DNA of 33,998 nucleotides from Bacteroidota bacterium (GTDB lineage Bacteria > Bacteroidota > Bacteroidia > UKL13-3): positions 1-33,998 of the forward strand of contig JAIXSO010000006.1 in the NCBI GenBank assembly GCA_027484685.1. The letters are read 5' to 3'. Shown piece by piece: positions 1 to 33,998 of this stretch; the stretch's first letter is position 1; each line of letters begins with the position of its first letter. Under the pieces are notes generated by a model. The model saw nothing but the letters and a program-made list of their open reading frames with translations, was not told where the DNA came from and did not search any database. The position numbers and the translations under genes are program-made.

Positions 1-1995
1 AACAAGTTATTAGATATTAGAAAACGTGCTTTAAAAGGCGAAAACTTTGATTCGTTAGCAAGCAAATATTCAGAAGATCCATCAGCTAAAAAAATGGGTG
101 CTAAATTAGGTTGGTACACGGTATTCCAAATGGTATATCCTTTCGAAAACCAATCGTACAAAACAGCTAAAGGCGATATTTCAATGCCTTTCCGCACACA
201 ATTTGGTTACCATATTTTAAAAGTTAACGATAAACGCCCAGCTAGAGGCGAAGTTAAATTGGCTCATATCATGATTAGAACTCCTTACGATGCTGATCCT
301 GAACAAATTCAAGATGCACAAAATAAAGTTGTTTCAATTTATGCTCAAATAAATAATGGTGAAAGCTTTGGGACTTTAGCTAAAAAATATAGCCAAGATG
401 CAACCAGTGAAAACAATGGTGAAATGAGTTGGATTGCTAGTTTAAGTGGTTATCCTGATGAATTTAAAGATATTGCGTTTAGCTTAACTAAAGATGAAGT
501 TTCAAAACCATTTAAAACCAACTTTGGTTTCCATATCATTAAATTAATTGACAAACGTACCATTGAAAATTTTGAAGAGGTTAAAGAAATTATAAATAAA
601 AAAATTGAAAAAGATAGTATTAGGAGTAATTATTCAAATAGATTTTCTCTGAAACAAGATATTCAATCTAAAGTAGAGCAGTTGGTAAATGAATGGCAAC
701 AGAAAGGGAAATATGAAAAAACAGCAGATTACTTAGCAAGGGTGAATGAAGCAACAAGAAATGAAAAAATTAAAGAGGCGCAGCGCTTAGTAATTACCTC
801 TTTAGGCCAAAATGTTTTCAATAAGAATAGAGATTTTGTATTAGGCGATTATGATGCAGATAACGAAAGTTATTTAATAAAAAGCCAGCTTTTTGGCAAT
901 ATGCTTATAAAAGTGCCTATAAATAAAGCCCAATCCTTTGAAAAAGATTGGGATAATGTGCGCCTTTTAAACCCTCAGTTTAGTTTTAATGGTGAGCAAA
1001 TCGTAATTACAAAAATGGTATTTGCCCATAATGCTGATAGTTATTTATTTGATATTAGTAAAGAAGTGAAGTTTAATAATTTAAATATACAATACAATTT
1101 TAGTAAAGTAGAGTTGGAGCCAATTGCCAATCTAAATAAAGCATCAAATAATGCTGACCAAAAACAACTTATGGTAGGAAAATCAGATATAGATTTAAAC
1201 ATACCAACCACGTCAATAATTAATAATAATGGCATAGCAGTAATAATAGGTAATAGTAATTATAGTAAAACAGCTAAAGTAGATTTTGCATTGAACGATG
1301 CCAGGTTAATGAAAGAGTATTTAATAAAAACGTTAGGTTATAAAGAGGGTAATATATTATATTATGAGAATATAGGGTTAGATGAATTTAATACCATATT
1401 TGGAACAAAAGGAAATGCGCGCGGTCGTTTATCCAATATAGTAAAACAAGGTATTTCAGATGTATTTATTTACTATGTAGGCCATGGTGCACCAGGAATT
1501 AATGATGGAAAAGGGTACTTTGTACCAGTAGGTTGCGACCCTAATTATGTAGAAAACGGAGGTTATCAACTAGATGTGTTTTATGAGAACCTATCTCAGA
1601 TAAAAGCCAAAAGCATTACAGTAGTAACTGATGCTTGTTTTAGTGGAGCTGATATATTTAAAAATATAAGTCCAATAGGAATAAAGATGAAAGATCCTGT
1701 AGCAAAAGTGTCCAACATATCAGTATTTAGCTCTTCAAGTGGAACAGAAGTAAGCAGTTGGTATAACGAAAAGGGACATGGTATGTTTACCTATTTCTTT
1801 TTAAAAGCCATCCAAGATAAAGTACATAGTGATAAAAATAAAGATGGAGTATTAACTTATCAAGAGGTATATGAATATCTTTCAGATAATAATGAGGGTG
1901 TTCCATATTATGCAAGAAGTATTCATAATGTACAGCAAAATCCAACACTAGAAGGAGATAGAAACGATCAAGTTTTTATTAAATTTGATAAATAA
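1..1995 (+). CDS. Parvulin-type prolyl isomerase fused to caspase-like (C14) peptidase, 5' end outside window
   Basis: The reading frame is open from base 1, so the gene begins upstream; the first Met in the window (base 94) lies inside a parvulin domain. Residues are numbered from that Met. Residues 1-50 are the end of one PpiC/parvulin domain and about 53-160 a second (GEMSWI, FGFHIIKLIDKR), as in SurA-like periplasmic folding factors. From about 185 to 370 is a linker domain (VNEWQQKGKYEKT) that I associate with Bacteroidota caspase proteins. Residues about 380-630 are the C14 fold with a complete dyad: His464 in YYVGHGAPG and Cys515 in TDACFSG. An EF-hand-like loop with DxNxDG spacing follows at 580-591, suggesting calcium binding. 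Isoleucine codon use changes sharply near base 650 (see findings). It overlaps the next gene in TAATG. The domain calls are firm; the role of the fusion is unknown. Confidence 0.88.
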   Translation, partial: NKLLDIRKRALKGENFDSLASKYSEDPSAKKMGAKLGWYTVFQMVYPFENQSYKTAKGDISMPFRTQFGYHILKVNDKRPARGEVKLAHIMIRTPYDADPEQIQDAQNKVVSIYAQINNGESFGTLAKKYSQDATSENNGEMSWIASLSGYPDEFKDIAFSLTKDEVSKPFKTNFGFHIIKLIDKRTIENFEEVKEIINKKIEKDSIRSNYSNRFSLKQDIQSKVEQLVNEWQQKGKYEKTADYLARVNEATRNEKIKEAQRLVITSLGQNVFNKNRDFVLGDYDADNESYLIKSQLFGNMLIKVPINKAQSFEKDWDNVRLLNPQFSFNGEQIVITKMVFAHNADSYLFDISKEVKFNNLNIQYNFSKVELEPIANLNKASNNADQKQLMVGKSDIDLNIPTTSIINNNGIAVIIGNSNYSKTAKVDFALNDARLMKEYLIKTLGYKEGNILYYENIGLDEFNTIFGTKGNARGRLSNIVKQGISDVFIYYVGHGAPGINDGKGYFVPVGCDPNYVENGGYQLDVFYENLSQIKAKSITVVTDACFSGADIFKNISPIGIKMKDPVAKVSNISVFSSSSGTEVSSWYNEKGHGMFTYFFLKAIQDKVHSDKNKDGVLTYQEVYEYLSDNNEGVPYYARSIHNVQQNPTLEGDRNDQVFIKFDK

Positions 1996-2762
1996 TGAAA
2001 AGAGGAATTGTAATACTAATATGCATTTTACCTATTGCTAGTTTTGCTCAGGAAATTGTAAAAGTTAATGGTGTAAAAGGAAAATATTATTTATCAAATG
2101 ATATTAGTCCAAAACAAGCCAAAGAACTAGCTGTTTTAGAAGCAAAAACTGAAGCGTTAAGGGTAGCCGGAGTTGGAGAAACTGTCAATTCAAGTAAGGT
2201 TTTAATTACTACAGAAAGCAATCAAAAAGTAGAGCAACTTTTCAATAACATAGCCACTATTGAACTTAATGGTGCGGTAACCAATTATAAAATAGATACG
2301 ATATTAGAGAAAAAGAACGAGTTTAATCAAACCTATTTTGAAGCAATAATAAATGCAGAAGTAATTAAGTATAAAACTAAACCTGATCCGGCATTTTACT
2401 TGCAAATTGAAGGAATAGATAAAGTTTACAAAAAAGGAAGTGAACTTAAATTTGATTGTATTCCTTATATGAATGGTTACTTAAAAATTTTTCAAATAAC
2501 TAATAGTTATGCTGGTATGGTATATCCTAATGACTTTGAAAAATCGAATTTGATACTAAAAGATCAAAAATTGCAATTTCCAATAAAAAAGGGGTTGTCC
2601 TACACGCTTGATGATAGAGAAAGTAATACATTGGTTTTTGTATTTACTAAAAAGGAAATACCTTTTGTCGGTAAGCAAACCACCGAATCTATTACCGAAT
2701 GGATTTATAAAATAGCCCCTGACGAAAGACATGTTCAAACATTTTCCTTTGTAGTAAATTAA
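1995..2762 (+). CDS. Secreted DUF4384-type protein, partner of the caspase-like gene
   Basis: 255 residues with a signal peptide (about 1-18, ending ASFAQ). Residues 20-125 resemble the LPP20/FlgT-type fold: they open with an alpha-rich stretch (KQAKELAVLEAKTEALRVAG) and continue in beta strands. Residues about 130-255 match the DUF4384 pattern, with KFDCIPYMNGYLKIFQI followed by YPNDFEKSN. DUF4384 is often encoded beside or within C14 peptidase proteins, which fits the neighbour. The ATG overlaps the stop of the upstream gene by one base, so the two are probably translationally coupled. Function is unknown; a periplasmic or outer-membrane-associated partner of the peptidase is an inference. 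Confidence 0.75.
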   Translation: MKRGIVILICILPIASFAQEIVKVNGVKGKYYLSNDISPKQAKELAVLEAKTEALRVAGVGETVNSSKVLITTESNQKVEQLFNNIATIELNGAVTNYKIDTILEKKNEFNQTYFEAIINAEVIKYKTKPDPAFYLQIEGIDKVYKKGSELKFDCIPYMNGYLKIFQITNSYAGMVYPNDFEKSNLILKDQKLQFPIKKGLSYTLDDRESNTLVFVFTKKEIPFVGKQTTESITEWIYKIAPDERHVQTFSFVVN

Positions 2763-2782
2763 CTTACTCGTATATTTAACCA

Positions 2783-2853
2783 GCTCTCGCAAGTGTTAAT
2801 TACGCAAAGCGTAAGTCACTTGTGAGGCTTAATTATTAAAGTTTATAACTTTA
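2783..2853 (+). repeat. REP-like palindromic element 1 (forward)
   Basis: A long hairpin pairs CTCGCAAGTG with CACTTGTGAG around an inner stem TTACGC-aaa-GCGTAA. A second small palindrome, AAAGTTTATAACTTT, follows about 10 bases on. It belongs to the family of seven described around the transposase at 4137-4685. It sits between the DUF4384 gene and the toxin-antitoxin pair and could also end transcription. Confidence 0.85.
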
Positions 2854-2904
2854 AACTTAAACAGTGTAATGAATCTTTTAAGGGAAACATAATCAATAAT
2901 TATT

Positions 2905-2912
2905 TATATTTG
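2905..2912 (+). promoter_or_regulatory. Candidate -7 box for the DUF433/DUF5615 operon
   Basis: TATATTTG matches the Bacteroidota -7 consensus TAnnTTTG and ends only 4 bases before the ATG at 2917, which would give a leaderless or near-leaderless mRNA. No good -33 TTG is seen at the expected distance, so confidence is low. Confidence 0.35.
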
Positions 2913-2916
2913 ACTT

Positions 2917-3126
2917 ATGAAATTTCAGGATTATATTGAATCAAATCACACCATTATGTTAGGAAAACCTGTAATTAAAGGAACTAGAATTACAGTTGAA
3001 TTGATTTTGAAAAAACTATCAGAAGGAGCTTCAACTAAGCAAATTATTGAAATGTATCCAAGCTTGAACAATGAACAAATAAATGCTTGTTTGGCTTATG
3101 CTTCTGATGTAATTTCAAACGAATAA
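2917..3126 (+). CDS. DUF433 family antitoxin (VapB45-like)
   Basis: 69 residues, the full length of the DUF433 family. The family signature is clear: a start ending in HTIMLGKPVIKGTRITVE, then ILKKLSEGASTKQIIEMYP and a C-terminal helix with LAYASD. DUF433 proteins are small winged-helix-like DNA-binding antitoxins, usually followed by a PIN-like DUF5615 toxin, and that is the arrangement here with a 14-base gap. It is expected to neutralise the toxin and repress its own operon. No strong operator palindrome is visible. The pair sits directly after a REP-like element. Confidence 0.9.
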   Translation: MKFQDYIESNHTIMLGKPVIKGTRITVELILKKLSEGASTKQIIEMYPSLNNEQINACLAYASDVISNE

Positions 3127-3140
3127 CTTTTAGAATAGTA

Positions 3141-3497
3141 ATGTTAATTATCGCGGATGAAAATATTCCAAGAAGTATCATCGAATCATTACGTTTGCTT
3201 GAGGTAGAGGTAATTTATATTTATGATCAATTTCGGGGTATAGATGATTTTAGCATTATTAATCTAGCAAAACAAAAGACCAACGCTATAATTTTAACCG
3301 AAGATAAAGATTTTGGAGAATGGATTTTTTCTCATCATGTGGCAGGAATAAGTGTAATATTTTTGCGGTATCATTTTTCTGAATTATCTGAAATAACATC
3401 GGTTTTAATTAAGCTAATTTCAGAAAAACAAAACAATCTTTTAAATAAGTTTACAACGGTTACACCAACAAAAATTAGAACTAGGGATTTGTTCTAG
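3141..3497 (+). CDS. DUF5615 PIN-like toxin (VapC45/Mut7-C type)
   Basis: 118 residues, normal for DUF5615. The acidic residues of the PIN-like nuclease site are present: Asp6-Glu7-Asn8 in ADENIP, Asp36, and Asp55/Asp57 in TEDKDFGEW. The family is proposed to cut RNA and to be held inactive by the DUF433 partner just upstream. The C-terminal tail (FTTVTPTKIRTRDLF) is typical. The gene appears intact. The RNA target cannot be inferred. Confidence 0.88.
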   Translation: MLIIADENIPRSIIESLRLLEVEVIYIYDQFRGIDDFSIINLAKQKTNAIILTEDKDFGEWIFSHHVAGISVIFLRYHFSELSEITSVLIKLISEKQNNLLNKFTTVTPTKIRTRDLF

Positions 3498-3544
3498 TTA
3501 TTTACTTTTTAACTTTATTTATTATACCTTAGAACTACAAAACA

Positions 3545-4042
3545 ATGGAAATTGAAATAAAAACTAGCAAATGGTATTTGTTTTTTATGCTAATATTTAT
3601 GGTTTGGGCACTGGCAATGCCAATACTTTTTACCATGTACACAAATTTTGATAGACCCGCAATGTATGCGCTTTTTGCTTTAGTATTATTATTTTGTTTA
3701 TGGATTATACTGTTTTTTACAACAACATTTTTATTGCTTCCTTTGGCAGTTTTTATAAATGAAGAGAATAATAATATTACGCTTCATTATTTTAAAAAAA
3801 GATTCATTACTTTACAATTAGAGAACATAATTAGTTACAGTTTAGTTCAAATTTATGCACGTAGATCAACTAAATATGGTATTTTATTACATTTAGATTC
3901 TGGTAAAAATTTACTGGTGAGTGATTTTAATTTTAAAAGCTACACTCCAATGTTGTTTTATTTAAACAGAGAACAAGTTAAAAAAGAAGATGAATTAATA
4001 GATTTTAGTTGGATAAAATATTTTAGAAACTGTTTGCATTAA
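3545..4042 (+). CDS. Small membrane protein of unknown function
   Basis: 165 residues. Two hydrophobic segments (about 11-32 and 39-78, the second long enough for one or two passes) are followed by a soluble beta-rich domain of about 85 residues (ITLHYFKKRFITLQLENIISYSL, then GILLHLDSGKNLLVSDFNF). Two N-terminal membrane segments followed by a small beta domain recall bacterial PH-like membrane proteins (YcxB/bPH type), but this is shape only. It starts 47 bases after the toxin gene and may be co-transcribed. No signal peptide or catalytic motif is recognised. Confidence 0.7.
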   Translation: MEIEIKTSKWYLFFMLIFMVWALAMPILFTMYTNFDRPAMYALFALVLLFCLWIILFFTTTFLLLPLAVFINEENNNITLHYFKKRFITLQLENIISYSLVQIYARRSTKYGILLHLDSGKNLLVSDFNFKSYTPMLFYLNREQVKKEDELIDFSWIKYFRNCLH

Positions 4043-4063
4043 GGTTTTATCTTTTCATTAACT

Positions 4064-4135
4064 GCTCTCGCAAGTGTTAATTACGCAAAGCGTAATTCAC
4101 TTGTGAGGCTAAATAATTAAAGTTTGCAACTTTAA
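4064..4135 (+). repeat. REP-like palindromic element 2 (forward, 3' flank of RAYT)
   Basis: Same architecture as element 1: CTCGCAAGTG pairs with CACTTGTGAG around the inner stem ATTACGC-aaa-GCGTAAT, followed by AAAGTTTGCAACTTT. It ends one base before the transposase stop codon (4137). It is inverted relative to element 3 on the other side of the transposase. Confidence 0.87.
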
Positions 4136-4136
4136 T

Positions 4137-4685
4137 CTAAATCATTATCAAATCAAGTAAACCTTTACCACCTGCATAATCTATTGCACTGCTGTATTTC
4201 CAATGCCAAGGTTCTTCTACCAAGCCCATTGCTACTGGATTATTATGTATATAAGTGAGTTTTTGTTGAATAACTTCATTACTCCAAAGTTCAATAGGTC
4301 TGTTATCCTGCTGCCAAAATTGAAAGTCTTTATTATTAGTATTGTAATTACCTGCGTTCTTAAAAATGGCTAACATCCATTCTCTTCTCGATTCTTGTTC
4401 ATTATCTGCAATAGCCTCAATTATCTTTTTGCTTGTAAACTTTTTCATATCGCGTAATATGTTCGACATTAAAAAACCTTCTCTGGCACTACCAATAAAA
4501 TGCAAATGATTGGTCATTAAACACCATGCATTTAAATCTAAACCTTTGTTAGTTTGGCAAAACTGCATGCTTTCTAATAAAATACTTTTGTACATTGGTC
4601 TTGTAAAAACATCAATCCAACCAATGGTAGCAAAGGTTACAAAATACAATCCATCGGGGTTATGAAATTTATAAGCGCGGCTCAT
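4137..4685 (-). CDS. REP-associated tyrosine transposase (RAYT, Y1_Tnp/IS200-like)
   Basis: 182 residues, normal for a RAYT. The start YKFHNPDGLYFVTFAT is family-typical. The HUH metal-binding pair is His60 and His62 (MTNHLHFI), and the catalytic Tyr145 lies in LTYIHNNPVAMGLV, followed by the family C-terminus WHWKYSSAIDYAGG. RAYTs are single-stranded DNA transposases thought to mobilise REP palindromes; here REP-like elements lie directly 3' (4064-4135) and 5' (4706-4763) in inverted orientation. Nothing is truncated, so it may be active. The first ten codons are also present in a second, out-of-frame copy in the tandem duplication immediately upstream. Confidence 0.93.
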   Translation of the reverse strand: MSRAYKFHNPDGLYFVTFATIGWIDVFTRPMYKSILLESMQFCQTNKGLDLNAWCLMTNHLHFIGSAREGFLMSNILRDMKKFTSKKIIEAIADNEQESRREWMLAIFKNAGNYNTNNKDFQFWQQDNRPIELWSNEVIQQKLTYIHNNPVAMGLVEEPWHWKYSSAIDYAGGKGLLDLIMI

Positions 4686-4705
4686 TTTTTTTGGGTTTTT
4701 ATTAT

Positions 4706-4763
4706 AGCAAAGTTACAAACTTTGCTTACTTATTCCCACAAGTGTGTAACACTTGCGGGAGCG
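4706..4763 (-). repeat. REP-like palindromic element 3 (reverse, short loop)
   Basis: On the minus strand: CTCCCGCAAGTG, a short TTACA loop, CACTTGTGGG, then the companion palindrome AAAGTTTGTAACTTT. The inner stem present in elements 1 and 2 is missing, so this is a short variant. It lies in the leader of the transposase gene. Confidence 0.85.
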
Positions 4764-4816
4764 GGGCGGGGTTATGAAATTTATAAGCAAGGCTCATTTT
4801 TTTTGGTTTTTATTAT

Positions 4817-4873
4817 AGCAAAGTTACAAACTTTGCTTACTTATTCCCATAAGTGTATAACACTTGCGGGAGC
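4817..4873 (-). repeat. REP-like palindromic element 4 (reverse, short loop)
   Basis: Second copy of element 3, produced by the 112-bp tandem duplication, with two substitutions in the hairpin. Confidence 0.85.
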
Positions 4874-4981
4874 GGTGCTAAGCATTTATAATATTCAGAA
4901 TTTGAGAAATAACCGCTACATCTTTTATTTCTGTTATTCCTCATCATTTATTACTATTGCATTCGCTTATTAAAATTGCAA

Positions 4982-6928
4982 ATGAAGTATAGATTTTTAG
5001 CTTTAATTTTAACCTTGTTTTTTTCTCGTGCGGTGTTTTCTCAAAAATATATTTTCGAAAATGAACCAAGCTGGGTAAAGAAGGTGGAAATACCCCAAAG
5101 TAGTACATTTTCAAAGTATAGTATAGCATCTGGTTATTATTTAAAACTAGAAGACTATCAGGTTAATTTGGATGAAGATGCACATTACACTCACGAGGTT
5201 ATCAATGTAGTTTCTTACACTGGTATTACCAATGCTTCTCAAATTCTTGTTAACTACGATACTTCATATCAAAAACTAATTATTCATCATCTTTATATTT
5301 GGCGAAAAGGCAAAAAAATTGATAGAACAAGTGACTTAAGTTTTGAGAAAATGAATAATGAATATAACCTTCAAAATGGTATATATTCTGGTACTATATC
5401 GGCATACGACAACTTAAATGATATTAGGAAAGAGGACTTGATAGATTTTGCTTATACATTAGTTGGATCAAATCCAATTTTTAAGAAAGAAAAATACTTG
5501 TTCGTACCATTAGAATCAACCAATCCCGTTGATTTATACTCTGTTCGTATTTTATATTCAAAAGATAAAAATTACACCTATAAATGTGTAGGTTATGATA
5601 CCACTGCTGTTTCTAATAATTTGATTGGTAATTATAGAGAAATAGAAATTTCAAACAAGGATGTTAAAGCCCTTAAAATGGAAGAAGGCACTCCTTCTTG
5701 GATTATACCTTATAAATATTTTACTTTAAGTAGTATCAAATCGTGGAAAGAAGTAAATACTTGGGCTCAAGAAGTTTTTGGATTAAAAAAAGAACCTGAA
5801 TTGGAAAGTGTTTTTAAAGAGATTTTTGTAGGTAATGAAACTTTAGATGAAAAAATAAACAAGGTAATCGATTATGTACAAGACGATATTAGGTACATGG
5901 GTATTGAATCTGGAATTGGAAGTTTTAAACCCTCTGCTCCCGATAAAGTAGTTAAGCAGCGTTTTGGCGATTGTAAAGATAAATCATTACTGCTGGTTTG
6001 GTTATTAAAAAAGATTGGAATTAGTAAGGCATATCCAGCATTGGTAAACGTAGCAATGTTACACGAAACAGATAAATTTCAACCAAGTAACGAAATTTTT
6101 AATCACTGTATTGTTAAATTTGAACATGAAAATAAAACTTATTGGGTTGATCCAACCATTACGCAACAAGGTGGTGATTATAAAAACTTAGCAATGGTAG
6201 ATTATGGCAGAACCTTAGTGGTAGGTCAATCGTTAGATACTCTTCCATTAATGTCACCTCAAAATACAAAAGCAACCACATTTATTAAAGAAGAGCTTAC
6301 TGTTAAATCATTTACTGAACCTGCCATATTAGAAATTACTTCGAGCTGTGATGGAATAGAAGCAGATAAAAAACGAAATTTTCTAGAACAATATACCTCT
6401 GAAGACATATCAAAATCCGTAACAGATGATTTAAAATTAATTTATCCAATAGTAAATAAAACAGACGATATAAAGATAGTTGACGATATAAAAAGTAATA
6501 TTATTTCAACCACTTATAAATATGAAATTGATGGATTTTGGCAAGATGGAGATAAAATGGAAAATAAAAATGCCGCAGGATTATGGATTTTTAGGTTTGA
6601 TCCGCAAAATTTGCGTCAGTTTATTAACGAATCGGCATGTATAGAAAGAAAAACAGATTTAGCTTTAAATTATCCTTTAAATATGGAGTTTCTTTACGTA
6701 TTTCATTTTCATAAAAACATGTTAATGCTTGATGATTATAAAAAAATTGAAAATGAAATATTTTATTTCGATCAAGTAGTAGAACAAATTAGCAACAATT
6801 CATTTCAAATAAAATACAAATTCAGTTTTAAAACACCATTTGTTAAAGCCGATGATTTTAAGAAAATATGTGAGCAAACAAATGAAATGGCTAAAAAACT
6901 CCCTGTTATTGTATACTTTAAAAAGTAA
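4982..6928 (+). CDS. DUF3857 and transglutaminase-like domain protein
   Basis: 648 residues from the ATG at 4982; a TTG two codons earlier is also in frame but less likely. A signal peptide covers about 1-20 (SRAVFSQ), so it is exported. Residues about 45-210 are DUF3857. Residues about 270-395 are a transglutaminase-like cysteine protease fold with a complete triad: Cys331 in RFGDCKDKSLLL, His375 in FNHCIVKF and Asp390 in YWVDPT. A beta-rich C-terminal domain follows. The family is common in Bacteroidota, and its substrates (peptide cross-link or hydrolysis in the envelope) are not established. The MORN-repeat gene starts 11 bases after the stop, suggesting one operon. The gene starts about 100 bases after the REP duplication. 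Confidence 0.9.
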   Translation: MKYRFLALILTLFFSRAVFSQKYIFENEPSWVKKVEIPQSSTFSKYSIASGYYLKLEDYQVNLDEDAHYTHEVINVVSYTGITNASQILVNYDTSYQKLIIHHLYIWRKGKKIDRTSDLSFEKMNNEYNLQNGIYSGTISAYDNLNDIRKEDLIDFAYTLVGSNPIFKKEKYLFVPLESTNPVDLYSVRILYSKDKNYTYKCVGYDTTAVSNNLIGNYREIEISNKDVKALKMEEGTPSWIIPYKYFTLSSIKSWKEVNTWAQEVFGLKKEPELESVFKEIFVGNETLDEKINKVIDYVQDDIRYMGIESGIGSFKPSAPDKVVKQRFGDCKDKSLLLVWLLKKIGISKAYPALVNVAMLHETDKFQPSNEIFNHCIVKFEHENKTYWVDPTITQQGGDYKNLAMVDYGRTLVVGQSLDTLPLMSPQNTKATTFIKEELTVKSFTEPAILEITSSCDGIEADKKRNFLEQYTSEDISKSVTDDLKLIYPIVNKTDDIKIVDDIKSNIISTTYKYEIDGFWQDGDKMENKNAAGLWIFRFDPQNLRQFINESACIERKTDLALNYPLNMEFLYVFHFHKNMLMLDDYKKIENEIFYFDQVVEQISNNSFQIKYKFSFKTPFVKADDFKKICEQTNEMAKKLPVIVYFKK

Positions 6929-6939
6929 AAACACTCCTA

Positions 6940-7716
6940 ATGAAAACAAAATATAAACTCCTTTTTTTCTTTATTTTTTTAACCAATTTTCTGCGTGCGC
7001 AGGATACCATAACTGTTTATTACGACAAAAAATGGAACCCAATATCAAATCAACAAGTAGCAGTTTTTTATAGAAAAGCATATTTAGATAGTACCAAAAT
7101 GTGGAGGGTAAATGATTATTTTATCAGTGGTAAAATTCAAATGACAGGTGTTTACACTTCACAAAAATTCACCATTCGACAAGGGTATTTTATTTATTTT
7201 TCAGAAAATGGAAATAAATCTTCAGAAGGAAATTATATAAATGATAAAAGAGAAGGTGTTTGGGTTTATTATTACGAAAGTGGTGAAAAAGCATCGATCG
7301 ACACTTATGTAAAAGATAAATATAATGGTGAAAGTACTTCATTTTTTAAAAATGGGAAAATAAAATCGCAGGGTAAACTAGTAAATGATAAAGCACAAGG
7401 CATTTGGAAGTATTGGTATGAGCAAGGCCAACTCCAAAGTGAAGAAACTTATAAAGACGGAATTATTTTATCAGCAATTTTATATTTTCAAGATGGTAAA
7501 ATTCAATTGAAAGGAAATTATGTAAATGGTAAAAAGGAAGGAATTTGGACAAACTATGGTATAGATGGCCGGGTGATTTATAAAGGACAGTATATTAAAG
7601 ATTTACGCGAAGGGGAATGGATTCGTTACCTGCCTGATGGAAAAGAAATGAAAGTAATTTTTAAAAACGATTTGATTATTAGCGAAGAGCTAGGAAGCAC
7701 AGTAATTAACGAATAA
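6940..7716 (+). CDS. Exported MORN-repeat (YwqK-like) protein
   Basis: 258 residues with a signal peptide (about 1-20, FLRAQD). From about residue 90 there are six or seven MORN-type repeats of about 23 residues, each built like GNYINDKREGVWVYYYESG. Databases often label such proteins YwqK family antitoxins, but there is no toxin next to it and it has a signal peptide, so a structural or protein-protein interaction role in the envelope is more likely. It lies 11 bases after the transglutaminase gene and probably works with it. The next unit downstream is two REP-like elements. Confidence 0.85.
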   Translation: MKTKYKLLFFFIFLTNFLRAQDTITVYYDKKWNPISNQQVAVFYRKAYLDSTKMWRVNDYFISGKIQMTGVYTSQKFTIRQGYFIYFSENGNKSSEGNYINDKREGVWVYYYESGEKASIDTYVKDKYNGESTSFFKNGKIKSQGKLVNDKAQGIWKYWYEQGQLQSEETYKDGIILSAILYFQDGKIQLKGNYVNGKKEGIWTNYGIDGRVIYKGQYIKDLREGEWIRYLPDGKEMKVIFKNDLIISEELGSTVINE

Positions 7717-7752
7717 CGTTTATAAGCGCTCTTACTCATTTTAACTTTATTG

Positions 7753-7824
7753 GCAAAGTTATAAACTTTACTAACTTATTCCCACAAGTGACTCCCGCTA
7801 CGCGTGATTAACACTTGTGGGAGC
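7753..7824 (-). repeat. REP-like palindromic element 5 (reverse)
   Basis: On the minus strand: CTCCCACAAGTG, inner region with CGC-gta-GCG, CACTTGTGGG, then the companion AAAGTTTATAACTTT. Full-length form. It lies between the convergent MORN and universal-stress genes. Confidence 0.85.
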
Positions 7825-7864
7825 TAGGGGGTATTAAAGCCCAATATTACTTTATTATTATTAC

Positions 7865-7913
7865 TTATTCCCACAAGTGACTTAAGCTTCGCGTAATTAA
7901 CACTTGTGGGAGC
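7865..7913 (-). repeat. REP-like palindromic element 6 (reverse, companion palindrome lost)
   Basis: CCCACAAGTG and CACTTGTGGG form a 10-bp stem around an 18-20 base interior related to element 1. The AAAGTT companion palindrome is not recognisable. Only 40 bases separate it from element 5, in the same orientation. Confidence 0.8.
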
Positions 7914-7938
7914 ATAAGGGTATTTTTATTGTAGTAAT

Positions 7939-8769
7939 TTACTTCGAATAAATTAAAACAGGCACTTTTGTAGAATAGGTTAATTCAGCAGACTTACTTG
8001 GAAGAAACATACTTTCAAAAAATCCTTTTTCCCTATTAGTAAACATAATTAATAGCTCTGGTTTCGATTTTTTAACATATTTACTTACTCTTTCGACAAG
8101 TGATAGTTCCATGTTATTCTTTTGAATATTTAATTTAAAGTTTTGGAACTCTTCTTTTTCAAATAGCTCCTTACTTTTTTCAAATTTCTTTTTATCAAGC
8201 GCAAAGGATGAATAGTGTAATACTTCTAAATTCATAGAAACCTCAGAAGTAAGTTTTGAAATTTTTGTTATTTCTTTTTTTAAATTTTCAAAATCTGACA
8301 AATAGGTTGCATTTTTAATGGCTTTGGCTCTATAATGACTTGGTATTACCATAACCGGTACTTTAGAATTATTAACAATATACGATGTATGAGTGCCCAT
8401 TACCTTTCTCAACATGCCAGCTCCTTGAGTTGCCATACAAATAAAATCTATTTTGTTTTTTTCAGCGTAACTAATTATATCTTTTTCAGTAGATATACTA
8501 TTTTCTACTACAAATTTTATATCTATAAAATTCCCTTTTTTATTACCAATTGTGCCATGAATAAATTTTTTAAGTTCAATTGTTAAACGTTCAATTTCTT
8601 CATTTTTATACGATAAAAAAAACATGTCACTCCATCTGGTGGGTTTAATTATATGTATTGCATGAAAAAAAATTACTTCAATCTGCTTATTTTGTTTTGC
8701 TATAGTTTGAGCAAATCTTATTGCACCTTTTGAGTTTGCCGAAAAATCCGTTGTTACTAGTAGTTTCAT
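7939..8769 (-). CDS. Tandem universal stress protein (UspA family)
   Basis: 276 residues from the ATG at 8769; an upstream TTG at 8820 would only add an unlikely 17-residue leader. Two Usp domains are joined. The first (about 1-140) starts MKLLVTTDFSANSKGAIRFA and ends with the nucleotide-loop-like GTHTSYIVNNSKVPVMVIP. The second (about 150-276) is degenerate, ending SAELTYSTKVPVLIYSK without a clear G-2x-G-9x-G motif. Tandem Usp proteins are cytoplasmic, ATP-binding or regulatory, and are induced on growth arrest or oxygen limitation. A candidate -7 box and a 12-base dyad lie about 80-100 bases upstream. Confidence 0.88.
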   Translation of the reverse strand: MKLLVTTDFSANSKGAIRFAQTIAKQNKQIEVIFFHAIHIIKPTRWSDMFFLSYKNEEIERLTIELKKFIHGTIGNKKGNFIDIKFVVENSISTEKDIISYAEKNKIDFICMATQGAGMLRKVMGTHTSYIVNNSKVPVMVIPSHYRAKAIKNATYLSDFENLKKEITKISKLTSEVSMNLEVLHYSSFALDKKKFEKSKELFEKEEFQNFKLNIQKNNMELSLVERVSKYVKKSKPELLIMFTNREKGFFESMFLPSKSAELTYSTKVPVLIYSK

Positions 8770-8848
8770 AATTTGAATAACTTTAATTTTACTAATTATT
8801 TGGTGTTTGGTTTTAAACAAAACTAGCTAGGGATTGTATAAAAATATA

Positions 8849-8866
8849 TGACCTAGATCAAAATTA
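8849..8866 (-). promoter_or_regulatory. Candidate promoter -7 box and overlapping dyad upstream of the Usp gene
   Basis: On the minus strand TAATTTTG (8866-8859) fits the Bacteroidota -7 consensus. Directly downstream the dyad TGATCTAGGTCA (8860-8849) is a near-perfect palindrome that would overlap the transcription start, a position suited to a regulator. No -33 TTTG is seen at 19 bases. Confidence 0.3.
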
Positions 8867-8926
8867 AAGATGTATTTAGTTTAATTTCTTGAAAAATCAA
8901 CTCTAATACTCTTAGCTCTTGCCCAT

Positions 8927-8994
8927 TTCTCGCAAGTTTTAATCACGCAAAGCATGAGTCATTTCTTACGCTAAATAAATGAAGTTTGTAAACC
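8927..8994 (+). repeat. REP-like palindromic element 7 (forward, decayed)
   Basis: CTCGCAAGTTTTAATCACGC, then AAAGCATGAGTCATTTCTTA and GAAGTTTGTAAAC follow the layout of element 1, but the outer stem is broken by substitutions. It looks like an old copy between the Usp and folB genes. Confidence 0.65.
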
Positions 8995-9042
8995 AAACAA
9001 TTCAACTCCCGAATTATCGAGAAAACCATCGAAAAATAATCC

Positions 9043-9396
9043 CTACAAACTCAAAACCACGCTTGCATTTCCGCCATCAAATTTGCCTGCGGGATTGTAT
9101 TTGGTTATTTTAACACTGATGTTTTCTAAATGATTGTAGTCAGTTTTTAGTTGATTCAGAATGCTTTGAGCAACGGTTTCTATAAAATCTCTTGGGTTTT
9201 CCATTTCAGCTTTCACTGTTTTTAAAACTTTCTCATAATCAATAATATCCGATAGTTTTTCCATCAAAGCATCGCTTGGTTTATTTTCAGTTAAAATAAT
9301 ATCAACCCTAAATTTACCACCTTTTACCTTTTCAAAATCGTACATTCCGTGGTAGGCAAAAAATTCGAGGTTTTCTAAACAAGTTTGTACTTTCAT
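9043..9396 (-). CDS. folB: Dihydroneopterin aldolase FolB
   Basis: 117 residues, the family length. It has the FolB landmarks: LENLEFFAYHGMYDFEKVKGGKFRVDI at 8-34, then DIIDYEKVL, FIETVAQSI and the C-terminal KITKYNPAGKFDGGNASVVL, which carries the conserved active-site lysine region. It cleaves 7,8-dihydroneopterin to 6-hydroxymethyl-dihydropterin and glycolaldehyde in folate synthesis, in the cytoplasm, as an oligomer. It stands alone here without other folate genes and is divergent from the acyl-CoA dehydrogenase, 91 bases apart. Confidence 0.93.
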   Translation of the reverse strand: MKVQTCLENLEFFAYHGMYDFEKVKGGKFRVDIILTENKPSDALMEKLSDIIDYEKVLKTVKAEMENPRDFIETVAQSILNQLKTDYNHLENISVKITKYNPAGKFDGGNASVVLSL

Positions 9397-9423
9397 GGGT
9401 TGTTATAATAATAAACAAAAAAA

Positions 9424-9431
9424 CTATTTTC
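9424..9431 (+). promoter_or_regulatory. Candidate -7 box for the acyl-CoA dehydrogenase
   Basis: TATTTTCG differs from TAnnTTTG at one base and lies 56 bases before the ATG at 9488. No confident -33 element. Confidence 0.25.
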
Positions 9432-9487
9432 GCACCGTAATAAAAAGCCGCGGTTATAAAAAACCATTGGTTTAAACCATAAAAAAA

Positions 9488-10705
9488 ATGACTACAAACG
9501 CACAAGAATTCACAAAAGCTAACAAGCAAGATGTTTACAACCATCCAGATTATTATTTATTGGATGAATTATTGAGTGAAGAACATAAATTAATTCGCAG
9601 CACAGTGCGCGATTATGTAAAAAAAGAGCTTTCTCCAATTATTGAAGATGTGGCTCAAAAAGCAGTTTTCCCTCGTTTTATGGTTAAAGAGTTAGGCGAG
9701 TTAGGTTGCTACGCTCCTCAATTGCCAGTAGAATATGGCTGTGGTGGAATGGATTATATTACCTACGGATTAATGATGCAAGAGTTAGAGCGTTGCGATT
9801 CAGGCGTTCGTTCTACTGCTTCAGTTCAAGGTAGTTTGGTTATGTATCCAATTTACAAATTTGGTAGCGAAGAGCAAAAACATAAATATTTACCTAAATT
9901 AGCCAAAGGCGATTTATTAGGTTGTTTTGGTTTAACTGAGCCTAACCATGGTTCTGATCCAGGTGGAATGACCACTAATTTTAAACCTGCTGGCGATGGC
10001 AAACACGTTATTTTAAACGGTGCTAAAATGTGGATTTCAAATTCACCATTTGCTGATATTGCAGTGGTTTGGGCTAAAAATGAAAACGGAAAGATAAAAG
10101 GAATAATTGTAGAACGTGGTATGGAAGGCTTTACCACTCCAGAAACACATAATAAATGGAGCTTACGTGCTAGCGCCACTGGCGAGTTAGTGTTTAACGA
10201 TGTATTGGTTCCAGTTGAAAATATTTTACCAGGTGTTGAAGGTTTAAAAGGTCCATTAACTTGCTTAAACAGTGCTCGTTACGGAATTAGCTGGGGTGCT
10301 TTAGGTGCAGCTATGGATTGTTACGATACAGCATTGCGTTACAGCAAGGAGCGTATTCAGTTTGGTAAACCTATTGCTGGATTCCAATTACAACAAAAAA
10401 AGTTAGCTGAAATGATAACCGAAATTACTAAAGCACAACTGTTAACTTGGCGCTTAGGTGTTTTAATGAACGAAGGCCGCGCTACACCTGCTCAAATTAG
10501 TATGGCAAAACGTAATAATGTTGATTTAGCATTGAACGTAGCACGCAATGCACGCCAAATGTTAGGTGGAATGGGCATTACTGGCGAGTATCCAATTATG
10601 CGCCACATGATGAACTTAGAATCGGTAGTAACTTACGAAGGAACCCACGATATTCATTTATTAATTACCGGATTAGATATTACTGGCGAAAATGCTTTTG
10701 CATAA
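9488..10705 (+). CDS. gcdH: Acyl-CoA dehydrogenase, glutaryl-CoA dehydrogenase type
   Basis: 405 residues, full length. The order is an N-terminal helical domain, a beta domain with the FAD motif CFGLTEPNHGSDPGG (about 143-157) and MWISNSPFADIAVVW, and a C-terminal helical domain with RIQFGKPIAGFQLQQ. The catalytic base is Glu384 in VTYEGTHDIH. The stretch DSGVRSTASVQGSLVM places Arg108 where glutaryl-CoA dehydrogenases bind the gamma-carboxylate, so glutaryl-CoA to crotonyl-CoA (lysine/tryptophan breakdown) is the likely reaction; a related short-chain substrate cannot be excluded. It is monocistronic and closed by a strong terminator. Confidence 0.9.
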   Translation: MTTNAQEFTKANKQDVYNHPDYYLLDELLSEEHKLIRSTVRDYVKKELSPIIEDVAQKAVFPRFMVKELGELGCYAPQLPVEYGCGGMDYITYGLMMQELERCDSGVRSTASVQGSLVMYPIYKFGSEEQKHKYLPKLAKGDLLGCFGLTEPNHGSDPGGMTTNFKPAGDGKHVILNGAKMWISNSPFADIAVVWAKNENGKIKGIIVERGMEGFTTPETHNKWSLRASATGELVFNDVLVPVENILPGVEGLKGPLTCLNSARYGISWGALGAAMDCYDTALRYSKERIQFGKPIAGFQLQQKKLAEMITEITKAQLLTWRLGVLMNEGRATPAQISMAKRNNVDLALNVARNARQMLGGMGITGEYPIMRHMMNLESVVTYEGTHDIHLLITGLDITGENAFA

Positions 10706-10722
10706 CTAGAAATAAAGTGACT

Positions 10723-10758
10723 AAAAAAGCCGTATCAAATTTTTGATACGGCTTTTTT
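10723..10758 (+). terminator. Intrinsic terminator after gcdH
   Basis: A 17-bp perfect stem (AAAAAAGCCGTATCAAA paired with TTTGATACGGCTTTTTT), 2-base centre, flanked by A and T tracts, so it can act in both directions. Confidence 0.93.
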
Positions 10759-10820
10759 ATTTCTTGATTAAAACAAGGTTTTTTTCTTTTAGGTGCCAAA
10801 GATAGGCTAACTATCGTTTT

Positions 10821-10922
10821 GTGTCATTCTGCAAGAATCTCCTTAATACACTTGATTGTTGGCTTTAAAAGTGCTTTTAATGGAAAGAAAACCATAAGGA
10901 AAGGAGATGCTTACAGCATGAC
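10821..10922. repeat. Empty inverted-repeat unit (MITE-like relative of the GIY-YIG element)
   Basis: The left arm (10821-10864, GTGTCATTCTGCAAGAATCT and on) and the right arm (10874-10922, ending GGAGATGCTTACAGCATGAC) are inverted and related to the arms at 10932-10982 and 11309-11354 that enclose the GIY-YIG gene. Only about 10 bases separate the arms, so it holds no gene. Confidence 0.7.
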
Positions 10923-10976
10923 TATCCTTCTGTGTCATTCAGTAGGAATCCCCTTAATACACTTGATTGTTGGCTA

Positions 10977-11276
10977 TTATAGAATTGCATACTTTTTTAG
11001 TTTTGGATTTACTGATTTGATTAAAGCTAGTTTATTGTCTCTTGACAATGATTTTAATTCTTTTTCTCTATTAATAGTTTCATTAATATTTTGAAAAACT
11101 TCAAAATAAATCAATTCATAACAAAAATATTTGCCAGCAAAAGTTTCAGGTTTCCCTTTATTACTATGATGTTCAGAAATTCTTTTTTCTAATGAATTGG
11201 TTACGCCAACATAAAAAACGGTTCTTCTAGGATTAGAAGTTATATAAACATAATTGTTTAAATCAAAATTATTCAT
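10977..11276 (-). CDS. GIY-YIG nuclease domain protein (YhbQ/UPF0213-like)
   Basis: 99 residues, essentially one GIY-YIG domain. YVYITSN (9-15) and FYVGVT (21-26) are the two motif strands, Arg32 in LEKRISEH is the catalytic arginine, and the glutamate-bearing helix is NREKELKSL. The family includes stand-alone nicking or structure-specific nucleases, and in Bacteroidota it occurs in many near-identical copies. Inverted repeats enclose the gene and its stop lies at the edge of the left arm. It has its own promoter. It may cut DNA at its own element ends, but no biochemical role is established. Confidence 0.88.
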   Translation of the reverse strand: MNNFDLNNYVYITSNPRRTVFYVGVTNSLEKRISEHHSNKGKPETFAGKYFCYELIYFEVFQNINETINREKELKSLSRDNKLALIKSVNPKLKKYAIL

Positions 11277-11292
11277 AACAAAATAACTTAAA

Positions 11293-11323
11293 CAAATATA
11301 GATTTATGTTAATGGAAAGCAAA
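11293..11323 (-). promoter_or_regulatory. Promoter of the GIY-YIG gene (-33 TTTG, N19, -7 TATATTTG)
   Basis: On the minus strand TTTG (11323-11320), exactly 19 bases, then TATATTTG (11300-11293), 16 bases before the ATG: a textbook Bacteroidota promoter. The -33 lies inside the right inverted arm of the element. Confidence 0.7.
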
Positions 11324-11370
11324 CCCTAAGGAAAGGAGATTCCTACTGAATGACCCAACGCAAAAGTCAA

Positions 11371-11420
11371 AGTCATTCTGGAAGAATCCCATTATTACAC
11401 TTGATTTTTGGCTATTATAG
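11371..11420 (+). repeat. Solitary arm of the GIY-YIG-associated repeat
   Basis: GTCATTCTGGAAGAATCCCA, then TTACACTTGATTTTTGGCTA match the left arms at 10821 and 10932 in the same orientation. No right arm follows before the terminator at 11457, so this is a remnant. Confidence 0.7.
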
Positions 11421-11456
11421 CTTAACACTATATTTTGATAATACAAATAATTATGC

Positions 11457-11499
11457 AAAAAAATAGGTTGTTTCAAAATTTGAAACAACCTATTTTTTG
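11457..11499 (-). terminator. Intrinsic terminator after the bacilliredoxin gene
   Basis: Long palindrome with TAGGTTGTTTCAAA against TTTGAAACAACCTA, flanked by A and T runs on both sides. It serves the minus-strand bacilliredoxin gene and could act in both directions. Confidence 0.88.
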
Positions 11500-11524
11500 A
11501 TTCGATCTTTCTAATAATGATTGC

Positions 11525-11944
11525 TTAGCAATATTCTTCAAAAGCTGCTTTTAAATTTTCGGCAATCATTTCAGCGCTGCGGCCTTCAATATTGTGGCGC
11601 TCAATAAAATGAACCAACTCACCATTTTTGTATAAACCAATTGATGGAGACGATGGTGGGTAAGGAGCTATAAACTCTCTGGCTTTAGCTACTGCTTCTA
11701 CTTCTTGTCCGGCAAATACAGTTAATAATTCGTTTGGCACTTTGGTAGCTTCTTTAACAGCTTTCATAATTCCTGGGCGGGCAGTACCTGCTGCGCAACC
11801 GCATACCGAATTGAAAACCATTAATTTTGTCCCTTCGTTATTGTTCATTGCTGCAGCTACTTCATCAGCTGTCATCAGCGATTTAAAACCAACTTCAACC
11901 AATTGTTGACGCATTGGTGCTACTAACATTTCTGGATATGGCAT
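11525..11944 (-). CDS. BrxA/BrxB family bacilliredoxin
   Basis: 139 residues of the YphP/YqiW (DUF1094) family, starting MPYPEMLVAPMRQQLVEVGF as in Bacillus members. The redox motif is Cys48-Gly-Cys50 (NSVCGCAAGTARPG). Bacilliredoxins remove bacillithiol or related low-molecular-weight thiols from oxidised proteins; the family also has weak disulfide isomerase activity. It is cytoplasmic with no signal peptide. A third cysteine is the last residue. It is monocistronic with its own terminator. It implies bacillithiol or a similar thiol in this organism, which the window cannot confirm. Confidence 0.9.
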   Translation of the reverse strand: MPYPEMLVAPMRQQLVEVGFKSLMTADEVAAAMNNNEGTKLMVFNSVCGCAAGTARPGIMKAVKEATKVPNELLTVFAGQEVEAVAKAREFIAPYPPSSPSIGLYKNGELVHFIERHNIEGRSAEMIAENLKAAFEEYC

Positions 11945-12102
11945 AATATTTATATTTTTTAAGTATGTTTTGAGATTACAATTTTACAAAAATGTTTCCA
12001 AAAAATGTATTAAGCCTAAATGTCATAAAAAATATTTAAAACAAATTGCCGTTTAACTGTTGTAATATTTAATAATCAATTTTTTAAAATGCTTGATTAT
12101 TC

Positions 12103-12110
12103 TATTTTTG
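12103..12110 (+). promoter_or_regulatory. Candidate -7 box for ahcY
   Basis: TATTTTTG fits TAnnTTTG, 35 bases before the ATG. A TTTT at 12080-12083 is at the right distance (19) for a weak -33. Confidence 0.45.
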
Positions 12111-12145
12111 CATAAAATATTAAAGCAATATACAAACAAAATAAT

Positions 12146-13459
12146 ATGTCAGAAACAAAATCAGTAGCTCCTTATAAAGTTAAGGACATTAGCTTAGCAG
12201 AGTGGGGAAGAAAAGAAATTAGATTAGCCGAAGCAGAAATGCCAGGTTTAATGAGTATCAGAAAAGAATATGGTCCGCAACAACCTTTAAAAGGTGCGCG
12301 TATAGCAGGTTGTTTACACATGACAATTCAAACTGCGGTTTTAATTGAAACTTTAAAAGCTTTAGGTGCTGAAGTAACTTGGAGTTCATGTAATATTTTC
12401 TCAACACAAGATCACGCTGCTGCTGCAATAGCTGCTGCTGGTATTCCGGTTTACGCTTGGAAAGGTCAAAACGAAGAAGAGTTTGATTGGTGTATTGAGC
12501 AAACTTTATTTGCTTTTGAAGGTGGTAAACCTTTAAATATGATTTTAGATGACGGTGGCGATTTAACTAATATGGTTTTTGACCGTTACCCTGAATTAGC
12601 AAAAGACATCAAAGGTTTATCGGAAGAAACTACTACTGGTGTTCATCGTTTATACGAGCGTATGAAAAAAGGTACGTTATTAGTTCCTGCTATTAACGTA
12701 AACGATTCAGTAACAAAATCGAAATTTGATAACAAATACGGCTGTAAAGAATCATTAGTTGATGCTATTCGTAGAGCAACTGATATTATGATGGCTGGTA
12801 AAGTAGCTGTGGTAGCTGGTTATGGTGATGTAGGAAAAGGTTCAGCAGAATCGTTACGTGGTGCTGGTGCACGCGTTTTGGTTACCGAAATTGATCCAAT
12901 TTGTGCTTTACAAGCTGCAATGGATGGTTTTGAAGTAGTTACTATGGAAGATGCTTGCTCAAGAGCTAATATTTTTGTAACGGCTACTGGTAATGTTAAA
13001 ATTATTACTGACCGTCATTTCAAAGCAATGCGCGATAAATCTATCGTTTGTAACATTGGACATTTTGACAATGAAATTGACATGGCTTGGATGAACAACA
13101 ATTACGGTTCTACTAAATTTACTGTTAAACCTCAAGTTGATGTTTACAATGTAGATGGAAACGAAATCATTATTTTAGCTGAAGGTCGTTTAGTTAATTT
13201 AGGTTGTGCTATGGGTCACCCAAGTTTTGTAATGAGTAATTCTTTCTCAAACCAAACTTTGGCTCAAATTGAATTATGGAACCACAGCGATAAATACGAA
13301 AATAAAGTATATGTGTTGCCTAAACATTTAGATGAAAAAGTAGCATTTTTACATTTAGAGCATATTGGTGCTAAACTTACCATTTTAGATGGTGAACAAG
13401 CTGATTATATTGGCGTAAAAGTAGAAGGACCTTTCAAAGCAGAAATGTACAGATACTAA
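12146..13459 (+). CDS. ahcY: Adenosylhomocysteinase (S-adenosylhomocysteine hydrolase)
   Basis: 437 residues, full length. The substrate domain has [17 protein letters not shown] and the [15 protein letters not shown] stretch with the catalytic Lys/Asp. The NAD domain has [10 protein letters not shown] (225-234), and the C-terminal KAEMYRY tail that completes the neighbouring subunit's NAD site is intact. It splits S-adenosylhomocysteine into adenosine and homocysteine, keeping methylation reactions going and feeding the methionine cycle; it is a cytoplasmic tetramer. Smooth, GTT/GCT-rich codon use suggests high expression. It has its own -7 box and a strong terminator, so it is monocistronic. 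Confidence 0.97.
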
Positions 13460-13479
13460 TATTTTTTAGTAATAAAATT

Positions 13480-13511
13480 AAAAGCCAATCCTATTTAGGG
13501 TTGGCTTTTTT
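13480..13511 (+). terminator. Intrinsic terminator after ahcY
   Basis: AAAAGCCAATCC pairs with GGGTTGGCTTTT (12 bp, one G-U) around a TATTTA loop, ending in a T run. Confidence 0.92.
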
Positions 13512-13539
13512 ATTGCATATTAGTAAATAAAAACCCATC

Positions 13540-13612
13540 TAATCCCCAAAAGTTATATTTTATGGAGATTATAATCCCCAAAAAGAATATATTTTAGAGG
13601 TTATAATCCCCA
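13540..13612. repeat. Three 32-bp-spaced direct repeats with palindromes upstream of the ATPase gene
   Basis: TAATCCCC occurs at 13540, 13572 and 13604, spaced exactly 32 bp, close to three helical turns. Between them is a conserved AT-rich stretch. The second and third copies join a preceding half-site to form near-palindromes, GGAGATTATAATCCCC (13564-13579) and GAGGTTATAATCCC (13597-13610). The block ends just before the candidate -33 of the ATPase gene, so it looks like a multi-site operator. Confidence 0.75.
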
Positions 13613-13616
13613 ATAG

Positions 13617-13647
13617 TTAGGTAATTTGGTGTTTATTTATATTTTTG
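13617..13647 (+). promoter_or_regulatory. Candidate promoter of the AAA_14/DUF4143 ATPase gene
   Basis: TTAG (13617-13620, one mismatch to TTTG), 19 bases, then TATTTTTG (13640-13647), which fits the -7 consensus; the ATG follows 21 bases later. The palindromic repeats abut its upstream edge. Confidence 0.5.
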
Positions 13648-13668
13648 TATTAAAAAAGTGGGAATGTT

Positions 13669-14796
13669 ATGATAACTAGAACTATTTATCAATCAATAAA
13701 AGAATCAATGTTTAAAGGCAAAGCAATAATACTTTATGGAAGCAGACAAGTTGGTAAAACTACCATTACACAACAATTGGCTTCTGAGTTTGCAGGAGAA
13801 CATTTATTTTTAGATTGCGATGAACCTGATGAAAGAGCGATGTTGGAAAATGTAACTTCTACACAGTTGAAAAATTTAATTGGAAACAAAAAAATTTTAT
13901 TCATTGATGAAGCACAACGCGTTAAAAATATTGGTGTAACGCTTAAATTATTGGTTGATAAAGTAAAAGAGGTACAAGTGGTGGCAACAGGCTCTTCAGT
14001 TTTGGATATGGCAAGTGAAATAAACGAACCTTTAACAGGCAGAAAGTACGAATATAATGTGCATCCATTTACAGTAGAAGAGCTAAGTAAAGCAAGTAGT
14101 TGGCATAACGAGGCTAGAAATTTAGAGCAAAGATTGGTTTTTGGGTTTTACCCAGACGTAACCAATAATGCAATAGAAGCAGAAAGATTATTGCGTTCAT
14201 TGGCAAATAGTTATTTGTATAAAGATTTATTGAGTTTTGAGGAAATTAGAAAGCCAGATTTACTTCATAAATTATTACAAGCGTTGGCTTTTCAGGTGGG
14301 AAGCGAAGTGTCGTACAATGAATTGGCACGAACATTAAGCGTTGACAAAGCTACAATTATTAAGTACATTGATTTGCTAGAAAAGGTTTTTATTATATTT
14401 AAAGTAAGTCCATACAGCAGAAATTTAAGAAGTGAAATAACCACAACTAGAAAAATTTATTTTTGGGATAATGGTGTGCGCAATGCAGTAATTAGTAACT
14501 TTACAAATATTAATAATAGAACCGATGTTGGTGCACTTTGGGAAAATTTTATGATTAGTGAGCGAATTAAGCAATGTAATAACCATATGAAATACGCAAA
14601 ACATTATTTTTGGAGAACTAAAATTCAACAAGAAATAGATTTAATTGAAGAGGAAAATTTAGAATTAAGTATTTTTGAATTTAAATGGAATCCAAAAGCT
14701 AAAGCTCATATACCAACTACATTTACCAATACCTATGCTGTTAAACATAAAGCAATTGTTAGCAGCCAAAATTATCAGGACTTTATAAAACTATAA
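13669..14796 (+). CDS. AAA_14/DUF4143 family ATPase
   Basis: 375 residues, the family length. Walker A is GSRQVGKTT (24-32) and Walker B ILFIDEAQ with Asp80/Glu81. The DUF4143 region starts near residue 165 with a winged-helix-like part (SYNELARTLSVDKATIIKYIDLLEK). The C-terminal region carries a nuclease-fold-like pattern (WENFMISERI, then EIDLIEEENLELSIFEFKW). The family is widespread, often in several copies per genome, and its function is unsettled; DNA-binding or repair-like roles have been proposed from the fold. It appears intact. The repeat block upstream may be its operator. tspO starts 10 bases after the stop. Confidence 0.9.
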   Translation: MITRTIYQSIKESMFKGKAIILYGSRQVGKTTITQQLASEFAGEHLFLDCDEPDERAMLENVTSTQLKNLIGNKKILFIDEAQRVKNIGVTLKLLVDKVKEVQVVATGSSVLDMASEINEPLTGRKYEYNVHPFTVEELSKASSWHNEARNLEQRLVFGFYPDVTNNAIEAERLLRSLANSYLYKDLLSFEEIRKPDLLHKLLQALAFQVGSEVSYNELARTLSVDKATIIKYIDLLEKVFIIFKVSPYSRNLRSEITTTRKIYFWDNGVRNAVISNFTNINNRTDVGALWENFMISERIKQCNNHMKYAKHYFWRTKIQQEIDLIEEENLELSIFEFKWNPKAKAHIPTTFTNTYAVKHKAIVSSQNYQDFIKL

Positions 14797-14806
14797 TTTA
14801 TTAACC

Positions 14807-15283
14807 ATGAAAAATATAAAACTTATTTTTAATCTGATTATCTCAATAACTGCTTGCTTAAGCGCAGGTATTTTAGGTGCATTAACTACCAGCCCTAATA
14901 CCCAATGGTTTCAAAGTTTAAACAAACCATTTTTTCAGCCACCTAATTGGCTTTTTGGCCCAGTTTGGACTGTTTTATACATACTTATGGGCGTTTCAAT
15001 TTGGCTAATAAGTAGACAAGGTTTTAAAACTAAAATAGCCAAGCAAGCGCTTTATTTATTTATAACCCAATTAGTATTAAACTCTTTGTGGAGTTTGGTT
15101 TATTTTGGCTTGCAACAAATATTGGGAGCATTTATACTCATTATTTTTATTTGGATATTTATTTTGCTAACCATAATTTGGTTTAATAAAATAAATAAAG
15201 TGGCGGGTTTGTTGTTGGTGCCTTATATTTTATGGGTAAGTTTTGCTACAGTTTTAAATGCAGCTTTGTGGCTTTTAAATTAA
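14807..15283 (+). CDS. tspO: TspO/MBR family protein
   Basis: 158 residues with five membrane helices and the TspO signature: NKPFFQPPNWLFGPVWTVLYILMG near the first loop and helix 2, LNSLWSLVYFG in helix 3, and a conserved last helix LWVSFATVLNAALWLLN. TspO binds porphyrins and other tetrapyrroles and is tied to light, oxygen or stress responses in bacteria. It starts 10 bases after the ATPase gene, so they may be co-transcribed, although no functional link is obvious. Its stop overlaps the convergent outer-membrane gene by 4 bases. Confidence 0.92.
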   Translation: MKNIKLIFNLIISITACLSAGILGALTTSPNTQWFQSLNKPFFQPPNWLFGPVWTVLYILMGVSIWLISRQGFKTKIAKQALYLFITQLVLNSLWSLVYFGLQQILGAFILIIFIWIFILLTIIWFNKINKVAGLLLVPYILWVSFATVLNAALWLLN

Positions 15284-16398
15284 AAGGCTTCGTTCATGGT
15301 AAAATACATTCCTTGTATTCCATTTTCACCTCGGCCATAATCAATCCTAATATTTACCCTATCTCTACGAATGGCCATTATTCTTAAACCAGCACCATAG
15401 TTTGGTTTTACGTTTTCAAACAATAATGAACTTTGGTGGGCTACGTTTCCAAATCCACCAAAAACGGTCATAGAAATTGGTCCCCAAACTTGTTTCCTTA
15501 ACTCAGCCTGAAAAGCCATGGCATGATTATCTCTGAATCGCCCATTGTAATAACCACGCATAAATGCATCGCTGCCTATGGTGGCTAGTTGTTTAAATGG
15601 AATATTTCCTTCGTTAAAGTTCCCAAATGCTTGCAGGGCTAAAATATTGTATTTCCAAAGCTTGATGTATTGGCGAGCATCAATGGTAAGGTTATTAAAT
15701 TGGAATTGGCTGCCTAAAAACGGTTGGTTAAATAAAGTAGTAATATCAATAAAATGGCCTTTGGTGGGAAAATAAATTTTATCTCTATTATCAAAACTAA
15801 CCACTGCTCCTATACCTGATGTAAAACTATTGTTGACTCCATTTAGGTTATCGTTGGTAAAAACTGAGTCGCCTTTAAAATTACTTAAGTAATTAAAATC
15901 GGTTTGTAAGCCTAAATAAATGCCTTTAAATACTTGTTTGGTGGCACGTAACTGAAGCCTGTTTTGCGAAAAATCGTATAACGATTTTGGGTTATTGCTT
16001 TCATTACCAAGTCCCCAATAATACTCGTTAAAGTATTTGTATAAGTAAATTACCTTTAAATTATATTGGTTGTTCTTGGTAAAAATATCAATAAAGGGCC
16101 TAATGCTATATTGATTAAGTTGGGTATATTGTGTGTTGAAACGAATAAGCGAAGGACGTGTAATGGTGTCATTGGCTTGTCTATACAAGTAAACCAAACT
16201 TAGACCAATTTGCCAACCAGTTTCAGGATAAACACCCCAAATAGGCACGGCAAAAAAGGAATTTTTTTTAGGTTTAGCAGAGTCGCCTTCTATTTTATCA
16301 TAAATTTTATTAATAAACTTTTCGAGCTTTTGTTGGCAAAAAGCTAATGATGAAAAGTTTAATGATAACAGTATGAATAAAAAAGTTCTTAATTGCAT
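15280..16398 (-). CDS. Outer-membrane beta-barrel protein (BamA/TamA surface-antigen type)
   Basis: 372 residues from the ATG at 16398; an in-frame TTG at 16410 is less likely. A signal peptide covers about 1-21 (SSLAFCQ). The remainder is a barrel of alternating strands like that of the D15/Omp85 surface-antigen family: GIGAVVSFDNRDKIYFPTKGHF is the usual early-strand motif, ALQAFGNFNEGNIPFKQLATIGSDAFMRGYYNGRFRD the loop-6-like segment with the RGY motif, and the chain ends in Phe, as expected for a Bam substrate. There are no POTRA domains, so it is a barrel-only relative, not BamA itself. Substrate unknown. Confidence 0.85.
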   Translation of the reverse strand: MQLRTFLFILLSLNFSSLAFCQQKLEKFINKIYDKIEGDSAKPKKNSFFAVPIWGVYPETGWQIGLSLVYLYRQANDTITRPSLIRFNTQYTQLNQYSIRPFIDIFTKNNQYNLKVIYLYKYFNEYYWGLGNESNNPKSLYDFSQNRLQLRATKQVFKGIYLGLQTDFNYLSNFKGDSVFTNDNLNGVNNSFTSGIGAVVSFDNRDKIYFPTKGHFIDITTLFNQPFLGSQFQFNNLTIDARQYIKLWKYNILALQAFGNFNEGNIPFKQLATIGSDAFMRGYYNGRFRDNHAMAFQAELRKQVWGPISMTVFGGFGNVAHQSSLLFENVKPNYGAGLRIMAIRRDRVNIRIDYGRGENGIQGMYFTMNEAF

Positions 16399-16448
16399 TG
16401 AATGGTGCAAGTTTATACAATTTAGTGCAATAACATATTTTTAGTTTT

Positions 16449-16483
16449 AAATAAAGCTTTCATTAGCTGTGAAAGCTTTATTT
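16449..16483 (-). terminator. Hairpin after the 1821-residue surface protein gene
   Basis: A 14-bp perfect stem (AAATAAAGCTTTCA with TGAAAGCTTTATTT) with a 7-base loop starts 3 bases after the stop of the minus-strand gene. The U tract is short, so termination may be partial. Confidence 0.7.
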
Positions 16484-16485
16484 AT

Positions 16486-19400
16486 TTAATTTTTTATCAC
16501 TTTAACTGACCTGCTTTGACCAATATTATTAGCTAAAGTAGCCATATAGAATCCAGGTTTTAAAGTTGATAAATCTTCAGTTATTATATTGTTATAGCCA
16601 ATATTAGTTTGAAAATTTTGTACATAAACTTCTTTACCTATTGCATCTGTAATAATCAATTTAGTACTTTCTTTAGTAGCACTAGTAAAGCTAATTTCTA
16701 AATTAGTATTGAATGGATTTGGATTAAAGGAGATATGTGAAAAACTGCTGATTGCAACATTATTAATACCAACAGTTGTAATATTTACCGCTAAATTGGT
16801 AGAATCTGATAGGTTATAACCGTTTGTAATTTTAGCAGATATGTTCCCTATTCCACTGTTACTCCAAATTACGCTCACCACATTGGTTCCTTGTCCGCTT
16901 TGGATAACTCCATTTTGAATACTCCAGTTATAAACAACATTGGATTGACTTAATACTGAATAAGAATATGGATTGATGGTAGAAGTTGGGTTTATATTTC
17001 CTAATATGTTTCCAATAGTTGGATGAGCATTTACAAAAATGTTTTTATTAATGGTGTCATAACAATTACCCGCATTATTACTAATTAGTTGAACTGTTTT
17101 TGTCCCAAAACTTGAATATGTTTTAAAAGGATTTGATATTGTTGCAGAAGTTGAATCTCCAAAGTTCCATAACTGACTATTTGAGTTAGTAGAAGTATTT
17201 GTGAAAACAAAGTTATTACCAACAAAATTTTGAGTGTCGTTGTTAATGGTAAAGTTGGCTATGGAATTGGCATTTACTACTATGTTTTTAGTAACTGAAT
17301 CCTTACAATTATTATTATCAGAAACAATTAATTTTACTGCTTTATTCCCTGCGCTAGCATAGCCATAAGAAGGCGAAACAATATTACTTGAGTCTCCATT
17401 ACCAAATTTCCATAAATAATTAAACCCAATTGTACTCTGGTTAGTAAAAATAAAATTATTGTTTTTTAAACATTGAGCCGATTTGTTAATGGTAAAATTG
17501 GCACTTGGTTTTAATAAAACAATAACTGTTTTTGTAACTGAATCTTTGCAACCATCCTTACTAATTGCAAGCAATTTTATAGGATAAGAATTAACATTTA
17601 AATAGGTTTTATTTGGATTCGCAAAAGTAGATGTATCGTTGACTTCAGTTCCAAAGTTCCATATCCGTGTTAAATTTCCATTTTTGCTTGTTGTAGTGTC
17701 AGTAAATAAAAAGTTATTACCATTTAAACATTGAATTAGGTTATTAATTGTAAAACCTGCATTAGGTCTAAAGTTAACTATAATAACTTTAGTTAATGAA
17801 TCTTTACAATTATTACTACTAGTGGCAATTAATTTTGCAATAAAGTTGCCTGTATCAGCAATGGTTTTTATTGGATTTGTTAAATTAGAGCTCGTGTAGT
17901 CACTAAATTTCCAGTTGTAACTCAAGTTCCCTGAGTTTATGTATGACGTATTAGACAATATAAACGAAGTATTTGAATTGCTTAAACAAAATAATGTTGG
18001 TGCTGCAAAATTAACAATAGGTTTAGCATTAACAATTATAGCTTTTGCAACAGAATCTTTACAGCCATTGTTACTTATTGAAACTAATTTGACAGAATAA
18101 ATATTCGCTGTTGAATAAATTTTACTTGGATTTACTAACAAAGAAGTATCATTAACACCACTACCAAAATTCCATTTTCTTGTTAAATTACCAGAGGTTA
18201 TTGTGGAAGTATCGTTAAAAGAAAAGTTGTTTCCATTTTCACATTGACTAGGATTATTAATGCTAAAACCAGCATATGGTTTTGAACTAATCACAATGGT
18301 TTTTGTTATTGAATCTTTACAATTATTATTACTGGTAGCAATTAATTTAACCCAAAAGCTTCCAGTATCACTTACTGTTTTAATTGGATTAAATGCACTA
18401 GAATTAGTATTATCATTGAACTGCCAATAATAATTTAAGCTTCCTGAGTTTATTGAAGAAATATTGGTTAAATTAAATGAATTAGCTGTGTTGTTAATAC
18501 AAACTTGGGTAGGTGCTAAAAAATTAACAGTTGGTTTAGGGTTAACAACAATAGTTTTAGTGATTGAATCTTTACAACCAATATTGTAAACTATTAGTTT
18601 TATTGAGTAGGTATTTGCAGTGGAATAAATTTTATTGGGACTTATTAACAAGGAAGTATCATTAATTCCACCACCAAAATTCCATTTTCTTGCTAAATTA
18701 CCTGAAGAAACAGAAGAGGTGTCAATAAAATTAAAGTTATTTCCATTTACACATTGAGTGGAATTATTAATGCTAAAACCAATATTTGGCTTTAAATCAA
18801 CTATAATAGCTTTTGTTATCGAATCAATGCAATTATTATTGCTAATTGCAACTAATTTAACTAAATAAGTACTAGCAACTGAATAACTTTTGCTAATATT
18901 AACCAAGGTAGATGTATCATTATTACCATTACCCAAATTCCATTTTCTAATAGTTGTACCATATAATACATTTGAAGTATCAGTAAATTCAAAATTATTT
19001 CCTTCAATACATTGGGCAACATTATTAATGGTAAATCCAACATTAGGTTTTTGATTCACTATTACTGTTTTTGATATCGAATCTTTACATCCATAGTTGC
19101 TTGTGGTTATTAATTTTACTGAGTAGCTCGTTGCATTATCATAAACTTTATTTACTACAATTAAAGTTGACGTATCATTGTTCCCATTTCCAAAGTTCCA
19201 TTTTCTAGAAAAAGTACCATAACTTATATTGGTAGTATCAGTAAATAGATAATTATTTTCATTTACACATTGTATCGTTTTATTAATGCTGAAATTTGAT
19301 TTTGGTTTTGGGTAAACTGTTACTATTTTTGAAGTTGTGTCCTTACAGCCATAATTGCTAGTTGAAATCAATTTCACTAAATAGGTGTTAGAGCTATTAT

Positions 19401-21951
19401 AGGTAAAATTAGGATTTATTTGGTATGAATAATCATTATTTGTAGTTCCAAAATTCCATTCTCTAGTTATTGTTCCTGAAGAAATAGTAGAAGTATCGGA
19501 AAATATAAAATTTGCACCTTGACATTGAGAGGGATTATTAATTATAAAACCACTTTTGGGCTTTGGATTTACTCTTACCAAAATAGCTGCTGAAGTATCA
19601 GTATATATTCCTGAAACTACACACCTCCTGTACCAAGTACTTTGGGTTAAAGATAGTGGTTTATAATTCTTTGAATTGCTTGCAGTAATTGCGGAGAATC
19701 CAGAAATTGGACTTGTTGTGCTTTTTAACCAAGTGTAATTATAAATTCCGTTACCTCCAATTGGGGTATTACCAATTAAACTATCAGCATTATTTCCAAA
19801 GCAAATAGTTTGATTTTCTGTAGCAATAAAATTAAAAATGCCATAATTTACTTTTCGTATCCTGTCATTATACAAATCAGCGATAAACAAGTTACTTGCT
19901 CCATATATGGCTAATCCTTCGATACGAGAAAAACTAGCAGCACTTACAGAGCCACCGTCTCCAGAAAAACCGAATGTTCCATTACCAGCAATGGTTGATA
20001 TTAAACCTGTGCTTGCTGTTACTTTTCTTACGTAATTAATAGTTGAAATATATAAATTATTTAATGGGTCAATGGTTAAGGTTGTAATGTTGTTTAATAA
20101 CGCAGAAGTTGCAGCTATACCATCATTCTCAGAACCATTTGGATTACCTGCCACAGTTGATATAATTCCAGTATTAGCAGCTATTTTCCGAATTCTAATT
20201 CCCCCATCAATAAAGTATATATTGCCTGAGCGATCTATAGCTAAATCCTTTGGATAATTTAAAGTTGCTAATGATGCTAAATTTCCATCACCCCCATAAC
20301 CAGCAGTTCCATTACCAGCTATAGTATTAATTATACCAGTGCTTGCGGTTATTTTACGTATCATGTGATTGTTACCATCTGCAATATATATATTATCCAA
20401 ACTGTCAATTGCAATTCCACTAGGATTGTTTAAAGTCGATGTCGGTGAAGGTACTCCATCTCCATAATAACCTGATCCACCAGTGCCATAATAACCATTC
20501 CCTGCTATGGTCGAAATGATGCCAGTACTTGAACTTATTTTCCTTATTCTATGAAGTTGATCTACTATATATATATTTCTTGATCTATCAATAGCGATAC
20601 AATTAGGACTATTCAATTTAGCAGCATTTGCACTGCCACCATCACCTGAGAAACCTGCACTCTCAGTGCCTGCTATTGTTGTTATAATACCCGTGCCTGA
20701 ATTTACTTTACGAATTTTATGATTGTAGGTGTCAGCAATATATAAATTAGCTGAAGCATCAACACAAATATCATTCGATCCATACAATATAGCAGCTGTG
20801 GCAGCAACACTATCTCCTGCAAAACCTGTAAAACCGTTTCCAGCAATGGTAGAAATTAGTCCATTATTTGCATTTATTTTTCTAATTCTATTATTACCTC
20901 TATCATTAATATATAAATTACCTACTTTGTCAAAAGTAATTTTGGTTGGATTACTCAATGAAGCATTGATTGCACTACCCCCATCTCCTTCATAACTTGG
21001 GTAATAACCACCACTTATATTAGAAATAATACCATTATTAACATTTACTTTTTGTATTCTGTTAAAATCAGAAATATACAAGTTTCCTAAAGAGTCAAAG
21101 GCTATACCGCTAGGATAATTTAAATTAGCACTAATTGCAGGTACATTACCAAAACCAAAACCCGCAATACCATTACCCGCTATTGTTGAAATTAAACCAT
21201 TATTAGCATTTACTTTTCTTATTCTATGATTGTTACAGTCTGAGATATATAAATTTCCCTGAGCATCAAACGCAATTCCATTTGGGGAATTTAAATTTGT
21301 TGAAGTAGCAATTACACTATCACCACCAAAACCATTTATGCCATTACCCGCTACAGTAGAAATAATACCTGTACTTATTGTTATTTTTCTAATTCTATGA
21401 TTATTTCCATCAGCAATATATAAATTCCCCAATGTATCAAAAGCTAAATCAGTTGCACTTATGCTAGCAGCTGTGGCAGCCCCACCATCTCCTCCAAAAC
21501 CGTATGTTCCATTGCCAGCTATAATTGATAAAATACCAGTGTTTAGATTTAGTTTTCTAATTGTTCTTCCGTAATTTTCTGTAAAATAAAGATTTCCAGA
21601 ACCGTCTAGTTTTACACAATATGGTTTAGTAATAGTTGCCGTAATGGCAACTACATTATTGGAGCCTGAATAATAACTATTCCCTCCTTGTCCAATTCCA
21701 AAAGCGTTTCCAACACCAGCAATTGTGGTTATTATACCGGTATTAATATTTACTTTTTTAATTTTATGATTAAAAAAATCGGCAATATAAATATTGCCTA
21801 AGCTGTCAATTGCCACTCCTTCTGGTCTATATATTGGCGTGTTAATTGCTAGTCTTCCATCACTATAACTGCCTGCAACAGTATTTACTATTTGAGCTTG
21901 GTTTGTAAGGTAAAATATTGTGCTAAAGATAATTAATAAAGAAAATTTCAT
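16486..21951 (-). CDS. Giant secreted NHL-repeat and PKD-repeat protein with T9SS sorting domain
   Basis: 1821 residues. The signal peptide is about 1-19. Residues 20-700 hold 12 NHL-type repeats of about 56 residues (ISTIAGNGTYGFGGDGG, then LAFDTLGNLYIADGNNHRIRKI), enough for two beta-propellers. Residues 700-795 are a SprB/Ig-like unit. About 795-1645 are ten PKD-like repeats with conserved QC and GCKDS cysteines. About 1730-1821 is a type A T9SS C-terminal sorting domain (SFNPNPFN, then GKEVYVQNFQ, ending KPGFYMATLANN). It should cross the outer membrane through T9SS and be anchored or released. Two kinds of PKD unit alternate and show a recent internal duplication (see findings). Adhesion or matrix binding is likely; no enzyme domain is seen. 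Confidence 0.93.
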   Translation of the reverse strand: MKFSLLIIFSTIFYLTNQAQIVNTVAGSYSDGRLAINTPIYRPEGVAIDSLGNIYIADFFNHKIKKVNINTGIITTIAGVGNAFGIGQGGNSYYSGSNNVVAITATITKPYCVKLDGSGNLYFTENYGRTIRKLNLNTGILSIIAGNGTYGFGGDGGAATAASISATDLAFDTLGNLYIADGNNHRIRKITISTGIISTVAGNGINGFGGDSVIATSTNLNSPNGIAFDAQGNLYISDCNNHRIRKVNANNGLISTIAGNGIAGFGFGNVPAISANLNYPSGIAFDSLGNLYISDFNRIQKVNVNNGIISNISGGYYPSYEGDGGSAINASLSNPTKITFDKVGNLYINDRGNNRIRKINANNGLISTIAGNGFTGFAGDSVAATAAILYGSNDICVDASANLYIADTYNHKIRKVNSGTGIITTIAGTESAGFSGDGGSANAAKLNSPNCIAIDRSRNIYIVDQLHRIRKISSSTGIISTIAGNGYYGTGGSGYYGDGVPSPTSTLNNPSGIAIDSLDNIYIADGNNHMIRKITASTGIINTIAGNGTAGYGGDGNLASLATLNYPKDLAIDRSGNIYFIDGGIRIRKIAANTGIISTVAGNPNGSENDGIAATSALLNNITTLTIDPLNNLYISTINYVRKVTASTGLISTIAGNGTFGFSGDGGSVSAASFSRIEGLAIYGASNLFIADLYNDRIRKVNYGIFNFIATENQTICFGNNADSLIGNTPIGGNGIYNYTWLKSTTSPISGFSAITASNSKNYKPLSLTQSTWYRRCVVSGIYTDTSAAILVRVNPKPKSGFIINNPSQCQGANFIFSDTSTISSGTITREWNFGTTNNDYSYQINPNFTYNSSNTYLVKLISTSNYGCKDTTSKIVTVYPKPKSNFSINKTIQCVNENNYLFTDTTNISYGTFSRKWNFGNGNNDTSTLIVVNKVYDNATSYSVKLITTSNYGCKDSISKTVIVNQKPNVGFTINNVAQCIEGNNFEFTDTSNVLYGTTIRKWNLGNGNNDTSTLVNISKSYSVASTYLVKLVAISNNNCIDSITKAIIVDLKPNIGFSINNSTQCVNGNNFNFIDTSSVSSGNLARKWNFGGGINDTSLLISPNKIYSTANTYSIKLIVYNIGCKDSITKTIVVNPKPTVNFLAPTQVCINNTANSFNLTNISSINSGSLNYYWQFNDNTNSSAFNPIKTVSDTGSFWVKLIATSNNNCKDSITKTIVISSKPYAGFSINNPSQCENGNNFSFNDTSTITSGNLTRKWNFGSGVNDTSLLVNPSKIYSTANIYSVKLVSISNNGCKDSVAKAIIVNAKPIVNFAAPTLFCLSNSNTSFILSNTSYINSGNLSYNWKFSDYTSSNLTNPIKTIADTGNFIAKLIATSSNNCKDSLTKVIIVNFRPNAGFTINNLIQCLNGNNFLFTDTTTSKNGNLTRIWNFGTEVNDTSTFANPNKTYLNVNSYPIKLLAISKDGCKDSVTKTVIVLLKPSANFTINKSAQCLKNNNFIFTNQSTIGFNYLWKFGNGDSSNIVSPSYGYASAGNKAVKLIVSDNNNCKDSVTKNIVVNANSIANFTINNDTQNFVGNNFVFTNTSTNSNSQLWNFGDSTSATISNPFKTYSSFGTKTVQLISNNAGNCYDTINKNIFVNAHPTIGNILGNINPTSTINPYSYSVLSQSNVVYNWSIQNGVIQSGQGTNVVSVIWSNSGIGNISAKITNGYNLSDSTNLAVNITTVGINNVAISSFSHISFNPNPFNTNLEISFTSATKESTKLIITDAIGKEVYVQNFQTNIGYNNIITEDLSTLKPGFYMATLANNIGQSRSVKVIKN

Positions 21952-22022
21952 TTGTGTATATTTTGTTTTGTGACTTAATGTTAAATTTAACCCAAAAGTT
22001 AATCTTTTTTAGTGTATAGTTT

Positions 22023-24842
22023 TTAATTATTTTTAATTATTTTTAAACGGTTACTCCACACATTATTATTAAAAAAACAAATAAAATAAATTCCTGTGTT
22101 TAATTGATCCATTTCATTTATTGTAATCATATTATTTCCAATATTACTTTGAATAGTTTTAGTAAAAACTTCTTTTCCTAATTCATCAATAATTATCAAT
22201 TTAGTTGCTTCATTTGACCAGCTAAAAAAATTTATTTCTATTTCTTTACTAAATGGAATTGGTTTAAGAACAATGTTAGTTATCGTATTGTTTATGGCTT
22301 CATTTATACCCAAAGCAGGGTTTACTGTTAAGGTAAAATTTGTAGTTGTACTTCCTCCATCATTAGATCCTGTAATAGTAAATACTGTTTTTGGTAAGGT
22401 AACTATTGGAATACCGCTTATTAATCCAGTTAAGGTATTTAAAATTACTCCACTAGGAAGAGCAGGTAAAATACTAAAATTAGTTATTGAATCTCCTAAA
22501 TATGTTGTTGTACTATAAATGTTTGTATTACTGCGGTTTGCTATTATGGTTGAATCATTATATTTCAAGTTAGTGGGTGCAGCGCTGTTTACTGTTAATG
22601 TAAAATTAGTGGTGGTGCTCCCTCCATTGTTAAATCCTGTTATTGTATAAGTAGTTTGTGGAGAGTTAACCTTTGGTATACCACTTATTAAACCGGTTAA
22701 AGTATCCAAGCTAACTCCAATCGGTAGAGCAGGATTGATGCTAAAATTGGTTATTGAATCTCCTAAATACGTTACAGAATTATTAATGTGGGTATTGTTT
22801 CGGCTTGCTATTATAACTGAATTGTTGTATTTTAAATTAGTGGGTGCTAAACTATTTACTGTTAATACAAAATTTGTAGTTATACTCCCTCCACTATTAT
22901 TGCCTGTTATTGTATATATAGTTTGCGATAAAATAGACATTGGAATACCTCCTATTAAACCTGTTAAAGTGTTCAAAGTAACTCCAATTGGTAAAGCAGG
23001 TGTTATGCTAAAACTAGTTATTGAATCTCCTGAATATATTGCGACACTGTTTAGGTTGTTAATGGTTCTGGTTGAAACAACAACATTTGGAGAGTATATC
23101 AAATCACTTGGCGGAATTAAGTTTCTATTTAAATTAATCGTGTATGTCTTTGTTATATAACCATTTTGTGCAATTACTTTCACATCGATCGTATTATTTC
23201 CAATATTTAATATTAAAGGGGAAGATGTATTTCCACTATTTATTGGTTCATATATTCCTCCATTTATCCTTATTTGAATGGTAGCATTAGAATCTGATTT
23301 TGTAGGCGTAACAGTAATGCTAGTATTTGAATTACTAACACTTGAAGAATAATTTGTTAAAGAGGAATTGAAAATAGGAAATAATGTTCCGTTACTAATT
23401 ATCAATCCACTTAAATTAGCATCAGTTGAAAATGAAGGACTAAATACCCAAACTGCTCCATTGTTATTATTGTCATTAATTCCTCCTTCCATAACAGTAT
23501 TTGCATCTGCTGAAATACTAACTGACCAACCTTGATTTATAGTTGTTCCTATACTTCCCGATCCTACTAGTCTGTTACTTTGTTGGCTCCAAACACTTCC
23601 TAATTTTTTATATACCCATATTGCGCCTTGAGAATTATTATCATAATACCCACCAACAATTGCGGTACTTCCTTCGGCTGATATACTTACTGAGATACCT
23701 TGACGAGCTGCTCCAATACTTCCAGTGCCTACTAGAGCAGGTCCTTGTTGACTCCAAATTCCACCAATACGCCTATAGATCCAAGCTGCTCCTTGATTAT
23801 TATTATAACCATAATCACCCAAAATAGCGGTATTTCCATCAGCAGAAATATCAACACAATCATAACTTGAACCTATTACATTTCCTTGTTGAATCCATCC
23901 TGCTCCGTTACGGGTGTAAAATACTGCTCCAGAATTACAACTAACAAATGTATTTCCATCAGCAGATATACTTACATCATTTCCTCCTCCAGATAACTTA
24001 TTGCCTTGTTGGCTCCAAATTCCAGCATTTCGAGTGTAAATCCAAGTGGCTCCCAAACCTCCATTATCATTTGAACCACCAACAATAGCCGTGTTACCAT
24101 CAGCAGATATACTTACAGATCCGCCTTGTGCGGCCGCTCCAACAGCTCCAGTACCTACTAGTTTACTACCTTGTTGAATCCAAATTCCACCAATTCTTAT
24201 AAAAATCCAAGCTGCACCTTGATTGCTATTATCATTTGTTCCTCCAATAATAACAGTATTTCCATCTGCCGAAATGTCAACAGAAGTACCCTGATAAACA
24301 GATGTTGTACTAACACTACCTGTACCAACTAATTTGGGGCCTTGCTGAGTCCACACCCCTCCAATTTTTGTAAATATCCAAGCTGCACCAAGATGCCAAT
24401 TATCCATCATACCGCTTATAATAGCAGTATTTCCATCAGCTGATAAACTTATCGAACTTCCCTGCCATGCAGAAGATGTACCTCCAGTTCCTACCAATTT
24501 TGAACCATGTTGTACAAAAGGAGGGATATTGCCTAGTATTGTTAAATTTTTTTCACTGGTTACGTTACCGCTGCTATTTTTTAAATAAATAATACCTGAT
24601 AGTGTCTCAGGCATTACCATTACTTGTAAGCTGGTGCTAGTTGCCGAAATTTTTATGGCCAAAATCCCACCAATTGTTATGGAATCTAAGTTATTTAAAT
24701 TAGTTCCAGTTATAGTTATTAATGATCCAATATAACCAGAGCTTGGAGAAAACGAACTTATTGTTGGAACTTGGGCTAATAATAAATTGGTGCTTAATAA
24801 TAATGATATAAAAGGTATTGCAATTTTGTGCAAAAATTTCAT
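22023..24842 (-). CDS. Secreted protein with IPT, beta-propeller, cadherin-like and Ig repeats and T9SS sorting domain
   Basis: 939 residues from the ATG at 24842; a TTG 10 codons upstream is less likely. The signal peptide is about 1-24. An IPT/TIG domain (about 25-95; PTISSFSPSSGYIGSLITITG) comes first. Seven FG-GAP-like propeller repeats follow, each with SADGNTAIVGG and GAAWIYTR, ending WxQQGxKL. Then come a cadherin-like beta-sandwich (LSGLIISNGTLFP to YTINLNR), three putative Ig domains of 89 residues (FSINPALPIGVSLDTLTGLISGIP) and a type A sorting domain at the C-terminus. It is probably a surface protein exported by T9SS. Its sorting domain resembles that of the upstream-lying 1821-residue protein, 71 bases further along the same strand, and the two may be one unit. 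Confidence 0.92.
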   Translation of the reverse strand: MKFLHKIAIPFISLLLSTNLLLAQVPTISSFSPSSGYIGSLITITGTNLNNLDSITIGGILAIKISATSTSLQVMVMPETLSGIIYLKNSSGNVTSEKNLTILGNIPPFVQHGSKLVGTGGTSSAWQGSSISLSADGNTAIISGMMDNWHLGAAWIFTKIGGVWTQQGPKLVGTGSVSTTSVYQGTSVDISADGNTVIIGGTNDNSNQGAAWIFIRIGGIWIQQGSKLVGTGAVGAAAQGGSVSISADGNTAIVGGSNDNGGLGATWIYTRNAGIWSQQGNKLSGGGNDVSISADGNTFVSCNSGAVFYTRNGAGWIQQGNVIGSSYDCVDISADGNTAILGDYGYNNNQGAAWIYRRIGGIWSQQGPALVGTGSIGAARQGISVSISAEGSTAIVGGYYDNNSQGAIWVYKKLGSVWSQQSNRLVGSGSIGTTINQGWSVSISADANTVMEGGINDNNNNGAVWVFSPSFSTDANLSGLIISNGTLFPIFNSSLTNYSSSVSNSNTSITVTPTKSDSNATIQIRINGGIYEPINSGNTSSPLILNIGNNTIDVKVIAQNGYITKTYTINLNRNLIPPSDLIYSPNVVVSTRTINNLNSVAIYSGDSITSFSITPALPIGVTLNTLTGLIGGIPMSILSQTIYTITGNNSGGSITTNFVLTVNSLAPTNLKYNNSVIIASRNNTHINNSVTYLGDSITNFSINPALPIGVSLDTLTGLISGIPKVNSPQTTYTITGFNNGGSTTTNFTLTVNSAAPTNLKYNDSTIIANRSNTNIYSTTTYLGDSITNFSILPALPSGVILNTLTGLISGIPIVTLPKTVFTITGSNDGGSTTTNFTLTVNPALGINEAINNTITNIVLKPIPFSKEIEINFFSWSNEATKLIIIDELGKEVFTKTIQSNIGNNMITINEMDQLNTGIYFICFFNNNVWSNRLKIIKNN

Positions 24843-24981
24843 GGCTGTAAATTGATGTTTTTGATTAATCAATAATTTACAAATGAAATAAAATACTTTG
24901 AATTATAATGTTAAGTTAAGAAGTTTTTTATTTTTGAAAGAAGTTTAAGGCCGTTTTGGTGATTAATTCTTCTTATTTATC

Positions 24982-25989
24982 TTACAGCCACTTTAATTTT
25001 GGAATCAACTTATAAAATCTATACCCAAAATTAAAACCAACGCTTGTTGATTGATTTGCAATAAAATTAGGGTAGCCAAAACTATTTAAGGCGCCATCGT
25101 ATATTACAAATACATTCCAAAAGTACTTATTTCCATTTCTTCCAATTGAAAGTTTGGCGTGGGTATCAAACTCGTAACTTAACCCTGTTTGCTCTTTAAG
25201 TTTACTATTAATTTTATATGCTGCCACTCCAAGTCCTAAAAATGCTGATGGTGAAATAAACCAAGTACCTCCTTTAAAACAAAAATTATAAGCGTATCCT
25301 GGTCTAAAGTTTAAATGCCAAAGTCTTAAATAATTCATGCCTGTTAATTCACCATAATTTTTTGCATTATCAATATTAGCTGGAATTACCGATGAGTCTG
25401 CTCTCATTGACCTAAAACCTAAACCACACATGATCAAAATAGAACCAGATGATTTTCGCTGAAATTCAGCCATAGAAAGCGCACTGCGGTAGGAGAATTT
25501 TTTATAATTTATATTGTAAAATAAATTTAAACCATGTGCTTGAATATTGGCATCGGGCCTAATAGATAAATTGGTGTCTGCTCCTAATGTTCGGTACGCT
25601 CCTAAAAACGAACGCGAATAAACTTCGCCACCGCCCCACGATTGATAATAGCTAAAAGAAAAATCGTAATAATTGGTTCGGCCAAACTTTCGCTCATTAC
25701 CACTGGTGCGAGGCACCTGAACTCCAAAAGCCACAGTTACATATTTTAAACCAAGGCTCACACCTGTTTGTAAACTAATATTAGGCGAAAGTTTAATCAA
25801 TTCAGTTGAATTCGAAAATCGAGGTGGATTGATGAAAAAATCAAATTTATTTAACCAAGTATTAAACTGAATATTATACGGGCGTTCAAACTGAACTATA
25901 TAGTTGGTATCTTTTTGAGCAAAACAAGGTTTAAAAAACACCAATAGAAACAATGAAAAAATGCGCAGTTTCAAATCGAAACTGCACAT
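24982..25989 (-). CDS. DUF4421-type outer-membrane protein
   Basis: 335 residues from the ATG at 25989, then signal peptide ending KPCFAQ. A GTG at 26022 and an internal TTG (about 25974) are other possible starts; the sequence does not decide. The mature part begins DTNYIVQFERPYNIQ and consists of amphipathic strands with aromatic girdles (LSPNISLQTGVSLGLKYVTVAFG, FSFSYYQSWGG), as in the DUF4421 barrel family of Bacteroidota. The family function is unknown. The first codons form a strong hairpin (25957-25993) that resembles a terminator. It lies downstream of asnS on the same strand. Confidence 0.78.
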   Translation of the reverse strand: MCSFDLKLRIFSLFLLVFFKPCFAQKDTNYIVQFERPYNIQFNTWLNKFDFFINPPRFSNSTELIKLSPNISLQTGVSLGLKYVTVAFGVQVPRTSGNERKFGRTNYYDFSFSYYQSWGGGEVYSRSFLGAYRTLGADTNLSIRPDANIQAHGLNLFYNINYKKFSYRSALSMAEFQRKSSGSILIMCGLGFRSMRADSSVIPANIDNAKNYGELTGMNYLRLWHLNFRPGYAYNFCFKGGTWFISPSAFLGLGVAAYKINSKLKEQTGLSYEFDTHAKLSIGRNGNKYFWNVFVIYDGALNSFGYPNFIANQSTSVGFNFGYRFYKLIPKLKWL

Positions 25990-25993
25990 TTTT
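25957..25993 (-). terminator. Terminator-like hairpin overlapping the start of the DUF4421 gene
   Basis: AAAAATGTGCAGTTTC pairs with GAAACTGCGCATTTTT (16 bp, one G-U or mismatch) with a 5-base loop and a run of T on the minus strand. It lies about 60 bases after the asnS stop, as expected of the asnS terminator, but also covers the ATG and first 11 codons of the DUF4421 gene. Confidence 0.7.
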
Positions 25994-26053
25994 AGGGTGT
26001 TTTTTTTTATAATTCTCTTCACTGAATTGCTGTATAATTTTTTTTTTTAAATG

Positions 26054-27577
26054 CTATGGCAATAAACGTCCGTACATTCTAGGGAATGGAATACTTTCGC
26101 GAACATGTGGTAATTTACAAATCCACGTTACCAAACGCTCCAAACCTAAACCAAAACCTGCATGAGGCACACTTCCATACCTGCGTAAATCTAAATACCA
26201 CTCAAAGGCTTCCATTGGAAGTTCGTGTTCGTTAATTTTACCAATTAATAAATCAGTATCAGTTTCACGTTCACCACCACCAACTATTTCACCATAACCT
26301 TCAGGTGCTAATACATCAACCCCACGAGCAAAGTTGGCGTTTTCAGGGTCGCGTTTTAAATAAAATGCTTTTACTGCATGTGGCCAATTGTAAACCATAA
26401 CAGGTACATCAAACAAACGTGTTAAAACAGTTTCATCACTTCCTCCAAAATCGTTTCCGTATTCAAAGTTTCTGGCCGATTCTAACCAACCTGGAATATT
26501 GCGTTCTTGCTCCTCAAGATCTTTTAACTCTTGTTTTAATTTATCAATTTTTGCTTGGTTAAAACCAATTTCTCCTTTTTTCATTCCAGGAGTTTTAATT
26601 TTTGCCTCGCGCTCAGCTATTTCAGCATTTACTTCTACTATTTTAGCTTGTACTTGAGCCAATTCATCTTCTAACGATTTAATAGAGTTTTGTCCGTTTA
26701 CATCTTGCTCACCTTTAATAATACGCACTGCTTCATCGTAAGTTAAACGAGGGAAAGGCCTAACAATTTGTTCTAAAACAGTGGTGTCTCTTCCTACCAT
26801 TTCTAGTTCAGCTTTGCAATTTGCCAATACATTTGAAACCACAAAACGCAAGAAATTTTCAATAACATCCATGTTTTGGAAAATATCGTAAAACACCATT
26901 TCAGGCTCTATCATCCAAAACTCCGATAAATGCCTACGTGTTTTTGATTTTTCAGCTCTAAAAGTTGGTCCAAATGTGTAAATTTTACCCATTGCAAAAG
27001 CCATTGCCTCGCCATAAAGTTGCCCACTTTGACTTAAATAAGCAGTATCGCCATAAAATTCGGTTTCAAATAAATTGGTTGTTCCTTCGCATGCATTACC
27101 TGTAAATAAAGGTGCATCCATTTGAACAAAACCTTCGTTTTGGAAAAACTGATGGATTGAGAAAATAATTTGATTTCTAATTTTCATAATAGCCCACTGA
27201 CGTTGGCTACGTAACCATAAATGGCGTTTGTCCATTAAAAAATCAACCCCATGTTCTTTTTTTGAAATTGGGTATTCATCGGCTACCGAAATTACTTTTA
27301 CATTACTTGCTTGAATTTCGTATCCACCAATTTGTTTTTCATCTTTTCTAACGCTACCAGTTATTTCAATTGAGGTTTCAATTGAAATTTTTTTACATTC
27401 GTTAAACACCTCTTCGCTCACGCTGTCGGCACTAACCACGCATTGGCACCATCCTGTACCATCGCGTAAAATTATAAAATAAATTCCTTTACTATCTCTG
27501 CGGTTGCTTGCCCAACCTTTTAGTGTAACTTCTTTTCCTTCGTAATCTTTTAAGTCTTTAATTAAAAATGCTTGCAT
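26054..27577 (-). CDS. asnS: Asparaginyl-tRNA synthetase
   Basis: 507 residues. The N-terminal OB-fold (about 15-115; VTLKGWASNRRDSKGIYFIILRDG) binds the anticodon. The class II core follows: motif 2 in FGPTFRAEKSKTRRHLSEFWMIEPEM and motif 3 in GFGLGLERLVTWI. It attaches asparagine to tRNA(Asn). Residues about 292-365 are an inserted charged coiled coil (LEDELAQVQAKIVEVNAEIAEREAKI, then FNQAKIDKLKQELKDLEEQE), absent from the E. coli enzyme and typical of Bacteroidota. A -7 box lies 33 bases upstream of the start. The enzyme appears intact. Confidence 0.97.
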   Translation of the reverse strand: MQAFLIKDLKDYEGKEVTLKGWASNRRDSKGIYFIILRDGTGWCQCVVSADSVSEEVFNECKKISIETSIEITGSVRKDEKQIGGYEIQASNVKVISVADEYPISKKEHGVDFLMDKRHLWLRSQRQWAIMKIRNQIIFSIHQFFQNEGFVQMDAPLFTGNACEGTTNLFETEFYGDTAYLSQSGQLYGEAMAFAMGKIYTFGPTFRAEKSKTRRHLSEFWMIEPEMVFYDIFQNMDVIENFLRFVVSNVLANCKAELEMVGRDTTVLEQIVRPFPRLTYDEAVRIIKGEQDVNGQNSIKSLEDELAQVQAKIVEVNAEIAEREAKIKTPGMKKGEIGFNQAKIDKLKQELKDLEEQERNIPGWLESARNFEYGNDFGGSDETVLTRLFDVPVMVYNWPHAVKAFYLKRDPENANFARGVDVLAPEGYGEIVGGGERETDTDLLIGKINEHELPMEAFEWYLDLRRYGSVPHAGFGLGLERLVTWICKLPHVRESIPFPRMYGRLLP

Positions 27578-27609
27578 GTATCAATAAGTCTCTTTAGTAT
27601 AATTAGGTA

Positions 27610-27617
27610 CAAAAGTA
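27610..27617 (-). promoter_or_regulatory. Candidate -7 box for asnS
   Basis: TACTTTTG on the minus strand matches TAnnTTTG, giving a leader of about 25 bases. The -33 region does not match TTTG. Confidence 0.4.
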
Positions 27618-27816
27618 ATTTATTTTAAGCTATTAGCCATAAAGTTTACATTTAGTTTTAGTAGTTTGTGTAATTTCTTGTCATACTTCAATAATTTGTA
27701 ATTAATAGCCAAACCATTGTTTTAATCAAAAAAATTAGTTTATTGCTTTTTGTAATTTATTAAAAATAAGCATTTAAAGGGTGCTTTTAACCAAACGTAT
27801 TTAAAAACATTTACCA

Positions 27817-28743
27817 ATGAAAAAAATTATTTTGTCAGCTTTAGCTGCGTTTTTTGTATCTATTGCTGGCTTTGCCCAAGAAATAGACAGCACCCAAATT
27901 TGGGCCGATTTAGTAGAATCTAACTTAAAGTACGAAACTGGAGTTATTGATTTAAAAGATGGAAATGCAAAACTTACAGTTCCACGAGGCTTTAAATTTT
28001 TAGACAAAGAACAAAGTATTTATGTTCTTACCGAACTTTGGGGAAACCCAGTAGATAGTAGTACCCTAGGAATGTTAGTTCCCGAAAATAGAGGTGTAGT
28101 TGGTGCAAAAAGTTGGGCTTTTACCATTAGTTACGATGCAATGGGTTATGTAAAAGATGACGATGCAGATGATATTGATTACAGTGAATTGTTAAAAGAA
28201 CAACAAAAAGAATTTGAAGAAGCTAATCCTGAAAGAGTTAAAGCGGGTTATCAACCAATTCAATTTGTGGGCTGGGCATCAACTCCTTTTTACGATAAAA
28301 ACAAAAAAGTATTGCATTGGGCTAAGGAATTAAAATTTGGAACCGATAGCTTGAGTACTTTAAATTACAACTTACGTGTTTTAGGTCGTAAAGGTATTTT
28401 TATGTTAAATGCAGTTGCTTCCATGGATGAATTGAATGAAGTTAAATCGTCAATTGATAAAGTAATTACCAGTGTAGTGTTTAATGAAGGTAGCAGGTAT
28501 GCTGATTTTGATTCAAATATTGATGAAGTAGCAGCTTGGACCATTGGAGGATTAGTAGCAGGTAAAATTTTGGCTAAAGTTGGAATTTTTGCGGTGTTGG
28601 CAAAGTTTGGTAAAGTTATTATTTTGGGTTTAATAGCTGCTGGTGGATTTATTTGGAAATTAATTACGGGTAGACGTAAAAAGAATGAAGATGAAAATAA
28701 TGATTCTTCAAGCAATATGGAAGACGCAAAAGTAATTGAATAA
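27817..28743 (+). CDS. DUF2167 family membrane protein
   Basis: 308 residues with a signal peptide (1-20, SIAGFAQ). The family markers are present: VIDLKDGNAKLTVPRGFKFLDKEQSIYVLTELWGNP near 40-75, GMLVPEN, and WASTPFYDKNKKVLHWAKELKFG near 150-172. Two hydrophobic helices lie about 240-285 (TIGGLVAGKILAKVGIFAVLAKFGKVIILGLIAAGGFIWKL), then a charged tail. The large N-terminal domain faces the periplasm, anchored by the C-terminal helices. Function is unknown. It is monocistronic with a strong terminator. Confidence 0.9.
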   Translation: MKKIILSALAAFFVSIAGFAQEIDSTQIWADLVESNLKYETGVIDLKDGNAKLTVPRGFKFLDKEQSIYVLTELWGNPVDSSTLGMLVPENRGVVGAKSWAFTISYDAMGYVKDDDADDIDYSELLKEQQKEFEEANPERVKAGYQPIQFVGWASTPFYDKNKKVLHWAKELKFGTDSLSTLNYNLRVLGRKGIFMLNAVASMDELNEVKSSIDKVITSVVFNEGSRYADFDSNIDEVAAWTIGGLVAGKILAKVGIFAVLAKFGKVIILGLIAAGGFIWKLITGRRKKNEDENNDSSSNMEDAKVIE

Positions 28744-28762
28744 TAATTTTAAATTATTTCTT

Positions 28763-28788
28763 AAAAAGAGCCTTCGGGCTCTTTTTTT
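28763..28788 (+). terminator. Intrinsic terminator after the DUF2167 gene
   Basis: AAAAAGAGCC, stable TTCG tetraloop, GGCTCTTTTT and a T run. Confidence 0.95.
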
Positions 28789-28856
28789 ATGTTTATTTTA
28801 CCATAATCTAACTGTATTTTACATCAATAAACTCTATGTTTGAGATAAAAAATTTT

Positions 28857-29273
28857 ATGGACAGAAAAGAATTTTTATCGCAAGTTGGCTTTGGTGTAGC
28901 CACATTATTAGTTCCCGTTTGCATTGGTGGTGTTTCAAGTTGCTCTAAAGAAAGTACAACTCCTTCAACTCCTAGTAACGTTGATTTTACCTTAGATGTA
29001 AGCACAGGCGCTCTGGCCGCTAATGGTGGTTATTTGGTAAGTAATGGTGTAATTGTTGCTCGCACCAATTTAGGCTTTTTCCTAGCAGTTTCAGCTGCTT
29101 GCACACACGAAGGAACCAATGTTTATTACAGTTCAAGTAATAATAATTTTATTTGCCCAAATCATGGTGCAAAATTTAATAGTACAGGTGCAGTTACACA
29201 AGGGCCTGCTTCCAAAAGTTTAACGCAATATCAAACTGCGCTGAGTGGAACAAAACTGCGTGTTTTTTCTTAG
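28857..29273 (+). CDS. Rieske-type [2Fe-2S] lipoprotein
   Basis: 138 residues from the ATG at 28857 (MDRKEFLSQVGFG, the usual start of this group); an ATG 7 codons upstream is also open. The leader ends in a lipobox-like VSSC (Cys29), so it is probably a lipoprotein. The cluster ligands are complete: Cys82-Thr-His84 in AACTHEG and Cys100-Pro-Asn-His103 in FICPNHGAKF. It is a short, single-domain Rieske protein with no oxygenase domain and no cytochrome or oxidase gene beside it, so its electron partner is unknown. A respiratory or electron-shuttle role in the periplasm is an inference. Confidence 0.92.
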   Translation: MDRKEFLSQVGFGVATLLVPVCIGGVSSCSKESTTPSTPSNVDFTLDVSTGALAANGGYLVSNGVIVARTNLGFFLAVSAACTHEGTNVYYSSSNNNFICPNHGAKFNSTGAVTQGPASKSLTQYQTALSGTKLRVFS

Positions 29274-29401
29274 CAGTTAAACACAATATTATTTCTGAAT
29301 AATATTAAATTATTAAATAACTTTAGTTAGCAATTTTCGGCACGGTATTTATTTTGTGGCTTTGTATTTTATTTTAGACAATTAATTGATAATGTGGTGA
29401 A

Positions 29402-29427
29402 TTGATAAGGCTTGTAAGCCTTATCAA
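29402..29427 (+). terminator. Long palindrome, possible terminator or operator upstream of nrdJ
   Basis: TTGATAAGGCTT, centre GT, AAGCCTTATCAA is perfectly symmetrical. A run of nine T follows after 8 bases, less tight than a standard terminator. It may end the Rieske transcript, or it may be an operator site. Confidence 0.5.
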
Positions 29428-29527
29428 CACTGCATTTTTTTTTGTGTAAAAAACCTTATTCACAGGCTAAGTTATAACATACAAGGCACTTACCAAGCCT
29501 CCCCAAAAAATGTGTGCATATTCTAAC

Positions 29528-29558
29528 TTGATTTAGCGTTTATATCCTTGCATTTTTG
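29528..29558 (+). promoter_or_regulatory. Candidate nrdJ promoter
   Basis: TTG (29528-29530), 20 bases, CATTTTTG (29551-29558), one mismatch to TAnnTTTG, 83 bases before the ATG. Confidence 0.35.
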
Positions 29559-29641
29559 ATTGACTATTTATCGCCATTATTTAAAAGTTGGTTTTAAATA
29601 AAAAGTATCATCAAGTCTGTATTAAAGTAAGCCATTAAACC

Positions 29642-32600
29642 ATGACTAAATCAACCAAAAAGAACAACCTAGAAAAAGGGTTAACCATTAGCCGCCATTT
29701 TACCAAAGAAGGTGTAAGTCCATTTGATATGTTTGAATACGATTACCGAACTTCGGTAATTAAGAATACCAACGGAAGTGTGGTATTTGAATTAAAGAAT
29801 GTAGAAGTACCAAAATCGTGGAGTCAAGTAGCCACCGATGTGTTAGCACAAAAGTATTTTAGAAAAGCTGGTGTTCCTCAACCTGATGGTAGTTTAGGAC
29901 AAGAAACAAGCATTAAACAAGTGGCACACAGAATGGCTCATTGTTGGATGAAATGGGGCGAAGATTATGGTTACTTTAACTCTCGTAACGATGCGCAAGT
30001 ATTTTACGAAGAAATGGTGTTTATGATTATTGGTCAATATGCAGCGCCAAACTCACCTCAATGGTTTAATACTGGTTTGCATAGTTCGTATGGAATTACT
30101 GGTAAGCCTCAAGGACATTATTTTGTAAACCCAAAAACGGGTCAATTAGAAAAATCAACTTCGGCTTACGAGCGTCCACAACCTCATGCTTGTTTTATAC
30201 TTTCGGTTGATGATGATTTGGTAAACGATGGTGGTATCATGGATTTATGGGTACGTGAAGCACGTATATTCAAATATGGTTCTGGTGTTGGAACCAATTA
30301 TTCCAAAATTAGAGGAGCTATGGAAAAATTAAGTGGCGGTGGAACTTCATCGGGCTTAATGAGTTTTTTGAAAATTGGTGATAGAGCTGCGGGTGCCATT
30401 AAATCAGGTGGAACCACGCGCAGAGCCGCTAAAATGGTCTGTTTAGATTTAGATCATCCAGAAATAGTCGAATTTATAAATTGGAAAAAAGACGAAGAAC
30501 GTAAAGTGGCTGCCTTAATTGCCGCAGGTTATGCAAGCGATTATGAAGGCGAAGCTTATGCAACTGTTTCTGGTCAAAATTCAAATAATTCAGTGCGTAT
30601 TCCTCATGAATTTTTTACTGCTTTAAACGAAGGTAAAAATTGGGATTTAAAAGCACGTACCAATGGCAAAACCATTAAGAGCATTCCTGCAAACGATATG
30701 TGGGATATGATAGCCGATGCAGCTTGGGCTTGTGCCGATCCTGGAGTGCAGTACGATTCAACTATTAATGAGTGGCATACTTGCCCTGAAGGTGGTAGAA
30801 TCAATGCATCAAATCCATGTTCGGAATACATGTTTTTAGATAATACCGCTTGTAATTTGGCTTCGCTTAATTTAATGAAATATTTTGATGCCAATACTTT
30901 AACATTTGATGTAAAAGGTTTTGAACACAGCAGCCGTTTATGGACTATGGTGTTAGAAATTTCGGTATTAATGGCTCAGTTTCCTTCAAAAGAAGTAGCA
31001 CAACTTTCGTACGATTATAGAACTTTAGGTTTGGGTTATGCCAATTTAGGTTCTATGTTAATGATAGCTGGCATTCCTTACGATTCGCCAAAAGCATTTG
31101 CCATTTGCGGAGCAATAACTGCAATTTTAAATGGAGTTGCTTACCAAACTTCGGCTGAAATGGCTAAGTATTTAGGTACATTTAGCCGTTACCAAGAAAA
31201 TAAAGAATACATGTTGCGTGTAATGCGTAACCATCGTTATGCGGCCTATAATGCTACCGATGCTTACGAAGGACTTTCGGTTAAACCAGTAGGTATTGAT
31301 CCAAAATATTGCCCTGATTATTTATTAACTGCCGCCACCAGTGCTTGGGATAAAGCAGTGCAAATGGGCGAACAATATGGTTACCGCAATGCGCAAGCTA
31401 CTGTAATTGCTCCAACTGGAACCATTGGTTTGGTAATGGATTGCGATACTACTGGAATTGAACCAGATTTTGCTTTGGTTAAATTTAAGAAATTATCTGG
31501 TGGTGGTTATTTTAAAATTATCAATTCGGGCGTACCTGCTGCCTTAAAAAATTTAGGTTATAACCAAACTGAAATTGATGCCATAGAGAAATATGCCATT
31601 GGTCATGCTACTTTAAAAGGTGCGCCTCATATCAATCCTGAAAGTTTAAAATTTCGCGGTTTTACCGATGAGGAAATTGAAAAATTAGACAAAGCAGCCG
31701 CAGGCGCTTTTGAAATTGGTTTTGCATTTAACCAATGGACTTTAGGCGAAGAGTGCTTGCAGCGTTTAGGTTATAAACCCGAAGATTATAATAGCCATTC
31801 ATTTAATTTATTGCGCAAGTTAGGTTTTACTAAAACCGAAATAGAAGAAGCCAACGATTATATATGCGGCACCATGACCGTAGAAGGTGCGCCTTGTTTA
31901 AAAGACGAACATTTACCAGTATTTGATTGTGCCAATAAATGTGGCAATAAAGGCGAACGTTATATTGCAGCAACTGGTCATATTAGAATGATGGCTGCTG
32001 CGCAACCATTTTTAAGTGGAGCTATTTCAAAAACCATTAATTTACCAAACGAAGCTACTATAGAAAACATCAAAGAATGTTATTACATGAGCTGGAGTTT
32101 AGGTTTAAAAGCCAATGCCCTTTACCGTGATGGATGTAAATTAAGCCAACCGCTTTCTAATAAATCGGATGTGAAGGATGAAGAAGAAATTCAAGAAACG
32201 GTAGAAGCTATTTTAGGCGAAGATGCACACAAACCAGTTGGGGAGTTAAGTCCTGAGCAAGTGTTAGAAGCAGCTACAGCCATTTTAAATAGAACTCACG
32301 ATACAGCCTTTAAACATAAATTGGCAGGTGTAGTAGCTCGTAAAACTTTACCTGGCAAACGTGGTGGATTTACGCAAAAAGCTTCTGTTGGCGGACAAAC
32401 CATTTTTGTGCGCACTGGTGAATACGAGGATGGAACTTTGGGTGAAATATTTGTAGATTTACATAAAGAAGGAGCCACTTTGCGCAGCTTAATGAACTGT
32501 TTTTCTATTGCAGTTTCGTTAGGATTACAATATGGGGTACCTTTAGAAGAGTATGTAGATAAATTTACTTTTACCCGCTTTGAGCCTGCTGGAATGGTTA

Positions 32601-33034
32601 CTGGCCACGATAATATTAAAAATGCTACTTCAATTATTGATTACATGTTCCGCATGTTGGGTTTTGAATATTTGGGTAGAGAAGATTTTATACAAGTGCC
32701 ACCCACAGAAAGTCAGCGCAGTATGTTAGCCATTAACCAGCACCGCCATGTAATTCATGGTTCAAGTATGGTAAAATCAGAAAGCTTTAGTAATATTGTG
32801 GCTGAAAATTCGGTTCAAAATACGACCATTGGTTTTCATAAAATAGAAAAAACAGCTTTGGCGCCTCAGCCGGTTGCTGTTAACCAAACCATGGAAGCGC
32901 AATTAGACCAAGTGAACGAAATGAATAAACGCATGGGCGATAGTCCTGCTTGTCCAACTTGTGGCCATATTACCATTCGCAGTGGTGCATGTTATAAATG
33001 CTTAAATTGCGGCACACAAACTGGATGCAGTTAA
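29642..33034 (+). CDS. nrdJ: Adenosylcobalamin-dependent (class II) ribonucleotide reductase
   Basis: 1130 residues, normal for the long B12-dependent form. It makes deoxyribonucleotides with adenosylcobalamin as radical source, so it needs no oxygen. The active-site cysteines are visible: Cys184 (PHACFILSV) and Cys404 (NTACNLASLN) as the redox pair, and Cys393 in NPCSE, with Asn391 and Glu395, as the radical site. Residues about 638-680 and 727-765 are two related repeats (LGYNQTEID, then LKGAPHIN; LGFTKTEIE, then VEGAPCLK). The C-terminus has a zinc-ribbon-like CPTCG, then CYKCLNCGTQTGCS tail that probably re-reduces the active site. No ATP-cone is apparent at the N-terminus. No nrdAB lies nearby. 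Confidence 0.96.
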   Translation: MTKSTKKNNLEKGLTISRHFTKEGVSPFDMFEYDYRTSVIKNTNGSVVFELKNVEVPKSWSQVATDVLAQKYFRKAGVPQPDGSLGQETSIKQVAHRMAHCWMKWGEDYGYFNSRNDAQVFYEEMVFMIIGQYAAPNSPQWFNTGLHSSYGITGKPQGHYFVNPKTGQLEKSTSAYERPQPHACFILSVDDDLVNDGGIMDLWVREARIFKYGSGVGTNYSKIRGAMEKLSGGGTSSGLMSFLKIGDRAAGAIKSGGTTRRAAKMVCLDLDHPEIVEFINWKKDEERKVAALIAAGYASDYEGEAYATVSGQNSNNSVRIPHEFFTALNEGKNWDLKARTNGKTIKSIPANDMWDMIADAAWACADPGVQYDSTINEWHTCPEGGRINASNPCSEYMFLDNTACNLASLNLMKYFDANTLTFDVKGFEHSSRLWTMVLEISVLMAQFPSKEVAQLSYDYRTLGLGYANLGSMLMIAGIPYDSPKAFAICGAITAILNGVAYQTSAEMAKYLGTFSRYQENKEYMLRVMRNHRYAAYNATDAYEGLSVKPVGIDPKYCPDYLLTAATSAWDKAVQMGEQYGYRNAQATVIAPTGTIGLVMDCDTTGIEPDFALVKFKKLSGGGYFKIINSGVPAALKNLGYNQTEIDAIEKYAIGHATLKGAPHINPESLKFRGFTDEEIEKLDKAAAGAFEIGFAFNQWTLGEECLQRLGYKPEDYNSHSFNLLRKLGFTKTEIEEANDYICGTMTVEGAPCLKDEHLPVFDCANKCGNKGERYIAATGHIRMMAAAQPFLSGAISKTINLPNEATIENIKECYYMSWSLGLKANALYRDGCKLSQPLSNKSDVKDEEEIQETVEAILGEDAHKPVGELSPEQVLEAATAILNRTHDTAFKHKLAGVVARKTLPGKRGGFTQKASVGGQTIFVRTGEYEDGTLGEIFVDLHKEGATLRSLMNCFSIAVSLGLQYGVPLEEYVDKFTFTRFEPAGMVTGHDNIKNATSIIDYMFRMLGFEYLGREDFIQVPPTESQRSMLAINQHRHVIHGSSMVKSESFSNIVAENSVQNTTIGFHKIEKTALAPQPVAVNQTMEAQLDQVNEMNKRMGDSPACPTCGHITIRSGACYKCLNCGTQTGCS

Positions 33035-33065
33035 TTTGTGATTTTTGAATTATGAATTTTGATTC

Positions 33066-33150
33066 AATGTCTCCGGACATTGAGCGAAGTCCGAAAGTTT
33101 TCGGACGAAATGATACTAATTTTGTTTAGAATGTCTCCGGACATTGAGCG
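33066..33150 (+). repeat. Two copies of a 21-base palindromic repeat
   Basis: AATGTCTCCGGACATTGAGCG starts at 33066 and again at 33130 (64-base period). Each holds the stem AATGTC-TCCG-GACATT. Between them GTCCGAAA and TTTCGGAC form another stem, so the block can fold into several hairpins. Confidence 0.8.
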
Positions 33151-33280
33151 GAGCCGAAATGGCACTAATCTGATCACTAATGTTCGAGCGTTTCGACTCC
33201 GTTCAACGAAACGGATATTATTCAACCAAATACGCCACAATTAACTAGCCCGATGTGGGGGCAATTTTATATATAAATTT

Positions 33281-33315
33281 AAAATCCTTGCTTGCATAAA
33301 GCAGGGATTTTTTTA
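33281..33315 (+). terminator. Intrinsic terminator downstream of nrdJ
   Basis: AAATCCTTGCTT pairs with AAGCAGGGATTT (12 bp, one G-U), 5-base loop, then seven T. Confidence 0.88.
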
Positions 33316-33394
33316 TTCCAAATTTTGAAGTTGTTTTTACAGTTAAAAAATAGAATGTTTGTTTAACATAAATTCTTTAGTTTGAGTAAAAATT

Positions 33395-33901
33395 ATGAAA
33401 ACAAAATTACCCTCAATTCTATATTTGGTATTGCTAAGCATTTTAATAAATGCGTGTAATAAAGATAATTGTGACAATTCGACTGTTAATAAATATGTTG
33501 ACCAAAGCTACGTACCATACATTATACCATATAGTGATACTAGCACCCGCTTATTTTTAAAAAATGGAACCGATACCTTACTTTTTAAAAGCCAAGGTTT
33601 AAAAGAAAGTACAGAATTTTATCAAGAAAGTGCTATAAATGGATACTGTAGAAAATATTGCATGCAAAAGTTGAGTTTAAAATTAGCTGCAAGTGATACT
33701 GATTATTTTCTATTAAATTATTATCGTGATTGGCAAAATGGTTTATACAACGATTATGAAATTATCAGTGGTAATAATTATTCAAAAAGTAAGTATTACT
33801 CATCTGATGACTTTGTTAATTATTTCCCAACAGTTCAAACAGCAGTAATTTTGAATAACAACTATGACTCAATTAAAAGTTTAACCCAAATTATGCATTA
33901 A
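33395..33901 (+). CDS. Putative lipoprotein of unknown function
   Basis: 168 residues. A lipoprotein signal peptide with lipobox LINAC (Cys21) is followed by NKDNCDNS. The mature part is rich in Tyr, Asn, Asp and Ser with five more cysteines (two as YCRKYC), consistent with a folded extracytoplasmic domain. I recognise no family. It stands alone 80 bases after the terminator. The start is set by the signal peptide. Confidence 0.75.
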   Translation: MKTKLPSILYLVLLSILINACNKDNCDNSTVNKYVDQSYVPYIIPYSDTSTRLFLKNGTDTLLFKSQGLKESTEFYQESAINGYCRKYCMQKLSLKLAASDTDYFLLNYYRDWQNGLYNDYEIISGNNYSKSKYYSSDDFVNYFPTVQTAVILNNNYDSIKSLTQIMH

Positions 33902-33998
33902 CATTTAATAATTTCCATAATTATTAATAAATACAGAACTTTGTGAAGATAAAAATTTTCACCATATGGGTGCAATCGATAACATTGAATTTAGCGAC

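Follow-up and report, generated by a model that had tools for sequence, protein, structure and literature searches.

A caspase-like protein with a tandem parvulin unit resembling the resident peptidyl-prolyl isomerase in a Bacteroidota genome

The window, by which we mean the whole 33,998-nucleotide stretch analysed, is contig C33 from its first base (G000:C33:1) of a Bacteroidota genome in 72 contigs, and it opens within a gene which, as rebuilt, encodes a signal-like start, two parvulin domains, a conserved linker domain and a caspase, in that order (736 aa). The parvulin unit resembles the middle of an intact peptidyl-prolyl isomerase encoded in the same genome. The reading we prefer, held with about even confidence, is that the product is a probably exported caspase protease in which a tandem SurA/PrsA-like parvulin unit replaces an N-terminal binding module and brings the protease to unfolded clients. 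The locus presents a new protein architecture, in which, on our reading, the captured domain was at a later time overwritten in part by the resident housekeeping gene. The features of the locus, by position in the window, are as follows.

1..1995, + strand: parvulin-linker-caspase gene, codons 73-736 and stop; 5' remainder on contig C57
1..618, + strand: window portion of the resident-isomerase copy, ending at donor residue 371 (BLASTP)
1..240, + strand: parvulin domain 1; residues 7-77 match PrsA-type parvulins; 5' part on C57
250..564, + strand: parvulin domain 2 (PF00639, residues 89-184)
643..1080, + strand: conserved linker domain, about 145 aa (alignment of 14 sequences; model pLDDT 93.4)
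1081..1179, + strand: low-confidence, probably flexible spacer (pLDDT <50, residues 147-179 of the 450-aa model)
1213..1992, + strand: caspase-like peptidase domain, Peptidase C14 (PF00656 and structure match)
1831..1866, + strand: EF-hand-like loop DKNKDGVLTYQE, below the Pfam cut-off (E 0.046, 13.7 bits vs. 25.4)
1995..2762, + strand: DUF4384 partner gene (PF14326, 1.6e-06), with a one-base overlap with the caspase stop codon
1..2875, + strand: window portion of the two-gene cassette, missing in the related genome G036, where its flanks abut; about 3128 bp including the C57 part

The frame at 1-1995 matches PF13616 (4e-44) and PF00639 (4.2e-43), in two stretches each, as well as the caspase domain PF00656 (4.7e-13, residues 411-650; 49.8 bits vs. 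a cut-off of 21.4), which agrees with the single open frame of parvulins, linker and caspase described in an earlier note on this DNA. The His464 and Cys515 named there are encoded at bases 1483-1485 and 1636-1638, numbered from an ATG at base 94, and neither residue varies among the 42 chosen rows that were aligned. That ATG is not the start of the gene, however, since the frame is open at its 5' end, the gene begins outside the window and its first 72 codons, for the signal-like start and the beginning of parvulin 1, lie on C57 (L009 from base 8168). The start itself, MHRLLKPFFLLLLTSCSLNINAQ, has the look of a signal peptide, and Cys16 may belong to a lipobox (motifs read by eye); the export suggested in the earlier note appears plausible.

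The model of the linker-caspase half (450 aa) has a mean pLDDT of 84.2, and its caspase part matches Arabidopsis metacaspase 4 (VIA-align Z 23.7, rmsd 2.5, 217 residues) and also the paracaspase MALT1. With the predicted caspase fold and the His-Cys dyad, the protein is a Peptidase C14 caspase homologue, and its proteolysis is putative. The linker is marked by the motif W-x-x-K ... YDxD-x-E and precedes signal-bearing caspases. The window's copy matched no Pfam family at E<=0.1, and the model of the linker alone (pLDDT 93.4) found no convincing match in the PDB (Foldseek best E 0.27; VIA best Z 5.0 over 60 residues), a result that does not establish a new fold for the predicted structure.

Contigs C33 and C3 start with 119 identical bases, C43 (reversed) and C57 end with 119 identical bases, and a 113-base overlap occurs in all four pairings of these contigs. 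The break at the start of C33 looks like a halt of the assembler at an exact 125-bp repeat common to two genes, and each of the four arms around the repeat has differences of its own. By gene order, C43 and C3 are contiguous in the relatives G036, G040 and G044, and together they give an intact peptidyl-prolyl isomerase gene of 664 aa. C57 was joined to C33 because their flanks abut in G036, where the C57 flank (L009 4622-8130) directly adjoins the counterpart of window positions 2876-3642 (L067 5814/5815) and the cassette is absent; this join yields the fusion gene of 736 codons. As reconstructed from sequence, the pairing of C57 with C33 and of C43 with C3 rests on gene order in relatives. 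Near bases 600-700, where the earlier note had considered a frameshift or misassembly, the frame is open inside the contig, and the contig end is a repeat-induced break away from 550-700.

The linker-caspase half was matched in 6 of the 64 genomes of the family (E<=1e-60) and in 3 of 395 genomes of the class (E limit 1e-75), the genome itself being counted in both; among the 10 genomes of the genus it is common, at the stringent E limit, only to G040. The G040 caspase is 94% identical over residues 356-664, where the G040 contig ends. That genome has the same aminopeptidase neighbour and beside it, at a contig end, a gene whose beginning encodes WD40 repeats and a signal-like stretch; the caspase, the DUF4384 gene and the downstream genes of the window lie on a different contig. 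Judging by gene order, the WD40 start and the caspase in G040 are likely to be one WD40-linker-caspase gene; in genome G029 such a gene lies on a single contig. G036 and G044 have no cassette at the fusion locus, although their aminopeptidase is closer (99% vs. 92% for G040). A different caspase gene, 34% identical, is present in G044. In G036 a match to the caspase domain contains four in-frame stops and may represent a decayed gene (L163, C45:88930-89286).

Loci of relatives were taken as the best 80 of at least 408 from a scan of genome contigs, and the linker also aligns in 13 of these 80. N-terminal to it lie WD40 repeats in five of the 13 (L078, L080, L081, L083, L091), TPR in one (L116), sequence with no Pfam match or merely a weak SH3 hit in three (L086, L114, L121) and almost nothing in four (L082, L085, L095, L101). 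L109 was not counted as a linker locus because a CARDB match covers the stretch aligned from query residue 15. A WD40 propeller, as recognised from sequence, is the commonest identified N-terminal module of the linker-caspase family, and in three more homologues of the class a propeller precedes the linker, recognised in two cases only from weak Pfam hits and by eye. Among the 25 commonest of the 107 families listed for the best 80 loci, CARDB occurs in 20 loci, WD40 in 6 and TPR_14 in 6. BLASTP with the fusion's parvulins (E<=1e-3) gave no match within the caspase frames at the 80 loci, nine of these frames being cut at the 5' end, including those in G040 and G030:C11, where a contig end cuts the gene before its N-terminal part. 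The complete fusion occurs in 1 of the 64 family genomes, its own; as to the earlier note's question of the same fusion in distant lineages, no other genome had it complete, with the genes in G040 and G030:C11 cut as stated. A resident source for the N-terminal part of L086 was sought in its own genome (1 of 1), and only the protein itself matched. Inspection by eye next to the fusion start revealed no trace of WD40 repeats, and other WD40 proteins are present in the fusion's genome.

Two further loci deserve mention in their own right. In another Bacteroidia genome, a separate parvulin gene of 776 aa lies on the opposite strand near a caspase gene (L117 7638-9965), which may be chance, and in G050 one TAG codon interrupts a caspase homologue between its His and Cys parts (L044 3298-5580).

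ORFs similar to the DUF4384 partner were found in 25 of the 80 caspase loci (phmmer E<=0.01, flanks compared; the weakest hits are marginal), and excerpts of two publications record DUF4384 in orthocaspase proteins (PMC6426788, PMC7475262). Further along the window, intergenic repeats at 2783-2863, 4064-4144, 4655-4878 and 7753-7924 have related cores, e.g. GCAAGTG and CACTTGTG; the same repeats occur at this locus in G036, G040 and G044, and gene content varies among the four genomes. Positions 2876-3642 hold a DUF5615 PIN-like gene, preceded in G036 by a small gene that we take to be DUF433-like, the two perhaps forming a toxin-antitoxin pair.

The isoleucine codon counts of the earlier note proved exact, with 13 ATT, 2 ATC and 2 ATA in bases 94-660 and 13, 2 and 21 in bases 661-1992, and ATA, GTA and GAG do rise (Fisher p 0.0024, 0.016 and 0.027; segments chosen post hoc, values uncorrected). 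The break falls at the join of the domains, as had been claimed, but the join itself lies at about 618-643 rather than 661, because similarity to the donor stops near base 618. ATA accounts for 0.11 of isoleucine codons in the parvulin part, 0.09 in the isomerase gene and 0.58 in the linker-caspase part; in the DUF4384 gene it is 13 of 26. The linker-caspase share exceeds that of all 38 ORFs compared from the same genome (0.09-0.52), these being frames between stop codons, 250 aa or longer, from both strands of six stretches, among them the fusion frame (0.43) and a 256-aa window frame that by its length is the DUF4384 gene (0.52). GC3 is equal in both halves of the fusion frame (0.21). The codon break is real and, as a compositional signal, compatible with two gene histories in one frame; alone it says neither when nor whence the caspase arrived.

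Fusion residues 38-278 align with isomerase residues 130-371 (209 of 242 identical, 86%; BLASTP), and the copy contains both parvulin domains whole. The similarity is abrupt at its left edge and fades at its right, and bases 1-119 of the window, within the 125-bp exact repeat, are identical to the donor gene. The analysis supports the view that a parvulin unit of SurA/PrsA type was joined in frame to a caspase gene with an origin of its own. A housekeeping gene that lost its 3' end, as had been suggested for the parvulin half, was rejected: the isomerase gene, rebuilt from C43 and C3, is intact at 664 aa, three relatives share its gene order, and what the fusion contains is a copy of the gene's middle.

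The two parts of the copy differ in age. Of the third codon positions compared between fusion and isomerase, 9 of 140 differ in the 5' part, as against 37 of 101 on the 3' side, a contrast reached in none of 10,000 shuffles. No comparable break was seen between the isomerase and five relatives (1315, 1415, 1929, 111 and 1913 of 2000 shuffles equal to or above the observed value), G037 coming nearest to one with 111. Between fusion and isomerase dS is 0.12 in the 5' part and 0.92 in the 3' part, as against 0.81 (left part) and 1.09 (right part) between the isomerase and G036. We read the 5' part, from this pattern, as lately homogenised by gene conversion with the resident isomerase. The recent fusion of the earlier note did not hold, because the 3' part is old: its dS of 0.92 is near the values between the isomerase and four other species of the genus in the same part (0.98-2.57, the larger ones near saturation), and recency applies only to the 5' part. 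The dN/dS of about 0.16 for the 3' part vs. the isomerase, and of about 0.04 for the caspase part vs. G040, indicates purifying selection on both.

It is rather unlikely, though compatible with any functional reading, that the fusion was formed with the parvulin unit of another species, arrived by horizontal transfer and had its 5' part overwritten afterwards by the resident gene. The third-codon break would suit such a mixed history, as would the linker-caspase ATA share above all 38 ORFs; the 3' part also has a lower dS to G036 (0.74) and G040 (0.78) than to the isomerase of its own genome, and placing the fusion next to G036+G044, to G040 or to G037 gave 3' trees that were not rejected (p-AU 0.21, 0.12 and 0.09). 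Yet in raw identity the 3' part is nearest to its own isomerase, both in residues (74 of 101, vs. at most 66 in 12 other species) and in bases (0.795, the highest among 13 compared), trees of 14 sequences place the fusion beside its own isomerase with split support of 99 (5' part) and 75-79 (3' part), and the genes next to the caspase cassette are the same in G040. Taken as sequence evidence, the whole copy, including its 3' part, likely came from this genome's own isomerase gene.

Parvulin chaperones bind unfolded or proline-rich protein segments. In the preferred reading, the fusion protein would be located in the periplasm or as a lipoprotein, and its parvulins, by analogy, would bind such segments in envelope proteins, acting as the recognition part of an exported protease, like the modules whose place they take. 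Misfolded envelope proteins would be their likeliest ligand because the source is a chaperone-type isomerase. The linker may then transmit binding or clustering to the caspase, which would cut the bound protein or a partner, while the DUF4384 protein could be substrate, anchor or regulator. Overall, this might serve quality control in the envelope or, when folding stress is severe, lead the cell to destroy itself.

The parvulins might also have no job of their own, having entered a tolerant caspase gene by a chance insertion. The complete fusion occurs in a single genome, and the protein change in the 3' part (25 of 91 residues vs. its own isomerase) exceeds that between the isomerase and G036 (15 of 92), both as expected of a passenger; but the frame has stayed open, dN/dS is about 0.16 even in the oldest part and both parvulin domains are whole, which makes this origin unlikely. 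Less probable still is an intramolecular switch, in which a linker or caspase proline would be the target of the parvulins and its isomerisation would set when the enzyme folds or becomes active. Parvulin 1 hardly differs from the resident isomerase, the residues that are catalytic in parvulins included, and the spacer before the caspase is predicted to be flexible, but relatives manage without parvulins.

We also regard as decidedly improbable an integrated decoy, in which the caspase bears the chaperone copy as bait or sensor, a toxin or phage factor touching the copy fires the protease, and the bait stays matched to its target through gene conversion with the chaperone's own gene. Chaperone domains in a caspase gene, a 5' part near-identical to the real protein and the patchy occurrence within the genus are in its favour, as is the weak match of the fusion to the PADLOC 'caspase' model (1.3e-05; the partner, the other of the two proteins scanned, had none). 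No attacker is known, however, the nine other window proteins scanned contained no known defence set, gene conversion occurs without selection too, and parvulin 2 has diverged from the resident protein. An assembly artefact, with two genes wrongly joined at the repeat, is suggested by the four contig ends within it and their 113-bp overlaps, but can practically be discounted, as the parvulin-caspase join (bases 550-700) lies inside the contig and distant from the 125-bp repeat, both pairings agree with the gene order of relatives and each of the four arms has its own differences.

To our knowledge, bacterial caspase homologues are widespread and their triggers mostly unknown. If recognition is indeed the role of the parvulins, experiments can address directly what the caspase senses, as the recognition domain has a known kind of ligand and a resident version in the genome. 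Integrated decoys exist in plant and animal immune receptors, and the fusion is like them in that a copy of a normal cell protein is joined to a death or alarm effector; it differs in that there is no evidence of an attacker. A literature search of open-licence PubMed Central (titles and abstract starts) found no parvulin-caspase protein. According to excerpts of a survey of 671 prokaryotic caspase homologues, these carry 71 Pfam domain types, with WD40, TPR and Sel1 the commonest, and the words 'isomerase' and 'rotamase' are absent from its main text (PMC3501461). As far as these excerpts go, the fusion is like the homologues with WD40 or TPR in its His-Cys dyad, caspase fold and accessory binding domain, and its signal-like start has a parallel in the signal peptide that some of them possess, whereas its accessory part consists of parvulin domains (PMC3501461).

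With periplasmic isomerases of the SurA/PrsA/PpiD type the fusion has two parvulin domains in common, at 86% identity to the resident protein; in contrast to that protein, it lacks the N-terminal 129 and the C-terminal 293 residues and ends in a protease. The same linker and caspase are found in the propeller-linker-caspase proteins of L078 (Bacteroidetes) and of L080 and L081 (Marinimicrobia), the last of which also shares a DUF4384-like neighbour with the fusion. Compared with this group, the fusion has the linker before the caspase and a tandem parvulin unit where the propeller stands.
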